Below are positions 1 through 64,000 of a stretch of 64,000 nucleotides of DNA, in pieces. The notes under the pieces are model-generated. The model was not told where the DNA came from, searched no databases, and saw only the letters and a program-made list of their open reading frames with translations. The stretch is taken from contig NZ_JAKMCS010000004.1 in assembly GCF_022662195.1 (NCBI RefSeq), positions 278,134-342,133 of the forward strand, in the 5' to 3' direction. Origin of the DNA: Aestuariivivens insulae. GTDB taxonomy: Bacteria > Bacteroidota > Bacteroidia > Flavobacteriales > Flavobacteriaceae. Numbering within the stretch: the first letter of the stretch is position 1; each line of letters opens with the position of its first letter. Made by a program: the position numbers and the translations under genes.

Positions 1-1
1 A

Positions 2-427
2 AGGGAAAATTTAACACCCGATCTTTCAAAAATATTTACAGAGAAAAAGGTAAAAGAGTTTCATTCAAAAGAAGAATTTTTATTCACTATAAAACAAAAT
101 AATGAGACCCAATTAGTGGGGTTAATTTATTTAAAGGCACTTGACTGGAACAAGAAGCATGGCGAATTAGCCTACTGCATAGGGTATCCGTTTGAAGGCA
201 AAGGCATTACAACAAACGCCGTAAGGTTGTTGTCGGATTATGCGTTTGAAACCTTTAATTTAAATACCCTTAAAATAATAGTCCATAAATCGAATTTGGC
301 CAGTATAAAAGTTGCTGAAAAGTGTAATTTTACTTGGATAAAAACCTTAAAGAAGGAGCATGCGCCTCCAGGAGAGCCACCATTGGATATGGAACTCTAT
401 GAATTATATAATAAAATAGAAACATAA
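2..427 (+). CDS. GNAT family N-acetyltransferase (5' end cut by window)
   Basis: The reading frame is open from the left edge to the stop at 425-427, so the true start lies outside the window; a GTG at 116 is internal. The visible part resembles RimJ/RimL-type acetyltransferases, which move acetyl from acetyl-CoA to an amino group. The segment 'GYPFEGKGITTNAV' matches the acetyl-CoA pyrophosphate-binding loop (Q/R-x-x-G-x-G/A) and is followed by the usual 'N.ASI.VAEK' C-terminal helix. It ends one base before the next gene, so the two are probably co-transcribed with the heme genes downstream. The substrate cannot be read from the sequence. Confidence 0.85.
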   Translation, partial: RENLTPDLSKIFTEKKVKEFHSKEEFLFTIKQNNETQLVGLIYLKALDWNKKHGELAYCIGYPFEGKGITTNAVRLLSDYAFETFNLNTLKIIVHKSNLASIKVAEKCNFTWIKTLKKEHAPPGEPPLDMELYELYNKIET

Positions 428-428
428 T

Positions 429-776
429 ATGCCACATTTTGTAATAGACTGCTCGAACGATATTTTAGAAATGCAAGACCCTAAGGATGTTTTGCTTCAA
501 GTGCATAACGAAGCAACCAATTCTGGGTTATTTGATGAAGCTGATATTAAAGTGCGTCTCAACCCTTTTGCAGATAATTATTTGGTTGGAGGAAAAGAAT
601 CCTCTTTCATACATGTGTTTGCAAATATAATGGAGGGAAGAACTACAGAACAAAAAGCAAAGCTCTCAAAACAAATTGTACGGAGCCTTAAACTACTGTT
701 TCCAAACATTCCATTTATTGCCATTAATATTAGGGATTTTGAAAAAGCAACTTATTGCAACAAAACAATGGTGTAA
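429..776 (+). CDS. 5-carboxymethyl-2-hydroxymuconate isomerase-like protein (tautomerase superfamily)
   Basis: A 115-residue protein beginning Met-Pro; in this superfamily the Met is removed and Pro1 becomes the catalytic base. 'MPHFVIDCS' at the N terminus and 'INIRDFEKATYCNK' near the C terminus are typical of the CHMI (HpaF/HpcD) family. The ATG lies one base after the previous stop. No homoprotocatechuate-degradation genes are visible nearby, so it may be a housekeeping tautomerase rather than a catabolic enzyme. Family call is good; physiological substrate is unknown. Confidence 0.8.
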   Translation: MPHFVIDCSNDILEMQDPKDVLLQVHNEATNSGLFDEADIKVRLNPFADNYLVGGKESSFIHVFANIMEGRTTEQKAKLSKQIVRSLKLLFPNIPFIAINIRDFEKATYCNKTMV

Positions 777-782
777 TTTATT

Positions 783-839
783 AGACCTGGTAGGTTTTTA
801 CTTCGACTGCGCTCAGTACAAGCAAAACCTGATAGGTCT
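783..839. repeat. REP-like inverted repeat upstream of RAYT
   Basis: Arms at 783-797 and 825-839 (AGACCTGGTAGGTTT / AAACCTGATAGGTCT) pair at 12 of 15 positions. The spacer contains CTTCGACTGCGCTCAG (801-816), a motif that recurs in variant form at several other intergenic sites in this window. It lies 21 bp before the RAYT start and matches the ACCTxxxAGGT core of the two hairpins at the 3' end of the RAYT region. Confidence 0.75.
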
Positions 840-860
840 ATGTATTAAAAAAAACATTAT

Positions 861-2384
861 ATGGAGAAGCTTGAAAAAGACCATTTTTATCATATCTATA
901 ATAGAGGAATAAATAGTTGCTCCATTTTTCAAGATGATGGCAATATGCTTTATTTTTTAGAGCTTCTAAAAAAACATTTAGAGCATAAAGTGAACATTGT
1001 TGCATATTGTCTAATGAACAATCATTTTCATTTACTGGTAAAAGTTATTGAGGAAGAGCATACAGTTATTCAAGCTTTTTCAAATCTTTTTAAAGCCTAT
1101 GCTAAAGCCTTTAATAAGCAGCAAAATAGGACAGGGAGTTTGTTTGAAAAGCACTTTAAAAGAAAACAAATTAAAGATGAAACTTATTTAAAGAATCTAA
1201 TCCTGTACATCCACAGAAACCCAAAAACACATAATGTAGTTAAGTGTTTTGAAGACTATAAGTTTTCGTCTTATAATTATTACTTCAAGGAAGAAACCAG
1301 CCTCATTTCATATACTAAGCCGTATGTAATTAACTTATTCGATAGTGCTGATAATTTTAAATATAGCCACAATAAAATGGATGTAGATAATATAGACCTA
1401 CAAGGTTTTGAAAACATTGTAGGTCATGAACATCATGAAGCTTCCAACCTGCAAGGTCTCAAAGACCTTGTAGGTTTGTCTATGAAAGACAAATTCTACC
1501 AATACATACAGGAACTACAGGACACTATTACATCAAAACTGGAAAGTATCGATGGGAAAGCAAAATTTCGTGAAGACCTATGGCAACGGCCAGAGGGTGG
1601 TGGCGGACGTACCCGTGTTATTGAAAATGGAGAGGTGTTTGAAAAAGGTGGTGTTAATATTTCGGCGGTACACGGTAAGTTGCCACAATCTATGCAAGCC
1701 TATTTTAAAGTTGGAGATGTCGATTTTTTTGCCTGTGGCCTCAGTTTAGTTATCCACCCTAAAAACCCTATGGTGCCAACCGTGCATGCCAATTGGCGTT
1801 ATTTTGAAATGTATGATGAAACCGGACATATTGTAGACCAATGGTTTGGTGGCGGACAGGACTTAACACCTTATTACCTCTTTGAAGAAGATGCCAAACA
1901 TTTTCATCAGGTATGTAAAACAGCCTGCGACAAGCATAACACTGAATTTTATCCCAATTACAAAAAACGTTGCGACGACTATTTTTACAATGCCCACAGG
2001 AATGAAGCGCGTGGTATAGGCGGTTTGTTTTTCGATTATTGCAAGGCATCCAATAACATGACTATGGAAGACTGGTATAGCTTTGTAACCGAGGTAGGAA
2101 ATAGCTTTTTGGAAGCTTATGTGCCCATTGTTGAAAAGCGAAAGGATTTGCCTTATACCAAAGCCCATAGAGATTGGCAGGAAATACGTCGAGGCCGTTA
2201 TGTAGAGTTCAATTTGGTGCATGATAAAGGGACTTTGTTCGGATTAAAAACCAATGGCCGAATAGAAAGTATTTTAATGAGTTTGCCTCCACACGTACAG
2301 TGGGTTTATGATCACCATCCTGAAGCTGGTAGTGAAGAAGAAAAATTAATTGAAGTTTTACAGAACCCTAGGGATTGGGTGTAA
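861..2384 (+). CDS. hemF: RAYT-coproporphyrinogen III oxidase in-frame fusion (aerobic HemF)
   Basis: One 507-codon frame with two unrelated parts. Residues 1 to about 150 are a REP-associated tyrosine transposase (HFH motif, 'YIHRNP' Tyr). Residues 151-207 are a low-complexity linker encoded partly by REP hairpins. Residues 208-507, from ATG 1482, are a complete 300-residue HemF ('RPEGGGGRTRV', 'HANWRYFE', 'WFGGGQDLTPYY', 'RGRYVEFNLVHDKGT'), the oxygen-dependent enzyme converting coproporphyrinogen III to protoporphyrinogen IX. HemF itself looks intact. The native start is probably ATG 1482, only five bases after the second hairpin. Whether the cell makes the fusion, free HemF or both cannot be decided here. 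hemB follows about 1.7 kb downstream. Confidence 0.85.
   Translation: MEKLEKDHFYHIYNRGINSCSIFQDDGNMLYFLELLKKHLEHKVNIVAYCLMNNHFHLLVKVIEEEHTVIQAFSNLFKAYAKAFNKQQNRTGSLFEKHFKRKQIKDETYLKNLILYIHRNPKTHNVVKCFEDYKFSSYNYYFKEETSLISYTKPYVINLFDSADNFKYSHNKMDVDNIDLQGFENIVGHEHHEASNLQGLKDLVGLSMKDKFYQYIQELQDTITSKLESIDGKAKFREDLWQRPEGGGGRTRVIENGEVFEKGGVNISAVHGKLPQSMQAYFKVGDVDFFACGLSLVIHPKNPMVPTVHANWRYFEMYDETGHIVDQWFGGGQDLTPYYLFEEDAKHFHQVCKTACDKHNTEFYPNYKKRCDDYFYNAHRNEARGIGGLFFDYCKASNNMTMEDWYSFVTEVGNSFLEAYVPIVEKRKDLPYTKAHRDWQEIRRGRYVEFNLVHDKGTLFGLKTNGRIESILMSLPPHVQWVYDHHPEAGSEEEKLIEVLQNPRDWV
1395..1476 (+). repeat. Two REP hairpins inside the RAYT-HemF reading frame
   Basis: Hairpin 1 (1395-1425) has arms GACCTACAA/TTGTAGGTC with an inner GTTTT/AAAAC. 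Hairpin 2 (1446-1476) has 14-base arms AACCTGCAAGGTCT/AGACCTTGTAGGTT around CAA, with one mismatch. Both are translated in the fused frame, as 'LQGFENIVG' and 'LQGLKDLVG', and the second ends just before the HemF ATG at 1482. In mRNA they would fold over the HemF initiation region. Confidence 0.8.
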
Positions 2385-2407
2385 GTTTTATTTGCTAAAT
2401 TTGGATT

Positions 2408-3535
2408 ATGACGACTAAAATAAAAATATCACCTAAAACTTTAATTTGGGCTACTGAGAGAAGTGGACTGAATATTGATAGTTTACATGATGTTTATCCA
2501 AAGGCTATTGATTGGATAAGAGAAGAGTCGGAACCAACAGTTAAGCAATTAGAAAATTTTGCAAAAAAAATTCATGTTCCTTTTGGCTTTTTATTTTTAA
2601 AGAAACCTCCAAAAGAAAAGTTGCCAATAACATTCTATAGAAGTAATGGAGTGGTAATTAAAAACCCTCCATTGGTTATAAAAGATTTAGTAAATCAAAT
2701 AAAGACCAAACAAGAATGGTTAAAAGATTTTTTGATTGAAACTAATTATGAAGAATTAGGCTTTATAGGTTCATTAAGAAACTTTGAAAAAATCAATCCA
2801 ATAGATGCTGCAGAAGTAATTAGGAAAGCTTTGAAGCTAAATAAGACTTGGTACGAAGACACCAAGAAGAGCAATGTTTTTAGATATTGGATTGACAAAA
2901 TAGAAAAAAATAGAATTTTTATTATTTCTACTGGTTATGTTGGAAATAATAGAAGAAGTGTTGATGTAGAAGTATGTAAAGGATTCACTTTAGTAGATAA
3001 ATTTTGTCCTTTTATATATATAAATACAAATAATCTTGGCGGAGGTAGAATATTCACACTTATTCACGAATTAGTTCATGTCTTTGTTGGAAATAGTATT
3101 GGTATTGGGTATGAACCAATTCATCCATCTTCCCAACCCTTAGAAAAATTCTGTGATAGTGTTTCTTCCGAGATTTTAGTCCCTACTTCTTTTTTCAAAG
3201 TGAGTTGGAATTCGACCAATGATACTTTTTCTGAAAAAATATCAAGATTGGCTAATCAATATCATGTTAGTAAATTGGTAATAGCCAAAAAAGCTTTAGA
3301 TTCTAATTTTATAGAACAATCTGATTTCTGGGCATTTTATAATTATTATACAAATATTCCATTTAAAAAAGGAGTAGGTGGAGATTATTGGAATTCTAAA
3401 CCATATGAAGTCAGTAGAAAATTTTACTCATTTGTTGATTCTGCTTTAAAACAAGGAAAAATTTTACCGTCTAGTGCTTACAAATTAACAAACATGAAAG
3501 CAAACACTTATGATAACTTTAAAAAGAACTCTTAG
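2408..3535 (+). CDS. ImmA/IrrE family metallo-endopeptidase (Xre-ImmA type, TA partner)
   Basis: A 375-residue protein with a zinc-peptidase motif 'LIHELVHVFVG' (HExxH) and a downstream acidic residue in 'EKFCDSVSSEILVP' that fits the third ligand. The N-terminal ~100 residues ('TLIWATERSGLNIDSL', 'PTVKQLENFAKKIHVPFGFLF') match the helical region seen in COG2856 proteins. It is followed three bases later by a DUF4411 PIN protein, a recurrent pairing treated as a toxin-antitoxin-like module. The pair is inserted between hemF and hemB and is more AT-rich than both. The direct role (antitoxin or repressor protease) is inference. Confidence 0.8.
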   Translation: MTTKIKISPKTLIWATERSGLNIDSLHDVYPKAIDWIREESEPTVKQLENFAKKIHVPFGFLFLKKPPKEKLPITFYRSNGVVIKNPPLVIKDLVNQIKTKQEWLKDFLIETNYEELGFIGSLRNFEKINPIDAAEVIRKALKLNKTWYEDTKKSNVFRYWIDKIEKNRIFIISTGYVGNNRRSVDVEVCKGFTLVDKFCPFIYINTNNLGGGRIFTLIHELVHVFVGNSIGIGYEPIHPSSQPLEKFCDSVSSEILVPTSFFKVSWNSTNDTFSEKISRLANQYHVSKLVIAKKALDSNFIEQSDFWAFYNYYTNIPFKKGVGGDYWNSKPYEVSRKFYSFVDSALKQGKILPSSAYKLTNMKANTYDNFKKNS

Positions 3536-3538
3536 TGA

Positions 3539-4042
3539 ATGCTTTATATTTTAGATACAAACATATTAGTTTATCCAGATAGAATTAGTCATCCTATGGA
3601 TATTTATCCTTCATATTGGGATAAAATGGCCGATTTACTAAGGTTTGAAAATGTTATTTCAATAGATAAAGTAAAGGATGAAATTTATAGGCATCAAGAT
3701 GGGTTGACCAATTGGTGTAAATTAAATACTCAAAAATCATTTTGGGCTTTATCTGTCAATTGTATGGTTGAGTATGCTGAGATACAAAATTGGGCACAAA
3801 ACAAAGATTACAACGAACGAGCTTTGATTGAATTTGCTGACTCTAAAAATGCAGATGCATTTTTAGTTGCTTATGCATTAAATAAAAAAAGGGTTGAAGA
3901 TGTTGAGGTATCAATAGTTACTTTAGAAGTAAGTGCTCCAGAAAGTAAGAGAGCTATTAAAATACCTGATATTTGTTTGGATTTCGATATCAGGTTTATA
4001 AATAACAATGATTTCTTTAGAGAAATAAAAGCAAGTTTTTAA
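3539..4042 (+). CDS. DUF4411 family PIN-domain protein (putative ribonuclease toxin)
   Basis: A 167-residue protein starting three bases after the ImmA/IrrE gene. PIN features are visible: an N-terminal 'LYILDTNILVY' with the first catalytic Asp, a central acidic region ('KVKDEIYRH'), and 'KNADAFLVAYAL' with the next Asp. PIN domains are Mg-dependent RNases found in many toxin-antitoxin pairs. Codon and base use are AT-rich compared with hemB eight bases further on. Family assignment is good; toxicity and target are not shown. Confidence 0.8.
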   Translation: MLYILDTNILVYPDRISHPMDIYPSYWDKMADLLRFENVISIDKVKDEIYRHQDGLTNWCKLNTQKSFWALSVNCMVEYAEIQNWAQNKDYNERALIEFADSKNADAFLVAYALNKKRVEDVEVSIVTLEVSAPESKRAIKIPDICLDFDIRFINNNDFFREIKASF

Positions 4043-4050
4043 TTAAGATT

Positions 4051-5043
4051 ATGTTCCCATTAAGACGAAACCGAAGACTAAGAACCAATGAGGCCATTCG
4101 CGCTCTGGTTCGTGAAACCATAATTTCCCCAAACGATTTTTTAGTGCCACTTTTTGTGGTTGAAGGTAAAGGGGTGAAGGACGAAATTCCTTCTATGCCC
4201 AACTACTACCGTTATAGTTTGGATTTGTTGGAGCAAGAGGTTAAATCGCTTTGGAATTTGGGCCTAAAGTCGGTATTGCTTTTTGTAAAAGTTCCAGATC
4301 ACTTAAAAGATAATGAGGGCAAGGAAGCGTTGAATCCAAATGGACTCATGCAACGTGCCATTAAAACGGTAAAAAATGCCTGTCCTGAGATGTTGGTCAT
4401 GACCGATGTGGCTTTGGATCCTTATTCCATGTATGGCCATGATGGTATTATTGAAAATGGCCTTGTAGTAAATGATGCGACGACCGATTTTTTAGCTGAA
4501 ATGAGCCTGTCCCATGCCCAAGCCGGAGCCAATTTTGTTGCACCAAGCGATATGATGGACGGCCGCATTTTAACCATCCGTGAGGCTTTAGATGATGAAG
4601 GTTATATCAATACGGGTATTATGAGCTATTCGGCTAAATATGCTTCAGCTTTTTATGGACCCTTTCGGGATGCTTTAGATTCTGCTCCTGTAGATTTGGT
4701 GGACATCCCAAAAGATAAGAAAACGTACCAAATGGATCCGGCAAATAGGTTTGAGGCCATTAGGGAAAGCGAAATGGATATCGACGAAGGTGCCGATATC
4801 GTTATGGTAAAGCCAGGGCTTTGCTATTTGGATATTGTGCGCGAGATTAAAAATGAAGTCGATGTGCCTGTAGCGGTGTATCAAGTATCCGGTGAATATG
4901 CGATGCTTAAAGCAGCTGCCGAAAAAGGATGGCTGGACCACGATGCCGTTATGATGGAACAGATTATTGCCATTAAACGTGCTGGGGCCGATATTATAGC
5001 ATCTTATTTTGCCAAGGATGTTGTTAAGCTATTGAATGGTTGA
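4051..5043 (+). CDS. hemB: Delta-aminolevulinic acid dehydratase (porphobilinogen synthase)
   Basis: 330 residues, full length. It condenses two 5-aminolevulinate molecules into porphobilinogen in the cytoplasm. The two Schiff-base lysines are visible: K196 in 'SYSAKYAS' and K254 in 'VMVKPG'. The metal-switch region at 118-131 reads 'TDVALDPYSMYGHD'. The cysteines of zinc-type HemB are replaced by Ala/Asp, so this is the Mg-type enzyme. The gene sits eight bases after the DUF4411 gene and belongs functionally with hemF. A strong hairpin follows the stop. Confidence 0.97.
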   Translation: MFPLRRNRRLRTNEAIRALVRETIISPNDFLVPLFVVEGKGVKDEIPSMPNYYRYSLDLLEQEVKSLWNLGLKSVLLFVKVPDHLKDNEGKEALNPNGLMQRAIKTVKNACPEMLVMTDVALDPYSMYGHDGIIENGLVVNDATTDFLAEMSLSHAQAGANFVAPSDMMDGRILTIREALDDEGYINTGIMSYSAKYASAFYGPFRDALDSAPVDLVDIPKDKKTYQMDPANRFEAIRESEMDIDEGADIVMVKPGLCYLDIVREIKNEVDVPVAVYQVSGEYAMLKAAAEKGWLDHDAVMMEQIIAIKRAGADIIASYFAKDVVKLLNG

Positions 5044-5067
5044 TCTTCTGCTTAAATTTTGAAAATT

Positions 5068-5096
5068 GAAAAGTGGGCCACCACAGCCCACTTTTC
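5068..5096. terminator. Bidirectional hairpin terminator after hemB
   Basis: Perfect 11-bp inverted repeat GAAAAGTGGGC/GCCCACTTTTC with a 7-base loop, between the convergent hemB and the secreted-protein gene. The arm ends supply short T runs in both directions. It is followed at 5097-5120 by a (TAAAC)n tandem repeat of four units plus a variant. Confidence 0.8.
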
Positions 5097-5135
5097 AAAC
5101 TAAACTAAACTAAACTAAATAAGACATTAATTAAA

Positions 5136-5729
5136 CTAATTATTAATGAATGTTGTAAACTGCCTACCCTCAGTTAGGCAGACTATTTTATATGAACCTT
5201 TATTGGATAACTTATAAGCTCTTTCAATGGAGGTAGTCTCTTCTATTTTCTCAGAATGGATCAAATGATAGCCTCCTGCTTCAAAATAAACTTTAACTTC
5301 TAGAGGTTCTCGATCTAAAGACAGTTTTGTTAAGTATAAGATGCTATCTTTAATTCTGGTTACAGGCTTAAAAACGGTGGTCTCCTTATTTTTATCGAAA
5401 ATAACAGTATTTGTTCTTACTGTAAAAGGTACCGTTTTAATCTCAACGTCTTTTTCAAGTTCAAAAATGTAGTCACCGTCTGGAAGCGCGGTTAAATCGA
5501 ATCCTTTTTTATAATTGCCATTCTTTTCAATTAATTCTTTATAGAGTGTAATGCCACTTTGGCCCTTAATAGTAAGCAAGTTTCCTTTTTTTACATTTTC
5601 TAGTGTGAACACAGTTGCTTTAATGTCTGTGCTAACATGGTTGTCAATAGTACTGGCGAATCCAATAACCGTAACTAATAATGTTACCATTACGATTCCT
5701 TTTTTTACGTTTTTAATTAGATGTTTCAT
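5136..5729 (-). CDS. Secreted protein of unknown function
   Basis: 197 residues with a signal peptide (basic start 'MKHLIKNVKKG', then hydrophobic 'IVMVTLLVTVIGFAST'). The rest is beta-rich, with phrases such as 'LENVKKGNLLTIKGQSGITLYKE' and 'LPDGDYIFELEKDVEIKTVPF' that recall repeated Ig-like or T9SS-sorting-like domains of flavobacterial exported proteins. No catalytic motif is visible. It is a single gene, convergent with hemB, and no function is proposed. Confidence 0.75.
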   Translation of the reverse strand: MKHLIKNVKKGIVMVTLLVTVIGFASTIDNHVSTDIKATVFTLENVKKGNLLTIKGQSGITLYKELIEKNGNYKKGFDLTALPDGDYIFELEKDVEIKTVPFTVRTNTVIFDKNKETTVFKPVTRIKDSILYLTKLSLDREPLEVKVYFEAGGYHLIHSEKIEETTSIERAYKLSNKGSYKIVCLTEGRQFTTFINN

Positions 5730-5760
5730 CTGTTAATATTTATTGTTTTTTAATGGTCAG

Positions 5761-5783
5761 ACCTGCCTTGCCGGCAGGCAGGT
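5761..5783. repeat. CCTGCC palindrome, intergenic copy
   Basis: ACCTGCCTTGCCGGCAGGCAGGT, an almost perfect GC-rich palindrome (one extra T compared with the 20-bp core CCTGCCTGCCGGCAGGCAGG). It is the first of several copies; the others are in metG, in a tRNA-Asn relic and as two halves around a tRNA-Arg. The surrounding gap (5730-6047) is very AT-rich and shows no convincing gene. Confidence 0.85.
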
Positions 5784-6047
5784 GCGATGCCCGAATTATC
5801 ATACCGGTTGAGTTTGCAACTTTTGTTAATGGACATTTCATGATTTGGAATTTAATAACGTTCAACATGGGCAAAGTTATATTGAAACAAGACTTAATAA
5901 AACATCAAATTTTGCAATTTTGTATGCTATATTATCTGTTATTTTAATGTTAATTATGTGTTGAGTTAAAATAGCATATAATCTAGTTAATTAAATATAT
6001 ATTTGAAGTGGTGTTTAATTGTAAATTTGTTTAAAAATTATTCTGTT

Positions 6048-6920
6048 ATGATTAGTAAAAAACCTACTTTAGAAAAGCTTAGCCCAAGCTTTGGAAGTTC
6101 TTTATTAATAAAACAGCATCTGGAAAAGGTAGATAAGATAAATGCATTTTGGCATTTTCATCCAGAGTTAGAGCTTGTATATATTAATAAAGGACAAGGT
6201 AAAACACATATTGGCAATCACTTATCGTATTTTAATAATAGTCAGCTTATTTTAATCGGTGCCAATTTGCCCCACAATGGTTTTGCAGACCGGTTAACGG
6301 CCAATGGTTCTGAAACCACTGTACAGTTTAAACAGGATTTCCTAGGGAAAGATTTTATAGAGATTCCAGAAATGGCCAATGTGGTAGCCTTGTTCGATAG
6401 GGCTAAAAAGGGGATTCGTTTTAAGATTGAAACTAAAGCTGTAATAGGTCCCAAAATTAATAAATTGACTAAATATGAAGGGCTTGAGCGTGTTTTGAAG
6501 TTTTTGGATATCCTCAATTACTTGGCGAATACAGATGATTATACCTTATTGAATGCCGATGGTATTGCGTTAGAAATTAATCCGCAAGACAGCGATAAAA
6601 TCAACGTGATATATCATTATGTGAATGCCAATTTTCAAAGGCATATCACTTTAGATGAAATCGCTAATGAAGTGAGTATGACGGTACCCGCATTTTGCAG
6701 GTATTTTAAAAAAACAACGGGAAAAACATTTACGCAATTGGTTAATGAATATAGAGTTGTTCATGCCACCAAGTTGTTAAATGAAAGCAAAATGAGTATT
6801 GCAGATGTTTGCTTCGAGTGCGGGTTCAATAATTTTTCCCATTTTAACAAACAATTTAATGAGATTGCTGGGAAGAGTGCCTCACAATACAGAAAGGAAA
6901 TTAGGCAAATTATTCAATAA
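6048..6920 (+). CDS. AraC family transcriptional regulator (cupin sensor domain)
   Basis: About 290 residues from ATG 6048, chosen over an upstream in-frame start at 6003 because family N termini begin near 'MISKKPTLEKL'. The N-terminal cupin-like domain contains 'FWHFHPELELVYINKGQG', typical of sugar- or metabolite-sensing AraC proteins. The C-terminal double HTH shows 'ITLDEIANEVSMTVPAFCRYFKK' and 'SIADVCFECGFNNFSHFNKQF'. It ends two bases before the convergent HD gene. Targets are unknown; no sugar-catabolic operon is adjacent. Confidence 0.88.
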   Translation: MISKKPTLEKLSPSFGSSLLIKQHLEKVDKINAFWHFHPELELVYINKGQGKTHIGNHLSYFNNSQLILIGANLPHNGFADRLTANGSETTVQFKQDFLGKDFIEIPEMANVVALFDRAKKGIRFKIETKAVIGPKINKLTKYEGLERVLKFLDILNYLANTDDYTLLNADGIALEINPQDSDKINVIYHYVNANFQRHITLDEIANEVSMTVPAFCRYFKKTTGKTFTQLVNEYRVVHATKLLNESKMSIADVCFECGFNNFSHFNKQFNEIAGKSASQYRKEIRQIIQ

Positions 6921-6922
6921 TC

Positions 6923-7579
6923 TTAAGCGTTTCCATCCCATTCGGCATAAAACTGATCGAGAAACTTTTCCATAAAGGCATGGCGTTTTGTAGCAATTTG
7001 TTTCCCCGTTTTGGTATTCATTTTGTCCTTAAGCAATAGAAGCTTTTCATAAAAATGATTAATGGTCGGGGCGGTTGAGGTTTTATACTCGGTTTTGCTT
7101 AGGCTTAAATTGGGTTTAATCGCAGGGTTGAAAAGTGGCCTGTTTTTAAATCCACCATAATTAAAGGCCCGGGCAACACCTATGGCGCCAATAGCATCAA
7201 GTCTATCGGCATCTTGGACAACTTTCAATTCTTCTGAAGTAAAAAGGGTTTCGTTGCCCAACGATTTGTTAAACGACATGTTCTCAATAATCTGGACGAC
7301 ATGTTCAATAATTTGCGAGTCAACATTCAATTTAAACAGAAATTCCCGGGCAATTTTAGGACCAATACTATCATCACCATTATGAAATTTACTGTCTGCA
7401 ATGTCATGCAATAAAGCGGCCAATTGTACCACAAGTAAATTTACGTTTTCGGTTTTGGAAATAAGCAAGGCATTACGGTATACGCGTTGTGTATGAAACC
7501 AGTCGTGCCCACCTTCGGCATTGGCAAGGGTTTGTTTTACAAAAGAAATGGTGTTATTTATAATTTCTTCCGTAGACAT
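6923..7579 (-). CDS. HD domain phosphohydrolase
   Basis: 218 residues with the metal-dependent HD signature: H in 'GGHDWFHTQRV', the HD pair in 'LAALLHDIADSKF', and 'VVQDADRLDAIGAIGVAR' carrying the last Asp. This matches the YedJ-like family of small HD hydrolases acting on phosphorylated small molecules; the exact substrate is unknown. It starts five bases after the desaturase stop and is the last gene of the plsC-desaturase-HD operon. Confidence 0.85.
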   Translation of the reverse strand: MSTEEIINNTISFVKQTLANAEGGHDWFHTQRVYRNALLISKTENVNLLVVQLAALLHDIADSKFHNGDDSIGPKIAREFLFKLNVDSQIIEHVVQIIENMSFNKSLGNETLFTSEELKVVQDADRLDAIGAIGVARAFNYGGFKNRPLFNPAIKPNLSLSKTEYKTSTAPTINHFYEKLLLLKDKMNTKTGKQIATKRHAFMEKFLDQFYAEWDGNA

Positions 7580-7584
7580 ATAAC

Positions 7585-8577
7585 TTATTTTGCAATAGCA
7601 GGTTCAACCCATTTAAACTGATAGGAGTTTTCAGGAATTTTAATTCTATCTGCTAAACGGTACATTCTGTTAGGAAGCGCCATTAAGTAGTCTCTTGCTT
7701 TTTCGGCTTCGTCGTTTAGGTTGGTAATTTTATCAATTTCCCAACGGTTAATTAACTTTTGCAAAATGTCTACATAATCTTTAGAGGTGTAAACCCCAAT
7801 ACGCTGAGCTGTATTTGAAAACTCTTCGAAGGCTGTGCTTATTTTTCCTCCAGATTCCCTTAAAAAATGAGCAGGCATCGTAATTTTCTGCTTCATCATA
7901 TCATGAAATGCCATCATCATTTGGCTAGGATCTACTTTAAAAATACGTTCTACAAACTCTGAATAGGCATTATGGTGGCGCATTTCGTCTCCAGAAATAA
8001 TTTGGCACATTTTCCCTAACTGTTTGTTGCCATTTTTCTTGGCGAGTTTAGCAACACGGTTATGCGAAATATAAGTGGCCAATTCTTGAAAACTGGTATA
8101 GACAAAGTTTTTATAGGGATCTCTATCGGTGCCAATATCAAATCCATCAGAAATTAGGTATTGCGTGGTTTTTTCTATTTCACGCATATTAACGCGTCCC
8201 GATAGGTAAAGGTATTTATTGAGCACATCGCCATGACGGTTTTCTTCCCCTGTCCAATGTTTTACCCATTTAGACCATGCATTTTTGCTATCTACTTGGT
8301 CAACACCTTCAACTTCCATAAGCCAAGACTCATAGGTTGGTAAGGCTTCTTCGGTAATCATATCGCCAACCAAAACCACCCAAAAGTCATAGGGCAATTC
8401 TTTAGAGAGCTCTCTAATTTCTTTTACTTCTTCAAAGAAAGAATCGCTTTCAGAATTAGGCAAAAAATCGGTAGGTTGCCATATTTGTTCTATGGGTATT
8501 AAGTACTTTTTTATTAAAGCTTCTACGTCTTTTTCCAAAAACTGCATTACTTCCAATCTCACATTCTTTAACGACAT
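7585..8577 (-). CDS. Acyl-ACP desaturase (ferritin-like diiron)
   Basis: 330 residues of the soluble stearoyl-ACP Delta9 desaturase family, which introduces a cis double bond into acyl-ACP using O2. Two diiron motifs are present: 'EENRHGD' and 'DEMRHHN' (ExxRH / DExRH). A Trp-rich N-terminal region and 'TSFQELATYISHNR' also fit. It lies nine bases after plsC, a context that supports membrane-lipid synthesis or adjustment of unsaturation. Confidence 0.93.
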   Translation of the reverse strand: MSLKNVRLEVMQFLEKDVEALIKKYLIPIEQIWQPTDFLPNSESDSFFEEVKEIRELSKELPYDFWVVLVGDMITEEALPTYESWLMEVEGVDQVDSKNAWSKWVKHWTGEENRHGDVLNKYLYLSGRVNMREIEKTTQYLISDGFDIGTDRDPYKNFVYTSFQELATYISHNRVAKLAKKNGNKQLGKMCQIISGDEMRHHNAYSEFVERIFKVDPSQMMMAFHDMMKQKITMPAHFLRESGGKISTAFEEFSNTAQRIGVYTSKDYVDILQKLINRWEIDKITNLNDEAEKARDYLMALPNRMYRLADRIKIPENSYQFKWVEPAIAK

Positions 8578-8586
8578 ATAAGTATT

Positions 8587-9324
8587 TTAAGGGTGTATAT
8601 CTTTTTTAATGGTGGTCTCTATAGTTTCTAAGAGATCCTTTTTATTGGCAAAGGTAGCCAATTCTAATGGTTTATGTACGGTAAAGGTGATATGAGTTCC
8701 AAGTCCCATAGGGAATTTACCGTATTGTAGCATTTTCCATGAGTTGTTTATTGAAATGGGAACTATTAAGGCCGATGGGATTTTTTTAAACAGCATTTCC
8801 AGGCCTTTGGTTTGGAAGGGTTTGGGGACGCCGTTTTTACTTCGGGTGCCTTCTGGAAAAATAACGGCCGCTCGGTTGTTGGCTTCAATGTACTCTCCAA
8901 ATTTCATAATAGCTGGTAAGGACTGTCGTGGATTTTTTCTGTCGATTAAAACCGAACCTCCATGACGCAAGTTGTAGGATACACTGGGGATGCCTTTGCC
9001 CAACTCCATTTTACTAATGAATTTGGCGTGGTGTTTACGCATATACCACATAATAGGAGAAATGTCGTATAAACTCTGGTGATTGGCTACGATTATAAGG
9101 GGCTTCTCTGTACTTATATGGTGCGGATTGTTAAAGGTGAATCGGGTGCCTAAAACATGGGTGCATTTTAACAGACAAAACTGTAAAATGTCAACACTTA
9201 CTTTATGGGCCTGATAACCTAAGACGTTAAAACAAAACCATTGTATGGGATGAAAAATAACAAGCGTTAATCCGAATAACAGATAATAAATACAGGTTAA
9301 TGGGTATGACAAGACTTTTAGCAT
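8587..9324 (-). CDS. plsC: 1-acyl-sn-glycerol-3-phosphate acyltransferase
   Basis: 245 residues with an N-terminal membrane segment ('LTCIYYLLFGLTLVIFHPI'), the acyltransferase catalytic motif NHxxxxD in 'VANHQSLYDISP', and the substrate motif 'FPEGTRS'. It converts lysophosphatidate to phosphatidate at the inner membrane. First gene of a tight operon with the acyl-ACP desaturase and HD protein, so acyl supply and acyl transfer are co-expressed. Confidence 0.92.
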   Translation of the reverse strand: MLKVLSYPLTCIYYLLFGLTLVIFHPIQWFCFNVLGYQAHKVSVDILQFCLLKCTHVLGTRFTFNNPHHISTEKPLIIVANHQSLYDISPIMWYMRKHHAKFISKMELGKGIPSVSYNLRHGGSVLIDRKNPRQSLPAIMKFGEYIEANNRAAVIFPEGTRSKNGVPKPFQTKGLEMLFKKIPSALIVPISINNSWKMLQYGKFPMGLGTHITFTVHKPLELATFANKKDLLETIETTIKKDIHP

Positions 9325-9349
9325 GCCCCAAAAATAAATAAACTAGGAG

Positions 9350-9745
9350 TTAGAACACAGCAACACAGCTGTTATTTTCACATTTAATGTCTATTGGTTT
9401 GGCAGCCAATGAGCAATCGGAAACAATGCCCCATTTTTGGTTATACTTATGTTCCTGAGCATTATAATCTTGAACCTTTGATTCAAGTGCATTCACATCT
9501 ATTGAGGTGGAATAGATGAGGTAGCTCCAAGGGCCGCCACAAGGCTTACTACCAAAGGCGATAAATTTACATTCGGAGGTTTCGTTACAAATTGAGGTGC
9601 TTGCTAGGGCTTCAACTTCAGATTTAAAATCTTGTAATTGGGCAAGTTCCTGTTCTTGGGTTAATGGTGTGTCATCATCGCATTGAAAAGCGGTAAAACT
9701 TAAACAAATAAGGAGTAAAATAGCGGTAAAGAAAGACTTTTTCAT
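9350..9745 (-). CDS. Small exported (probable lipoprotein) cysteine-containing protein
   Basis: 131 residues. The N terminus 'MKKSFFTAILLLICLSFTAFQC' ends in Cys followed by 'DDD', a plausible though loose lipobox with an acidic patch often seen in Bacteroidota lipoproteins. Six further cysteines ('SICNETSECKF', 'KPCGG', 'SDCS', 'KCENNSC') suggest a disulfide-stabilised periplasmic domain. It lies 25 bases upstream of plsC on the same strand. No function can be assigned. Confidence 0.75.
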   Translation of the reverse strand: MKKSFFTAILLLICLSFTAFQCDDDTPLTQEQELAQLQDFKSEVEALASTSICNETSECKFIAFGSKPCGGPWSYLIYSTSIDVNALESKVQDYNAQEHKYNQKWGIVSDCSLAAKPIDIKCENNSCVAVF

Positions 9746-9802
9746 AGCGCTTTTTTACCTAATAGATGTTCAAATAATTAAAAGGTTGCGTGGGGACATA
9801 AA

Positions 9803-9844
9803 AAACCACGATTTCCTTCTATTTATAAAGAACAAACGTGGTTT
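9803..9844 (-). terminator. Hairpin downstream of the bacilliredoxin gene
   Basis: Inverted repeat AAACCACG (9803-9810) / CGTGGTTT (9837-9844) with a 26-base loop; the arm is followed by an A-run that reads as T-run on the minus strand. Loop length makes it a moderate rather than strong terminator call. Confidence 0.5.
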
Positions 9845-9901
9845 AATTTTATCAATTGGGTATCCCCTTTCTCTTTGGAGATGGGATAGCGAAAGAGGCT
9901 T

Positions 9902-10312
9902 CTAACAATGTTCGTTATAAGCATCCATTAAATTTTCGGCAATAAGCTCTGCTGGGCGCCCTTCAATGTGATGTCGCTCTAGCATATGTACCAATTCGCC
10001 ATCTTTAAATAAGGCCATACTTGGCGAGCTTGGAGGAAAGGGGATCATATACTCCCTTGCTTTCTCAACCGCTTCTCTATCAACACCGGCAAAAACCGTA
10101 ACAATATGGTCTGGGCGTTTGGCATTCTGCAAGCTTAATCTAGCGCCAGGGCGTGCATTGGCAGCGGCACAACCACAAACCGAGTTTACGACAACTAATG
10201 TGGTACCTGTTTTTGCTAAAGCAGCATCTACTTGATCTGCTGTTTGTAATTCTTCAAATCCAACACTGGTTAAATCCTCGCGCATTGGTTTCACTAATTC
10301 TGCTGGGTACAT
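9902..10312 (-). CDS. BrxA/BrxB family bacilliredoxin
   Basis: 136 residues with the redox motif CGC in 'VVVNSVCGCAAANARPGA', the hallmark of the YphP/YqiW (DUF1094) family, plus conserved 'PPSSPSMALFKDGELVHMLERHHIEGRPA'. In Firmicutes these proteins remove bacillithiol from oxidised protein thiols, and Bacteroidota carry orthologs. Cytoplasmic, single-gene unit, transcribed away from the TerB-DnaJ gene. Confidence 0.93.
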   Translation of the reverse strand: MYPAELVKPMREDLTSVGFEELQTADQVDAALAKTGTTLVVVNSVCGCAAANARPGARLSLQNAKRPDHIVTVFAGVDREAVEKAREYMIPFPPSSPSMALFKDGELVHMLERHHIEGRPAELIAENLMDAYNEHC

Positions 10313-10430
10313 ATTTTTAAATTTTAATAATTAACGTTTTAGGACTGCAAAGATACCAATTGTGTAACAAAAACACGAGGTAATCAACTAACTAATATTA
10401 TATTTACCGATAAATAAAATTGATGATTAC

Positions 10431-11174
10431 ATGAGTTTTTCAAAATGGATAGGAGCAGCTTTGGGGTGGTCTTTTGGAGGCCCTATTGGGGCTATTATAG
10501 GGCTGGCCGTTGGTGGTATGGTAGATTCTATAGGTAAGGATGCCAGCTATAAATATGAGCCACAACAACCCTATCGACGACAACCTGTTACACAGCCAGG
10601 CGATTTCGAAGTAAGTTTACTCATTTTAGCCTCCATAGTCATTAAGGCCGATGGCAAACAGGACCAACGCGAATTGGATTTTGTGCGCCAACAGTTCGTT
10701 GGCATGTATGGTAAAGAGCGTGCCAACCATGCATTTCGTTTGTTTAAGGAAATAAATAAGCAAAAAAATATTTCTACCAGGCAAGTCTGTTTGCAAATTA
10801 GGCAGATGATGCAGCACCCATCGCGATTACAACTTATTCATTTTTTATTTGGCATAGCCAAAGCCGATGGTATGGTTACCCAAGACGAAGAGCAACAAAT
10901 CCATATCATGGCAGGTTATTTGGGTATTAGCACGGCAGATTACGAAAGTATTAAGGCCATGTTTTATAACAGTAGCGACAATGCCTATAAGATTTTGGAA
11001 GTTGAAAAAACGGCTACTGACGACGCTATTAAAAAGGCCTATCGTAAAATGGCCAAAAAATACCACCCCGATAAGGTTATTCACCTTGGGGAAGAACACC
11101 GCAACGGGGCCGAAGAAAAATTTAGACAAGTACAAGCGGCTTACGAGCAATTGCAGAAGGAGCGAGGGTTTTAG
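10431..11174 (+). CDS. TerB-J-domain co-chaperone (DjlA-like)
   Basis: 247 residues. An N-terminal glycine-rich hydrophobic segment ('[23 protein letters not shown]') is likely membrane-associated. A central TerB-like helical domain spans about 60-170 ('[21 protein letters not shown]', '[17 protein letters not shown]'). A C-terminal J domain at about 180-245 carries HPD in 'KKYHPDKV'. The arrangement matches DjlA-type DnaK co-chaperones. It stands alone between divergent bacilliredoxin and a terminator. Confidence 0.9.
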
Positions 11175-11198
11175 AATTTTTAACTTGAAGAAAAAAAT

Positions 11199-11235
11199 AA
11201 AGCCCAACTAATCTTTAACTGATTAGTTGGGCTTT
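11199..11235. terminator. Strong bidirectional terminator
   Basis: Perfect 15-bp inverted repeat AAAGCCCAACTAATC/GATTAGTTGGGCTTT with a 7-base loop, between the convergent DjlA-like gene and the small secreted-protein gene; an A run precedes it and a T-rich stretch follows. Confidence 0.88.
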
Positions 11236-11258
11236 AGTATTTTTAAGTATAAGAAAGG

Positions 11259-11498
11259 TTATTTACTTATATAAATTCTTGTTTCCTCTCCCTTATCAAA
11301 AATCATTACGATTTCATGTTTTGTGTTAAGATATACAGATTTTAACTCCCAACCTTCAGCCTTAGAGGTTTCTATTAAGCATTTACGAACATCTGGGTTG
11401 AATAGGTTTAACTTGGTGTTTAGGGTCATGTCGTCTGCTTTTACATTAAAAGACAATAAAAGCAAAACTGTAGCGAATAATAATTGTAACTTTTTCAT
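11259..11498 (-). CDS. Small exported protein, unknown function
   Basis: 79 residues: signal peptide 'MKKLQLLFATVLLLLSFNVKA' followed by a 58-residue mature part with one Cys. Short alternating hydrophobic strands ('LKSVYLNTKHEIVMIFD', 'ETRIYISK') suggest a small beta fold. Flanked by terminators on both sides, so it is a monocistronic unit. No family recognised. Confidence 0.7.
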   Translation of the reverse strand: MKKLQLLFATVLLLLSFNVKADDMTLNTKLNLFNPDVRKCLIETSKAEGWELKSVYLNTKHEIVMIFDKGEETRIYISK

Positions 11499-11620
11499 AA
11501 CGATTTGGGTTTTAGTGAATTATTACAATACAAGATTATAGCATACCATTTTAATTGCTAAAAAAAATGGTTGATTTTCAGTTTTTTACCGTTCATTCAA
11601 CGATTACTCCGTGAAGTGTT

Positions 11621-11652
11621 TATTTTTTCGGATGAAATAACCCGAAAAAATA
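11621..11652 (-). terminator. Hairpin terminator after the LD-carboxypeptidase gene
   Basis: Perfect 11-bp inverted repeat TATTTTTTCGG/CCGAAAAAATA with a 10-base loop, about 75 bp beyond the ldcA stop on the minus strand. Confidence 0.65.
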
Positions 11653-11727
11653 AGTTGTATATGGTTGGTTTTTAGAGGATTTGCTTCAAAAAAAAGATGC
11701 TGTTGTAAGATTCCAAATCAATGATTT

Positions 11728-12747
11728 TTATTCTTCAAAGACTACTGTAGATTGCTCTTTGTTTACTGTTAACTTAATGGGTTTTCCCAAAATTAAGGCC
11801 CGATTGTCTTTTTCATGACCTGCCGGCATGTTAAAGGCTATGGGAAAATCGTAATCGGCTAAAGCATCTAAGATAAGTTGCTCAATAGAGGTGCCCCAAA
11901 GGGTTGTGTTTTTTCTAAGCTTGGTCATGTCACCAACAATTAGGCCTTTGCAATTATCAAAATAACCCGCTCGTTTTAAGCTTTGCAACATACGGTCTAT
12001 ATGGTATTTATATTCGCCTATTTCCTCAATAAATAGAATCTTTCCAGAAGTATCTATACTGGTTTTAGAACCCAGCATGGTATGCAACATGGTTAGATTG
12101 CCACCAACCAACTGGCCAGAAGCTTGCCCAGTTCTGTTGTATTTCGATCCTTTTAAGGTATAGTGCAATGCATTTCCAAAAAGGGCTTCTTTAAACGTAG
12201 CGATAGTTTCTTCAATTGTACTCAAATCGTCCGGTATGCTAGTGCACATCATGGCGTGGATGCTTTCAATACCTTCGTTATGGATTTGATTATGGAGCGC
12301 AGTGATATCGGAATAACCAATAACCCATTTAGGGTTTGCTTTAAACTTCGTCCAATTGAGCTTATCTAAAACCCTAACGGTACCATAGCCACCTCGAGCG
12401 CACCAAATGGCTTTAATTTTAGGATCGTCCAAGGCTTTTTGCAAGTCTTCACAACGTTCGTCATCGGTGCCAGCGAAATGGTTGGCTTGGTTGAACACGT
12501 GTTTCCCAACTGTGGCATGGAGCCCCCAACTTTTTAGTAATGCTTTAGCTTGATCGATTTCTTGGGTTCTATTATTGAGGATCCCTGAAGGCGCTACAAT
12601 AGCAACCGTATCGCCTGCTTTTAAATATGGTGGTTGTATCAAAGTGGTTACGTGTTTTGTTGATGCTGTATTTTGTGCTGCAATCGGTTTTATTCCGAAG
12701 AAAAAAACAGCACAAATTAAACTAATGCTCAGTAGGTTTTTAGACAT
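11728..12747 (-). CDS. ldcA: LD-carboxypeptidase (peptidase S66), exported
   Basis: 339 residues from the internal ATG at 12747 ('MSKNLLSISLICAVFF'), preferred because it begins a normal signal peptide ending near 'PIAAQ'; an ATG 15 bases earlier is possible. S66 features are the nucleophile Ser in 'WVIGYSDITALH', 'ARGGYGTVRVLD', 'FIEEIGEYKYHIDRML' with the catalytic Glu, and 'MPAGHEKDNRALILG' with the His. The family cuts the L,D bond of murein tetrapeptides in recycling. Export to the periplasm rather than the cytoplasm is suggested by the signal peptide. Confidence 0.88.
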   Translation of the reverse strand: MSKNLLSISLICAVFFFGIKPIAAQNTASTKHVTTLIQPPYLKAGDTVAIVAPSGILNNRTQEIDQAKALLKSWGLHATVGKHVFNQANHFAGTDDERCEDLQKALDDPKIKAIWCARGGYGTVRVLDKLNWTKFKANPKWVIGYSDITALHNQIHNEGIESIHAMMCTSIPDDLSTIEETIATFKEALFGNALHYTLKGSKYNRTGQASGQLVGGNLTMLHTMLGSKTSIDTSGKILFIEEIGEYKYHIDRMLQSLKRAGYFDNCKGLIVGDMTKLRKNTTLWGTSIEQLILDALADYDFPIAFNMPAGHEKDNRALILGKPIKLTVNKEQSTVVFEE

Positions 12748-12972
12748 ACTGTAAATGTACATTTTTTTTCACACGTTTAAATTTAATAATTATAAACCAT
12801 AGGTTAATTATGAAATTTAAACGAATGTAAACACTTCATTCTCGAATTTAAAATTTGTAAACACTCGTTTCTAAATCGCTGTTAAAATGTGTACTTTTAC
12901 GGCCTTAAACAAATTAAGTTAGACGTGTTTTGTTTCCTTGAGTACGCTAGACCTGACATAATAAATTAAAAA

Positions 12973-15081
12973 ATGAATAAACCAAAACGACCTGCCTCGC
13001 CGTCAGGCAGGTATACCATTACCACCGCATTACCATATACTAACGGTCCTATTCATATTGGGCATTTAGCAGGGGTATATGTGCCAGCCGATATTTATGC
13101 ACGCTATTTAAGGTTAACAGGACATGATGTCGCCTTTATTGGGGGTAGCGACGAGCACGGTGTGCCTATTACCATTAAGGCTAAAAAAGAAGGTGTATCG
13201 CCACAGGATATCGTTGATAAATACCATGCCATTATTAAAAAATCGTTTGAGGATTTTGGTATTACTTACGATAATTATTCTCGTACGTCGGCGCCTATTC
13301 ATCATAAAACAGCATCAGAATTTTTTAAAACCTTATATGATAAAGGCGAGTTTATTGAAGAAACTACAGAGCAACTTTACGACGAGCAGGCCAACCAGTT
13401 TTTAGCCGATAGGTTTGTAATTGGTACTTGCCCTAAATGTGGTAACGAAGAGAGCTATGGCGATCAGTGTGAAAATTGTGGAACAAGTCATAATGCTACC
13501 GATTTAATTAATCCTAAGTCGGCATTAACAGGTAATACACCAACTTTAAAGCAAACCAAACACTGGTTTCTGCCTTTAGATAAGCATGAGGATTTTTTGA
13601 AAGAATGGATTTTAGAAGGGCATAAAAAAGATTGGAAACCTAATGTGTACGGACAGGTAAAATCGTGGATTGACGATGGATTGCGTCCGCGTGCCGTAAC
13701 GCGCGATCTGGATTGGGGTATTCCTGTGCCAGTTGAAGGCGGAGAAGGCAAAGTGCTTTACGTATGGTTCGACGCTCCTATAGGTTATATTTCATCAACT
13801 ATTGAATGGGCCGAACGTGAAGGAAAAAATTGGGAGCCTTATTGGAAAGATGAAGAGACTAAGCTAGTGCATTTTATAGGAAAGGATAATATTGTATTTC
13901 ACTGTATTATTTTCCCAGCAATGTTAAAGGCTGAAGGTTCTTATATTTTACCCGATAATGTACCGGCCAATGAATTTTTAAACCTGGAAGGCAATAAACT
14001 ATCCACATCAAAAAACTGGGCGGTTTGGTTACCAGAATATTTAGAGGAGTTTCCAGGGCAGCAAGATGTGTTGCGTTACGCCTTAAACGCCAATGCGCCT
14101 GAAACCAAGGACAACGATTTTACGTGGAAAGATTTCCAGGCCAGAAACAATAACGAATTAGTGGCCATTTTTGGAAATTTTATAAACCGAGTGGTCGTAT
14201 TGACCAATAAATACTATAACGGTATTGTGCCAGAACCTTCTGAGTTTTCACAAGTAGATGAAGAGACATTGGCTGCAGTAAAAGCCTATCCTAATGTTAT
14301 AGCGAGCTCTATTGAGCGTTACCGATTTAGGGAAGCAGGGCAGGAATTGATGAATTTAGCCCGATTGGGAAATAAATATTTAGCCGATGAAGAGCCGTGG
14401 AAGGTAATTAAAGTAGATGAAGCCCGCACACAAACTATCATGTATGTTGCGCTTCAAATTGCTTCGGCGTTGGCAACCCTGTGCGAACCGTTTTTACCAT
14501 TTACTTCCGAAAAGTTAAAGAACATCCTTAATGTCAGTTCTAGTGATGTGACACAGGCGCATAGTATCGAGAACACTTGGAACGACATTTCAACAAAAGA
14601 AGTGTTGCTACCAGCAGGACACCAAATAGGAAAGGCAGAATTACTGTTCAGTAAAATAGAGGATGAAACCATCCAAAAACAGTTGGATAAGCTTGAAGCT
14701 AGTAAAAAGGCCAATGAGGCTGCCAATAAAACGGTAGAGCCACAAAAAGAGACTATCACTTTTGAGGACTTTACAAAACTGGATATTCGGGTAGGCACCA
14801 TTTTAGAGGCCGAAAAAATGCCAAAGACCAAAAAACTGCTTAAACTTAAAGTGGACACAGGTATTGATGTGCGTACTATTGTTTCTGGTATTGCAGAAAG
14901 TTTTACCGCCGAAGAAGTGGTGGGCAAACGCGTAACGGTTTTGGTAAACCTTGCACCAAGAGCTTTACGTGGCGTGGAAAGTCAGGGTATGATCTTAATG
15001 ACCGAAACGCCAGAAGGTAAGTTGGTTTTTGTAAATCCAGACAGTGGTAATGAGGTTGCCAATGGGTTGCCAATAAGTTAA
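12973..15081 (+). CDS. metG: Methionyl-tRNA synthetase with C-terminal tRNA-binding domain
   Basis: 702 residues, full length. Class I signatures are present: HIGH-like '[10 protein letters not shown]' and KMSKS-like '[10 protein letters not shown]'. The zinc knuckle has two CxxC pairs ('[18 protein letters not shown]'), and an EMAP/Trbp111-type domain occupies the last ~110 residues ('[18 protein letters not shown]'). Residues 7-13 (PASPSGR) are encoded by a 21-bp copy of the CCTGCC palindrome; removing it joins 'MNKPKR' to '[12 protein letters not shown]', the expected start of the catalytic fold. The insert therefore looks tolerated in a poorly conserved N-terminal tail. Confidence 0.97.
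12990..13012 (+). repeat. CCTGCC palindrome inserted in frame in metG
   Basis: ACCTGCCTCGCCGTCAGGCAGGT: arms ACCTGCCT/AGGCAGGT match the window's palindrome family, with a slightly diverged 7-base centre. The 21-bp core (12991-13011) adds exactly seven codons, P-A-S-P-S-G-R, so the metG frame survives. Confidence 0.88.
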
Positions 15082-15235
15082 TTCCTTGTTAAGATAATTT
15101 AATGGTTAAAAATTAAGGCCTTCATTATCAGCAGGGTGTATTCTTTTTCTATTTAAAGGAGTGGTTATCTTTTTAGTTAGACATCTAAAAGCATAGGTAA
15201 ATTCGTATATTTATTCAGTTTTAAATATATAACAT

Positions 15236-15706
15236 ATGAAACGAATTACTTTATTGCTTATTGCCATTACCGTGTTTTCCTGTGGTACATCAAAAACGGT
15301 AAGAGCGTCTAAAAAAGAGATTAAAGGAACATGGGTTTTAAACACTATAAAATATAGTGCTTTAGGAACTTTTAATGTGACCTTGTTAAATGATGCTTCA
15401 AAAGAATGCTTTGAAGGCAGTGTTTGGAGTTTTGTCCCTAATAATAATACGGGAACCTATGCCATTAGCAAATCCGATTGTTCTACAGGAATGCGTTATT
15501 TCAACTTTACCATTCAAGAAGTAGACGAGCAAACAGGACTTTATAATTTTCTGTTGAAGCCAACCAATGAAAAAAAGAAATCGGATACCAATCAAGGGTT
15601 CCGATTAAAACTAACGAACCTGTCTGCAACGACTATGCAGTGGCAGCAAACAGTTTACGTAGATGGAAAGCCATTTATTATTAATATGAATTTTGTTAAA
15701 CAATAA
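15236..15706 (+). CDS. Lipocalin-like lipoprotein
   Basis: 156 residues. Lipobox-like 'ITVFSCGTSK' ends the signal peptide. The body 'KEIKGTWVLNTIKYSALGTFNVTLLND' begins with the G-x-W motif of lipocalin-like domains common in Bacteroidota and continues with repeated beta strands. It is followed after three bases by an OmpA-family lipoprotein gene, a pairing that suggests a shared envelope role. Ligand unknown. Confidence 0.78.
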   Translation: MKRITLLLIAITVFSCGTSKTVRASKKEIKGTWVLNTIKYSALGTFNVTLLNDASKECFEGSVWSFVPNNNTGTYAISKSDCSTGMRYFNFTIQEVDEQTGLYNFLLKPTNEKKKSDTNQGFRLKLTNLSATTMQWQQTVYVDGKPFIINMNFVKQ

Positions 15707-15709
15707 GAT

Positions 15710-16414
15710 ATGAAAACATTTATAGAAAAGATAGGAATACTAATGTTAGTAGGTGTTTTAGCCATTGGTTTTACCAATTGCAAAGCGGTTCAAAATGCCA
15801 ATAACAAGCAAAAAGGCGCTGTTATAGGAGCTACAGGAGGTGCTATTTTAGGAGCCATTATTGGGAATAATGTTGGAAAAGGCGGCCATGGCGAGCTAGG
15901 CGCTGTTATAGGAGGTGTTATTGGAGGAGGAGCAGGTGTGCTTATTGGAAACAAAATGGACAAACAAGCCCAGAAAATTGAAGAGGAAATACCAGGAGCC
16001 CAAGTAGAGCGTGTCGATAATGGTATTGTGGTAACCTTCGATGAAAGTAGTGGCGTGTATTTCGATACAAACAAGTACAATATTAATGCAGGATCAGAAG
16101 AAACTTTAAATAAGCTTATAGGGGTATTTAGAGAATTCCCAGACACCAATATTCTAGTCGTTGGCCATACCGATAGTGTTGGAGACGCTAATTATAATAT
16201 GACGCTATCTAAAAACAGAGCGAATGCCGTAACCAATTACTTAACCGCAAACAGTGTTAGTATGAGTCGCGTTACTACCCATTGGTATGGTGAAGAGCAA
16301 CCCGTTGCAGATAATGCTACAGCAGAAGGGCGTGCAAAAAACAGACGTGTAAACATAGCCATTGTTCCAAATGAAAAAATGATTGAAGACGCAAAAAAAG
16401 AGGCCGGGCAGTAA
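15710..16414 (+). CDS. OmpA family lipoprotein with glycine-zipper region
   Basis: 234 residues: signal peptide with 'IGFTNCKAV' (lipobox Cys), a Gly-rich hydrophobic zipper at about 35-85 ('GAVIGATGGAILGAIIGNNVG'), then an OmpA C-terminal peptidoglycan-binding domain ('VYFDTNKYNIN', 'ILVVGHTDSVGDANYNMTLS', 'GRAKNRRVNIAI'). This organisation fits an outer-membrane lipoprotein tethered to murein. Second gene of a pair with the lipocalin-like lipoprotein; a hairpin terminator follows. Confidence 0.92.
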   Translation: MKTFIEKIGILMLVGVLAIGFTNCKAVQNANNKQKGAVIGATGGAILGAIIGNNVGKGGHGELGAVIGGVIGGGAGVLIGNKMDKQAQKIEEEIPGAQVERVDNGIVVTFDESSGVYFDTNKYNINAGSEETLNKLIGVFREFPDTNILVVGHTDSVGDANYNMTLSKNRANAVTNYLTANSVSMSRVTTHWYGEEQPVADNATAEGRAKNRRVNIAIVPNEKMIEDAKKEAGQ

Positions 16415-16435
16415 GTCTTCAATTAAAAGTTTATG

Positions 16436-16470
16436 AAAAGCTTGTTCCTTTATAAAGGGCAAGCTTTTTT
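16436..16470 (+). terminator. Hairpin terminator after the OmpA gene
   Basis: AAAAGCTTG ... CAAGCTTTTTT with an inner CCTTT/AAAGG stem and a T run, directly downstream of the OmpA-family stop. Confidence 0.82.
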
Positions 16471-16529
16471 ATTTGATATTGATTTATACAGCATTGTAAT
16501 GTTATTTCGATAGCATAGACTAAGGCTAC

Positions 16530-17372
16530 ATGCAAAAAACATTTACAGAGTTTTCAACCAATGCCATTTTAAAGATAGGAGACGAGTCTCTTTTAGAAGC
16601 TTATAAAACGGTTAAGCGCCCAGAATTATTTACCTTTATTAGGACCAAGGAGTTTGAAGCAAAATTGGTAATAGACGATGTGCCATATACTATTGCGCCT
16701 AATAGCATATTGGCCTTAACTTCAACGCAATATCTTCAATTTGTTTTAGGTAAGGACTTAGTGGTTTACCAATTCAACAGGGAGTTTTATTGTATAAAAG
16801 ACCACGACCATGAGGTAAGTTGTGCTGGACTGCTGTTTTTTGGGAATATACATGTACCGAATATAAGCCTAAGCACAGATGAAAATAAAAAACTGCACAT
16901 GCTACATGAGGTTTTTATTGATGAAATTGAAACCAAGGATACCATCCAGGCAGAAATGTTGCGTATGCTCATGGCACGTTTCATTATTATCTGTACGCGT
17001 TTGTTGAAAACCAAGAAAGGCTACTTAGAGAGATCTAAAAATGCTAAAGTGGATTTGTTGCGCGAATTTAATATGCTGGTAGATACCCATTTTAAAACAG
17101 AGCATAAAGTATCTTTTTATGCCGAAAAATTATTTAAGTCACCCAAAACCTTATCTAATAGTTTTGCCCAGCTAAATACAAGTCCTTTACAAATTATACA
17201 TGACCGTATAGTGCTGGAAGCAAAGCGGCAATTAATCTATACCGACAAATCGGCTAAGGAAATAGCGTATGATATTGGTTTCGAAGACGCTTCACATTTA
17301 AGCCGTTTATTTAAGAAACATACCAAAATCTCACCTTCAGACTTCAAAAAACAACTCCAAAAGGCTTCATAG
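16530..17372 (+). CDS. AraC family transcriptional regulator
   Basis: 280 residues. The N-terminal ~170 residues are an unassigned sensor domain ('FTFIRTKEFEAKLVIDDVPY'). The C-terminal HTH domain has 'VSFYAEKLFKSPKTLSNSFAQ' and 'SAKEIAYDIGFEDASHLSRLFKK'. Its stop codon abuts a 26-bp box that recurs before the next promoter, so it is the obvious candidate regulator of the small ORF and the CMD-cupredoxin genes downstream. That regulatory link is inferred from position and repeated sites. Confidence 0.9.
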   Translation: MQKTFTEFSTNAILKIGDESLLEAYKTVKRPELFTFIRTKEFEAKLVIDDVPYTIAPNSILALTSTQYLQFVLGKDLVVYQFNREFYCIKDHDHEVSCAGLLFFGNIHVPNISLSTDENKKLHMLHEVFIDEIETKDTIQAEMLRMLMARFIIICTRLLKTKKGYLERSKNAKVDLLREFNMLVDTHFKTEHKVSFYAEKLFKSPKTLSNSFAQLNTSPLQIIHDRIVLEAKRQLIYTDKSAKEIAYDIGFEDASHLSRLFKKHTKISPSDFKKQLQKAS

Positions 17373-17437
17373 GGAACAATTGACAATCTTTAGGGAATTC
17401 TAACCATTTATCGGGAAGGTTTTATCATTCATCTTTG
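17373..17437 (+). promoter_or_regulatory. Box 1 plus -7 element (putative AraC-type site)
   Basis: A 26-bp box at 17373-17398 containing AATTGACAA and AGGGAAT, then 31 bp, then CATCTTTG at 17430-17437 (Bacteroidota -7 type). The same box with the same spacing recurs at 17631. A weak TTTA occupies the -33 position (17407-17410, N19). Confidence 0.7.
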
Positions 17438-17463
17438 CACTGTATAATTAAAACAATTAAGTT

Positions 17464-17628
17464 ATGAATGTAAAGCATAAATCTATTTTCAATTTAATTG
17501 AAATATTTAAGGGTAAAGGAAAAGAGCAAATCAAAAGCATTAGCTCCGAAACCCATTGTGAACAAAAACAGATTCACGATTACTATTGTGATGCTGAAAA
17601 ACCTCATGTAGCGCTAGCATCTGTCTAA
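17464..17628 (+). CDS. Small 54-residue protein, unknown
   Basis: ATG 17464 to TAA 17626-17628, 54 codons. Begins 'MNVKHKSIFNLIEIFKGKGK' and contains two Cys ('THCEQ', 'YYCDA'). It has its own promoter with the 26-bp box 65 bp upstream, and its stop is two bases before the second box. Not recognised; the paired regulatory boxes are the best evidence that it is real. Confidence 0.55.
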   Translation: MNVKHKSIFNLIEIFKGKGKEQIKSISSETHCEQKQIHDYYCDAEKPHVALASV

Positions 17629-17630
17629 AA

Positions 17631-17695
17631 GGAAAAATTGACAAGATTAAGGGAATAGTATACATGGTCTAACCTTAATACAAACAACATCTTTG
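17631..17695 (+). promoter_or_regulatory. Box 2 plus -7 element for the CMD-cupredoxin genes
   Basis: The 26-bp box at 17631-17656 matches box 1 at 22 of 26 positions. CATCTTTG at 17688-17695 is at the same distance from its box as in the first promoter (TTTG 36 bases after the box end in both). The -33 region is poor, which fits an activator-dependent promoter. Confidence 0.7.
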
Positions 17696-17722
17696 TATCA
17701 AATAAATTAAAAAATTAAAAAA

Positions 17723-18271
17723 ATGAACACATTTAAAGTACCAACACGAGAAGAAGTAAGCGAGAATAATCAAGCTATTTTCGACAAACTTAATAAAGCT
17801 TTAGGTTTTGTGCCTAACATTTATGCTACATATGCCCACAGCGATACGGCATTGGAGAATTATTTAAATTTTTCTAACGCCAAAACCTCATTGTCGGTTA
17901 AAGAAAAGGAGGTGATTAATTTAGCGGTAAGTGAAGTAAACCAATGCGTTTACTGTTTATCTGCCCATACGGCCATTGCTAAAATGAATGGTTTTACAGA
18001 CGAACAAATTTTGGAGTTAAGAGCTGGTGAAGCCTCTTTCAATAACAAATTAGATGCCTTGGCCAGACTTGCAAAGAACATTACAGAAAACAGGGGTAGA
18101 ACCGATGAAGCTGTTCTTGAAAACTTCTTCAATGCAGGATATACCAAAGGCAACTTGGTTGATGCCATTGCAATGGTTGGCGATAAAACCATTTCCAATT
18201 ATTTACATCGAACAACACAAGTGCCAGTAGACTTTCCTGAAGTTAGGCCATTTGAGACGGTAACAGTATAA
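17723..18271 (+). CDS. Carboxymuconolactone decarboxylase/AhpD-like protein
   Basis: 182 residues with the AhpD-type redox site CxxC...H in 'NQCVYCLSAHTAIAKMNGF' and the typical helices 'TALENYLNFSNAKTSLSVKEKEVINLAVSEV'-like region around it. Proteins of this family (uncharacterised peroxidase-related/alkylhydroperoxidase D-like) reduce peroxides or react with other thiol partners. It is followed 26 bases later by a cupredoxin-like secreted protein and is probably controlled by the upstream AraC regulator. Confidence 0.88.
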   Translation: MNTFKVPTREEVSENNQAIFDKLNKALGFVPNIYATYAHSDTALENYLNFSNAKTSLSVKEKEVINLAVSEVNQCVYCLSAHTAIAKMNGFTDEQILELRAGEASFNNKLDALARLAKNITENRGRTDEAVLENFFNAGYTKGNLVDAIAMVGDKTISNYLHRTTQVPVDFPEVRPFETVTV

Positions 18272-18297
18272 TGAACATCAATAAATAAGTTTAAAAG

Positions 18298-18669
18298 ATG
18301 AAAAAGATCATATCCATTTTAGTACTGGTATTGGCACTTGCTATAAATGCCAATGCCCAACAAGAAGTTAAAACAATTGCACTAGAACAAACCAAAGGAG
18401 AGTTTACCCAAAAATCATTAAAGGTAAGCGAAGGTACTTATGTCTTTAAAGTGTCCAATAATCATGTAGGTAGAGATGTAGGCTTGGTATTGGTTCCAAA
18501 AGGAAAAGATGCCAGTAAGCCAGAGAACCATATTACATCTGCTTATGTAACCCAAGTGGTTAAAGATGGCAAAGTTGAAAATTCAAAGCCAACGGTCTTA
18601 AAAAAAGGAGAATATGTGTATTTCTGTCCGTTAAATCCAACACCACAGTATAGATTAATAGTAGAATAA
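18298..18669 (+). CDS. Secreted cupredoxin-like protein with altered copper site
   Basis: 123 residues: signal peptide 'MKKIISILVLVLALAINANAQ', then a small beta-barrel typical of plastocyanin/azurin relatives. 'FKVSNNHVGRDVGLVLVPKG' supplies the first His. The C-terminal loop 'YVYFCPLNPTPQYRLIVE' has the Cys, but the usual His after it is absent and Gln stands near the Met position. So a standard type 1 copper site is not complete. Co-transcribed with the CMD-like gene; followed by a strong terminator. Confidence 0.8.
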   Translation: MKKIISILVLVLALAINANAQQEVKTIALEQTKGEFTQKSLKVSEGTYVFKVSNNHVGRDVGLVLVPKGKDASKPENHITSAYVTQVVKDGKVENSKPTVLKKGEYVYFCPLNPTPQYRLIVE

Positions 18670-18690
18670 TTAGTAGCTAGATTGATGAAG

Positions 18691-18722
18691 AAAAAGGTTA
18701 TCTTGAACAGGATAACCTTTTT
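18691..18722 (+). terminator. Hairpin terminator after the cupredoxin-like gene
   Basis: AAAAAGGTTATC/GATAACCTTTTT with a short loop and a T run, immediately upstream of tex. Confidence 0.85.
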
Positions 18723-18759
18723 TGTTTTTGTTATTTTCGCTTTTCATTAGTTTAAGCCT

Positions 18760-20886
18760 ATGACAGCTCTAGTTTCCTATATTGTTTCCAGTAGCCAACT
18801 TCCAGAACAGTCGGTTAAGAATACCATTGAATTGCTTAATGAAGATTGCACGATTCCCTTTATATCACGATATAGAAAAGAACGTACAGGCAATCTGGAT
18901 GAGGTCCAAATTGGAGATATTGTAAAATTTAAAGAACAATTTGAAGCTTTGGAAAAGCGGAAAGAAACCATTTTGAAAGCTTTAAAGGAGCAAGAGGTCT
19001 TAACGGTGGAATTGGAGCAGAAGATTAAAGAAGCTGTAGATTTAACTGTTTTGGAAGACCTCTATCTTCCGTATAAAAAAAGCCGAAAGACCAAAGCTGA
19101 AAAAGCCAGACAAAACGGATTGGAGCCTTTGGCAAAAATCATCATGGCACAACATGCTAACGACATTGAGTCAATAGCCTACAAGTATGTAAAAGGTGAG
19201 GTAAACTCAGTTGACGATGCTTTGGAAGGTGCCCGTCATATTATGGCCGAATGGATTAATGAGCGTACCGATTTTAGGAATCAAATTCGATATCAATTAG
19301 AACGTTTTGCAACAATTTCCTCTAAAGTGGTGAAATCAAAAGAAACCGAAGAAGGTGCCCAAAAATTTAAGGACTATTTCGATTGGAACGAATCCTTAAG
19401 TCGTATCCCTTCACATCGCCTGTTGGCCATGTTACGAGCCGAAACCGAGGGCTATATTAAAACCAAAATAGCTATTGATGACGAACGGGCCCTGGACAAA
19501 ATGGAAAACCGTTTAATACGTTCCAATAACGATTGTACCGTGCAAATTCAATTGGCAATTATAGATGCTTACAAACGATTATTGCTCCCTTCTTTAAGCA
19601 ATGAAGCACTTCAAAACGCCAAGTCTAAGGCCGATGAGGCGGCTATTTCGGTATTTGCTAAAAATTTAAAGCAGTTATTGTTGGGGTCGCCATTAGGAGA
19701 AAAGCGCGTGTTGGCTATCGACCCTGGCTATCGTACTGGTTGTAAAGTAGTCTGTTTAGATGCCCAAGGCGGGTTAATGTATAACGAAACCATTTATCCG
19801 CATCCACCAAAGAGCGATAGTGTTGGTGCTATGAAAAAGCTAAGCTCACTTACCGATGCCTATAAAATAGAAGCGATAGCTATTGGTAATGGTACGGCAT
19901 CAAGGGAAACGGAGGCGCTAATTAGAAAGATTAGGTTTAAAAACGATATTCAAGTGTTTGTGGTAAGTGAAGCTGGGGCCAGTATTTATTCGGCATCAAA
20001 AATCGCTAGGGAGGAGTTTCCTAACTACGATGTTACGGTTCGTGGAGCGGTATCCATTGGGCGACGCTTACAGGACCCTTTGGCGGAGCTGGTGAAAATA
20101 GAACCTAAATCTATAGGGGTAGGGCAATACCAGCACGATGTAGATCAAACCAAGCTTCAAAAAGCGTTGGACATGGTTGTTGAGCATTGTGTAAATGCCG
20201 TTGGTGTAAACGTAAATACAGCCAGTAAAAGCCTCTTGGCTTATGTTTCTGGAATAGGTACTAAACTGGCAGAGAACATATTTAACTTTAGAAAAGAAAA
20301 TGGTCCGTTTTCATCAAGGAAAGCCATAAAAAAAGTGCCTCGTTTAGGGGATAAGGCCTTTGAACAAAGTGCTGCATTTTTAAGAATAAAGGATGCCGAT
20401 AACCCTTTGGACGATTCGGCAGTGCATCCAGAAAGTTATGCCATTGTTGAGCAAATGGCCAAAGATTTAGGGGAAACGGTTAAAGCGTTAATAGGGAATT
20501 CGGCATTGATCAAAAAAATCGATTTAAAGACGTATTGCACAAAAACCGTTGGGTTGCCTACTTTGGAAGATATTGTAAAAGAGTTGGAAAAACCTGGGTT
20601 GGATATTCGAGAGCAAGCCAAGGTGTTTACCTTTAACCAAAATATAAAAACCATTACCGATTTGCATGAAGGGCAATTGCTTCCCGGGATCGTAAATAAC
20701 ATTACCAATTTTGGTTGTTTTGTGGATGTTGGTATCAAAGAAAGCGGGTTGATTCATGTGTCCAATTTATCCGATAGTTTTGTTAAGGATGTAAACGACC
20801 ATGTGCATTTGCACCAACAAATTATAGTAAAAGTTTTGGATGTTGATGTACTGAGGAAACGTATCCAGCTAAAATTATATAAGTAG
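18760..20886 (+). CDS. tex: Tex family RNA-binding transcription accessory protein
   Basis: 708 residues with the full Tex layout: helical N-terminal region ('IPFISRYRKERTGNLDEVQI'), YqgF/RNase H-like domain beginning near 'RVLAIDPGYRTGCKVVCLD', tandem HhH region ('TASKSLLAYVSGIGTKLAENI', 'KKVPRLGDKAFEQSAAFLRI') and a C-terminal S1 domain ('LLPGIVNNITNFGCFVDVG', 'ESGLIHVSNLSD'). Tex is a conserved cytoplasmic nucleic-acid binding protein linked to transcription. Single gene after a terminator. Confidence 0.95.
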   Translation: MTALVSYIVSSSQLPEQSVKNTIELLNEDCTIPFISRYRKERTGNLDEVQIGDIVKFKEQFEALEKRKETILKALKEQEVLTVELEQKIKEAVDLTVLEDLYLPYKKSRKTKAEKARQNGLEPLAKIIMAQHANDIESIAYKYVKGEVNSVDDALEGARHIMAEWINERTDFRNQIRYQLERFATISSKVVKSKETEEGAQKFKDYFDWNESLSRIPSHRLLAMLRAETEGYIKTKIAIDDERALDKMENRLIRSNNDCTVQIQLAIIDAYKRLLLPSLSNEALQNAKSKADEAAISVFAKNLKQLLLGSPLGEKRVLAIDPGYRTGCKVVCLDAQGGLMYNETIYPHPPKSDSVGAMKKLSSLTDAYKIEAIAIGNGTASRETEALIRKIRFKNDIQVFVVSEAGASIYSASKIAREEFPNYDVTVRGAVSIGRRLQDPLAELVKIEPKSIGVGQYQHDVDQTKLQKALDMVVEHCVNAVGVNVNTASKSLLAYVSGIGTKLAENIFNFRKENGPFSSRKAIKKVPRLGDKAFEQSAAFLRIKDADNPLDDSAVHPESYAIVEQMAKDLGETVKALIGNSALIKKIDLKTYCTKTVGLPTLEDIVKELEKPGLDIREQAKVFTFNQNIKTITDLHEGQLLPGIVNNITNFGCFVDVGIKESGLIHVSNLSDSFVKDVNDHVHLHQQIIVKVLDVDVLRKRIQLKLYK

Positions 20887-20953
20887 ACCGACAGTTTTTA
20901 TGCGGGGTTTCGATACATTTAGTAAATTTTAACATTTAAAATTTGGATTTACT

Positions 20954-20974
20954 AGACGAGTGGTCATATTTTTG
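20954..20974 (+). promoter_or_regulatory. tetR promoter with degenerate operator
   Basis: TATTTTTG at 20967-20974 is a good -7 element. GACGAGTGGTC immediately upstream (20955-20965) is a spaced variant of the GACCGGTC sites found after tetR and could give autoregulation. The operator part is weak evidence. Confidence 0.45.
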
Positions 20975-20994
20975 TCAAGGATAAAACGGATAGA

Positions 20995-21588
20995 ATGAAA
21001 ACGGCGAAACACGATACTAAAGCTAATTTCCTTTTAGAAAGGGGCATGGAGATTTTATGGAGTAAGGGATACAATGCAACAAGCGTTAACGATATCGTTC
21101 AAGCTGCAGATGTTCCCAAAGGCTCGTTTTATTTTTATTTCGATTCTAAGGAAGACTTTGTGGTAAAGGCCATAGAAAAGTATTTTGCGGCTATGTTCAC
21201 GCCTGCTAAGGCCATTCTGGACGATAAGACAAAGTCCCCAAGAGAAAGACTGATTACTTTTAATGAGTTTAGGCTCGATGTCCTTAAGAATGAAATGGGC
21301 TGTAAGATGGGGTGCATGGCTTGTAATTTGAGTAGTGAAATGTCTGAGCATAGTGAACAAATTAGGAATGCCATTTTGGTTAAGAATGAATATGTACTAT
21401 CGCTCATCACAGCAGTTATTCAAGAAGCTAAGGATTTAGGGGAAATAACAAATCCAATGAGTGCTGAGGATATTGCATCTTTTATTGAAGATGCCGGTAA
21501 GGGAGCCATGATTAGCATGAAGGAAATGAAAAGTTCGTATCCTATTGACAATGTGATGAACATGATAGAGCACATATTGTTGAAATAG
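20995..21588 (+). CDS. TetR/AcrR family repressor
   Basis: 197 residues. The N-terminal HTH is clear: 'GMEILWSKGYNATSVNDIVQAADVPKGSFYFYFDSKEDFVVKAI' region at about 18-60. The C-terminal ligand domain has 'GCKMGCMACNLSSEMSEHSE', a Cys-containing segment seen in the AcuR-like TetR subgroup. Three GACCGGTC palindromes lie between its stop and the exporter gene downstream, so it most likely represses the RND-LolA-barrel operon. Confidence 0.93.
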   Translation: MKTAKHDTKANFLLERGMEILWSKGYNATSVNDIVQAADVPKGSFYFYFDSKEDFVVKAIEKYFAAMFTPAKAILDDKTKSPRERLITFNEFRLDVLKNEMGCKMGCMACNLSSEMSEHSEQIRNAILVKNEYVLSLITAVIQEAKDLGEITNPMSAEDIASFIEDAGKGAMISMKEMKSSYPIDNVMNMIEHILLK

Positions 21589-21618
21589 GCACATATAGTT
21601 TTTTAGTAAATAATAATC

Positions 21619-21811
21619 GACCGGTCTTTATATTTTGTTATAGTAGTTAACAAATTTGTTCCGAGCGTAATTTGTGTTACTTATTTAGTTAAGTACCATT
21701 AATCAATAACCGACCGGTCAACTATTAAATTTTAATTAGCTCAATAATGATGTGAAACAGTACAATAGTATAAATCAAAAAAACAAAATTAATATAAATA
21801 ACCGACCGGTC
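21619..21811 (+). promoter_or_regulatory. Three GACCGGTC operators upstream of the RND operon
   Basis: Perfect 8-bp palindromes at 21619-21626, 21712-21719 and 21804-21811; the last two share the longer form AACCGACCGGTCAA. Starts are 93 and 92 bp apart. They lie in the 255-bp gap between tetR and the RND gene, which contains no ORF. Confidence 0.85.
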
Positions 21812-21843
21812 AAATATAATCAAGTCAAACACTAAATCAAATT

Positions 21844-24222
21844 ATGAATGCACTAAAGAAAGCAAAAAGTTTTACAAATAAGTTTGCCACAAACTGGGCG
21901 AAATTTGTAATTAAATGGAAATGGCCAATGTTAATATCAACATTGGTACTAGCTATGGGGCTAGGGTCAAAGGGAAACATGGAGTTCGATGGCGATTACC
22001 ATGTGTTTTTTAGTAAATCAAACCCCGAACTGGAAGCTTTTGACGCTTTACAGGAAAAGTTTACTAAAGACGATAATGTTATTTTGGTTTTAACACCATC
22101 TAACAAAAACGTATTTACAAAAGAAAACTTAACGGCCATTGAAGAATTAACGGCCGAAGCATGGAATACCCCCTATTCATCTAGGGTAGATGCTATTACC
22201 AATTTTCAATACACGCGTGCCGAAGGAGACGATTTATATGTAGACGACCTCTCTTATGAATCGTCTTTAAAAACCAATGAAGAGATTGCCAAAATAAAGG
22301 AAGTAGCCCTTAAGGAGCCTTTGTTGGTAGATCGAATTATTAATAAGGAAGGTAGCGTAACGGCAATCAATATTACCGTAAAATTACCCGGGGAAAACGT
22401 TAATGAAATCCCTGGTGAAGTGACACCTTTTGTAAGGAATATGATTTCCAACTTTAAGGATAAATACCCCAATTTTGAAATTCACTCTTCAGGATTGATT
22501 CCTATGAATACTGCATTTTTTGAAGCATCCATGAAAGATATGATGCTTACCATGATAATGCTGGTTATTGTAATAATTACTACGTTAATTCTAACAAGAA
22601 ACTTCTATAGCATGTTGGCTACCCTTGTTGTGGTGATGTTTTCTATTGTTAGTGCGGTGGGGTTTGTTGGCATTATGGGCATTAAGTTAACGCCACCGTC
22701 GGCTGTATTCCCAACCATGATACTTACGCTTGCGGTGGCCGATAGTATCCATATTTTGGTAACCATGTTACAAAAGATGCGTAAAGATGGCCTAAGCAAA
22801 ATTGATGCTTTGGTAGAATCTATGCGCTTAAATTTTATGCCGGTTTTTATTACTAGTTTAACTACCGTTATAGGGTTCTTAACCATGAACTTTGGCGACG
22901 TACCGCCATTCTGGGATTTAGGGAATATTACCGCTTTCGGAATGATGATGGCGTTCCTGTTCTCAACAACAACTCTGCCAGCTTTAATGGCTATTCTACC
23001 AGTTAAAGCGACTGCCAAACAAAAGGAAAGGGAAGTTAAAAAGACAGGCTGGTATACTAGTATGGGCAATTTTGTGGTGAAGCAACCGGCAAGATTAGCA
23101 TTTGTAGCCCTATTAGCCATTGGTGGGTTAACCTATTTGGCAAATCAGAATGTATTTAATGATGAGTTTATCAATTACTTTGATAAAACCGTTGAATTTA
23201 GAAATAGCACAGACTATATAAGCGAAAATCTAACGGGTATTTATAATGTTGAATATGCTATTGGTAGTGGAGAAAGTGGGGGTATCAATAATCCAGAGTA
23301 TCTAAAGAAACTAAATGCTTTTGAAGATTGGTTAAAAGAGCAACCAGAAGTTATTCACGTCAATGCGTTTAGCGAGGTAGCCCGAAGGGTGAACCGTTCC
23401 ATGCACGGCGATGATGAGGCTTTTTACCGTGTACCCGATAACCGCGAAGAAGCCGCACAGTATCTATTGCTTTACGAATTATCCTTGCCCTTTGGTTTGG
23501 ACCTTAACAATCAGATAAACGTAGATAAATCGGAAACAAGGGTTACGGTAACCTTAAAAAACATTTCCAGTGCCGAAATGATTGAATTTTCAAAACGAGG
23601 AGAGCAATGGCTGCGTGATAACACCCCAGAACCCATGCATGCCATTGGTGTGAGCCCTACACTAATGTTCTCAAAATTGGGCTTTAGACAGGCCGATAGT
23701 ATGTTCAATGGAAACATCGTAGCCCTGATACTAATTTCTTTGGTGTTGATAATTGCTCTTAGAAGTTTTAAACTGGGGCTGTTGAGTATCATTCCAAATG
23801 TAGCACCTGTTTTAGTTGGGTTTGGTATCTGGTTCCTTTACAAAGGGCAAATTAATACGGGAATGGTTATTGTTTTTGGTATGACCCTAGGGATCATAGT
23901 CGACGATACCGTGCACTTTATGAGCAAGTTCTTAAGGGCCCGAAGGGAACTGGGGTACAATGCCAAACAAGCCGTTATTTACGCTTTTGAAACCGTTGGA
24001 AAAGCCTTGGTGACTACTACGGTTGTATTAATAGCCGGGTTTGCGGTACTATCAACCTCGTCGTTCGCATTAAATAGTTATATGGCCAGAATAACGGTAA
24101 TCATAATCATTGCGGCCTTGATCATAGATTTCATTCTGTTACCATCATTATTGATCCTTACGGCCAAAAAAGAGATAAAGCCCATTATGGCACCAGAGCC
24201 TAAAGTAGCTTTTGATAAATAA
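21844..24222 (+). CDS. RND superfamily exporter (MMPL/HAE3 type)
   Basis: 792 residues with the two-fold RND arrangement: TM1 near 25-45, a first periplasmic loop, a TM2-6 block ('MLTMIMLVIVIITTLILT', 'LTLAVADSIHILVTMLQKM'), a second loop, and a TM8-12 block ('GMTLGIIVDDTVHFMSKFLR'). Paired Asp residues in the TM4/TM10 equivalents fit proton coupling. HAE3/MMPL proteins often export lipids or hydrophobic compounds. Followed by a LolA-like carrier and a beta-barrel, which suggests a trans-envelope lipid or hydrophobic-compound route. Controlled by the adjacent TetR. Confidence 0.9.
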   Translation: MNALKKAKSFTNKFATNWAKFVIKWKWPMLISTLVLAMGLGSKGNMEFDGDYHVFFSKSNPELEAFDALQEKFTKDDNVILVLTPSNKNVFTKENLTAIEELTAEAWNTPYSSRVDAITNFQYTRAEGDDLYVDDLSYESSLKTNEEIAKIKEVALKEPLLVDRIINKEGSVTAINITVKLPGENVNEIPGEVTPFVRNMISNFKDKYPNFEIHSSGLIPMNTAFFEASMKDMMLTMIMLVIVIITTLILTRNFYSMLATLVVVMFSIVSAVGFVGIMGIKLTPPSAVFPTMILTLAVADSIHILVTMLQKMRKDGLSKIDALVESMRLNFMPVFITSLTTVIGFLTMNFGDVPPFWDLGNITAFGMMMAFLFSTTTLPALMAILPVKATAKQKEREVKKTGWYTSMGNFVVKQPARLAFVALLAIGGLTYLANQNVFNDEFINYFDKTVEFRNSTDYISENLTGIYNVEYAIGSGESGGINNPEYLKKLNAFEDWLKEQPEVIHVNAFSEVARRVNRSMHGDDEAFYRVPDNREEAAQYLLLYELSLPFGLDLNNQINVDKSETRVTVTLKNISSAEMIEFSKRGEQWLRDNTPEPMHAIGVSPTLMFSKLGFRQADSMFNGNIVALILISLVLIIALRSFKLGLLSIIPNVAPVLVGFGIWFLYKGQINTGMVIVFGMTLGIIVDDTVHFMSKFLRARRELGYNAKQAVIYAFETVGKALVTTTVVLIAGFAVLSTSSFALNSYMARITVIIIIAALIIDFILLPSLLILTAKKEIKPIMAPEPKVAFDK

Positions 24223-24245
24223 TTCAAAAAAACAAACTTTTAAAA

Positions 24246-25019
24246 ATGAAAAAAATAATAGTATTAGCAGTTTTAATGTTAAGTTCAGTAATAGTCAATG
24301 CCCAATCGGCAGAAGTACGCGGATTGGAAATAGCCAAAGCCGCCGAAAAAGCAGATTTGGGATTTGGTAGTTCCATAGTGGAGCTAAAAATGATTCTTAA
24401 AAACAAAAATGGGCAAACTAGCGAGCGTTCTTTAACGACCAAAACCTTGGAACTTACAGAAGATGGCGATAAATCTCTAATCGTATTCGAAAGCCCGAAA
24501 GATGTAAAAGGAACAGCCACATTAACCTTTACCCATAAATTTGGAGCCGATGACCAATGGTTGTTTTTGCCGTCCATTAAAAGGGTAAAAAGAATTTCTT
24601 CCAACAACAAATCGGGGCCATTTGTGGGGAGTGAGTTTGCGTATGAGGATTTATCGTCCCAAGAGGTTGAAAAATACACCTATAGGTTTTTAGAGGAAAA
24701 AGGCGATTTATTAATCGTGGAGCAGGATCCAGTAGACCCAAAATCGGGTTATACCAGACGTGTGATTACTTATAATAAGGATAAAGGATATAGAATTGAA
24801 AAGGCCGAATTCTACGATAGAAAAAACGCTTTGCTAAAAACCTTGACGTATAGCGATTATAAAATTTATAAAAACAAATTCTGGAGGGCCGGTACCTTTC
24901 ATATGGTAAACCATCAAAGTAATAAGGAAACCATACTTCATTTTAACAATTATAACTTCGATGCCAGCCTAACAGAGGCCGATTTCACCCAAGCTGCACT
25001 GCAAAGGGCAGGAAAATAA
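24246..25019 (+). CDS. Outer membrane lipoprotein-sorting (LolA-like) protein
   Basis: 257 residues with signal peptide 'MKKIIVLAVLMLSSVIVNAQ'. Matches the LolA-like family that accompanies RND exporters: 'GRGLE'-type start of the mature part, 'LIVFESPKDVKGTATLTFTH', 'DQWLFLPSIKRVKRISSNNKSG', 'FVGSEFAYEDLSSQEVEKYTY'. The family fold is a half-barrel with a hydrophobic cavity that can shuttle lipidic cargo. It lies 23 bases after the RND gene, so function with it is strongly suggested. Confidence 0.88.
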   Translation: MKKIIVLAVLMLSSVIVNAQSAEVRGLEIAKAAEKADLGFGSSIVELKMILKNKNGQTSERSLTTKTLELTEDGDKSLIVFESPKDVKGTATLTFTHKFGADDQWLFLPSIKRVKRISSNNKSGPFVGSEFAYEDLSSQEVEKYTYRFLEEKGDLLIVEQDPVDPKSGYTRRVITYNKDKGYRIEKAEFYDRKNALLKTLTYSDYKIYKNKFWRAGTFHMVNHQSNKETILHFNNYNFDASLTEADFTQAALQRAGK

Positions 25020-25107
25020 ACTATTGGTGACTAACGTAGTTTGATTAATGCTAGGAAACAGGGTGCCAGATGATAGTGCCCCTGTTTTCCTTTTTGATTT
25101 TTAAATA

Positions 25108-26307
25108 ATGAACAGATTTTCAACAGTTTTATATATTGTTTTTGGCTTAAGTGCGATAGTCTCCTTTTCACAAGAAAGTAATGTAACGCATGATTTCGAA
25201 TTAGAATTAGGATTGGAATACCGATATTTTATAGACCATGCCCAATTTATGGGGCAAAAACAACATTTTCCATCGTTTTCCCTTCAACCTAAATATGCGT
25301 TAGACTGGAACGATGGAGCAGAGAGCATCAACGCAACCGCCTTTTTTAGATGGGATGTAGATGATTCCAGAACGCATTGGGACATCAGGGAGCTATATTT
25401 TCAAAAGACCAAAAATAATTGGGAGCTTAATGTAGGTCTTAAAAAAGTGTATTGGGGCGTAACCGAAAGCAATCATTTGGTGGATATTATAAATCAAACC
25501 GATGTCGTAGAGTCTTTCGACGGCGAACAAAAACTGGGACAGCCCATGGTACAATTTGTCGTTACAACAAATACTGTGGGAACCTTTAATTTTTTCTATT
25601 TGCCATATCACCGCAAACGGAATTTTCCTGGTGAAAAAGGCCGATTTCGTTTTCCCGTTGTAATTGATAGGGACGAGATTCTCTATGAAAGTAGGGCCCA
25701 GGAATGGCACCAGGATTTTGCTTTTAGGTGGTTCCATTACTTTGGTGCTTTCGATGTGGGGCTGTCACATTTCTATGGCACGGGTAGAGAGCCCCTATTT
25801 ATGTTTGATAATACAGGAAATATCAATGCTTTTTATCCGGTAATTAACCAAACTGGATTAGACCTTCAGGTAACTCACAATGCCTTTTTGTGGAAACTCG
25901 AGTCTATTTATAGAAATGCCGAAGCACAAGATTTTTTTGCCTTAACGGCCGGATTGGAGTTTACTTTTAGTAATATAGATGGCAATGGCTTGGATATTGG
26001 GCTTCTAAGTGAATATCTCTATGATGAGCGTGATGCCCTAGCCTTAAATGCTCTACAGAATGATGTGTTTTTTGGTAGTAGAATAGCTTTTAACGATACC
26101 CAGGATACTTCTATTTTATTAGGAGGGATTACCGATTTGGAATCGAGCAGTAAAATTTTCAGTATTGAAGCTTCCAGACGCTTTGGAAGTAACTGGGTCG
26201 CCGAGGTTGAAGCGAGGGTTTTTAGCGGGATAGAGGCCAACGAATTTATATTGTCAAATTTTAGGGATGATAGCTTTTTTAGGTTGCGTATATCGAGGTT
26301 TTTTTAA
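25108..26307 (+). CDS. Outer-membrane beta-barrel protein of the RND operon
   Basis: 399 residues: signal peptide ending at 'IVSFSQ', then alternating amphipathic strands rich in aromatic residues ('ELELGLEYRYF', 'WELNVGLKKVYWG', 'FAFRWFHYFGAFDVGLSHFYG') and a C-terminal 'FFRLRISRFF' ending in Phe, as expected for BAM substrates. The position after RND and LolA-like genes resembles loci in Proteobacteria where a DUF1302-type barrel completes the set. Proposed role: outer-membrane end of that pathway (inference). Confidence 0.78.
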   Translation: MNRFSTVLYIVFGLSAIVSFSQESNVTHDFELELGLEYRYFIDHAQFMGQKQHFPSFSLQPKYALDWNDGAESINATAFFRWDVDDSRTHWDIRELYFQKTKNNWELNVGLKKVYWGVTESNHLVDIINQTDVVESFDGEQKLGQPMVQFVVTTNTVGTFNFFYLPYHRKRNFPGEKGRFRFPVVIDRDEILYESRAQEWHQDFAFRWFHYFGAFDVGLSHFYGTGREPLFMFDNTGNINAFYPVINQTGLDLQVTHNAFLWKLESIYRNAEAQDFFALTAGLEFTFSNIDGNGLDIGLLSEYLYDERDALALNALQNDVFFGSRIAFNDTQDTSILLGGITDLESSSKIFSIEASRRFGSNWVAEVEARVFSGIEANEFILSNFRDDSFFRLRISRFF

Positions 26308-26317
26308 ACAAATTGAA

Positions 26318-26566
26318 ATGGTATTTAAGATTAAATCAAATCAGGATTACTCAGAAACCTTTAATGATTTTCAAATAATTTTTAAGGAATGTGTATTGGA
26401 AATAGCAGGAGATAATGAGCTTGATAATCGATTTGATATCAATGTTGTTGAACCATTTTTAATCAATAGTTGGTTGGGAGCATTGCTTAGAACTGAATCT
26501 AGAGAATCTATTAGTAACTCACTTGGCGATTTTAGGGCTTTCATAATTCAACAACTATCAAATTGA
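26318..26566 (+). CDS. Small protein of unknown function
   Basis: 82 residues from ATG 26318 ('MVFKIKSNQDYSETFND'), ten bases after the barrel gene; an upstream in-frame start overlaps that gene and is less likely. Helical and acidic, no signal peptide. Ends before a hairpin terminator, so it may be the last gene of the RND operon. No family recognised. Confidence 0.55.
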   Translation: MVFKIKSNQDYSETFNDFQIIFKECVLEIAGDNELDNRFDINVVEPFLINSWLGALLRTESRESISNSLGDFRAFIIQQLSN

Positions 26567-26643
26567 GAGCTTTTAAGGCATTTAAACCTGTATAGGCATA
26601 ACTTTAATCCGTTAATTGAACAGAGTTGTTAATGTATCCAAAA

Positions 26644-26670
26644 ATTCCCCTGCATTTTACAGGGGAATTA
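26644..26670. terminator. Bidirectional terminator
   Basis: Perfect 10-bp inverted repeat AATTCCCCTG/CAGGGGAATT with a 7-base loop between the small protein gene and the convergent TPR gene; it overlaps the TPR stop codon. Confidence 0.8.
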
Positions 26671-27252
26671 TAGCAATCCATTCAGACTATTTTTAAACCA
26701 ATTATTTGAAGCATTTTTATCAACTTCATTCTTGTCTTCATCTTTCATAGCCCGTTCGGCATTGTTTTTCTCCTTTCTTTTTTTGTCCACTCGAGCCAAA
26801 ACATCATCTACATAAAAAGAAAAATCGTTGTTCATACTCAACTGCTTTGCATTTTTAAGTGCTTTTTTGGCAGCATCATAATCTTCTAAAGCTTCAAACA
26901 AATAGGCTTGGTATAGTTGAATTAGAGCTTTGTCTATCCCTTTTATACTTAAGGCAAAATCGATAAGCATTTGGGCTTCTTTAAAATCATGGGAATGAAT
27001 TAAAACCATAATGTAATCTGGATAGATAAATGTGGCTTCTATATTAATGGCCAAGGCTTTTTCGTAGTAGCTTTTAGCCGTTTCATAATCTCCCAATTGT
27101 TCCCAATGTACCCGTGCCATTAAGCATAGGGCTTTTACACTATTTGGGTTGTATGATAAAGCATAGTTTAAGGCTTCTACTGCTTTTTCCAGTTCCCAAG
27201 GATAGGTTTCTAATGCCTTGAATAAATACAGGTTATTCGTATTTGTTTCCAT
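26668..27252 (-). CDS. Tetratricopeptide repeat protein
   Basis: 194 residues. TPR motifs are visible, e.g. 'VEALNYALSYNPNSVKALCLMARVHWEQLGDYETAKSYYEKALAINIEATF' region and 'ALIQLYQAYLFEALEDYDAAKKALKNA' region; the C terminus is highly charged ('KKRKEKNNAERAMKDEDKNE'). No signal peptide, so a cytoplasmic scaffold is likely. Unusually, its promoter lies about 290 bp upstream, leaving a long structured leader. Confidence 0.88.
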   Translation of the reverse strand: METNTNNLYLFKALETYPWELEKAVEALNYALSYNPNSVKALCLMARVHWEQLGDYETAKSYYEKALAINIEATFIYPDYIMVLIHSHDFKEAQMLIDFALSIKGIDKALIQLYQAYLFEALEDYDAAKKALKNAKQLSMNNDFSFYVDDVLARVDKKRKEKNNAERAMKDEDKNEVDKNASNNWFKNSLNGLL

Positions 27253-27543
27253 TGTTTTTTTAATTAAAAAATAAATAAATCGTTAGGCTTCCAGCTGAAA
27301 AACTGAAAGTGGCTTTCCGTTTGGATATGGTTACCCTTTAAAGTCTTGTTAGGAAATCAATCCGAAACAGTGGTTTTCTTTTGCTTCGGATCTTTTCTGG
27401 AAAGTGTGCTACAGAAAGGACCGAAGCCTGCTCAATGATCCTGGATCATTAAATGCCGTCATAATTACTATATGCTTTAACATGGCTTCTAAATGTTTAT
27501 TAATAAATGTTTTTTAAGCAGTTCGACGTTTAAAACTGCGATG
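27253..27543 (-). other. Long structured 5' leader of the TPR gene with a 24-codon mini-ORF
   Basis: The ~290-base leader contains a perfect AATGATCC-T-GGATCATT palindrome (27434-27450), an ATCCGAA/TTCGGAT pair (27360-27391), and a CTTTTCTG/CAGAAAG pair around 27392-27418. On the minus strand a mini-ORF runs from 27483 to 27409 (24 codons, 'MLKHIVIMTAFNDPGSLSRL...'). It could be a regulatory leader or a separate small RNA; neither is proven. Confidence 0.45.
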
Positions 27544-27574
27544 CAAAGATGAAAACAATTTTTTAAAATCCAAA
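27544..27574 (-). promoter_or_regulatory. Promoter of the TPR gene leader
   Basis: On the minus strand TTTG (27574-27571), exactly 19 bases, then CATCTTTG (27551-27544): the full TTTG-N19-TAnnTTTG type with one change in the -7 box. Confidence 0.75.
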
Positions 27575-27763
27575 TAAAAAATTTGATTTATTTTACTGAA
27601 AATCAAATAGTTATGCTGTTTTTGGACAAAAAAAATCCTGTCCGCTTATTAGCAGATAATGAGTGTTGTGGCAAATGATTGTCTTTCAAACGCTTACTCT
27701 TCAATGCTTATATTTTATCTTTTAAAAAGTTGTTTCAAATTGTTTTCATTTTTTTTCATAAAA

Positions 27764-27791
27764 AAAGCGCCCAAGATTTTTTGGACGCTTT
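27764..27791 (-). terminator. Terminator after the TerB gene
   Basis: On the minus strand AAAGCGTCCA ... TGGGCGCTTTTTTT forms a 10-bp stem with one wobble and a T run, starting about 24 bases beyond the TerB stop. The remaining gap (27575-27763) shows no gene. Confidence 0.75.
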
Positions 27792-27814
27792 AAGTTATGT
27801 GGTAGATTGTTTTT

Positions 27815-28246
27815 TTACCTATTCATGTTTTTAATTTGGTCCATAAAAGTGTCTAAGTCTGCTCCATTACTCACTAATGTTAAAGCCTTATCCACTATGT
27901 ATTTTGCGTTTATGGCATGAAACCCAAGTCCAACTGCAATTTTTCTAAGTAATACTTCTTCGTGATCACCTTTAATATGGTCTACATAAACCATACGAGC
28001 CAAATCGAACAAACGTTCCAAACGTTGGTCGTAAGATACTGGAGGATTAATAGGGTGTGCTTGATAATCCTTTAAAATGGCCTTATAATCCGTTTCATTA
28101 ATACCTAAGCTTTGTGCTAGCCTATCTAAAAATGCTTTTTCTTCGTTGCTAATAACGCCGTCATCCATGGCAACGCGCACGATTGCCGCAAAATGATCCT
28201 TATTACGCTTTTTAAATCCACTATCAAATAAATCCGAAATAGACAT
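27815..28246 (-). CDS. TerB family protein
   Basis: 143 residues, all-helical. The TerB signature with paired acidic motifs is seen in 'IVRVAMDDGVISNEEKAFLDRLAQSLGI' and 'ARMVYVDHIKGDHEEVLLRKIAVGLGF'. TerB domains bind divalent metals and are common in stress-related proteins, though not always tied to tellurite resistance. Cytoplasmic; divergent from ferritin across a 350-bp gap that holds both promoters and no other gene. Confidence 0.85.
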   Translation of the reverse strand: MSISDLFDSGFKKRNKDHFAAIVRVAMDDGVISNEEKAFLDRLAQSLGINETDYKAILKDYQAHPINPPVSYDQRLERLFDLARMVYVDHIKGDHEEVLLRKIAVGLGFHAINAKYIVDKALTLVSNGADLDTFMDQIKNMNR

Positions 28247-28548
28247 GTTTTTTATTCTTTATTAATGCTGCAAACCTACATATTTTTTTAATAAACTAAG
28301 TCGAAAATTTCATTTTTTTGGTTGTTGCTTAAAGGCTTGGTTTTACCTTATTTTTTAAAATGGACAGGATGAAAAAAAGAATAGCAATTTTAACACATTT
28401 TAGGTAAAGCTTATGCCTATAGGATTTCAATTAAGCTAAATATTTCATTAACTTTCTTCTGTGAAACTAAACTTTGTTTAAAAAAGGTACAAAATTTAGC
28501 TTCACTTCAGTAACCACTTCGTTAGTCTAGGTATTTTTTTCATTTTTT

Positions 28549-28585
28549 ACGTGAATTTACAAATGAAAAAATTCATGTACTTTTG
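28549..28585 (+). promoter_or_regulatory. Ferritin promoter with 10-bp inverted repeat
   Basis: TACTTTTG at 28578-28585 is a -7 element. Inverted repeat ACGTGAATTT (28549-28558) / AAATTCATGT (28569-28578), nine of ten positions pairing with a 10-base spacer, spans the region between -33 and -7. This is a natural place for a repressor such as an iron or peroxide sensor. Confidence 0.6.
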
Positions 28586-28600
28586 TAAAAAAGCAATATC

Positions 28601-29119
28601 ATGTTATCAAAATCTATAGAAAAGGCATTAAACGATCAAATTAGAATCGAGGCAGAATCGTCCCAAATATATTTAGCTATGGCCTGTTGGGCAGAAGTTA
28701 AGGGTTTGGAAGGTGTTGCCGGATTTATGTACAGCCAGTCTAACGAAGAGCGAGACCACATGCTTAAGCTCATTAAATTTGTAAATGAACGTGGAGGTCA
28801 TGCCCACATATCGGCATTAAATGCACCTAACGTTACTTTTGAATCTTTTAAGGAGATGTTTGAAAAGCTTTTTGAGCATGAGGTTTTTGTTTCAGAAAGT
28901 ATTAATAATTTGGTGCACATCTCGCTTCAAGAAAAAGATTATGCTACCCATAACTTCTTACAGTGGTATGTGTCTGAACAAATTGAAGAAGAAGCCATGG
29001 CCAGAACCATTTTGGATAAGATAAACCTTATAGGTAATGACAAAGGCGGTTTGTATTTATTTGACAGGGATATCGTTAATTTAACTGTTAACTCAGCTTC
29101 CATGGACAATCCTGAATAA
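28601..29119 (+). CDS. ftnA: Ferritin
   Basis: 172 residues. Ferroxidase ligands fit the family: Glu in 'RIEAESSQIYLAMACWAE', Glu/His in 'SNEERDHMLKLIKFV', Glu in 'LFEHEVFVSESINNL', and Gln/Glu in 'WYVSEQIEEEAMARTI'. Ferritin oxidises Fe(II) and stores it as a mineral core in a 24-mer in the cytoplasm. Monocistronic, with an inverted-repeat operator candidate in its promoter; iron uptake genes (feoAB, metal ABC) are elsewhere in the window. Confidence 0.96.
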   Translation: MLSKSIEKALNDQIRIEAESSQIYLAMACWAEVKGLEGVAGFMYSQSNEERDHMLKLIKFVNERGGHAHISALNAPNVTFESFKEMFEKLFEHEVFVSESINNLVHISLQEKDYATHNFLQWYVSEQIEEEAMARTILDKINLIGNDKGGLYLFDRDIVNLTVNSASMDNPE

Positions 29120-29180
29120 AAATTCGTTTAATGATCTCAGTTTTAACATTTAATCTTATTTAGATTTAATAAAAATAACA

Positions 29181-29188
29181 TATTTTTG
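29181..29188 (+). promoter_or_regulatory. -7 element for the Cys-rich small gene
   Basis: TATTTTTG matches TAnnTTTG and lies 52 bases before the TTG start at 29240; a small GTGG/CCAC hairpin (29206-29219) lies in the leader. Confidence 0.5.
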
Positions 29189-29239
29189 CCGAAAATTTTA
29201 ACGATGTGGTTTAAGCCACTTCAATCTGTAGTTTAAGAT

Positions 29240-29401
29240 TTGGGCAAGAAGAAACAAAAAAAGAAGATTAAAAAATTGCAGGAGTTGGGAGTCATTACGT
29301 CCAGTAAAGTAAAGACCAGCTGTTGCAAAAAATATAAAAAATGCGAAACCAAGCGTTGTAAAAAATGCCCGTGTTTCGATTTTCTTAAAAAAGTAGCATA
29401 A
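29240..29401 (+). CDS. Small Lys- and Cys-rich protein (53 residues)
   Basis: TTG start at 29240 (stop codon two codons upstream), TAA at 29399-29401. The N-terminal half is strongly basic ('LGKKKQKKKIKKLQELGV'). The C-terminal half carries six Cys in 'SCCKKYKKCETKRC' and 'KKCPCFDFLKKVA', resembling a metal-binding knuckle. A -7 element precedes it and a perfect hairpin terminator begins at its stop codon, so it looks like a complete transcription unit between ferritin and mfd. An in-frame ATG at 29204 is cut off by TAA at 29234. Function unknown. Confidence 0.6.
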   Translation: MGKKKQKKKIKKLQELGVITSSKVKTSCCKKYKKCETKRCKKCPCFDFLKKVA

Positions 29402-29431
29402 ATAAAGCGAACTTAAAAGGTTCGCTTTATT
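29401..29431 (+). terminator. Terminator of the Cys-rich small gene
   Basis: Perfect 12-bp inverted repeat AATAAAGCGAAC/GTTCGCTTTATT with a 7-base loop, followed by TTT; upstream of mfd. Confidence 0.85.
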
Positions 29432-29520
29432 TTTACCTTTTAGCTTAGAAAATATAAGATTTAATAGAGCATAACATAATCGGTTCAAAATCTTATCTTT
29501 GCCATCCCAAAACAATATTA

Positions 29521-32500
29521 GTGAGTCATATTACCCTCTCGCAAACTTTTGCACAGGTTTTGCAAACGCAAAATCTGCGAACTGCTATTGCCCAACCTCA
29601 GGACAAGGCTACATCAAAAATACATGTAAAGGGCCTTGTAGGTTCCTCGTTTTCTTTTGTTATTTCAAGTGTTTTTAAGGATGCCGAAAAACCTTTTTTA
29701 CTCATTTTTAATGATAAGGAAGAAGCAGCACATTACCTAAACGATTTAGAGCAGTTGCTTAGCGATAAGGATGTATTGTTCTACCCAGGAAGTTACCGTA
29801 GACCTTATGAAATAGAAGAAACCGATAATGCCAATGTATTACTGCGGGCTGAGGTTTTAAATAGAATAAACTCGCAAAAAAAACCGGCCATAATCGTCAC
29901 CTATCCCGATGCGCTTTTTGAAAAAGTAGTGACGAGAAAAGAGTTGGAGCGTAATACCTTAAAAGTAACTGTTGGTGATGATCTATCCATAGATTTTATT
30001 AACGAAGTCCTTTTTGAATACCAATTTAAGCGTGTGGATTTTGTAACCGAACCAGGTGAGTTTTCGGTTAGGGGAGGTATCGTAGATGTGTTTTCGTTTT
30101 CTCATGATGAGCCTTATCGTATTGAGTTTTTTGGTGATGAGGTAGATAGTATTAGAACCTTTGATGTAGAAACGCAGCTTTCTTTAAATCAAATTAAAAA
30201 AATTAACATCATCCCCAATGTTGCTAATAAATTTCTGGAAGAAAAGCGGCAGAGTTTTTTAAAATATATCGCTCAAAAAACAGTAGTCTGTTTAAAAAAT
30301 GCCGATTTACTGTTTTCAAGAATAGATGATTTTTATGAAAAAGCAGAGGAAGCGTTTAAAAACTTGTCAACAGATATAAAACATGCAGCTCCAGACGAAT
30401 TGTTCTGTAATTCAACATTGCTTAAGCAGCAACTGTTGGATTATTCATTGATTGAGTTTGGTACTACATCATACTTCAAAGAGACCTTTGCGAATGAAGC
30501 AAAGCAATCTGTTGTTAATGAAAAGATTACCACGTCGCAAGCTCGTCGTAATGACAAAATTGAATTCAAAACAATCCCCCAGCCGTCATTCAATAAACAA
30601 TTCAATTTGCTTATTGAAGACTTAAATAACAATCACGACAAAGGCTATACCAATTATATTGCTTGTATTAGTGAACAGCAGGCCAAGCGGTTCCATGATA
30701 TTTTTGATGATGCCCATTTAGATGTCAAGCAATACACCACTATTATTTTGTCATTGCATCAAGGGTTTATAGACCACGACAATAAAATAGTATGTTATAC
30801 CGATCATCAAATTTTTGAACGCTATCATAAGTTCCATATTAAAAATGGTTATGCCAAAAAGCAGGCCATTACCCTAAAGGAACTCACTAATTTGGATATA
30901 GGTGATTACGTGACCCATATCGACCATGGGATAGGTCGTTTTGGAGGACTACAAAAGATTGATGTTGAAGGAAAAAAACAGGAAGCCATTAAGCTTATAT
31001 ATGGCGAACGTGATATCTTATATTTAAGCATCCATTCGTTGCATAAAATTACCAAGTTTAATGGTAAGGACGGTAAACCACCTAAAATCTATAAGCTGGG
31101 TAGCAATGCCTGGAAAACACTTAAGCAAAAAACAAAAGCTCGAGTAAAACACGTGGCGTTTAATTTGATAAAATTATATGCCAAGCGAAAAACCGAAAAA
31201 GGGCACCAATACCATCCAGATAGTTATATGCAACACGAGCTGGAAGCGTCGTTTATTTATGAGGACACACCAGATCAAAGCACGGCAACAGCCGATATTA
31301 AGGCCGATATGGAAAGCGAGCGCCCTATGGATAGGCTGGTGTGTGGTGATGTAGGTTTTGGTAAAACCGAAGTAGCTATTCGAGCGGCGTTTAAAGCAGT
31401 GGATAATGGAAAACAGGTTGCCGTTTTAGTACCTACAACTATTTTGGCTTACCAGCATTACAGAACGTTTTCAAAACGGCTAAAGGATTTTCCCGTAACC
31501 GTAGATTATCTAAATAGGTTTAGAACGGCCAAAGAAAAACGACAAACCTTGGAAAGCCTTGAAAAAGGAGGTGTCGATATTATTATTGGCACCCACCAAT
31601 TGGTTAATAAAAATGTGAGTTTTCGGGATTTGGGATTGCTTATTGTAGATGAGGAACAAAAATTTGGTGTGGCGGTAAAAGAAAAACTAAAGACCCTAAA
31701 AGATAATGTAGATGTATTAACGCTAACTGCAACACCAATACCTAGAACACTTCAGTTTAGCTTAATGGCTGCACGGGATTTATCGGTTATAACCACGCCA
31801 CCACCAAACCGTTACCCTATTGAAAGCCACGTTATTCGATTTAATGAAGAAACCATAAGGGATGCTATTAGTTATGAAATACAACGTGGCGGACAAGTTT
31901 TTTTCATCCATAACCGTATAGAAAACATAAAGGAAGTGGCGGGCATGTTACAACGTTTGGTCCCCGATGCCAAAATAGGTATAGGACATGGCCAGATGGA
32001 GGGCAAAAAATTGGAACAGCTTATGTTGGCCTTTATGGATGGTGCTTTCGATGTGTTGGTTAGCACTACCATTGTTGAAAGCGGACTCGATGTGCCCAAT
32101 GCCAATACTATTTTTATTAATAATGCCAATAATTTTGGATTGAGTGATTTGCATCAAATGCGTGGTCGCGTAGGACGAAGCAATAAAAAAGCATTTTGTT
32201 ATTTCATTACTCCAGAATATTCGGCAATGACCGAAGACGCCAGAAAGCGTATCACTGCTTTGGAACAGTTTACCGAATTAGGCAGTGGTTTTAATATTGC
32301 GATGAAGGATTTGGAAATTCGTGGTGCAGGCGATTTGTTGGGTGGTGAACAAAGTGGTTTTATTAATGAAATAGGCTTCGATACCTATCAGAAAATATTA
32401 AATGAAGCCATTGAGGAATTGAAGGAAAATGAATTTAAAGACCTGTATCAAGATAGCAAGGAAGATAAAGTGTACGTAAAAGATGTAACCATCGATTCCG

Positions 32501-32940
32501 ATTTCGAGCTGCTATTCCCAGATAGTTACGTTAATAACATAGCTGAACGATTAAACCTATACACACAGCTTAATAATATTAAAACTGAAGAAGAATTGCA
32601 TACTTTTGAGTTGGCATTAATAGATCGGTTTGGAGAATTGCCACCTCAAGTGACGGATTTGTTAAATAGTGTCCAAATAAAGTGGTTGGCCACAAAAATT
32701 GGGTTCGAAAAAGTGGTGATGAAACAGGGTAAATTTATTGGGTATTTTATAAACGACCAGCAAAGTAGTTTTTACCAAAGCCCCGCATTTACCAAAGTAT
32801 TGCAGTTTGTACAAGCGAACCCCAATAGATGTAGAATGAAGGAAAAGCAAACCAGAAGCGGGTTACGCTTAATGTTAACTTTTGAAAACATAAATACCGT
32901 AAAACAAGCTTTAAAAGCTTTACAGCCCATTGTGGTGTAA
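29521..32940 (+). CDS. mfd: Transcription-repair coupling factor
   Basis: 1139 residues from GTG 29521 ('SHITLSQTFAQVLQTQNL'). UvrB-like N-terminal region ('YPGSYRRPYEIEETDNANVLLRAEVL'-type segment), RNA polymerase interaction domain ('LDIGDYVTHIDHGIGRFGGL'), then the SF2 translocase with Walker A 'CGDVGFGKTEVAIRAAF', 'DEEQ' box and 'TATPIPRTLQFSL', and a C-terminal TRCF domain. It removes stalled RNA polymerase and recruits UvrA. Residues about 334-345 are encoded by a REP-like repeat also found at 38006, in a region without conserved motifs, so activity is probably kept. Confidence 0.97.
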   Translation: MSHITLSQTFAQVLQTQNLRTAIAQPQDKATSKIHVKGLVGSSFSFVISSVFKDAEKPFLLIFNDKEEAAHYLNDLEQLLSDKDVLFYPGSYRRPYEIEETDNANVLLRAEVLNRINSQKKPAIIVTYPDALFEKVVTRKELERNTLKVTVGDDLSIDFINEVLFEYQFKRVDFVTEPGEFSVRGGIVDVFSFSHDEPYRIEFFGDEVDSIRTFDVETQLSLNQIKKINIIPNVANKFLEEKRQSFLKYIAQKTVVCLKNADLLFSRIDDFYEKAEEAFKNLSTDIKHAAPDELFCNSTLLKQQLLDYSLIEFGTTSYFKETFANEAKQSVVNEKITTSQARRNDKIEFKTIPQPSFNKQFNLLIEDLNNNHDKGYTNYIACISEQQAKRFHDIFDDAHLDVKQYTTIILSLHQGFIDHDNKIVCYTDHQIFERYHKFHIKNGYAKKQAITLKELTNLDIGDYVTHIDHGIGRFGGLQKIDVEGKKQEAIKLIYGERDILYLSIHSLHKITKFNGKDGKPPKIYKLGSNAWKTLKQKTKARVKHVAFNLIKLYAKRKTEKGHQYHPDSYMQHELEASFIYEDTPDQSTATADIKADMESERPMDRLVCGDVGFGKTEVAIRAAFKAVDNGKQVAVLVPTTILAYQHYRTFSKRLKDFPVTVDYLNRFRTAKEKRQTLESLEKGGVDIIIGTHQLVNKNVSFRDLGLLIVDEEQKFGVAVKEKLKTLKDNVDVLTLTATPIPRTLQFSLMAARDLSVITTPPPNRYPIESHVIRFNEETIRDAISYEIQRGGQVFFIHNRIENIKEVAGMLQRLVPDAKIGIGHGQMEGKKLEQLMLAFMDGAFDVLVSTTIVESGLDVPNANTIFINNANNFGLSDLHQMRGRVGRSNKKAFCYFITPEYSAMTEDARKRITALEQFTELGSGFNIAMKDLEIRGAGDLLGGEQSGFINEIGFDTYQKILNEAIEELKENEFKDLYQDSKEDKVYVKDVTIDSDFELLFPDSYVNNIAERLNLYTQLNNIKTEEELHTFELALIDRFGELPPQVTDLLNSVQIKWLATKIGFEKVVMKQGKFIGYFINDQQSSFYQSPAFTKVLQFVQANPNRCRMKEKQTRSGLRLMLTFENINTVKQALKALQPIVV
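30521..30556 (+). repeat. REP-like repeat inside the mfd reading frame
   Basis: 17 bases AAAAGATTACCACGTCG and 11 bases TCGTAATGACA are identical to the intergenic repeat at 38006-38042; only the centre (8 vs 9 bases) differs. In mfd it encodes 'KITTSQARRND'. The central element is an imperfect palindrome (TTAC...GTAA). Confidence 0.8.
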
Positions 32941-32970
32941 TTATTGTTCTAACAAAATAAATTATTAAAA

Positions 32971-34299
32971 TTGAGACGTTTAGCTGTCATCTTACTTTTA
33001 CTGCCAAGCTTGCTTTTGGCACAGCATACTATAAGTGGTATATTTTCGCCTGCTGAAGATTATAATGTGGTGCTTCTGTATAAATCAACACCTACGGTTT
33101 CAGAGTATATTTCCAGTGCAGAGATAGAAGAAGATGGAGGTTTTCAGTTTGAATTAGATTCTACGGTCACTAAGGGTATGTATAAAATTGTTTATGCCAT
33201 TCCGCAGGAAGATTACAATTTTGATGTGATTTATAATGCTAAGGAAGATATAGAACTAACCTTTAATTCTGAAACAGGAGTTACATTTGAAAAATCTTTC
33301 GAGAATAAATTATTGGCATCTTACACCAATAGTATGGCTATGGTTACACAAAGCTTAGGGAATTATTATAACCAACAGCTTAAGGATACTACAGCGTTGA
33401 AAGCCATTTTTAAAACCCAGAAGGAAACCCAGGAAAACTTTGAGAAGGCAGCTAAGGACCATATTGTGTTCGAATTTATTAAAGCGAATAGACCATACAT
33501 CCCAGAAGGGGATATCGATTTTAAGACTTATGTTAAACTATTGAAAAGCCATTATTTTGATTATGTCGATTTTAATAATGAAATACTTCAAAGCTCTAGT
33601 TTTTTAGAAGAGAAAATGTTGAATTACGTTTTTGGTTTGACTTCCAATGAGAAAGATGAAACGGCTAACTATAAAGATAATATAGATGTATTTTGTGAAG
33701 TTTTGGAGCCTACAGCTCTTGAAATCAAACGCATTTTGTTAGTCGATTTATGGCAACAAATGGTTGATTTAAATAAAGAACAAGTGGCCAACTATATAGC
33801 CGAAACGTATTTAATGGACATTGCTGTAACGCTAAACGACCAAAGTCTACTACATGGGTTAATCCTGTATAAAGATACTTCGATAGGGAGTGACGCACCA
33901 GATTTTTTAGTTGAAGGAGATAAGGGTGATGGGAAAACAGCCAAAAAGCTAAGTGAATTAAAAGGGTATAAAAATTACGTTATAGTGTTTTGGAGTACTA
34001 CGTGTTCGCATTGTTTGGAGCAAATTCCCCAGTTGAGCGCCTTTTTCAAAACTACAGATAACGAACCTACAAAGGTTATTGCCATAGCTTTAGAAGAAGA
34101 AGATGCCAAGTGGAAGATTGAAAAGTTAAAACACCCAGAATTTATCCATGTGTATGGTAAAGGCAAATGGGACAACGAGATAGGCAATAGCTATGGGGTT
34201 ACAGAAACCCCCACTTATTTTATTCTGGATAAAGACAAGAAAATTGTTGCTAAACCTGAAGATATTGATGAGTTGAAGACGTTCTTTGGAAATGAGTAG
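32971..34299 (+). CDS. TlpA-like thiol-disulfide oxidoreductase, exported
   Basis: 442 residues from TTG 32971; the signal peptide 'RRLAVILLLLPSLLLAQ' supports this start. The N-terminal ~300 residues resemble the DUF4369/DUF5106-type domain seen before thioredoxin folds in Bacteroidota. The C-terminal thioredoxin domain has CxxC in 'VFWSTTCSHCLEQIPQLS' and cis-Pro in 'GVTETPTYFILDKD'. Periplasmic redox role is likely; the partner is unknown. It starts 30 bases after mfd. Confidence 0.87.
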   Translation: MRRLAVILLLLPSLLLAQHTISGIFSPAEDYNVVLLYKSTPTVSEYISSAEIEEDGGFQFELDSTVTKGMYKIVYAIPQEDYNFDVIYNAKEDIELTFNSETGVTFEKSFENKLLASYTNSMAMVTQSLGNYYNQQLKDTTALKAIFKTQKETQENFEKAAKDHIVFEFIKANRPYIPEGDIDFKTYVKLLKSHYFDYVDFNNEILQSSSFLEEKMLNYVFGLTSNEKDETANYKDNIDVFCEVLEPTALEIKRILLVDLWQQMVDLNKEQVANYIAETYLMDIAVTLNDQSLLHGLILYKDTSIGSDAPDFLVEGDKGDGKTAKKLSELKGYKNYVIVFWSTTCSHCLEQIPQLSAFFKTTDNEPTKVIAIALEEEDAKWKIEKLKHPEFIHVYGKGKWDNEIGNSYGVTETPTYFILDKDKKIVAKPEDIDELKTFFGNE

Positions 34300-34341
34300 T
34301 TAAAGCGGGTTTCTTAATATAGAAAAGCAAGAGTTCATAGC

Positions 34342-34403
34342 AAACCTTAAGGTTTAATAAATAAGATTGCTTCGTCTTTCCTGCTTCACTCTTCGCAATG
34401 ACA
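34342..34403. repeat. Intergenic REP-like sequences between tlpA-like gene and yraN
   Basis: AAACCTTAAGGTTT (34342-34355) is a perfect 14-bp palindrome. It is followed by AAGATTGCTTCGTC ... CTTCGCAATGACA (34363-34403), a variant of the AAGATTACCACGTCG ... CTCGTAATGACA repeat. Confidence 0.65.
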
Positions 34404-34417
34404 AAGATATCAGGGAG

Positions 34418-34777
34418 TCAAAAATGGTAAAATGCATTTTCTAAATGCTCAACATTAAAAGATTTACCATTTTTAATTATGGCTATGATATCAAACCGTA
34501 CTTCAAGGTCTAGCTTGTTTACTGTAATGTATTCATCTACAGCTTTTACAAGATTTTTTATCTGTTTGGGTTTTACAAAATCCTGCGGGTTTCCAAAATC
34601 GGAAGTCGAACGCGTTTTCACCTCTACAACAGCAAGGGTATCGCCATGTTGAGCAATAATATCAACCTCGGCTTTATCGAAGCGGTAGTTGCATTCTAGA
34701 ATGTCGTATCCCTTTTTTAATAGCAAATCGACTGCCAGTTGTTCGCCTTTTTTGCCAAGTTGGTTGTGTTGTGCCAT
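34418..34777 (-). CDS. YraN family (UPF0102) putative endonuclease
   Basis: 119 residues, full family length. Nuclease-fold motifs: 'GKKGEQLAVDLLLKKGYDILECNYR', Asp in 'AEVDIIAQHGD', and E-x-K in 'LAVVEVKTRSTSDFG'. This is the restriction-like PD-(D/E)xK core. Cellular role is not established for the family. It stands alone between two REP-like stretches; 34778-34923 holds another diverged repeat (CATTCAGAAGAAGG...) and no gene. Confidence 0.9.
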   Translation of the reverse strand: MAQHNQLGKKGEQLAVDLLLKKGYDILECNYRFDKAEVDIIAQHGDTLAVVEVKTRSTSDFGNPQDFVKPKQIKNLVKAVDEYITVNKLDLEVRFDIIAIIKNGKSFNVEHLENAFYHF

Positions 34778-34923
34778 TGCTGTACTTTGTGTTTTGTCAT
34801 TCAGAAGAAGGCCAAAGGTCGACTGAAGAATCTATTACAGTTAGAAAATATTTTAATTCTGAATGGTTAAAATAATAAAAAGTATAGATTTCTTCACTAC
34901 ATTTTATTTATCCCTAAATGATA

Positions 34924-36087
34924 CTACCCCCTAAACAAAAAGAAATCGTCTTTCATGTGTTCAATTTGGGCATCTTCGTTGGTGATAATATAGTCGATAG
35001 CTTGGGTGGTAAAATCGTTGCCTTTATTGGTAAGGGAAACAATGTGGTTTTCAATGGCAATCATATTGTTTTTTAGGGCCAGGTCCAACACCGTTTTGCT
35101 CCGTACTTTCTGCCAGTTTATATGCTCGTTTAAGTGATTGACATGGCGTTCGCTTTCTTCGGTATGATTTTTTAAATGGAGTAAAAAAGTTAATAACGAG
35201 ACTTCGGTACGTTGTTGTTTTTCCCGGTACAATACTGCAATAATACCTTTGCTTGGGGCAAAGAGGTAAACCGTTAAGAACAAAAGGCCCAGCATAGAAG
35301 TAATAGATCCTGCAATAGAAGCGTCCAGCCAATGGGCGACCCAATATCCAGAAATGGCGGCAAATACTCCAAAACAAATGGCGTAGCCCAACATGCGCTT
35401 TAAATTATTGGTCAATAGGTAAGCGCTAGCAGCGGGAGCGATCATTAAAGCAACAACCAGAATGGCTCCTACGGCATCAAAAGCACCAACAGTAGTAACC
35501 GATGATACTGCCATAAGTCCGTAATGGATGATTGCTGGTGAAAATCCCAGAGAAGCTGCTAAACCAGCATCAAAAGTACTCACCTTTAACTCTTTAAAAA
35601 AGGCAAATAACAAACCAATGGTTACTAATAGGATACCTCCAATAATCCACAAGGATTTAGGGCCAACATCAATACCGGAAATTATAAGCCTGTCAAAGGG
35701 TGCAAAAGCCAATTCTCCCAGCAGAACGGCATCGACATCTAAATGGACGTCGTTGGCGTTCTTGGCAATTAAAATAACTCCAATACTAAATAGTGCAGGA
35801 AAAACCAAGCCTATGGCGGTGTCTTCCTTAACCAAACCTGTTTTTTGAATGTATTCCACTAAAACCACTGTTACAATGCCAGTAAGGGCGGCTAAAAGAA
35901 TAAGTAAGGGCGAATTTAAATCTTGCGTGATAAAAAAACCAATTACAATGCCAGGGAGTATGGAATGACTAATGGCATCGCTTATCATGGCCATTTTTCG
36001 CAATACCAAAAACGTGCCTGGGATGGCGCAGGCAATTGCCACCAAACTGGCGATGAGTTGGATTTCTATTTGGGCGTTACTCATCAT
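34924..36087 (-). CDS. Metal ABC transporter permease (second) with C-terminal regulatory-type domain
   Basis: 387 residues: nine or so TM helices of the ABC-3 (ZnuB/MntB) family ('IQLIASLVAIACAIPGTFLVLRKMAMISDAISHSILPGI', 'GAFDAVGAILVVALMIAPAASAYLL' regions), then a cytosolic C-terminal tail of about 100 residues with a winged-helix look ('VLDLALKNNMIAIENHIVSLTNKG'), as found in Bacteroidota metal permeases. Overlaps the preceding permease gene by 11 bases. Forms a Zn/Mn/Fe importer with the ATPase and binding protein upstream. Confidence 0.9.
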   Translation of the reverse strand: MMSNAQIEIQLIASLVAIACAIPGTFLVLRKMAMISDAISHSILPGIVIGFFITQDLNSPLLILLAALTGIVTVVLVEYIQKTGLVKEDTAIGLVFPALFSIGVILIAKNANDVHLDVDAVLLGELAFAPFDRLIISGIDVGPKSLWIIGGILLVTIGLLFAFFKELKVSTFDAGLAASLGFSPAIIHYGLMAVSSVTTVGAFDAVGAILVVALMIAPAASAYLLTNNLKRMLGYAICFGVFAAISGYWVAHWLDASIAGSITSMLGLLFLTVYLFAPSKGIIAVLYREKQQRTEVSLLTFLLHLKNHTEESERHVNHLNEHINWQKVRSKTVLDLALKNNMIAIENHIVSLTNKGNDFTTQAIDYIITNEDAQIEHMKDDFFLFRG

Positions 36088-37204
36088 TTTGGGTTTGCTG
36101 ATTATACAAATTGGCCGCTGTTTTATAACCTTCTTGGGTTAAACTCCATTGATTGCCATCTAGGCTCACATAGTTTTTTCGAACTAATTTTTGAAGTGTC
36201 CCTCTAGTGTAACCTTGAAAATTGTTTAAAATTTTAATGGCATGGGGATGTGCTATGTTTTCATGTGTTTTGGCAATATTATACATAAACGAGAGAGTCT
36301 TGTGCAATTGGAGGTCCCGTCTGTTTTTTATAAATCGGATTTGCTTAAATAACAAGCCCCGACTGGGTGAAAAGACAAAGGAGACCAGCACAAAAATACT
36401 GGCAATAATAACGATGACAGGACCCGTAGATAAATTGTTTTGACTGGCACTCACAGCGGTGCCAAATACACCGGACAAGGCCCCAAATATAGCCGCTATA
36501 ATAACCATACGCCCAAGGCTATTGGTCCATTGTCGTGCTGCCGCTGCTGGAGCCAATAGCATGGCACTCATTAAAACCACACCAACAGTTTGTAAGCCCA
36601 AAACAATAGCCAAAACAATAAAAGTGGTAATTAAAATATCTATAAATTTAGTGTTGAAGCCAAGAGTTTTTGTATAGTCGGCATCAAATAGTAGGATTTT
36701 AAATTCTTTCCAAAACAATAGTAATATAAATAAACAAAAACCTGTTACTATGGTCATCATCCAAACATCGCTTTCCACTAGGGTGGCCGCTTGCCCAAAT
36801 AAATATTTGTCCAGTCCTGCTTGATTGGCATTGGGTTGTTTTTGGATAAAGGTGAGTAACAACATGCCAAAACCAAAGAATAGTGATAAGATAAGCCCTA
36901 AAGCTGTATCAGATTTTAGATGTGTCTTTTTTATGATGCCCCTAATCCAAAAGGTGCCTATTAGTCCACTAACTAAAGCTCCCAATAGCAGAATATTACT
37001 GTCTTTAGCTCCCGTGATTAAAAAAGCGATGGCTATACCTGGTAATGCTGCATGCGAAATGGCATCACCCAATAGGCTTTGTTTACGCAGCACGGCGAAA
37101 CTTCCTAACATGCCGGTAACCGCTCCCAATATGGCTGTCCCCAAGGTTATTGTCCTAAGGGTGTAATCTGTAAAGACTAAAGAAAAATATTCTTGTAAAT
37201 CCAT
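36077..37204 (-). CDS. Metal ABC transporter permease (first) with C-terminal winged helix
   Basis: 375 residues of the ABC-3 family: 'AILGAVTGMLGSFAVLRKQSLLGDAISHAALPGI' region, 'LQTVGVVLMSAMLLAPAAAARQW'. The last ~80 residues ('FQGYTRGTLQKLVRKNYVSL', 'WSLTQEGYKTA') form a winged-helix-like tail. It overlaps the ATPase gene by one base. The two different permeases probably form a heterodimeric channel. Confidence 0.9.
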   Translation of the reverse strand: MDLQEYFSLVFTDYTLRTITLGTAILGAVTGMLGSFAVLRKQSLLGDAISHAALPGIAIAFLITGAKDSNILLLGALVSGLIGTFWIRGIIKKTHLKSDTALGLILSLFFGFGMLLLTFIQKQPNANQAGLDKYLFGQAATLVESDVWMMTIVTGFCLFILLLFWKEFKILLFDADYTKTLGFNTKFIDILITTFIVLAIVLGLQTVGVVLMSAMLLAPAAAARQWTNSLGRMVIIAAIFGALSGVFGTAVSASQNNLSTGPVIVIIASIFVLVSFVFSPSRGLLFKQIRFIKNRRDLQLHKTLSFMYNIAKTHENIAHPHAIKILNNFQGYTRGTLQKLVRKNYVSLDGNQWSLTQEGYKTAANLYNQQTQNDE

Positions 37205-37953
37205 TATTCTTGAATACTTACTTTATAATTGATGCCATAGGTTTTGGTTAAATTATCGTCGTTAAAAATATCCTTAACGGGACCAGTAGCTATTTTTTTA
37301 ACATTTAAAAAAGTGACCCAATCGAAATATTCTGGGACGGTCTGTAAATCATGATGCACAACAATTACTGTTTTTCCTGCTTTGCGGAGTTCTTTTAGGA
37401 TATTGATAATGGCTATTTCGGTAGTCGCATCAACTCCTTGAAATGGTTCGTCCATAAAGTAAATGGAAGCGTTTTGTACCAAGGCACGTGCTAAAAATAT
37501 ACGTTGTTGCTGTCCGCCAGATAACTGGCTTATCTGTCTGTTTTTAAAAGGTAGCATGCCTACTTTTTCCAATGCTTCCAAAGCAGCTTTCTTTTCTTTT
37601 TGTCCTGGGCGTTTTATCCATCCCAAGCTACCATAAGTCCCCATCATAACTACATCAAGTGCCGTGGTTGGGAAATCCCAATCTACACTCCCTTTTTGGG
37701 GCACATAAGCCACAAGAGACCTTTGTTTGTCGTATGGTTTTCCATAAATGCTAACACTGCCTGCAATGGGCTTTAAAATACCCAAAATAGACTTTATAAG
37801 AGTGGACTTGCCTGCGCCGTTAGGGCCAACAATAGCCATAAGTACGCCTTCAGGGATTTCCAGATCGATATCCCAAAGCACAGGCTTGTAGTTGTAGGCT
37901 ACGGTTAAATCGTCTACTTGTACTGCAATAGTTTGTTTCATTTTTTTTGTCAT
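37204..37953 (-). CDS. Metal ABC transporter ATP-binding protein
   Basis: 249 residues with Walker A '[14 protein letters not shown]', signature '[15 protein letters not shown]', Walker B '[13 protein letters not shown]' and H-loop 'VIVVHHDL'. Same family as ZnuC/MntB-type ATPases. One-base overlap with the first permease gene shows tight coupling. A 93-bp REP-rich gap separates it from the binding-protein gene. Confidence 0.94.
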
Positions 37954-38046
37954 TCCCGCGTGTCACACTGAGCTTATCGAAGCGAAGGCAGGAATCTTAT
38001 TCATTAAAAGATTACCACGTCGTTTCACTCCTCGTAATGACAGGAC
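37954..38046. repeat. REP-like double repeat between metal-binding protein and ATPase genes
   Basis: Contains CATTCCCGCG ... GGCAGGAATC with CTGAGCTTATCGAAG in its middle (37953-37996), then AAAAGATTACCACGTCG ... TCGTAATGACA (38006-38042), the sequence also inserted in mfd. It may act as an mRNA stabiliser or processing site inside the operon. Confidence 0.75.
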
Positions 38047-38955
38047 TTATTTAAGAGCATTAACAATTGTGTTTACATTATACTTAAACATGCCAATGTA
38101 GGTGCCTTCAATGGTTCCTGCACTTCCTAAAGCATCAGAGTATAAAGTGCCCCCAATATCCACATGGTGGTCTTTAGAGTTTACAGCTGCTTGTAAGGCC
38201 TCTATAGTTCGTTTAGGTACCGAGCTTTCCACAAAAATGGCCTTCACTTGGTTTTCAATAATAAAAGTAGCCAATTTTTGAACATCTTGAACACCTGCTT
38301 CAGTGGCCGTCGATATACCTTGAAGACCAACAACATCAAAACCAAATGCCCTGCCAAAATAATTAAAGGCATCATGTGCGGTGACCAATATACGTTTGTC
38401 TTCAGGTAATGTTTCAATAATGGTTTTAACTTCAGATTCTAATGCTGTAAGTTGTTCCAGATATTGTTTTCCGTTTGCTTCAAAAGCTTGTTTGTGTTTA
38501 GGGTTTGCTTCAGAAAGTATTTTTACCACATAATTGGTGATGGTTTTCCAATAACTGATATCGAACCAAACATGGGGGTCGAAATTACCTTGAAAAAATT
38601 CAGATCCTATAAGTGTTTTAGGGTCTAAAGCATCAGAAAGGGCTACGGTTGTTTTATTTTGATGCTCCATTTTTTCAAAAACTTCAACAAGTTTCCCTTC
38701 TAAATGCAATCCGCCATAAAAGATGATGTCAGCATCGGCTAACTTTGTGACATCGCCTTCGCTTGCCTTATATAAATGGGGGTCAACACCACTGCCCATA
38801 AGGCCCTGTACATTAATAAGATTACCGCCTATGTTGGTGACTAAGTCGGTAATCATGGTAGTTGTGGTGACCACGTTTAATTTAGAGTTGTCTTTTTTTT
38901 CGTTTTTACAACCATAAAGAATCAATATTGTAAGTAATAATACTAGTTTTTTCAC
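38047..38955 (-). CDS. Metal ABC transporter substrate-binding lipoprotein (TroA/ZnuA family)
   Basis: 302 residues. Lipobox 'LILYGCKNEK'. Metal ligands of cluster A-I proteins: His in 'GVDPHLYKASEGD', His in 'FDPHVWFDISYW', Glu/His region in 'ILVTAHDAFNYFGRAFGFDV' and Asp near 'VDIGGTLYSDALG'. No long His-rich loop, which favours Mn or Fe over Zn, but the metal is not certain. First ABC gene after the TonB receptor. Confidence 0.9.
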   Translation of the reverse strand: MKKLVLLLTILILYGCKNEKKDNSKLNVVTTTTMITDLVTNIGGNLINVQGLMGSGVDPHLYKASEGDVTKLADADIIFYGGLHLEGKLVEVFEKMEHQNKTTVALSDALDPKTLIGSEFFQGNFDPHVWFDISYWKTITNYVVKILSEANPKHKQAFEANGKQYLEQLTALESEVKTIIETLPEDKRILVTAHDAFNYFGRAFGFDVVGLQGISTATEAGVQDVQKLATFIIENQVKAIFVESSVPKRTIEALQAAVNSKDHHVDIGGTLYSDALGSAGTIEGTYIGMFKYNVNTIVNALK

Positions 38956-39005
38956 CCGTTCAAATTTTTACGAAATTAAGAATAAAAAACATAAGCATAT
39001 TAACA

Positions 39006-41249
39006 TCATTTTAAAGTGTAGCGTAGCCCTATAAAAATTCGTCTGCCTTGGTTTGGACCATAAACATAGGAGGGATCGAAAGTTAAGGCATAAGGATTGT
39101 CTGGCGTAGCTTGTACATTTCCTGCAGTATCGAATTCTACATTTTTATCAAATGGGTCGTGTGACCGGGCTATGATAAACGGATTGCCTTTGTTTGGTGT
39201 CCAGTCCAAAATGTTTTTAACGCCGACATAAAATTGCAAGTTAGCATCGGTTTCATAAGTGAGTTGAATATTTTGAATACTCCAAGTTGGAGATTCTTCG
39301 CTTCTTGGGTCCAATTCGCCTAACGTAGGCAATCGCATGGGGCCATAAAGATTACCTGTATAGTCTAATGTTAAGTTCGAAGGGTAGTGTTTGTACGAAA
39401 CAGACCAAACTCCCGTAAATCGTTCGGTTAGGATTTGTCTGGTTTTTACACCATTTTCTTTTTGTGATACATCTTGAAAGGTAGCTCCTGCCGAGGCTTT
39501 TATGCCACTTCCCAATACGGCATCTACATTAAGGCTTAAGCCTTTGGTAACTGAACTTCCATCTAGATTTTCATAAATGATTTGGTTGGGGTTGGTATCG
39601 TAGTCTGGGATGATGGCGTTTGTAAAATAAGTGTACCAAGCAGAGGCATCTACAGTGAAAATTTGCCCACCTTTGGTATAGATCTTTTTTAAATAATTTA
39701 AGTTTATGTTATAAGACTGTTCTGGGTCTAAGGTGCCTTTTATAATAACATCCCTGGAACCGGTTAAAGCGGCGTGTTCTTCAGTAAAAAGATTTACTAC
39801 TCTAAATCCTGTTCCGGCATTTAGTCTTATAATATCATTGTTGGTTGGTTTGAATCTATAAGCTATACGAGGCGTGAAAATTGAGCCATGTCGGCTATCA
39901 TAATCATATCTAGCACCTAGTAAAAGATGGTGTTTTTCAGAAAGCTGTATCTCATCCTGTACAAATATGGACGGAATGGTTACTTCGTCTGGTTTTAATG
40001 TGGCAGGGGTGTTGTCGTTGTAAAAATTATAACGGGCGGCCAGACCAAATAGCAAATCGTGATGATCTAATTTTTTATCCCATATCAATTGACCAAAGCC
40101 AATGCGTTGTTGTGCCATATAGGGCATGTTGCCATAATATGAGTTTTGGTCATGGTCTGAATAGGAAAATTGAAAATTGACAAGTTCAGAAATGGGTAAT
40201 TGGTAATTTCCAATAATTTCGTAGCGGGAAGTATATATGCTTTCGCCATAAACAGCATCACCGCCCCGGTACTTTTTGTCCCATTGCATTTCGCCTCCCC
40301 AACGATCTTCATAGAAGTAGCGTCCAGCTAAAGAGAATAAGCGGTTTTGTTTGCGCTTAAAGTTCCATTTTTGAAATATTGAAATCCGATCCTGTAATGT
40401 TACATCGGTAAAGTTATCATTATTGTTATCTATGGCATTGGAGTATTTAAAGTAATTGGCGCCAACTAATACATCGGCTATTTTGCCCACAGAAGATTTA
40501 AAACCTAAGTCGAAGTTTGCCTCGCCCCAGCCACTTACAAAATTATCCACAAAGAACAGGGGCGCATTTTCCGGAAGCTTCGTAATAATGTTAATGAGCC
40601 CTCCAACAGCCTCACTGCCATAAAGTGAAGATGCAGGGCCTTTAACAACTTCAACTTGCTCGATTAGGGAGTTAGGAATTCCAGATAACCCATAAACTGT
40701 GGAAAGACCACTTACAATGGGCATACCGTCAATAAGAACCAAGGTATAAGGGCCTTCTAGGCCATTAATATGTATATCTCCAGTATTACAGACATTACAA
40801 TTAAGCTGGGGGCGTACGCCATTAACATTTTGTAATGCTTCAAAAATGTTAGGTGTTGGATTCTTTTTGAAGAACGTTGGGGAATATACCTCTACGGGAA
40901 CGGGACTTTCCAGCCTTGAAACAGCTTTTAATGTTCCAGTAACAACAATTTGTTCTAATGATTCTGATTCCTGTAAGTTGAAATTGAGTACGGTATTGTT
41001 GTTTGTTATGTTAATTATTTTGCTTTGTTTTTTGTAACCCATGAAGGACGCTATAATGGTATGGTTTCCTTTTTTTAATGACGTTATATTGTAATTGCCA
41101 TTTTCGTCTGTAGTTGTGCCAATTGAAGTTCCTTTAATGTAAACATTGGCGTAGGGCATGGGATCGCCTTCGGTAAGGACTTTTCCAGATAATTGTTGAG
41201 CACCGGCTTGAAAAATAGATAAGGTTAAAAAAAGTATTACGTATCTCAT
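39006..41249 (-). CDS. TonB-dependent receptor with carboxypeptidase-like N-terminal domain
   Basis: 747 residues from ATG 41249. A longer frame from a TTG at 41267 is rejected because that codon lies in the -7 box TATATTTG (41272-41265). Signal peptide 'MRYVILFLTLSIFQAGAQ', CarboxypepD_reg-like domain ('LSGKVLTEGDPMPYANVYIKG'), plug ('VEVVKGPASSLYGSEAVGG'), 22-strand barrel with 'RRIFIGLRYTLK' end. The plug has an unusual 'CNVCNTGDIHINGLEGPY' motif. Divergent from the MntR-type repressor and upstream of the metal ABC genes, so it likely imports a metal chelate. Confidence 0.93.
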   Translation of the reverse strand: MRYVILFLTLSIFQAGAQQLSGKVLTEGDPMPYANVYIKGTSIGTTTDENGNYNITSLKKGNHTIIASFMGYKKQSKIINITNNNTVLNFNLQESESLEQIVVTGTLKAVSRLESPVPVEVYSPTFFKKNPTPNIFEALQNVNGVRPQLNCNVCNTGDIHINGLEGPYTLVLIDGMPIVSGLSTVYGLSGIPNSLIEQVEVVKGPASSLYGSEAVGGLINIITKLPENAPLFFVDNFVSGWGEANFDLGFKSSVGKIADVLVGANYFKYSNAIDNNNDNFTDVTLQDRISIFQKWNFKRKQNRLFSLAGRYFYEDRWGGEMQWDKKYRGGDAVYGESIYTSRYEIIGNYQLPISELVNFQFSYSDHDQNSYYGNMPYMAQQRIGFGQLIWDKKLDHHDLLFGLAARYNFYNDNTPATLKPDEVTIPSIFVQDEIQLSEKHHLLLGARYDYDSRHGSIFTPRIAYRFKPTNNDIIRLNAGTGFRVVNLFTEEHAALTGSRDVIIKGTLDPEQSYNINLNYLKKIYTKGGQIFTVDASAWYTYFTNAIIPDYDTNPNQIIYENLDGSSVTKGLSLNVDAVLGSGIKASAGATFQDVSQKENGVKTRQILTERFTGVWSVSYKHYPSNLTLDYTGNLYGPMRLPTLGELDPRSEESPTWSIQNIQLTYETDANLQFYVGVKNILDWTPNKGNPFIIARSHDPFDKNVEFDTAGNVQATPDNPYALTFDPSYVYGPNQGRRIFIGLRYTLK

Positions 41250-41264
41250 TATTTTAATTTTTTG

Positions 41265-41329
41265 CAAATATAAATATAAATTTAGATTAATCTAAAAATT
41301 AATTTAAAAGAATAATTAAATTATATTTG
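41265..41329. promoter_or_regulatory. Divergent promoters with 16-bp MntR/DtxR-type operator
   Basis: Perfect palindrome TTTAGATTAATCTAAA (41281-41296) between a minus-strand -7 box TATATTTG (41272-41265, receptor) and a plus-strand TATATTTG (41322-41329, repressor). A site of this kind would control both genes. A similar sequence lies at the feoA promoter. Confidence 0.8.
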
Positions 41330-41347
41330 TGCTTTAAGTTTAAAGGC

Positions 41348-42007
41348 ATGATTACATTAACCGAAGAGAATTATATTAAGGCCATATATCAGTTGGGTAA
41401 ATATGGAACGGTAACGGTAAGTACGAATAGTATTGCTGATGCCTTGGATACTAAAGCATCTTCGGTTACCGATATGGTTAAAAAGTTAGCTGAGAAGGAT
41501 TATCTTAATTATAAACCGTATCAAGGCACTAGTTTAACCCCTAAAGGGAAGAAAATTGCAGCCGATGTGGTTAGAAAGCATCGCCTTTGGGAAGTGTTTT
41601 TAGTTGAAAAATTAAACTTTTCATGGGATGAGGTCCACGAAATAGCCGAGCAACTGGAGCATATTAAATCTGAAAAATTAATCAATGAATTGGATAAGTT
41701 GCTAGATTATCCAACCCATGATCCGCATGGCGATCCTATTCCGGATAAGTACGGCGATATTAAGAAAACCGACAAAATTCTTCTTTTTAGCCTAACGGAA
41801 AATGCCAAAGGGGTTTGTGTCGGGGTTAAGGACACGTCCTCAGCATTTTTAAAGTACTTGGATAAACATAATATTGCCCTTGGCTCTGAAATAAAGGTTT
41901 TGTCTCGGGAAGATTTTGATGATTCTATGGTTATTCAAATAGATGGTGTTACCATGAGTATTTCTCAAGCAGTAGCTAACAATTTGTTTGTGAAGGAGAA
42001 AGGATGA
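41348..42007 (+). CDS. MntR/DtxR family metal-dependent repressor
   Basis: 219 residues from ATG 41348; the upstream in-frame codon at 41327 is inside the promoter. N-terminal HTH ('EENYIKAIYQLGKYGTVTVS', 'TKASSVTDMVKKLAEKDYL'), dimerisation/metal region with His/Glu ('VRKHRLWEVFLVEKLNFSWDEVHEIAEQLEH', 'YPTHDPHGDPIP' regions) and a C-terminal FeoA/SH3-like domain ('LGSEIKVLSREDFDDSMVIQIDG'). Metal-loaded protein would bind the palindrome upstream and repress the metal importer. Mn versus Fe cannot be decided. Confidence 0.93.
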   Translation: MITLTEENYIKAIYQLGKYGTVTVSTNSIADALDTKASSVTDMVKKLAEKDYLNYKPYQGTSLTPKGKKIAADVVRKHRLWEVFLVEKLNFSWDEVHEIAEQLEHIKSEKLINELDKLLDYPTHDPHGDPIPDKYGDIKKTDKILLFSLTENAKGVCVGVKDTSSAFLKYLDKHNIALGSEIKVLSREDFDDSMVIQIDGVTMSISQAVANNLFVKEKG

Positions 42008-42125
42008 TTTTTTTAAGTAGTCTGGTATTAACCATCTCCAGTTATGATTTTTACACATTTTAGCTTCAATAAAAGGTTTGTGCGAAGTTACTGATTGTTA
42101 GTAAGATGTCTTAATTTTAATTATA

Positions 42126-42716
42126 TTGCCCGATAAATTAATTAATCTTATCAAAAAGCCATTAAAAAAGACAGTCCCTTTAGATAAAACCAATAAAAAG
42201 GATTTATTTGACTTGTTGTATAATTTGCACTACGATTTATTGTTGCAAATTGTTAGGCAGTATGTGCCTTCAATTGAAGATGCAGAAGAGGTACTTCAAG
42301 ATGTGTTTATGAAGGTATGGCATAATTTTGACAAAATTGACATGAATAAAAATGTCACAGGGTATTTGTTTAAAATAACTAGAAATACTTGCTTGGATTT
42401 TTTAAGAAGTAAACGGCATGCTTTGGCTCTAGAAACAAATTCCCTTCAACAAAAAAACTTATTAAACTTTCATGCTTTAACTAATGATACAGCTTCTACA
42501 ATAATTAAGAATGAGCTTGAAGCATTAATAAACGAGAGTATAGAATCTCTGCCAGAAAGGTGCCGCTTGGTTTTTATTAAGAGTAGATTTGAAGGCATGA
42601 AGCACAAGCAAATATCATCTGAGTTGGATATTTCCAATAAAACAGTGGAGAATCATATTTCTAAGGCAATCAAGCACTTAAAGCAATCTTTAAAAGATTA
42701 TTTACCTTTTTTCTGA
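42126..42716 (+). CDS. ECF RNA polymerase sigma factor (FecI-like)
   Basis: 196 residues from TTG 42126. Region 2 ('LLLQIVRQYVPSIEDAEEVLQDVFMKVWHNFD', 'VTGYLFKITRNTCLDFLRSK') and region 4 ('LPERCRLVFIKSRFEGMKHKQISSEL', 'NKTVENHISKAIKHL') are clear. Belongs to the Bacteroidota ECF group that works with FecR and an STN-bearing SusC; the following genes are exactly those. It would direct transcription of the SusC-SusD operon when substrate is sensed. Confidence 0.95.
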   Translation: MPDKLINLIKKPLKKTVPLDKTNKKDLFDLLYNLHYDLLLQIVRQYVPSIEDAEEVLQDVFMKVWHNFDKIDMNKNVTGYLFKITRNTCLDFLRSKRHALALETNSLQQKNLLNFHALTNDTASTIIKNELEALINESIESLPERCRLVFIKSRFEGMKHKQISSELDISNKTVENHISKAIKHLKQSLKDYLPFF

Positions 42717-42784
42717 TTTTTTTTTACCTAGGCACTAGGGGATACCCTTTCTTTTTTCCGTATTAATAGTGTAAGGTTACCTAA

Positions 42785-43735
42785 ATGAATAATAAAGACA
42801 TTTTAAAACTAATTAAAGGACAACTTTCTCCAGAGGAAGAAAAGCTTGTTGTTGATTGGTTGCTAAATAATCCTAAAAAAAGGAAGCAATATGAAATACT
42901 TAAAGCTAAAGAAGTGGCATTAAGTTTAAGAAAGACCAATAAAACAGCTTCGACTAAAACAAAATTAAACCGATTTTCAAAATATGCTGCTATTTTGCTA
43001 ATAGCATTGGCATCTACTATAGTAACATGGCAGGTATTATTTAATAATACCCATTTGGATGATGCTAACATAAATGATGCTTCATTGGTTTTGGTAACAA
43101 CACAAAAGGCCGAGACAAAAGTGATTACCTTGGAGGATAGTACAAGAATAGTCTTGAATTCCAATAGTGCATTATCTTACCCCAAACACTTTAAAGGGAA
43201 TACTAGGGAAGTAGCTATTAAAGGAGAAGCTTTTTTTGATGTTACTAAAAATAAAGAAAAACCTTTTATTGTAACTACCAACGAAGGCTTGAAAATAAAA
43301 GTGCTAGGAACTTCATTTAATGTAAAGTCTTATCCTGAAGACAGGAAAATGGAAACCACCTTGGTGTCGGGAAAAGTAAAAGTAATTGAAGAGCGAAGAA
43401 ATACCGTTGTAGAATTGTCCCCATCTCAAAAGGCTACTTATATTAAGAAAGAAGACAAAATGATTGTTGAACAGGTAAATACCGTCAACTTTACTTCGTG
43501 GAAAGAGGGGAGATTGATTTATAACGAAACCCCAATGCGGGAAGTTATTAAGGATTTAGAGCGCATGTATGATTTGAAGTTTGATGTTGCTTCAGATAAA
43601 ATTCTTGATTATAAATATAAGGGCGAGTTCGATAATTTAAATATAAATCAAATACTTGAACTGTTTGAAATATCATCACCTATAACCTATAAAATACAAA
43701 ATAATATTATAAGACTAGACATTGAAAATAAATAG
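42785..43735 (+). CDS. FecR family anti-sigma factor
   Basis: 316 residues: cytosolic anti-sigma part, one TM at about 63-82 ('YAAILLIALASTIVTWQVLF'), periplasmic FecR domain ('TLEDSTRIVLNSNSALSYPKHF', 'GEAFFDVTKNKEKPFIV') and a C-terminal DUF4974-type domain ('MREVIKDLERMYDLKFDV'). It relays occupancy of the SusC STN domain to the ECF sigma factor. Stop codon is within a perfect hairpin at 43733-43761. Confidence 0.93.
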   Translation: MNNKDILKLIKGQLSPEEEKLVVDWLLNNPKKRKQYEILKAKEVALSLRKTNKTASTKTKLNRFSKYAAILLIALASTIVTWQVLFNNTHLDDANINDASLVLVTTQKAETKVITLEDSTRIVLNSNSALSYPKHFKGNTREVAIKGEAFFDVTKNKEKPFIVTTNEGLKIKVLGTSFNVKSYPEDRKMETTLVSGKVKVIEERRNTVVELSPSQKATYIKKEDKMIVEQVNTVNFTSWKEGRLIYNETPMREVIKDLERMYDLKFDVASDKILDYKYKGEFDNLNINQILELFEISSPITYKIQNNIIRLDIENK

Positions 43736-43761
43736 GGTAAGTGTCATCACCACTTACCCTA
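43733..43761 (+). terminator. Hairpin between fecR and susC
   Basis: Perfect 11-bp inverted repeat TAGGGTAAGTG/CACTTACCCTA with a 7-base loop, beginning at the fecR stop codon. No clear T run follows, so it may be a terminator, attenuator or RNA-processing hairpin separating regulator and transporter expression. Confidence 0.6.
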
Positions 43762-43814
43762 TAAGCTAATTATTTAGCACATTAAGTATTAAACAATTAA
43801 AACCAAACAAAAGT

Positions 43815-46800
43815 ATGAAAAAAAACCAACACTTTTTTTCAGGAATCCCTATTCTTCGGATTATGAAAATTTATTTAATCTTACTTTGCGTTACACTTAC
43901 AAAAATCTTTGCAAGTGAAGCTTATTCACAGAGTATAACCTTAAATGCAGAAAACACAAGAATTAAAAAAATTCTTGCAGAAATTGAACAAAAAAGCGAG
44001 TTTAGCTTCTTTTACAACAGTAGTATTGTTAACGTTGGCTTAAAAAAGTCTCTGGCAGTTGAAGACGTAGAAATTAATGATGCCCTAAGGCAGTTGTTTG
44101 AAGATACGAACATAGATTTTAGTTTTCTAAGAAATCAAATCATATTATTTCCTAAGGATAGGCCAGAATTAAAATTAAAAATAGAGAATCTATTTAAGGA
44201 AAGGGAAGCCAATATTACATCTTCCCTATCTCCAACAAAGGTTAAAGAGTACCTTCATTCTGTACTGCAAACCAGTGTTAGTGGACAAGTTGTTGATGCT
44301 AATGGGAACCCCCTGCCAGGGGTGACCATATTGGTTAAAGGTACATCAAAAGGAGCTACCACAGATTTTGATGGGAACTATTCAATTAGTGCCAATAGCC
44401 CAGATGATATTTTAGTGTTTTCATACGTGGGTTTTGCCACACAAGAAGTTTCTATAAATGATAGGGCTATAATAAATGTAACCATGTCCGAGAGCACTTC
44501 AGAACTTGATGAGGTTGTAATTATAGGATATGGAACTCAGAAAAAGGTTAACCTTACAGGATCTGTTGCGACCATAAAGTCCGATGAAATTGTAAAAAAC
44601 AGCACATCAAATATTAGTAGTGCTTTATCTGGAAGGTTAGCAGGTGTTATAACCATACAAAGTTCTGGGGAACCAGGCAGTGATGCAGCAAGCATTAGGG
44701 TAAGGGGGCTTAGTTCATTAAATTCAAATTCACCATTGATTTTGGTTGATGGTATTCCCAGGTCCTTAAATAATATTAACTCCAATGATATTGAAAATAT
44801 AAGTGTGCTTAAAGATGCAGCTGCAGCGGCTATCTATGGTATGCGGGCAGCTAATGGTGTTATATTGATTACAACAAAAAGAGGGAAAGGAAAAACCAGC
44901 TTTAATGTAAACATATATTCTGGTGTACAAAAGCCTACTAGAATGCCGAATTTTTTAGATTCCTATGATTATGCGACACTTTTAAACGAGGCCAATGCTA
45001 ATGATGGGGTTGCTGCGGCATATACCGATGAAGATTTGCAAAAATTCAGGGATGGCTCTAGCCCGGACACACACCCCAATACAGACTGGATTGATGAAGT
45101 GTTAGATTCATCTTCCTCTATGCATTCCATAGATATCTCTGCCAGTGGTAGTAATACAGAGAATACTATAAAATATTTTACCTCTTTAGGCTACCTATAT
45201 CAAGATGCCATTTATGATAACAATAATTACGATCGTTTTAATTTCAGATCAAATCTTGATATAGATATTAATGAAAATATGTTATTACAGGCCAATTTTT
45301 CGGGAGCTGTGGAAAACAGAAAACGCCCAGGAATAAGCGCCGGAACATTATTTTCAAATCTTATGAGAACCCCTCCAACAGAAGTTAATCGATACTCAAA
45401 TGGAGGCTATTCCATATTTGCACTAGAACCATCTATTAATAGTGGTGGTTATCGAGAAGAAGAAGATTTTGATTTTCAATCAAAAATAGCCTTGAATATT
45501 AAATTTCCATTTTTAGAAGGGTTAAGCCTTATAACACAAGTGGCTTATGATCGTTCGGCTGGTGGAAATAATAATAATAGGGATAATTTCACGGGCAGTG
45601 TTACCTCATTTACGGTGCCGAAGACTTATACAGTATTTAATCCTAGTACAGGGGAATTTTCTTTGAGTACGCCTGGTGACAGAGGGGAAACCGCTAGTTT
45701 GTCCGAATCGAGAGCAAAAGGATACCAGTTAACAACAGAAGCTATATTGAATTATTCTAAAACGATTAATAAGCATGATTTTGGTGCAAAATTCGTTTAT
45801 TCAAGAACAGAATCAGAATATAGTATTTTGTCTTCTGGGATTAGTAATTTAACGGGAACGTCAACACCTTTATTTGTAGCAGGAGATGCCGAAACCAGGT
45901 CAATTTCTAATGGTACATTTAAAACGGCTATTTTAGGTTATGCAGGGCGTTTTACTTACGGTTATGATAATAAATACTTATTGGAGTTTAATGGAAGATA
46001 CGATGGTTCCTATAAATTTAGTAAAGCCTCTAGATTTGGGTTCTTCCCTTCATATTCATTGGCATGGAGAGCATCTGAAGAAAAATTTCTACAAGATTCT
46101 GAAACCATTAGCAATTTAAAATTAAGATTCTCTTATGGGGAACTTGGAAGTGATTCAGGTGTAGGTGCTTTTAGGTATTTAGAGTTTTTTGGATTTGGAG
46201 GACCTTTCGTCGATGATTCTAGTGTTGCTCAAACCATTAGCAGTAGTGGGTTGGCCGATCCTGGAACCACTTGGGAAAAAGCAAAGACTTATAATTTAGG
46301 TTTGGAATTGGGACTATGGAATAATGCACTATCTATAGAAGCTGATGTTTATGCTAAAAGAACCACAGATATTTTAACAACGAGATCTTTACAGGTTCCC
46401 AGCACTTTTGGAGCATCGTTACCTTATGAAAATATTGGCGTTGTAGATAATAAAGGGTTTGAGATTATTATAAACCATACGGGGCAAGGTAAAGATTTTG
46501 ACTACTTTACCAACTTTAATTTTGGTTATGCGACAAATAAGGTTGTTGATATAGCCGAAGCCGAAGATGTAGACCCTTTAAGAAGGCTTACAGGAAGGCA
46601 AATAAGAGCCCAATCTAGAATTGGGTTCATAGCTGAAGGCTTGTTTTTGACCCAACAAGAGATAGACGATTTAAATGCTGCTGCTCCAGATGGAGTTTAC
46701 CAAACCCAAAACCCGCAACCAGGAGATATTAAATATGCCGACCTTAATGGAGACGGTAAAGTAGATAATGATGATAGAACATTTATTGGAAAAATTGATG

Positions 46801-47291
46801 TTCCTGAGATTACTTTTGGTTTAAATCTAGGTTTTAATTACAAACAATTTGACTTTTCTGCATTATTTCAAGGTGCTGCTAATTTTGATATGTACTTATC
46901 CCAAGAATCTGCCTGGGCATTCTTTAATGGAGGAAAAGTGTTTGGAAGACATTTAGATCGTGCTCAAATTGGCACCGATGGCAATGTAATTAATTCCAAT
47001 GCCAGTTATCCAAGATTAACTTTAATTAATAATGCTGTAAACGAACGTTTTTCATCGTACTGGTTAGTGCCGGGAGACTATATTCGTTTTAAGAATGTTG
47101 AAATTGGTTATAATTTCCCTCAAGGTGTATTGGATAAATTAGGCATAAACAAATTACGTGTTTACCTTAATGGAAGGAACTTAGCGACTTGGTCAAAAAT
47201 TAAACATTTAGATCCAGAGAATCCTCAGGCTAGAGGTTGGTTTTACCCCCAACAAAAGGTTTATAATCTAGGCGTTAATCTACAATTCTAA
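43815..47291 (+). CDS. SusC/RagA family TonB-linked outer membrane protein with STN domain
   Basis: 1158 residues. Long signal region, then an STN (secretin/TonB short N-terminal) domain at about 38-110 ('ITLNAENTRIKKILAEIEQK'), CarboxypepD_reg-like domain ('VSGQVVDANGNPLPGVTILV'), plug with 'ESTSELDEVVIIGYGTQKK' (SusC signature) and 'GMRAANGVILITTKRG', then barrel. The STN domain fits signalling through the adjacent FecR. Forms the outer-membrane import complex with SusD eleven bases downstream. Confidence 0.96.
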   Translation: MKKNQHFFSGIPILRIMKIYLILLCVTLTKIFASEAYSQSITLNAENTRIKKILAEIEQKSEFSFFYNSSIVNVGLKKSLAVEDVEINDALRQLFEDTNIDFSFLRNQIILFPKDRPELKLKIENLFKEREANITSSLSPTKVKEYLHSVLQTSVSGQVVDANGNPLPGVTILVKGTSKGATTDFDGNYSISANSPDDILVFSYVGFATQEVSINDRAIINVTMSESTSELDEVVIIGYGTQKKVNLTGSVATIKSDEIVKNSTSNISSALSGRLAGVITIQSSGEPGSDAASIRVRGLSSLNSNSPLILVDGIPRSLNNINSNDIENISVLKDAAAAAIYGMRAANGVILITTKRGKGKTSFNVNIYSGVQKPTRMPNFLDSYDYATLLNEANANDGVAAAYTDEDLQKFRDGSSPDTHPNTDWIDEVLDSSSSMHSIDISASGSNTENTIKYFTSLGYLYQDAIYDNNNYDRFNFRSNLDIDINENMLLQANFSGAVENRKRPGISAGTLFSNLMRTPPTEVNRYSNGGYSIFALEPSINSGGYREEEDFDFQSKIALNIKFPFLEGLSLITQVAYDRSAGGNNNNRDNFTGSVTSFTVPKTYTVFNPSTGEFSLSTPGDRGETASLSESRAKGYQLTTEAILNYSKTINKHDFGAKFVYSRTESEYSILSSGISNLTGTSTPLFVAGDAETRSISNGTFKTAILGYAGRFTYGYDNKYLLEFNGRYDGSYKFSKASRFGFFPSYSLAWRASEEKFLQDSETISNLKLRFSYGELGSDSGVGAFRYLEFFGFGGPFVDDSSVAQTISSSGLADPGTTWEKAKTYNLGLELGLWNNALSIEADVYAKRTTDILTTRSLQVPSTFGASLPYENIGVVDNKGFEIIINHTGQGKDFDYFTNFNFGYATNKVVDIAEAEDVDPLRRLTGRQIRAQSRIGFIAEGLFLTQQEIDDLNAAAPDGVYQTQNPQPGDIKYADLNGDGKVDNDDRTFIGKIDVPEITFGLNLGFNYKQFDFSALFQGAANFDMYLSQESAWAFFNGGKVFGRHLDRAQIGTDGNVINSNASYPRLTLINNAVNERFSSYWLVPGDYIRFKNVEIGYNFPQGVLDKLGINKLRVYLNGRNLATWSKIKHLDPENPQARGWFYPQQKVYNLGVNLQF

Positions 47292-47301
47292 AAAAAATAT
47301 C

Positions 47302-48876
47302 ATGAAAAATATAAAATTATTATTTTATATAGGGTCATTTGCTTTATTACAATTTTCTTGTACAAGTGATTCTATTGAGATTGAACCTCAAGGAGCTATT
47401 TCGTCTGATGTAGTGTTTACAGACCCTGCTTTTGCAGAAACATATTTAAATGCGGTTTATAATGGTGTGCCTCATGGATGGGGAGCTCCTGGTGGATGGT
47501 ATATGCTTGATGCCGCTACAGATGATGCCGAAAACGCATATACGTGGCCAGCTTCAAATACACGATTTAATACAGCCAATATAACTGCAAATAATTCGCC
47601 TTTTAATGGATTATGGGGAAACGCTTATTTTCAAATAAGACGGTTAAATAACTTTATTCAAAATTATGATCAATTAGAAGGTAAAGAGGAAGTAAAGAAT
47701 CGATTAAAAGGAGAGGCTCATTTTTTAAGAGGTTATTATTACACATTACTATTAAGAACTTATGGAGGAGTACCTCTAATAGCCATTCCACAAGAGTTAA
47801 GTGATGATTTGCTTGTTTCAAGAGACACAGCCGAGGAGACTTTAAATTTTATTGTTTCTGAATATGATACTGCTGCAAGTTTTTTTGAAAATGCGGAGTC
47901 TGCCACTTCTACAAGAGGATCTTGGGATGCTGCTATGGCCATGAAAGGGCGTGTACTTTTATATGAGGGCAAATTTTCAGAATCTGCTGCGGCATCAAAA
48001 TTAGTTATAGATAATACTTCTCGTGATTTGGATGCCGACTATCAAAGTGTTTTTGTAAACGATGGCGCATCAGAAGTTATTTTTGATACCCAGTTTAGTG
48101 ACCCAGATAAAGGACATTGGGGAAACCTGTTTAACACACCTAAGTCGACCAGCTCTGTGAGTGGTTGGGGAGGTACCTGTCCCACTCAAAATCTTGTAGA
48201 TCAATATGAAATGAAGGATACCGGATTATTGCCTACTGAAGCAGGATCTGGTTATGACCCAAATAACCCATATGATGGTAGGGATCCTCGATTTGAAGCT
48301 TCAATTCTTTATGAAGGCTCTGTCTGGAAAGAAGTTACCTGGGAATTTAGGCCTGGTGGTCATGCTGGAATACAGACAAGTGGTGATTGGACCAGAACAG
48401 GTTATGCCATGAAAAAAATGATCCAGGAAGATAGAAACCATAATGATGCCAGTACACAACATTGGATTCATATCAGATTGGCCGAAGTATATCTTAACTA
48501 TGCAGAAGCTTTAATTGAATCTGGTTCCAATTTGGATTTGGCCGTAGATGCTATAAATACAGTAAGGGATAGGGTAGGTATGCCGCCTATAGCTGTTGGA
48601 AGCCAATCTGAATTACGAATAAAGGTTAGACATGAGCGTAGAATAGAATTAGCTTTTGAAGAACATCGCTTTTGGGACATAAGACGTTGGGGAATTGCTG
48701 GAACTCCAGAAGTGCTGACCATCTATAGGGTAGATATGGATACCGATGGAAATCTTATAGATGACGGGAAAGAGATTTGGGAGACCAGAAATTGGGACAA
48801 TGCAAACGTTAAACTTCCAATCCCTCAAGGTGAAATTGATAAGAATTCAAATTTAACTCAAAATTCGGGGTATTAA
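47302..48876 (+). CDS. SusD/RagB family nutrient-binding lipoprotein
   Basis: 524 residues with lipobox 'LLQFSCTSDSIEIEPQG' and SusD hallmarks: 'FTDPAFAETYLNAVYNG', 'GEAHFLRGYYYTLLLRTYGGVPL', and the C-terminal 'LNYAEALIES', 'IRHERRIELAFEEHRFWDIRRWG'-type region. It is the surface lid of the SusC channel and binds the substrate. No glycoside hydrolase is adjacent, so the substrate may not be a polysaccharide. Confidence 0.96.
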   Translation: MKNIKLLFYIGSFALLQFSCTSDSIEIEPQGAISSDVVFTDPAFAETYLNAVYNGVPHGWGAPGGWYMLDAATDDAENAYTWPASNTRFNTANITANNSPFNGLWGNAYFQIRRLNNFIQNYDQLEGKEEVKNRLKGEAHFLRGYYYTLLLRTYGGVPLIAIPQELSDDLLVSRDTAEETLNFIVSEYDTAASFFENAESATSTRGSWDAAMAMKGRVLLYEGKFSESAAASKLVIDNTSRDLDADYQSVFVNDGASEVIFDTQFSDPDKGHWGNLFNTPKSTSSVSGWGGTCPTQNLVDQYEMKDTGLLPTEAGSGYDPNNPYDGRDPRFEASILYEGSVWKEVTWEFRPGGHAGIQTSGDWTRTGYAMKKMIQEDRNHNDASTQHWIHIRLAEVYLNYAEALIESGSNLDLAVDAINTVRDRVGMPPIAVGSQSELRIKVRHERRIELAFEEHRFWDIRRWGIAGTPEVLTIYRVDMDTDGNLIDDGKEIWETRNWDNANVKLPIPQGEIDKNSNLTQNSGY

Positions 48877-48930
48877 TTATCACTACCTTTTCAGAATAGA
48901 GTTTATTTTGAGGTAATTTTTGTAGTTTAC

Positions 48931-48991
48931 AGAGGCGGTCTAAAAAGTGTCATTCCGAATGATAAGAGAAATCACTTTTTAGGCAGCCTCT
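48931..48991 (+). terminator. Hairpin between susD and the FG-GAP gene
   Basis: 19-base arms (48931-48949 and 48973-48991, starting AGAGGC and ending GCCTCT) with two mismatches, followed by TTTTT. The arms and the CATTCCGAATGA loop resemble flavobacterial intergenic repeats. Probable partial terminator lowering expression of the large downstream gene. Confidence 0.7.
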
Positions 48992-49013
48992 TTTTCAAAT
49001 AGAAAATCGACAA

Positions 49014-52000
49014 ATGAAAACAGTAACAATTTACATTATAGCTTTATTATTTGTGCTAAATGCTTGTAAAAAGGATAGTGCTATTCAGAAACCACAAGAC
49101 CAGCTGGTAGCTGAAGACAAAAATGATTTGTTTACAGTTCTCCCTCCTGAGAGAACAGGTATTTTCTTTTTAAATGAGCTTAAGGAAAACCTAAGTAATA
49201 ATGGCCTGTATTACGAGTACTATTATAATGGAGGAGGTGTTGCTGTGGCCGATTTTAATAATGATGATTTAATAGATATCTATTTTGTAAACAGTACTAA
49301 GTCCAACGCATTGTATTTGAATTTGGGTGACATGAAATTTAGAAATGTTACGAGAACGGCCAATGCTGGGGGTGGATACGGTTTTGGAACGGGTGTTACT
49401 TTGGTTGACATAAATAATGATGGGTTAATGGATATTTATTATTGTAAGTCTGGAAAGATAAATGATAAAGACCATAGAAGAAATGAGTTGCTGATTAATC
49501 AAGGAGCAAATCAAAGTGGTATCCCGCATTTTGAAAATAAGGCCAGTGATTATGGTTTGGATATTCCAGATTTTACAACGCAAGCTACTTTTTTTGATTA
49601 TGATAAAGATGGAGATCTGGACATGTTTCTGTTAAATCATGGTATCGAAACATACGATGAAAACAATTTGAAAAAATTGATGTCCCAAAAATCGGAGTTC
49701 AGAGGAAATCGATTATATAAAAATAACAATGGAAAATTTGTAGATATTACAGATCAAGCTCAAATAATTAATACAATGATTGGTTATGGGCTGGGAGTGG
49801 CTGTGGCCGATTTAAATAACGACAGTTGGCCAGATGTTTATATAGGGAATGACTTTTCGGAAAAGGACTTTTTATATATCAATAATCAAGATGGTACTTT
49901 TCGGGAAGCCTCATTGGAAGCCTTTAAGCATATTTCTAATTTTTCTATGGGTAATGATATAGCAGATATAAATAACGATGGTCTGTTAGATATCATGGCC
50001 GTGGATATGATGGCAGAGGATAATTATTCCCAGAAAACAAGTATGAGTGGTATGGCCCCAGAGCGATTCTATAGAAACACAAACTTAGGCTTGCACCATC
50101 AATATATGTATAATACATTACAACTCAATAATGGTGTAAATAAAGAGACGAACACCCCTATGTTTTCAGACATAGCCCAAATGTCTGGTGTTTCAAGTAC
50201 CGATTGGAGTTGGGCTCCTCTTTTCTTTGACATGAATAATGATGGATATAAAGATTTATTTATTTCAAATGGTATAAAGGGGGATTTTAGAAATAATGAT
50301 TTTGTTAATTATAGAAAAAAGAAACAAGCCGAGGTTATTAAAAATCAAAAGGTTGATTCAAAGAGTTATATTACCGAAATCTTATCTAAAATGCCAACTC
50401 GTAAAAAGGAGAATTACTTTTATGTGAACAATGGAGATTTAACCTTTAAAAAACTTGATGTCCAACAGGATATTACAAACTCAAACGGTGCTGCTTACGC
50501 CGATTTTGATAATGATGGTGCTATCGACATAGTAGTTAACAACTCATCCGGTAATTCCTTTATTTATAAGAACAATGCAACTTCAAATAACTATTTAAAA
50601 GTAAAACTAAAAGGGTCTAAGCAAAACCTTGGAGCTCTAGGCGCTCGTGTTGAATTGTATTCTAGTTCGGGGCATCAAATCATCGAAAATCATTTTACTA
50701 GAGGGTTTCAGTCTGCTATGGCAGGGGCTGTTCATTTTGGTGTAAAACAAGATGATAAGATTGACAGTTTAAAAGTGTTTTGGAATGATGACACTAGCCA
50801 TTTAGTTAAAAATATTAAACCAAATCAAACCATTACTATTTCTTATCAAGACGAACATAGTATTAATATTAAGCCCCAAAAAACTTCAGAAGGTTTGTTT
50901 ACAGACATTACCAATCAATCTGGAATAAGTTTTAAGCATAAAGAAAATAGTTTTGATGATTTTGAAAAGGAAGTACTCCTGCCTCATAGAATGTCTCGAT
51001 TAGGGCCAGCTCTAGCCGTAGCCGATGTTAATAATGACGGCTTGGATGACTTTTTTATTGGAGGAGCAAAAGACCAAGAAAGTGCTTTATACATTCAAAC
51101 CCAATCGGGGACTTTTAATAAAAACTTGGAAGTATTTGTTAAAGACAGAAAACATGAGGACGTTGGAGCGGTTTTTTTTGATGCCGATAACGATGGTGAC
51201 AAAGATTTATATGTTATTAGTGGAGGTACAGAATTAAGTGTAAATGATAACTATTATTTAGATCGTTTTTATGAAAATAAAGGCAATGGTAGTTTTATTA
51301 AAAATAACTCGGCTATACCTAATATTACCTCAAGTGGATTGCGGGTTTCCACTGCCGATTTTGATAATGACGGGGATATAGATTTGTTTGTTGGTGGTAG
51401 AATAAAGCCTGGTTTTTATGGTCGTCCAGTTAACAGTTACCTGCTGGAAAATGTTTCGGTAGAAGGTAAAATAATGTTTCAGGATGTTACCCAAAAATTG
51501 ATACCCGATTTGGTAGAACATACCATGATTGCTTCTGTTGCTTGGGCAGATATGGATCAAGATGGAGACCAAGATTTGCTTATTGCCAATGAGTGGGGAC
51601 CTATAGAATTATTTGTTAATGATTCTGGGGTCTTTAATGATAGATCTGCAGAATATGGTTTATCCGAGCATGTAGGTTGGTGGAGTGCTATAGAAGTAAA
51701 CGATATAGACAACGATAATGATTTGGATATCATAGCGGGGAACCTAGGCCTAAATTATAAATACAAGGCTAGTTTTGAGAAACCATTTTATTTGTACTTA
51801 AACGATTTTGATGGGAATAATACAGACGATATTGTTTTGGGATACACTCAAGAGAGTCAGGTTTATCCAGTAAGAGGGCGACAATGTTCCTCACAACAAA
51901 TGCCATTTATTAAAAAGAAATTCAAGACTTATAATGATTTTGGTTCGGCAAAAATAGAAGATATTTATGGAGAGAAGCTCAATGAAGGAATAAATTATAA

Positions 52001-52388
52001 AGCCACTTATTTTGCATCTGCTATACTAAAAAATGAAAGTGGAAAATTTGAATTTGAACCGTTTGAAAATAGAGCGCAACTGTCTTCTGTAAATAAAGTT
52101 TTAATAGAAGATTATAATAACGATCAAAATAAGGATATTTTATTATTGGGTAATTTATTTGGTTCTGAAGTTGAAACCCCAAGAAATGATGCCAATTATG
52201 GTTTTTTACTTCTAGGACATAACAATCGAAATAAGCAATTTGGATTTGTTTCTAATGACAAAGCTAACTTATGGGCTAATGGAGACGTTAAAGATGCTGC
52301 TTTTATAGCAGTTGGAGGGCAAAAAGCTATTTTAATTGCTCGAAACAACGATGTATTGTCTTTATTAAAAATCAATCCTAGTAAATAG
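49014..52388 (+). CDS. FG-GAP/VCBS repeat lipoprotein with ASPIC/UnbV domain (CRTAC1-like)
   Basis: 1124 residues. Lipobox 'VLNACKKDSA'. Many FG-GAP repeats with Ca-binding D-x-N-x-D motifs ('VADFNNDDLIDIYF', 'LVDINNDGLMDIYY', 'ADVNNDGLDDFFIGG', 'FDADNDGDKDLYVISGG') forming probably two seven-bladed propellers. The ASPIC/UnbV domain lies between them ('LGALGARVELYSSSGHQIIENHFTRGFQS' region, about 540-600). Such proteins often follow SusCD pairs in Bacteroidota. Likely a surface binding or adhesion component; no enzyme motif seen. Confidence 0.92.
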   Translation: MKTVTIYIIALLFVLNACKKDSAIQKPQDQLVAEDKNDLFTVLPPERTGIFFLNELKENLSNNGLYYEYYYNGGGVAVADFNNDDLIDIYFVNSTKSNALYLNLGDMKFRNVTRTANAGGGYGFGTGVTLVDINNDGLMDIYYCKSGKINDKDHRRNELLINQGANQSGIPHFENKASDYGLDIPDFTTQATFFDYDKDGDLDMFLLNHGIETYDENNLKKLMSQKSEFRGNRLYKNNNGKFVDITDQAQIINTMIGYGLGVAVADLNNDSWPDVYIGNDFSEKDFLYINNQDGTFREASLEAFKHISNFSMGNDIADINNDGLLDIMAVDMMAEDNYSQKTSMSGMAPERFYRNTNLGLHHQYMYNTLQLNNGVNKETNTPMFSDIAQMSGVSSTDWSWAPLFFDMNNDGYKDLFISNGIKGDFRNNDFVNYRKKKQAEVIKNQKVDSKSYITEILSKMPTRKKENYFYVNNGDLTFKKLDVQQDITNSNGAAYADFDNDGAIDIVVNNSSGNSFIYKNNATSNNYLKVKLKGSKQNLGALGARVELYSSSGHQIIENHFTRGFQSAMAGAVHFGVKQDDKIDSLKVFWNDDTSHLVKNIKPNQTITISYQDEHSINIKPQKTSEGLFTDITNQSGISFKHKENSFDDFEKEVLLPHRMSRLGPALAVADVNNDGLDDFFIGGAKDQESALYIQTQSGTFNKNLEVFVKDRKHEDVGAVFFDADNDGDKDLYVISGGTELSVNDNYYLDRFYENKGNGSFIKNNSAIPNITSSGLRVSTADFDNDGDIDLFVGGRIKPGFYGRPVNSYLLENVSVEGKIMFQDVTQKLIPDLVEHTMIASVAWADMDQDGDQDLLIANEWGPIELFVNDSGVFNDRSAEYGLSEHVGWWSAIEVNDIDNDNDLDIIAGNLGLNYKYKASFEKPFYLYLNDFDGNNTDDIVLGYTQESQVYPVRGRQCSSQQMPFIKKKFKTYNDFGSAKIEDIYGEKLNEGINYKATYFASAILKNESGKFEFEPFENRAQLSSVNKVLIEDYNNDQNKDILLLGNLFGSEVETPRNDANYGFLLLGHNNRNKQFGFVSNDKANLWANGDVKDAAFIAVGGQKAILIARNNDVLSLLKINPSK

Positions 52389-52458
52389 GTTCAATATATG
52401 AAGTAATGACTTGTGGTTTGTTTTAAGCTTTAATTATTTTGAATATAATATGAGCTAT

Positions 52459-52596
52459 TTAATGACAACCACAATCATCACCGCTACCACAGGATTTTTT
52501 TGGTTTAGATGATTTCCAAATGAATTTTTTAACCAAAAATAAAAGGGCTAAAACAATACATGTTATTACGAGTATATTTTGGATGATATGGTTCAT
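52459..52596 (-). CDS. FeoB-associated Cys-rich membrane protein
   Basis: 45 residues: 'MNHIIQNILVITCIVLALLF' forms a single TM helix, and the C terminus 'KSCGSGDDCGCH' is a Cys/His cluster. This matches the small FeoB-associated membrane protein family. It begins 27 bases after the feoB stop on the same strand, giving the order feoA-feoB-this gene. Probable metal-binding helper for Fe(II) import. Confidence 0.88.
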   Translation of the reverse strand: MNHIIQNILVITCIVLALLFLVKKFIWKSSKPKKSCGSGDDCGCH

Positions 52597-52623
52597 GTTA
52601 CCTTGGTCGTATATTATTTAGAA

Positions 52624-54723
52624 TTATTTCAATACTTGAAAAGCAATTAAAGCCACGATATAGGCAAAACTACTCATAATGGTAAGTTGCAATACAGGCC
52701 ATTTCCAGCTATTGGTTTCCCGTTTTACTATAGCCAGGGTGCTCATGCATTGCATGGCAAAGGCATAAAATAGCAACAGGGAAATACCCGATGCAAAATT
52801 AAACAGGGGGCCTCCTAAAATGGGGTTTACCTCGCCTGCCATTCTATTTTTTATGGTTTCTTCTTCATCGCTTCCCACACTATAAATGGTGGCCAGTGTG
52901 CCTACAAATACTTCACGCGCGGCAAAACTGCTCACGATGGCGATACCAATTTTCCAGTCGTAACCCAAAGGCCGTATTACGGGTTCTATAGCACGCCCGG
53001 TAATCCCTATAAAAGAGTGTTCCAATTTATGGGAGGCTATTTTTTGCTGTAATTCGTCTTCGTTTAAATTTTGGTTGGCCAATTCAGTTTTAACAATAGT
53101 TTCGGCATTGTTGAAATTCTCATTAGGTCCGTAAGATGCCAAAAACCAAAGAATTATAGAAATGGCTAGAATTATCTTACCGGCACCAAACACAAAGGAC
53201 TTGGTTTTTTCAACTACAGCTAAGGCTACATTTTTAAAAAGCGGGAGCTTGTAATTGGGCATCTCTACCACAAAAAAGCTGCGGCTTTTAATTTTTAGTA
53301 TTTTATTAAGAATATAGGCCGAAAGTACCGCTGTTCCAAACCCTATTAAATACAATAACATTAATGTTAAGGCTTGATAGCCCAAACCAAAAAAACGACC
53401 TTCAGGAATGACCAACGCAATAATGATGAGGTAAACGGGAAGCCTTGCAGAACAGGTGGTAAATGGTGTTACCAAAATAGTAATTAGGCGTTCTTTCCAA
53501 CTTTCAATATTTCGTGTTGCCATTATAGCAGGAATGGCACATGCAGTACCGGAAATTAGGGGTACGACACTTTTTCCGCTTAATCCAAAACGACGCATAA
53601 CGCGGTCCATTAAAAACACCACACGGCTCATATAACCACTTTCTTCTAAAACCGAAATGAACAGAAATAGAAAAGCGATTTGTGGAATAAATATAACGAT
53701 TCCACCAAGTCCTGGTATTATACCTTCTGCCAATAAGTTGGTAAAGGCCCCTTGTGGCAATTGGTTTTTGGTCCATTCGCTTAATGAAGCAAAAGCACTG
53801 TCTATAAAATCCATGGGTACACTGGACCAATCGTATATGGCTTGGAAAATGGTCAGTAGAATAATGCCAAAAATGAGATAGCCCCAAACTTTATGGGTAA
53901 TGATCCTGTCCAGTTTAATGCGTAGGTCTTTAGCGTTTTCTAAATCGATCGTCTGGCCTACTTTTAGAACGTCGTTTATAAATTGGTAACGTTTTATGGT
54001 TTCTTTTTGTTGGAGTCGTTTTAAATCGGCTTTACTTTTGGTTTTAAAAGAAGTAACATCCTCAATTTCCTTTCGGTCGGTTTTTCCAAAGTTAACATCT
54101 TGTGTTATCACTAACCATAACTTATAGAGTAATTGGTTAGGGAAGGCTTTACGTAAATTGTCAAAATATGTTTTGTCAATTTCTGAAGCATTTAAGCAAG
54201 GCGTTATTGAAATATCCTTGTAATTGGCAATGAGTTCTTTTAGGTTGTCTATGCCTTCTTTTTTTCTGGTGCTTACTAAGGCTATTTTTGTATTAAGGCG
54301 TTCTTCTAGATAACCAATGTTTAGGGAAATGCCCTTGTAGTCCATTCTATCGGCCATGTTAATGACCAAAATGGTAGGGATTTCCAAATCCTTAATTTGG
54401 GTAAAAAGTAAGAGGTTGCGTTTTAAATTTTCAACATCGCTAACTACAACCGCAACATCGGGAAAATCCTTGTCATTTTTATTGAGCAATAACTCAATAA
54501 CGACGTTCTCGTCAAGTGATGAGGCATTTAAGCTGTATGTTCCAGGTAAATCAATTATATGGGCTTTAACACCTCGTGGCAATTTGCAGATGCCTTCCTT
54601 TTTTTCAACCGTTATGCCGGGATAGTTGCCCACCTTTTGGTTTAAACCGGTAAGTGCATTAAAAACTGATGTTTTTCCTGTATTGGGGTTCCCAATTAAA
54701 GCGACATTTATTTGTTTACCCAT
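52624..54723 (-). CDS. feoB: Ferrous iron transporter FeoB
   Basis: 699 residues. N-terminal G domain with 'GNPNTGKTSVFNALTG' (G1), 'DLPGTYSL' (G3) and 'NMADRMD' (G4), a GDI-like helical region, then the membrane domain with two Gate segments ('IPGLGGIVIFIPQIAFLFLFI', 'LISGTACAIPAIMATRNI') and FeoB core. Imports Fe2+ across the inner membrane. Overlaps feoA by eight bases. Confidence 0.97.
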   Translation of the reverse strand: MGKQINVALIGNPNTGKTSVFNALTGLNQKVGNYPGITVEKKEGICKLPRGVKAHIIDLPGTYSLNASSLDENVVIELLLNKNDKDFPDVAVVVSDVENLKRNLLLFTQIKDLEIPTILVINMADRMDYKGISLNIGYLEERLNTKIALVSTRKKEGIDNLKELIANYKDISITPCLNASEIDKTYFDNLRKAFPNQLLYKLWLVITQDVNFGKTDRKEIEDVTSFKTKSKADLKRLQQKETIKRYQFINDVLKVGQTIDLENAKDLRIKLDRIITHKVWGYLIFGIILLTIFQAIYDWSSVPMDFIDSAFASLSEWTKNQLPQGAFTNLLAEGIIPGLGGIVIFIPQIAFLFLFISVLEESGYMSRVVFLMDRVMRRFGLSGKSVVPLISGTACAIPAIMATRNIESWKERLITILVTPFTTCSARLPVYLIIIALVIPEGRFFGLGYQALTLMLLYLIGFGTAVLSAYILNKILKIKSRSFFVVEMPNYKLPLFKNVALAVVEKTKSFVFGAGKIILAISIILWFLASYGPNENFNNAETIVKTELANQNLNEDELQQKIASHKLEHSFIGITGRAIEPVIRPLGYDWKIGIAIVSSFAAREVFVGTLATIYSVGSDEEETIKNRMAGEVNPILGGPLFNFASGISLLLFYAFAMQCMSTLAIVKRETNSWKWPVLQLTIMSSFAYIVALIAFQVLK

Positions 54724-54949
54724 TTATTTTTTCAATTAAAATATGGATGGCGGTTTCTTTTCTAATAGCTAAATGCGACCCATTGATATTGAGGTACATA
54801 GGGTCTTGAAAAGGCGCCACTTGAACGAGCTCTACGGTATTACCAGGTAAGCAGCCCATTTCCAGAAGTTTTAACGGAATTAATTTTGACGAAACATCGG
54901 TAATAATGCCACGTTCGCCACGTTTAAGATGTGCTATAGTGTACTGCAA
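54716..54949 (-). CDS. feoA: Ferrous iron transport protein A
   Basis: 77 residues, SH3-like FeoA: 'LKRGERGIITDVSSKLIPLKLLEMGCLPGNTVELV' region and 'LNINGSHLAIRKETAIHILIE'. Cytosolic partner that stimulates FeoB. Its promoter (-7 TACTTTTG at 54984-54977, minus strand) has a TTTAGATT-containing sequence at the start site, similar to the operator near the MntR/DtxR-type gene. Confidence 0.94.
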   Translation of the reverse strand: MQYTIAHLKRGERGIITDVSSKLIPLKLLEMGCLPGNTVELVQVAPFQDPMYLNINGSHLAIRKETAIHILIEKING

Positions 54950-54955
54950 AGCTTA

Positions 54956-54984
54956 TTTAGATTGATTTTAAAGAAGCAAAAGTA
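54956..54984 (-). promoter_or_regulatory. feoAB promoter with operator-like site
   Basis: -7 box TACTTTTG on the minus strand (54984-54977). TTTAGATTGATTTTAA at 54956-54971 shares the TTTAGATT half-site and 13 of 16 positions with the palindrome at 41281-41296 and covers the expected start of transcription. Confidence 0.6.
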
Positions 54985-55467
54985 AGGTAAAAGTTTAGAA
55001 GTATAAAAGTTTAGGCGTTTAAAGTTTTGGAAAAGGAAAAATATGGTGGCTAAGGTGTCACACTAAGCGCAGTCGAAGTTGTCTCCTAAATATCATGTGT
55101 GTGCTTATTACTTAGTTGCTATAGAGAGTAAGCAAATTAAAGAGATTGCATAAGATAAAAGATTGAAGGGATTGAAAGTGAAAACAACAGGTTGGATATA
55201 TTAAAATTGAGTTGTTAAAGGAGCATGGCCAAACGACTAATGCCTAATCTCCTGCAAAAGCGATAGGAGCGGCAGCTTTTTTAAAATATCTAGCAAGGGA
55301 GCCAAGACGCAAAGAATCAAGAACCAAGATGGCTAACAATTATAGTTGTTGAAAAACCTTGAATATTTTAAAAAACTATAGCGGATAGCGCGGTGGCTTG
55401 CCATTTGCCATAAATATTCTGCAAAAGAGATATTTGTTGAGTGCCCATTGCATGAGTAATGGAACGG
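54985..55467. other. Non-coding gap with REP fragment
   Basis: No convincing gene in either direction. A REP-like core (GTGTCACACTAAGCGCAGTCGAAG) lies at 55056-55079, and AAAAGCGATAGGAGCGGCAGC followed by T6 occurs at about 55257-55283. The rest may be decayed sequence; nothing in it is recognisable. Confidence 0.4.
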
Positions 55468-56136
55468 TTACTTTTCTTTTTTTAAGTGTTTGATGTCTTC
55501 GAGCAACCTGTCAATATCCTCTGGATTGGTGCCGTCGTAAAATCCGCGAATTTGACGCTTTTTATCAATAAGCATAAAATTTTCGGTATGGATCATATCG
55601 TAATCCCCAGCATATGGATTGTCTTTTACCGCTAAATAGCTTTTTCTGGCCAAGTCGTAAATTTGCTTTTTGTCGCCAGTTACCAAGTTCCATTTGCTAT
55701 CAATCACGCCTTTTTTCTTGGCATAACGCTTTAGTTGGGCCACGGTATCGATTTCTGGGGTAACAGAATGTGATAATAACATCACCTCATCGTCGTTTAT
55801 AATTTTGTTTTGGATATCTACCATATGGTCTGTCATAATGGGACAAATGGTCTGGCAGGTCGTGAAAAAGAAATCGGCCACATAAATCTTCCCTTCATAA
55901 TCGTTTTGGGAGATGGTCTTTCCATTTTGATTGGTAAGTGAAAAATCGGCTATTTTATGGTACTTTTTTTGGTATTGCATAGTGCTGTCAACCAATTCGG
56001 CACTTACCATAGCGGGCTGATATATAGGAAGCGGTTGATAGACATTAAGCGTATTGTATATAATGACGATGATTATTATAGAAAGAACCGTAAAAAAAAC
56101 AGCAAATTTTCTGTAAACCTTAAAAAACGATAACAT
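55468..56136 (-). CDS. SCO1/SenC family copper chaperone
   Basis: 222 residues with an N-terminal membrane anchor ('FAVFFTVLSIIIIVIIYNTL') and a thioredoxin-like domain. The copper site is CxxxC in 'FFTTCQTICPIMTDHMV' plus the His in 'DYDMIHTENFMLID'. SCO proteins deliver copper or reduce the CuA site of cytochrome oxidase. A -7 box TATTTTTG (56173-56166, minus strand) lies 30 bases upstream of the start. No oxidase genes are nearby. Confidence 0.92.
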   Translation of the reverse strand: MLSFFKVYRKFAVFFTVLSIIIIVIIYNTLNVYQPLPIYQPAMVSAELVDSTMQYQKKYHKIADFSLTNQNGKTISQNDYEGKIYVADFFFTTCQTICPIMTDHMVDIQNKIINDDEVMLLSHSVTPEIDTVAQLKRYAKKKGVIDSKWNLVTGDKKQIYDLARKSYLAVKDNPYAGDYDMIHTENFMLIDKKRQIRGFYDGTNPEDIDRLLEDIKHLKKEK

Positions 56137-56307
56137 TTTAATGTTTTGATAAATTATAGATTTGGCAAAAATACAATGAAAGCCGTGTCTCTAAAAATTT
56201 ATAGACCTTTAAATTCATGTTAAAACCAGTGGCATTATATAAAAACCTTTTTATACTTGGTTTAAAACCTTACTTTTGTGCGATTATAAAAATTTGACCG
56301 AAGTTAT

Positions 56308-57651
56308 ATGGAGTTTGTTATAAAAATATCTCAATTTTTATTGAGCCTTTCCCTGTTAATTGTTTTGCATGAATTGGGCCATTTTATCCCTGCAAAAGCG
56401 TTTAAGACGAGAGTGGAAAAGTTTTATTTGTTTTTTGATGTGAAGTTTTCGCTATTTAAAAAGAAAATAGGCGAAACTGTATATGGAATAGGGTGGTTGC
56501 CTTTAGGGGGCTATGTGAAAATATCGGGGATGATCGATGAAAGCATGGATACCGAACAAATGGCACAACCAGCACAGCCTTGGGAATTCCGTTCCAAACC
56601 GGCATGGCAGCGTTTAATTATTATGTTGGGTGGCGTTACGGTTAACTTTATTTTGGCTTATATAATTTATGTTCTAATTTCTTTTGTTTATGGAGATACT
56701 GATTTTTCAAGCAAAAGTTTAAAGGATGGGTATTGGATTGACAACCCTGTGTTAAATGATATTGGATTTCAGACAGGTGATAAAATAATATCAATAGATG
56801 ATGTTACCATTAATTCTCATTCTGATGTTATAAAAAAAATAATCAGTGGTGAAAAATATTTGATTGAAAGAAATGGCGTTTCTCAAACAATTGAGATGCC
56901 TGTAGATTTTTTAGGACAGTTATCTTCAAGAAAAGAAAAAGGAAGCTTATTTAAGCTTAGAATTCCTTTTATGGTAGGGGAAGTGGTCGATACATTACAG
57001 AATAAAAGTGTAGACCTGAAAGAGGGAGATATTTTGTTGTCGGTTAACAATAAGGAAGTAAGATATTTTGATCAATTGTCTTCTGTTTTAGAAGGTTATA
57101 ATGGAACAACTGTTTCAACAGTTTTTTTAAGGGGTGAAGATAAGATCGCTAGAGAGTTAAAAGTAGATTCCGATGGCAAATTTGGAATTATTCCAGCTAG
57201 GAATCTTGTAAGGTTTGACGAACTGGGTTATATAGAAGTTACACGTAAAGAGTATACTTTTGGGGAAAGTTTTAAAGGAGGTCTAGATAAATTTACTGAA
57301 CAAATAGTTAGTTATTGGGATCAATTGGGCAAAATATTTTCGCCAGAAACAGGAGCATATAAAGGAGTTGGTGGTTTCAAGGCTATTTTTGATATATTTT
57401 CACCGCAATGGATATGGCAAGATTTCTGGGCTCTTACCGCATTTTTATCCATTATGTTAGGCGTCCTAAACTTATTGCCTATACCAGCATTAGATGGTGG
57501 CCATGTTATGTTTTTGCTTTATGAAATGGTGTCTGGAAGAAAGCCAGGAGACAAATTTATGGAGTATGCACAAATGGTTGGGTTCTTTATTTTAATAGCA
57601 TTGGTGCTGTTTGCTAACGGTAATGATATCTTTAAAGCTATTTTTAATTAA
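56308..57651 (+). CDS. rseP: RIP metalloprotease RseP (site-2 protease)
   Basis: 447 residues. Zinc motif HExxH in 'LIVLHELGHFIPAKAF' in the first TM segment, two PDZ-like regions in the middle ('IGFQTGDKIISIDDV', 'LKEGDILLSVNNKEV'), and the C-terminal LDG motif in 'NLLPIPALDGGHVMFLLYEM'. It cleaves TM segments, typically anti-sigma factors, at the inner membrane; FecR-type proteins like the one in this window are possible substrates (inference). Single gene, no terminator seen. Confidence 0.95.
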   Translation: MEFVIKISQFLLSLSLLIVLHELGHFIPAKAFKTRVEKFYLFFDVKFSLFKKKIGETVYGIGWLPLGGYVKISGMIDESMDTEQMAQPAQPWEFRSKPAWQRLIIMLGGVTVNFILAYIIYVLISFVYGDTDFSSKSLKDGYWIDNPVLNDIGFQTGDKIISIDDVTINSHSDVIKKIISGEKYLIERNGVSQTIEMPVDFLGQLSSRKEKGSLFKLRIPFMVGEVVDTLQNKSVDLKEGDILLSVNNKEVRYFDQLSSVLEGYNGTTVSTVFLRGEDKIARELKVDSDGKFGIIPARNLVRFDELGYIEVTRKEYTFGESFKGGLDKFTEQIVSYWDQLGKIFSPETGAYKGVGGFKAIFDIFSPQWIWQDFWALTAFLSIMLGVLNLLPIPALDGGHVMFLLYEMVSGRKPGDKFMEYAQMVGFFILIALVLFANGNDIFKAIFN

Positions 57652-57668
57652 AATTTTTAATTATTAAA

Positions 57669-57699
57669 TTTGTAGTAATTAAAAATTAATATATATTTG
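57669..57699 (+). promoter_or_regulatory. Consensus promoter of the tRNA-Asn region
   Basis: TTTG (57669-57672), exactly 19 bases, TATATTTG (57692-57699): full Bacteroidota promoter. It lies 22 bases before the 5' end of the interrupted tRNA-Asn copy and 132 before the intact one. Confidence 0.82.
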
Positions 57700-57720
57700 C
57701 GCTCGCAAAAGCGAAAAACA

Positions 57721-57756
57721 TTCCTCCTTACCTGCCTGCCGGCAGGCAGGGCTCAG
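57721..57756 (+). pseudogene. tRNA-Asn 5' relic interrupted by the CCTGCC palindrome
   Basis: TTCCTCCTTA (57721-57730), the perfect 20-bp palindrome CCTGCCTGCCGGCAGGCAGG (57731-57750), then GCTCAG (57751-57756). Without the palindrome the 16 bases equal the start of the intact tRNA-Asn at 57831-57846. After GCTCAG the sequence diverges, keeping a GAGC that could be the D-stem 3' arm. It sits right behind the promoter, so it was probably the first gene of a tandem tRNA-Asn pair. Confidence 0.75.
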
Positions 57757-57831
57757 AACTGAGCTTATGAAGTTCCGGCAGTATTGTAAGAGTAGTGAAG
57801 TCAATAAAAGACTTAAAAATGTTTTTAATAT

Positions 57832-57905
57832 TCCTCCTTAGCTCAGTTGGTTAGAGCATTTGACTGTTAATCAAAGGGTCCTTGGTTCGAGCCCAAGAGG
57901 GGGAG
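57832..57905 (+). tRNA. tRNA-Asn(GTT)
   Basis: Complete cloverleaf: acceptor TCCTCCT/AGGGGGA (one wobble), D-stem GCTC/GAGC, anticodon stem TTTGA/TCAAA with loop CTGTTAA (anticodon GTT), T-arm CTTGG-TTCGAGC-CCAAG, discriminator G. CCA is not encoded. Confidence 0.95.
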
Positions 57906-57916
57906 CGTCGAAAGAG

Positions 57917-57947
57917 AAACGTCACCGAAAAAGGTGGCGTTTTTTTG
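57917..57947 (+). terminator. Terminator after tRNA-Asn
   Basis: AAACGTCACC / GGTGGCGTTT stem with one wobble pair, loop GAAAAA, followed by a T run. Nearly the same hairpin ends the gene at 61236. A REP-like core (CCCGAGCATAGTCGAGGG) follows at about 57974-57991. Confidence 0.85.
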
Positions 57948-58067
57948 TTTTGAAGCCTTTGAGAGAAGCCTGTCCCGAGCATAGTCGAGGGAAGAACAAG
58001 AGGGGTGCAAAAGACAAACCTCAACATAGGCATGTTGGTTTTTTTTTGTTTTTACCCAACGTAACTT

Positions 58068-59501
58068 CTAATTTATTTCCTTTTCATATTCACTAGCTAG
58101 TTTTTTAAGTAACTCATCTAACATGGTTCTATTATAAACTTTCAATTTTTTGATGAGCATATAAATATCTTTGGTCGCTTTAATGTCGTTTATCGGATTA
58201 CTGTTCAATATGAGTAAATTGGCTACTTTACCTTTTTCTACATTTCCATAATACGCTGTAAGTCCAAAGTACTTTGGGCCATTGATGACCGATGTTTGTA
58301 ATGCTTGTAAAGGAGATAAACCACCCTCAACAAAAATTTGAAGCTCTTCATGAAGTGCAAATCCAGGATAGATATATGAATTTAAGAATCCTGCATCGGT
58401 ACCCGCAATAATCTTCATTCCCGATTGTTGTATTAAGGGTAATAAGCTTACCATTTTTTTGTATTTTTTATGGCGAGACTCTATAGCCTCTTGCGAGGCT
58501 TTATTGGCTCTGTTTACCCGCCAATCATATGTTTTTATTAGGCCTGGGCCAAGGTATTTTAGCTCCGGGTCTGAAAGATGATTATTTTGGTCAAGGTAAG
58601 ATGTAATTCTGCTGCCTATAAGGGTGGGAACAATGCCAGTGCCATTGCTGCTCAATTTTTTGTACTTTGCTATAGCAGCGGCAGTATCAAAAGTTTGGGT
58701 CAATAACGATTGCGCTTCAGCATAACTCAATTTACCGTTTTTATAATCCTTAATTATTTCATCCTCTTGGGATGATGCCGCTTTTAGCATATACCCCATG
58801 TGTTCTATAGTTGTTAAACCAGCATTGGAGACTTCACTTATTGTAAGTTCGAATGGCGTATGTCCAGAGGTTTTATACCCTCTTATGGTGGCCTCTTTTA
58901 TGCTTTTTAAAAACAGTTCTGGGCTTAATGCATTATCTGTAATTTTTACAAAATCCACCTTAAGTTTGTCAAGAGAATCTAGGGCTTGCCCCAATTCTTT
59001 TTCGTTTTCGATCTCCAAATCACCAGGCCAAATAGAGTTTTTTCCTTCTAATTTTGGTCCCGATGTGAGAATGTAAGGTCCTAATAAGGTGCCTTCTTGA
59101 ATTTCTTTTTTCCATTTTAAAACGCTCGGACTAATATCGGCAGCACAATCTCTAACCGTAGTTACGCCGTTAGCAATATAAAGCGGTAAAAGGTTTTTGT
59201 TTTCGGCAATTAAAGTGTCGCCACCCCCAAAGTGTACATGCATGTCCCATAAGCCAGGTATAATAAATTTGTCCTTTGCATTTATGGTTTGGTTGCCTGT
59301 CCAGTTTTTTGCCGAGTTAAAGGATGTTATTTGGGCAATTGTATCATTGTTGATACCTATGGTTTGTCCGTTTATTACCTTTCCCGTATAAGTATCGACA
59401 ATATTGATGTTTTTGATAAGAATATCAAATACAGGGGGCTTTTCAGTTTTGCAGGCAATAAATAGAATACTTCCTAATAAAAGTAGACCGATACTTTTCA
59501 T
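58068..59501 (-). CDS. Amidohydrolase family lipoprotein
   Basis: 477 residues with lipobox 'GSILFIACKTEK'. Metal-dependent hydrolase features: 'FIIPGLWDMHVHFGGGDT' (HxH), a Lys region in 'KLKVDFVKITDNAL', His in 'YKTSGHTPFELTISE' and 'LTTIEHMGYML', and the final Asp in 'MKIIAGTDAGFLNS'. Resembles imidazolonepropionase-like exported amidohydrolases/prolidases. Periplasmic or outer-membrane-anchored; substrate unknown. Single gene. Confidence 0.88.
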   Translation of the reverse strand: MKSIGLLLLGSILFIACKTEKPPVFDILIKNINIVDTYTGKVINGQTIGINNDTIAQITSFNSAKNWTGNQTINAKDKFIIPGLWDMHVHFGGGDTLIAENKNLLPLYIANGVTTVRDCAADISPSVLKWKKEIQEGTLLGPYILTSGPKLEGKNSIWPGDLEIENEKELGQALDSLDKLKVDFVKITDNALSPELFLKSIKEATIRGYKTSGHTPFELTISEVSNAGLTTIEHMGYMLKAASSQEDEIIKDYKNGKLSYAEAQSLLTQTFDTAAAIAKYKKLSSNGTGIVPTLIGSRITSYLDQNNHLSDPELKYLGPGLIKTYDWRVNRANKASQEAIESRHKKYKKMVSLLPLIQQSGMKIIAGTDAGFLNSYIYPGFALHEELQIFVEGGLSPLQALQTSVINGPKYFGLTAYYGNVEKGKVANLLILNSNPINDIKATKDIYMLIKKLKVYNRTMLDELLKKLASEYEKEIN

Positions 59502-59545
59502 GTTATATTATTTTTGTACTCCTTTGGTGTGTTTAGATGCTCTAA

Positions 59546-59746
59546 AATACAAATATTGTTAGGATTTATAAAAATGAACTATGTAAAGGAAGACGTAAAG
59601 TGGAGTTTAAAACCAATGATGTCCCAATGGAGATTGTGAGTGAACCTCTCGGTTATAATAATATGAAAATAACCCAAGATAGTTATGGTAAGGTTGTTCA
59701 AGGGAAAATTAGCTTGGAGATGGAAAGATTAAAAGGGAGTGAGTAG
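59546..59746 (+). pseudogene. Gene remnant (3' end of a lost coding sequence)
   Basis: An open frame without a plausible start that ends at TAG 59744-59746. It encodes about 66 residues, including 'VEFKTNDVPMEIVSEPLGY' and 'MKITQDSYGKVVQGKISLEM'. Composition and periodicity look protein-like, and stops close the frame just upstream. Most likely the tail of a deleted gene; the family is not recognised. Confidence 0.45.
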
Positions 59747-59917
59747 CTTCCTTTTTTTAACTTTAGTTGATAAGCAGTTGCAAATAGCAACTTTTTAAAC
59801 ATGTAATAAATATACTATGTTTTTAATATTTAAAGGTGGTTGTGTGGGTTATTGGTCTTAGTGAAATATTTTTGTTAGGTGTAATGGTTTTATTATAAAT
59901 TAGTCATAAATTTAATT

Positions 59918-60508
59918 ATGAAACTCTTTTCAACAATAGTCTTGATGTTTTTTACTTTACAATTGGTTGTAGCCCAAACCAGTGTAAATGGATTTGAATT
60001 TGATTTTAAAAAGTTTAAGGAAATTACAACAAAGTGGGAAGTTTACACCTCCAATTATTTTGTTTCTATTGACTATGATACAAATAAAAAAGTTCAAGTA
60101 AGGTTTAAAATACATTCTGAATCAAAAAAAAGAGAAATTTTTAATCCTAATGCTTTTTACCTAATAATTGAAGGTGAAAAAATAAAGGTACGACCAATTG
60201 ACTTAAAGTATAATTATTTACATGGTTTTGTAGGGTTTGGTTTTATTACTCCTGAGAACAAAAACCTTAATCCAGACTCTTATGATTTATTTTATGATTA
60301 TGACAAAGAAGGATATGAAAATATAGAGAGTAAAATGGATTTTGGAACTAAAAGAAAGCCCAATTTGCAACCTGTTTATTTTGGAAATAAAAAGTTTAAG
60401 GATAGAATTGTAGATGTTTATTTTTGTGTTCCTAAATCATTAAAAACAGCAGATATTTTTTACGGAGATTCTAAGTTAGCAGAGCTAGTATTTCATAAAT
60501 TTGAATGA
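59918..60508 (+). CDS. Secreted protein of unknown function
   Basis: 196 residues with signal peptide 'MKLFSTIVLMFFTLQLVVAQ'. The mature part has many Lys/Tyr-rich beta strands ('WEVYTSNYFVSIDYDTNKKVQVRFKIHS'-like region) and no lipobox or catalytic motif. Surrounded by decayed sequence on both sides and AT-rich, so it may be a recent acquisition or a lineage-specific gene. Confidence 0.7.
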   Translation: MKLFSTIVLMFFTLQLVVAQTSVNGFEFDFKKFKEITTKWEVYTSNYFVSIDYDTNKKVQVRFKIHSESKKREIFNPNAFYLIIEGEKIKVRPIDLKYNYLHGFVGFGFITPENKNLNPDSYDLFYDYDKEGYENIESKMDFGTKRKPNLQPVYFGNKKFKDRIVDVYFCVPKSLKTADIFYGDSKLAELVFHKFE

Positions 60509-60633
60509 CAAAGCTTTAAATTAGGAATCCATTTAGATAAGTATACTAATCATATTGACCTAAAATAACTTGTCAACTTTTTACATCAAAATTAAAGAGG
60601 TCTAATCTTATAAAAGGGTTATTCACTATAATA

Positions 60634-60777
60634 TTAAAAAGGATTAATATCCAAATGTAGCACTTCTTCGGTCTCAATTATTGGTAAGGTCAACCTTGAA
60701 TATTTGTGATAGCCATCATAGAAACTCACTAAAAGACTGTCAGAAATGTTATGCTTTTTTTTGTATCTTGAAGTGCT
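60634..60777 (-). pseudogene. Possible gene remnant on the minus strand
   Basis: A 47-codon open stretch ending at TAA (60636-60634) with protein-like content ('SDSLLVSFYDGYHKYSRL', 'PIIETEEVLHLDINPF'). A run of eight A on the coding strand near its 5' end suggests a frameshift. No start codon is visible. Weak evidence; it may be chance. Confidence 0.28.
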
Positions 60778-60816
60778 TCAAATATATAGCTTGATCTATT
60801 TCTAAAACTAACAACT

Positions 60817-61236
60817 ATGAATTCTTTTGAAAACGCCAAAACCTTTTTTCACAATTGTGAGTCAGCCAAAGGATGGGAAGCATGTGCTGAATACGTTGAA
60901 GGGGAAGGCAAATTTAAATGTCAGTCTCAAGCTCTAGCCGAAGTTAACGATATAAAAACTTATGTTGAATGGATAGAAGGCTTGAGTAATGTAACAATGC
61001 CAGGAAGTAGTTATAATGTTCATTCTTCGGCCTATGATGAAGAGAATAACACAGCTATCTTCTTCTCAACATTTAACGGGACCCATTCTGGAGATGGAGG
61101 ACCTATTCCTCCAACTAATAAGACAACACATACAGATTATGTTTACGCATTAAAAATGAATGATCAAGGTAAAGTAAAAAGTATGACCAAAATATGGAAT
61201 GCTCCCTGGGCATTACGTGAGCTTGGTTGGATGTAA
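60817..61236 (+). CDS. NTF2-like/SnoaL-type protein
   Basis: 139 residues without signal peptide. The pattern 'FFHNCESAKGWEACAEYV' followed by 'DIKTYVEWIEGL' and the beta-rich end 'TDYVYALKMNDQGKVKSMTKIWNAPWALRELGWM' fits small SnoaL-like polyketide-cyclase-fold proteins that bind small ligands. The closing 'W' residues are typical. Function is not known; a strong terminator follows. Confidence 0.75.
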   Translation: MNSFENAKTFFHNCESAKGWEACAEYVEGEGKFKCQSQALAEVNDIKTYVEWIEGLSNVTMPGSSYNVHSSAYDEENNTAIFFSTFNGTHSGDGGPIPPTNKTTHTDYVYALKMNDQGKVKSMTKIWNAPWALRELGWM

Positions 61237-61274
61237 GACAAGAATTATTTCTAGAGGGTGTGTATAGAAATGGC

Positions 61275-61300
61275 AACGTCACCAAAAGGTGGCGTTTTTT
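61275..61300 (+). terminator. Terminator after the SnoaL-like gene
   Basis: AACGTCACC-AAAA-GGTGGCGTT followed by TTTT; nearly identical to the hairpin after tRNA-Asn at 57917-57947. Confidence 0.85.
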
Positions 61301-61412
61301 GTTTTGATCCTTTTTGAATGGTAACAGAGTGACCTTAATGGGGATCAATCCCAAAAGTTAGTTAATTGATTAAACCACTAGTTTATTTTCAATGTCTTCT
61401 TTTTAGAGGTTA

Positions 61413-62213
61413 TTATATTAAGAATTCTTTACACAGTATAACAAGCGCTACAAACATGGTCATCCACCCAAAGGATTTTTTAAGGTTTACACCTTTAATG
61501 TAAGCAGAAAGGTAGGTGCCAAAGAATATGCCTATTGTAGATAGTGCTGTAAAAATTAATAGGAACCCCCAGTTTATTTCTGTATTTCCAAGATCGCCCA
61601 AAAACCCAACTAATGATTTTATGGCAATAATGAACAATGTTGTTGCAACAGCTTTTTTCATTGGGATTTTCAGCAATAAAACCAGTGTGGGGATAATTAA
61701 AAAACCACCTCCAATGCCAATAACACCCGTTAACAGGCCAATAATAAGCCCGGCCAAAATAATTAATGGGTAGTTATGGCGATTTGAAAATTGAACTGTT
61801 GTAAAAAATTTGTTCTTTTTTATCATAGAAATGGCAGAAAATATCATAACCACGGCGAAGAAAGCCATAATTGCCATATCCTTAGTTATTACAAAGCTGT
61901 TTATAGCAATGATCTCCAAGGGAATTTCTGGCATTATATATTTGCGAACTATATAAACAGCTAAGAATGCTGGAATGGCAAAAACAATGGCTATTCTATA
62001 ATCTATCAAGCCTTTCTTCCAATTATTTAAGGTGCCAATTGAGGAAGAAGTGCCAATCACAAACAATGAATAAGCAGTAGTGGTTATTGGGTTTATGTGG
62101 AACATGTAGGTTAATATGGGAATGGAGATTATAGAGCCACCGCCCCCTATTAAACCTAAGGTCACACCAACTATAAGCGCCCCAATATATCCTAAAACTT
62201 CTATGATTTCCAT
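61413..62213 (-). CDS. TauE/SafE family sulfite exporter-like permease
   Basis: 266 residues from ATG 62213 ('MEIIEVLGYIGALIVGVTLG'); an in-frame ATG at 62258 would add 15 polar residues before the first TM and seems less likely. About eight TM helices in two repeats, each starting with the Gly-rich motif ('GLIGGGGSIISIPIL', 'GVIGIGGGFLIIPTLVLL'), the mark of the family. Transports sulfite, sulfoacetate or other anions; substrate unknown. Monocistronic. Confidence 0.9.
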   Translation of the reverse strand: MEIIEVLGYIGALIVGVTLGLIGGGGSIISIPILTYMFHINPITTTAYSLFVIGTSSSIGTLNNWKKGLIDYRIAIVFAIPAFLAVYIVRKYIMPEIPLEIIAINSFVITKDMAIMAFFAVVMIFSAISMIKKNKFFTTVQFSNRHNYPLIILAGLIIGLLTGVIGIGGGFLIIPTLVLLLKIPMKKAVATTLFIIAIKSLVGFLGDLGNTEINWGFLLIFTALSTIGIFFGTYLSAYIKGVNLKKSFGWMTMFVALVILCKEFLI

Positions 62214-62340
62214 TAGTTGTTTAATTAAATTGTTTGGAAATAGGTGTTCATGTTTCATGCCTTTTTATTAATCTATTGAATATCAGTTAAATAAAATATT
62301 TAAGGAGGCCGAGTGCAGTTATTGTTTTTCGTGTATTTAC

Positions 62341-62372
62341 GATATTTCGTTATTGCTTTAATGATATCTCGT
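62341..62372 (-). promoter_or_regulatory. Direct repeats upstream of the TauE-like gene
   Basis: GATATTTCGT (62341-62350) and GATATCTCGT (62363-62372) are direct repeats offset by 22 bp, two helical turns, in the 311-bp gap upstream of the TauE gene. They could bind a regulator. Nothing else is evident in the gap apart from the terminator at 62506. Confidence 0.35.
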
Positions 62373-62505
62373 GAATCTATAAAAGCATTAACAAGTATTG
62401 TTTTAGGTGAAAGATAGAATCACATAACTATGGAGGGGAGCGAGGCCTGATATGTTTATAGCTTTTATAATTGCTTTAAGTGTGAATTGTAATTCAAACA
62501 GTTAA

Positions 62506-62541
62506 AAATAAAGGCTCTACATTTCTGTAAAGCCTTTATTT
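62506..62541 (-). terminator. Terminator after the exported 247-residue protein
   Basis: Perfect 11-bp inverted repeat AAATAAAGGCT/AGCCTTTATTT downstream of the stop at 62570 on the minus strand. Confidence 0.8.
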
Positions 62542-62569
62542 GATGCCATAAGGAGGGTTGTATTGGGTT

Positions 62570-63313
62570 TTAGTAAGCATTAAATTCCCATAATTCTCGG
62601 TTAACAACAGGGAAATACTCTTTCCATAGTAGGTTGACTTCTTTCCAACTATTTTCACCATAGAGCTCTTCATAGCCTTCTTTGAAATGTTGGTTTATAT
62701 CCAAATCGGCCAATTTCGTAAGAGGCAAGACTAAAGCCAAACCTCTACTGGTATTGGAAGGCCCAAACCTATTATAGAATTCTCTCATGTCTGTGTCCAG
62801 TTTTTCGTTAACACTTAACAGGCGTTTGATAAAAGCAGATAATGTTTTATCTTTTACCTCTCTATTAACTTTTAGAAACCAAACAGAAGCATATTTAATG
62901 CTTTCATTCGGTAGACTCACATAGGAAAGCGCTTTATTGAAACCCCAGTATTCGGTACGGCCATATTTTGCTATATGGGGAGCGACAGTGGTATTCCAGT
63001 GATTATTGTGTTCTTCGCTATCTGGTCGGCTATCTAGATCTTTGAAACTTGTTCCCACCATTTCCCAGACGTACCATCCGGCTTCATCACCGGTCATAAC
63101 TAAATTTAGCGTAGCCTCATAGGGTGCGGTACTGTGGTAAGCTTCGTTGTGAGCTTTTACGGCCTTGGTAAAAAGGGATTCTTCACCAATTTTTGGTAAG
63201 ATGTACTGTAGTTCGTAAAGGGTTTTATTGTTTTCATTTTGTGAAATTGAGAGCAGGGGTGTTAAATACAACGCAGTAAATAACAAAACAAATTGTAAGA
63301 CATTTGATTTCAT
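62570..63313 (-). CDS. Exported protein of unknown function
   Basis: 247 residues with signal peptide 'MKSNVLQFVLLFTALYLTPLLSISQ'. The mature part resembles two dimeric alpha-beta barrel-like halves: 'EAGWYVWEMVGTSFKDLDSRP' and 'GWY'-type motifs with 'YGRTEYWGFNKALSYVSL'. No catalytic residues can be named. Flanked by a terminator and a gap without genes (63314-63613). Confidence 0.72.
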   Translation of the reverse strand: MKSNVLQFVLLFTALYLTPLLSISQNENNKTLYELQYILPKIGEESLFTKAVKAHNEAYHSTAPYEATLNLVMTGDEAGWYVWEMVGTSFKDLDSRPDSEEHNNHWNTTVAPHIAKYGRTEYWGFNKALSYVSLPNESIKYASVWFLKVNREVKDKTLSAFIKRLLSVNEKLDTDMREFYNRFGPSNTSRGLALVLPLTKLADLDINQHFKEGYEELYGENSWKEVNLLWKEYFPVVNRELWEFNAY

Positions 63314-63634
63314 AGTTAATTAGTTTAGTAAGAAAGTTAAATTGCGAGGTAGAAAAGGGATAAATAGCCTCTAGTGCGTAGAATACATTTTTCTAAAAAA
63401 AATCGAACTATTAAAGTACGAAACATAATTATAAGGTGCAAAAAATATTTTTATAAAGAATTGAAAGACAGGAAGGGAAATAAAAGTTGTGCTTAAAGAC
63501 GTTGTGAAGTTTTACTGTTTTAAGATTTTCAAAAAGAAAGGAATGTTAAAAAGAAGGTTATAGGGCTTGGTTTAAATAAAAAAGATTCATATAATTACGC
63601 GAATTTTAATTTAGGCTCCATAGTTCTAGGGATA

Positions 63635-63741
63635 CCTGCCTGCGAGCCAGATTATGGCCTTATAGTTCAAGGGATAGAACAAAAGTTTCCTAAACTTTAG
63701 ATCCAGGTTCGAATCCTGGTAAGGTCACTAAGGCAGGCAGG
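63635..63741 (+). mobile_element. Palindrome-bounded insert carrying tRNA-Arg(CCT)
   Basis: Left half CCTGCCTGC (63635-63643), 12 bases, tRNA-Arg(CCT), CTAA, right half GGCAGGCAGG (63732-63741). The halves are those of the 20-bp palindrome seen intact in the tRNA-Asn relic and can pair over nine bases. The insert sits exactly between loop and 3' D-stem of tRNA-Arg(TCT), with no bases of that tRNA lost. Confidence 0.8.
63656..63727 (+). tRNA. tRNA-Arg(CCT)
   Basis: Complete 72-base cloverleaf: acceptor GGCCTTA/TAAGGTC, D-stem GTTC/GAAC, anticodon stem AAAGT/ACTTT with loop TTCCTAA (anticodon CCT), T-arm CCAGG-TTCGAAT-CCTGG, discriminator A, no encoded CCA. It lies inside the insert that splits tRNA-Arg(TCT). 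Confidence 0.93.
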
Positions 63742-63775
63742 GAACAAAAATTTTCTAAACTTTAGATCCTGGTTC

Positions 63776-64000
63776 GAATCCTGGTGGAGTCACAAAGTGA
63801 ATGCGCCAGAGTTGCGAAGCAACTGTAAAGCGAAGCTTTAAGATTCGAGGTTTACCCTGAGCGGTGCCGAAGGGAATCCTGGTGGAGTCACAAAGTGAAT
63901 GCGCCAGAGTTGCGAAGCAACTGTAAAGCGAAGCTTTAAGATTCGAGGTTTACCCTGAGCGGTGCCGAAGGGAATCCTGGTGGAGTCACAAAGTGAATGC
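63776..64000 (+). repeat. 98-bp tandem repeat carrying the tRNA-Arg(TCT) 3' end
   Basis: Units start at 63776, 63874 and 63972 (last one cut by the window). Each begins with GAATCCTGGTGGAGTCACA, the T-loop to acceptor end of tRNA-Arg(TCT). Each continues with two adjacent 15-base hairpins AGTTGC-GAA-GCAACT and TAAAGC-GAA-GCTTTA, then a REP-like CCCTGAGCGGTGCCGAAGGG. The units are identical as far as visible. Confidence 0.92.

What the first reader, a model, noticed from the sequence alone, without database searches (positions are those of the whole stretch)
63614..63792. A tRNA gene nested inside a tRNA gene: tRNA-Arg(CCT) within the D-loop of tRNA-Arg(TCT)
Seen directly: the two parts of tRNA-Arg(TCT) (63614-63634 and 63742-63792) together make exactly 72 bases with pairing acceptor and D stems. 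Between them lies a 107-bp insert whose ends are complementary (CCTGCCTGC / GCAGGCAGG) and which contains a full tRNA-Arg(CCT). If RNase P and the 3' nuclease free the inner tRNA, the outer halves would keep 9-bp GC-rich complementary tails. This recalls the paired tails of split tRNAs in Nanoarchaeum. AGA codons are frequent in this window, so a TCT tRNA is needed; either another copy exists or this one is rejoined. The two stem mismatches in the outer tRNA favour decay, but do not settle it.
Basis: partly seen in the sequence, partly recalled or inferred. Interest (0 to 1): 0.95.

Follow-up and report, generated by a model that had tools for sequence, protein, structure and literature searches.

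The report
tRNA gene nested inside tRNA gene
In a bacterium of the same genus as Aestuariivivens sediminis, an intact arginine tRNA gene sits inside the D-loop of an older, mutated copy of itself; the older copy is likely dead, and related loci suggest that small mobile elements, likely driven by a GIY-YIG nuclease, break tRNA genes at their loops while supplying a whole replacement.

Summary
The nested gene is real. Outer halves 63614-63634 and 63742-63793 flank a 107-bp insert with 9-bp complementary ends holding a canonical tRNA-Arg(CCT), the only CCT tRNA found in the genome. The split-tRNA reading is not supported. The outer "TCT" tRNA is a CCT tRNA with four substitutions against a relative's intact gene: one makes the anticodon TCT, two break stems. 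An unrelated intact tRNA-Arg(TCT) exists; RtcB was not found.

Relatives show what it belongs to. Aestuariivivens sediminis has the same D-loop insertion amplified, with four 5' and four 3' halves around one intact tRNA. In 11 database stretches the same tRNA-Arg is broken at the same base; 10 hold an intact tRNA-Arg and 7 a small GIY-YIG nuclease gene. The same layout occurs at tRNA-Leu, -Asp, -Met, -Pro and other tRNA-Arg genes; for one tRNA-Leu locus two relatives have the empty site.

Best reading: a nuclease-less member of a group of tRNA-breaking, tRNA-replacing elements. Seven paper searches listed nothing on it. The nuclease's role is inferred.

The parts
63614..63634 (+). Outer (displaced) tRNA-Arg, 5' half GGCTCCATAGTTCTAGGGATA
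   Evidence: acceptor strand identical to intact G001 tRNA-Arg(CCT), one D-loop change A14>T
63635..63643 (+). Left arm CCTGCCTGC of the insert
63644..63655 (+). 12-nt spacer GAGCCAGATTAT (similar in A. sediminis: GTGCCAAACAAAT)
63656..63728 (+). Inner, intact tRNA-Arg(CCT), the only CCT tRNA found in the genome
63729..63741 (+). 4-nt spacer TAAG and right arm GCAGGCAGG (63733-63741)
63742..63793 (+). Outer (displaced) tRNA-Arg, 3' half; carries G30>A, C34>T (anticodon CCT to TCT) and a T-stem A>T
63776..64000 (+). 98-bp tandem array: 3' tail of the outer tRNA from the T-loop (GAATCC...), downstream DNA, and REP-like CCCTGAGCGGTGCCGAAGG joined back to GAATCC; runs off the contig
57722..57756 (+). 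Broken 5' piece of tRNA-Asn (TCCTCCTTA / GCTCAG) split by the 20-bp palindrome CCTGCCTGCCGGCAGGCAGG (57731-57750)
57832..57906 (+). Intact tRNA-Asn(GTT) 75 bp downstream of its broken piece

Best explanation
An intact tRNA-Arg(CCT) gene with 9-bp complementary arms sits at a clean break in the D-loop of an older tRNA-Arg(CCT) copy, and the insert is likely a small mobile cassette that breaks this tRNA gene while bringing the replacement with it. Shown: the break point (GGGATA^GAA) with no lost or duplicated base against the intact gene; the four substitutions in the outer copy; the same break in the same tRNA in other genomes, mostly labelled Bacteroidota, often with a one-domain GIY-YIG gene and nearly always with an intact tRNA beside it; the same layout at other tRNA genes, with an empty site in two relatives for one of them. 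Inferred: (1) a GIY-YIG nuclease cuts tRNA genes at their loops; (2) repair against an element-bearing copy inserts the element, which leaves one whole tRNA; (3) the palindrome at the break is a scar that keeps the displaced copy from being cut again; (4) here the nuclease gene is absent and the cassette is a passenger, mobilised in trans or in the past; (5) the outer tRNA is no longer made and decays. Repeats of the process, or tandem duplication of the two flanks, gave the multi-level nest in A. sediminis.
For: Intact relatives: G001 L049 and G002 L048 carry a single tRNA-Arg(CCT) with the outer copy's GGCTCCA acceptor; the inner gene differs from G001's only by three compensated acceptor pairs. 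Multi-level nest in A. sediminis with arms, spacer and acceptor like the window's. Exact-pattern scan of genome contigs: 11 stretches with CCTGCC at this D-loop base (the pattern itself fixes this base); in 11 of 11 a 3' piece resumes with GAA, 10 of 11 hold an intact tRNA-Arg(CCT) and 7 of 11 a GIY-YIG ORF (7 of the 10 scanned; none in the eleventh, A. sediminis); L071 is another nested case. GIY-YIG hits in the genus: 8 of 32 examined (of 39 listed) lie beside a tRNA or tRNA piece. Family: 5 of 12 loci scanned (11 from other genera, 1 own) have a tRNA gene alongside; four of those five have a BLAST-detected partial copy, the fifth an interrupted start read by eye. Empty site for tRNA-Leu(CAA): in G001 and G003 the element's flanks adjoin with a 24- or 26-bp overlap, in essence the tRNA 5' piece; G002 has a broken copy with two palindromes and no ORF. 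Five of five ORFs tested match PF01541.
Against: No GIY-YIG gene was found near the nested locus: the nearest PF01541 hit on its contig is G000:C28:223238-223465, about 118 kb upstream; downstream the contig ends. Cutting of any tRNA gene is untested. Most GIY-YIG hits have no tRNA nearby (24 of 32 examined in the genus; 7 of 12 loci in the family). Two broken copies in the genome, both beside tRNA-Leu(TAG), show no palindrome, and some palindromes of the database loci are weak. ARAGORN still calls the joined outer tRNA. In A. sediminis the left and right units do not match one to one (the outermost 3' half fits the inner acceptor type), so simple recursion alone does not explain it. On the nuclease tree three tRNA-locus rows fall among the rows without tRNA. 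In a draw of 296 genomes of the phylum only the window's own genome matched.
Confidence: 0.62

Rival explanations
1. A working split tRNA: after the inner tRNA is cut out, the outer halves stay paired by the 9-bp arms and act as, or are rejoined into, a tRNA-Arg(TCT).
For: Arms are perfectly complementary; the predicted RNA fold keeps the outer acceptor stem and the arm helix around the inner tRNA (4 of 200 shuffles fold as well); ARAGORN accepts the joined outer tRNA.
Against: Intact tRNA-Arg(TCT) elsewhere; two stem-breaking changes; no RtcB match (the control rings in 9 of 14 genomes); outer copies in A. sediminis (two of three) and in L071 are plainly broken.
Confidence: 0.05
2. REP-type palindromes moved by a REP-associated tyrosine transposase hit tRNA loops; the inner tRNA arrived by ordinary duplication, and the GIY-YIG genes are bystanders.
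For: The palindromes look like REPs; the window's genome has one broken Y1_Tnp piece and one Y1-like domain; insertion without target duplication is typical of that enzyme class (recalled).
Against: No Y1_Tnp match in G001, G002 or G003, although G002 and G003 hold the same structures, G003 the nest itself; GIY-YIG ORFs in tRNA loci mostly separate on a small tree from those elsewhere, with three exceptions (Asp, Leu-GAG, one Met) and lineage as a confounder.
Confidence: 0.18
3. Only local tandem duplication and slippage at a tRNA gene between inverted repeats; no mobile element at all.
For: A. sediminis has identical 43-bp left units and repeated right units; 3'-tail tandem arrays are common in the window's genome.
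Against: Slippage does not easily make the first nested copy with a different acceptor stem, nor the same break in distant genomes, nor the empty and occupied sites at tRNA-Leu.
Confidence: 0.13

Closest known systems
Free-standing GIY-YIG homing endonucleases of T4-like phages (seg genes; segB lies between tRNA-Arg and tRNA-Ile and its target is given as the tRNA intergenic region; PMC2988022, passages with Table 1 seen)
   Same: GIY-YIG gene outside introns, in a tRNA locus; presence and absence at a conserved site
   Different: Here the element lies inside the tRNA gene, repeats part of it so that one whole tRNA remains, carries a palindrome at the break, and sits in bacterial chromosomes; the window's copy has no nuclease gene
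Split and tri-split tRNAs of archaea (PMC3218864 and PMC4033280, passages seen)
   Same: tRNA halves with complementary tails (13-nt pairing in Staphylothermus)
   Different: An intact isoacceptor exists, the outer halves decay, no RtcB match; the bulge-helix-bulge motif was not tested
Group I introns in bacterial tRNA genes (mostly at 37/38; PMC4033280, passages seen)
   Same: Insertion in a bacterial tRNA gene
   Different: 107-bp insert in the D-loop, no group I intron match in the window; the insert holds another tRNA
REP palindromes with tyrosine transposases, and Rickettsia palindromic elements (PMC3733652, passages seen; the transposase link is recalled)
   Same: Short palindromes, sometimes inside genes
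   Different: Here tied to tRNA loops and GIY-YIG ORFs; no Y1 transposase match in three of four genomes of the genus
Integrative elements that use tRNA genes as integration sites (recalled; mentioned in PMC3218864)
   Same: The element restores a whole tRNA after insertion
   Different: No integrase in the insert; break in the D-loop, and in the 5' type the 5' part is the one duplicated

Membership tests
Archaeal-type split tRNA | The split gene is needed for its anticodon | tested here: not met
   Intact tRNA-Arg(TCT) at C3:615-689
Archaeal-type split tRNA | Halves pair and form a sound cloverleaf | tested here: not met
   Arms pair, but the joined outer tRNA has two broken stem pairs and does not fold as a cloverleaf; ARAGORN still calls it
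Archaeal-type split tRNA | RNA ligase available (RtcB) | tested here: not met
   PF01139: 0 of 2 genomes (G000, G003); other ligase families not searched
Archaeal-type split tRNA | Bulge-helix-bulge splicing motif | not tested
   No search was made
Archaeal-type split tRNA | Joined product in the cell | not testable with these tools
   Needs RNA data
Free-standing GIY-YIG homing element | GIY-YIG ORF in the element | tested here: not met
   No room for one in the 107-bp insert; nearest PF01541 hit about 118 kb away. Met in related loci, so the window is at most an ORF-less relative
Free-standing GIY-YIG homing element | Precise insertion against an empty site | tested here: met
   tRNA-Leu(CAA) locus, G000 against G001 and G003; for the window's tRNA-Arg only by comparison with the intact gene L049, whose locus shares no neighbours with the window's
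Free-standing GIY-YIG homing element | Nuclease cuts the empty allele | not testable with these tools
   Needs biochemistry
Group I intron in tRNA | Intron core in the insert, position near the anticodon | tested here: not met
   Rfam scan of the window: two tRNA matches only; insert in the D-loop
REP with tyrosine transposase | Y1 transposase in genomes that carry the elements | tested here: not met
   PF01797: 1 of 4 genomes of the genus
tRNA-site integrative element | Integrase gene and att repeats | tested here: not met
   The 107-bp insert has no room for an integrase

The most novel reading that the evidence does not exclude
Bacteroidota carry an undescribed class of selfish elements that live inside essential tRNA genes: a one-domain GIY-YIG nuclease cuts tRNA genes at the D-, anticodon- or T-loop, the element tags the displaced copy with a palindrome that makes it uncuttable, and supplies a whole tRNA, so it can never be deleted without killing the host. 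The nested tRNA-in-tRNA is its smallest form, able to nest in itself again and again, so that a tRNA gene is replaced from the inside.
Probability: 0.45. Interest if true: 0.85.

Novelty: new variant of a known kind. Interest (0 to 1): 0.72.

Why it matters
A 2014 review calls bacterial tRNA genes surprisingly uniform, with introns at 37/38 as the only significant example of diversity (PMC4033280, passage seen). A tRNA gene inside the D-loop of another, amplified into several levels in a sister species, together with GIY-YIG genes in broken-and-replaced tRNA loci of several Bacteroidota, would be a way for a nuclease gene to live in an essential gene without an intron: break it and bring the replacement. 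It makes testable how tRNA genes turn over, why tRNA fragments litter these genomes, and how mobile DNA becomes hard to delete.

Tried and rejected
Split-tRNA reading: rejected as above. Group I intron: no match. Phage or plasmid origin: the 20-letter junction pattern has no match in viral contigs; the best phage and plasmid records cover 28% and 51% of the query, none 80% (53 of 61 phage records were not listed), so nothing supports a phage or plasmid home. Family-wide search for the junction with one mismatch: 8 of 397 genomes match; only the window's match was read, the other seven differ from the junction letters and were not read further (A. sediminis was not in that draw). Phylum draw: 1 of 296 genomes, the window's own. 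Synteny: genes upstream of the window's locus have no match in the 20-kb regions around tRNA-Arg(CCT) of G001-G003, so those loci are not shown to be orthologous to the window's; G001/G003 and G002-L050/G003 regions do share DNA. The tree of nuclease domains (41 rows after dropping fragments under 58 aa and identical rows) has only 76 columns: rows without tRNA cluster (3 changes, shuffled mean 13.8, 0 of 500 as low), but tRNA-Arg(CCT) rows are not one clade (2 changes), the Asp, Leu(GAG) and one Met row fall on the other side, and lineage is confounded with target, so it does not prove target-specific nucleases. Arm statistics: individually weak; the best inverted repeat is reached by 0 to 265 of 300 shuffles depending on locus, and one locus (G002 tRNA-Leu) was not found by that script and was read by eye. 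The tRNA count rests on a search that scored 150 of 401 candidates.

Papers: listings with abstract beginnings only; passages of PMC4033280, PMC3218864, PMC2988022 and PMC3733652; no paper was read whole. 'Not in print' means these searches of one open-access library.

Full report
WHAT IS THERE. An outer tRNA-Arg is split after base 21, in its D-loop: 5' half 63614-63634, 3' half 63742-63793. The 107-bp insert starts with CCTGCCTGC and ends with GCAGGCAGG and contains a canonical tRNA-Arg(CCT) at 63656-63728. The genome (G000, 4.23 Mb, 33 contigs, 99.97% complete) has 39 tRNA matches (which scored 150 of 401 candidates); anticodons from ARAGORN show one CCT tRNA, this inner one, and one TCT tRNA, unrelated in sequence, at C3:615-689. 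I did not count AGA codons.

WHAT THE OUTER tRNA IS. Against the intact tRNA-Arg(CCT) of a relative of the same genus (G001, L049) the outer tRNA has the same acceptor stem and four substitutions in 73: A14>T, G30>A (breaks the anticodon stem), C34>T (turns anticodon CCT into TCT) and one A>T that breaks the T-stem. The inner tRNA differs from the same reference only by three compensated acceptor pairs. So the outer gene looks like the older CCT gene in decay and the inner one like its replacement. ARAGORN still accepts the joined outer tRNA as tRNA-Arg(TCT), but its minimum-energy fold is not a cloverleaf. RtcB gave no match in G000 or G003. Loss of function is inferred; there are no RNA data.

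SAME GENUS. Three other genomes of the genus were held. G003 is Aestuariivivens sediminis S-DT1-15: its contig C5 has the length of NZ_JAKMCP010000001 and the nested stretch reads the same. It has four 5' halves and four 3' halves around one intact tRNA-Arg(CCT), each junction at GGGATA^GAA, with arms, spacer and inner acceptor like the window's. Two outer 3' halves also carry a 28-nt insert in the anticodon stem; the outermost 3' half has lost its acceptor strand and fits the inner acceptor type, so left and right units do not pair one to one, and both recursive insertion and tandem duplication may have acted. G002 L050 has the tRNA between such arms followed by GAATAG, the start of a 3' half, perhaps a nest that lost its outer gene (inference). 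G001 L049 is a plain tRNA; G001/G003 and G002-L050/G003 regions share neighbouring DNA. The window's locus shares no neighbours with these regions.

OTHER GENOMES. An exact scan of genome contigs (one genome for each of 84,980 species) for TAGTTCNAGGGATACCTGCC found 11 stretches: ten from MAGs labelled Bacteroidales, Bacteroidia, Saprospiraceae, Saprospirales, Bacteroidetes, Bacteroidota or only 'bacterium', and A. sediminis. The pattern fixes the break point and the first six insert letters; what it does not fix is that a 3' piece resumes with GAA after the insert in 11 of 11, mostly after a palindrome, though some palindromes are weak. An intact tRNA-Arg(CCT) lies in the same stretch in 10 of 11 (the eleventh, L064, is cut by its contig end) and a GIY-YIG ORF in 7 of 11 (7 of the 10 scanned; none in A. 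sediminis). In L063 the ORF starts right behind the broken tRNA and ends inside the intact one. L071 is a second nested tRNA-Arg(CCT), of other sequence, with its outer 3' half cut short. Draws by family and phylum show that this precise form is rare.

A GENERAL LAYOUT. Searching PF01541 in the four genomes gave 39 hits. Of 32 examined, 8 lie beside a tRNA or tRNA piece: tRNA-Leu(CAA), tRNA-Leu(GAG, two hits), tRNA-Met (two loci), tRNA-Asp and tRNA-Pro(GGG, two hits); one 17-bp match in L088 was taken as chance; 24 have none. In the 5' type a tRNA 5' piece ends at the D-loop, a palindrome follows, then the ORF and an intact tRNA; in the 3' type an intact tRNA is followed by the ORF, a palindrome and a tRNA 3' tail. 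In 60 genomes of the family there are 15 matches in 11 genomes to the tRNA-Leu ORF: of 12 loci scanned (11 from other genera), 5 have a tRNA alongside, with an interrupted copy and palindrome at the break, including the same tRNA-Leu(CAA) site with the same palindrome in another genus; 7 have none. The tRNA-Leu(CAA) locus shows presence and absence: G001 and G003 have the empty site (flanks adjoin with a 24- or 26-bp overlap, in essence the tRNA 5' piece), G002 has a broken copy with two palindromes and no ORF, G000 has the ORF.

ARRAYS. In G000 a self-comparison of all 39 tRNAs with their flanks found broken copies beside 11, plus tRNA-Asn (read by eye) and one tRNA-Met (array at the start of contig C5), and one tRNA-Val match that I did not inspect. 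Several are tandem arrays with periods of about 98-130 bp: tRNA 3' tail from the T-loop, downstream DNA, REP-like palindrome, tail again. The window's 98-bp array after the nested gene is one of these. Both tRNA genes of the window have a palindrome-broken copy beside them. Two broken copies beside tRNA-Leu(TAG) genes show no palindrome.

MECHANISM. Likely: a GIY-YIG nuclease (PF01541, five of five ORFs tested) cuts tRNA genes at loops; repair from an element-bearing copy inserts the element; one complete tRNA is left; the palindrome at the break disarms the displaced copy. The nested gene would be an ORF-less version in which the replacement tRNA lies between the two palindrome arms. Cutting, immunity and trans-mobilisation are untested, and no GIY-YIG gene lies near the window's locus on the contig that holds it (nearest about 118 kb upstream). 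A tyrosine transposase is less likely because three of four genomes of the genus have no Y1_Tnp match. Nuclease domains from tRNA loci mostly separate from the others on a small tree, with three exceptions and lineage as a confounder.

KNOWN OR NEW. Closest is T4 segB, a free-standing GIY-YIG homing endonuclease in a tRNA cluster (PMC2988022, passages). A review calls bacterial tRNA genes uniform apart from introns at 37/38 (PMC4033280, passages). Seven searches of one open-access library listed no paper on nested tRNA genes or GIY-YIG elements that break and replace bacterial tRNA genes. I rate it a new variant of a known kind, interest 0.72.

Noticed in passing
window 861-2384 (+): One 507-aa ORF joins a REP-associated tyrosine-transposase-like domain (residues about 10-136; under the cut-offs, just over it) to coproporphyrinogen III oxidase HemF (residues 210-506); no Y1_Tnp match in the three other genomes of the genus.
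   Followed up: partly
window 57722-57906: tRNA-Asn has a broken 5' piece with a perfect 20-bp palindrome upstream and only about 75 bp between piece and intact gene: the same layout without an ORF.
   Followed up: partly
L002, L011, L023, L032 (tRNA-Gly, -Thr, -Gln, -His of the window's genome): Tandem arrays of tRNA 3' tails with REP-like palindromes and downstream DNA, 2-5 extra copies each; origin and role unexplained.
   Followed up: partly
L087 (G002, tRNA-Pro GGG): Two near-identical tandem units, each a tRNA start with hairpin-like sequence in place of the D-loop and anticodon arm plus a GIY-YIG ORF, ahead of one intact tRNA.
   Followed up: no
L134 250-620 (G002, tRNA-Leu CAA): The broken tRNA copy carries two different palindromes (CCTACCTTCGGTAGGTAG-like and CCTGTCTGCCGACAGGCAGG), so one piece can be hit more than once.
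   Followed up: no
L047 / L073 (A. sediminis): Inner tRNA bodies match their own genome's outer tRNA type while arms and acceptor resemble the window's insert, which hints at gene conversion.
   Followed up: no
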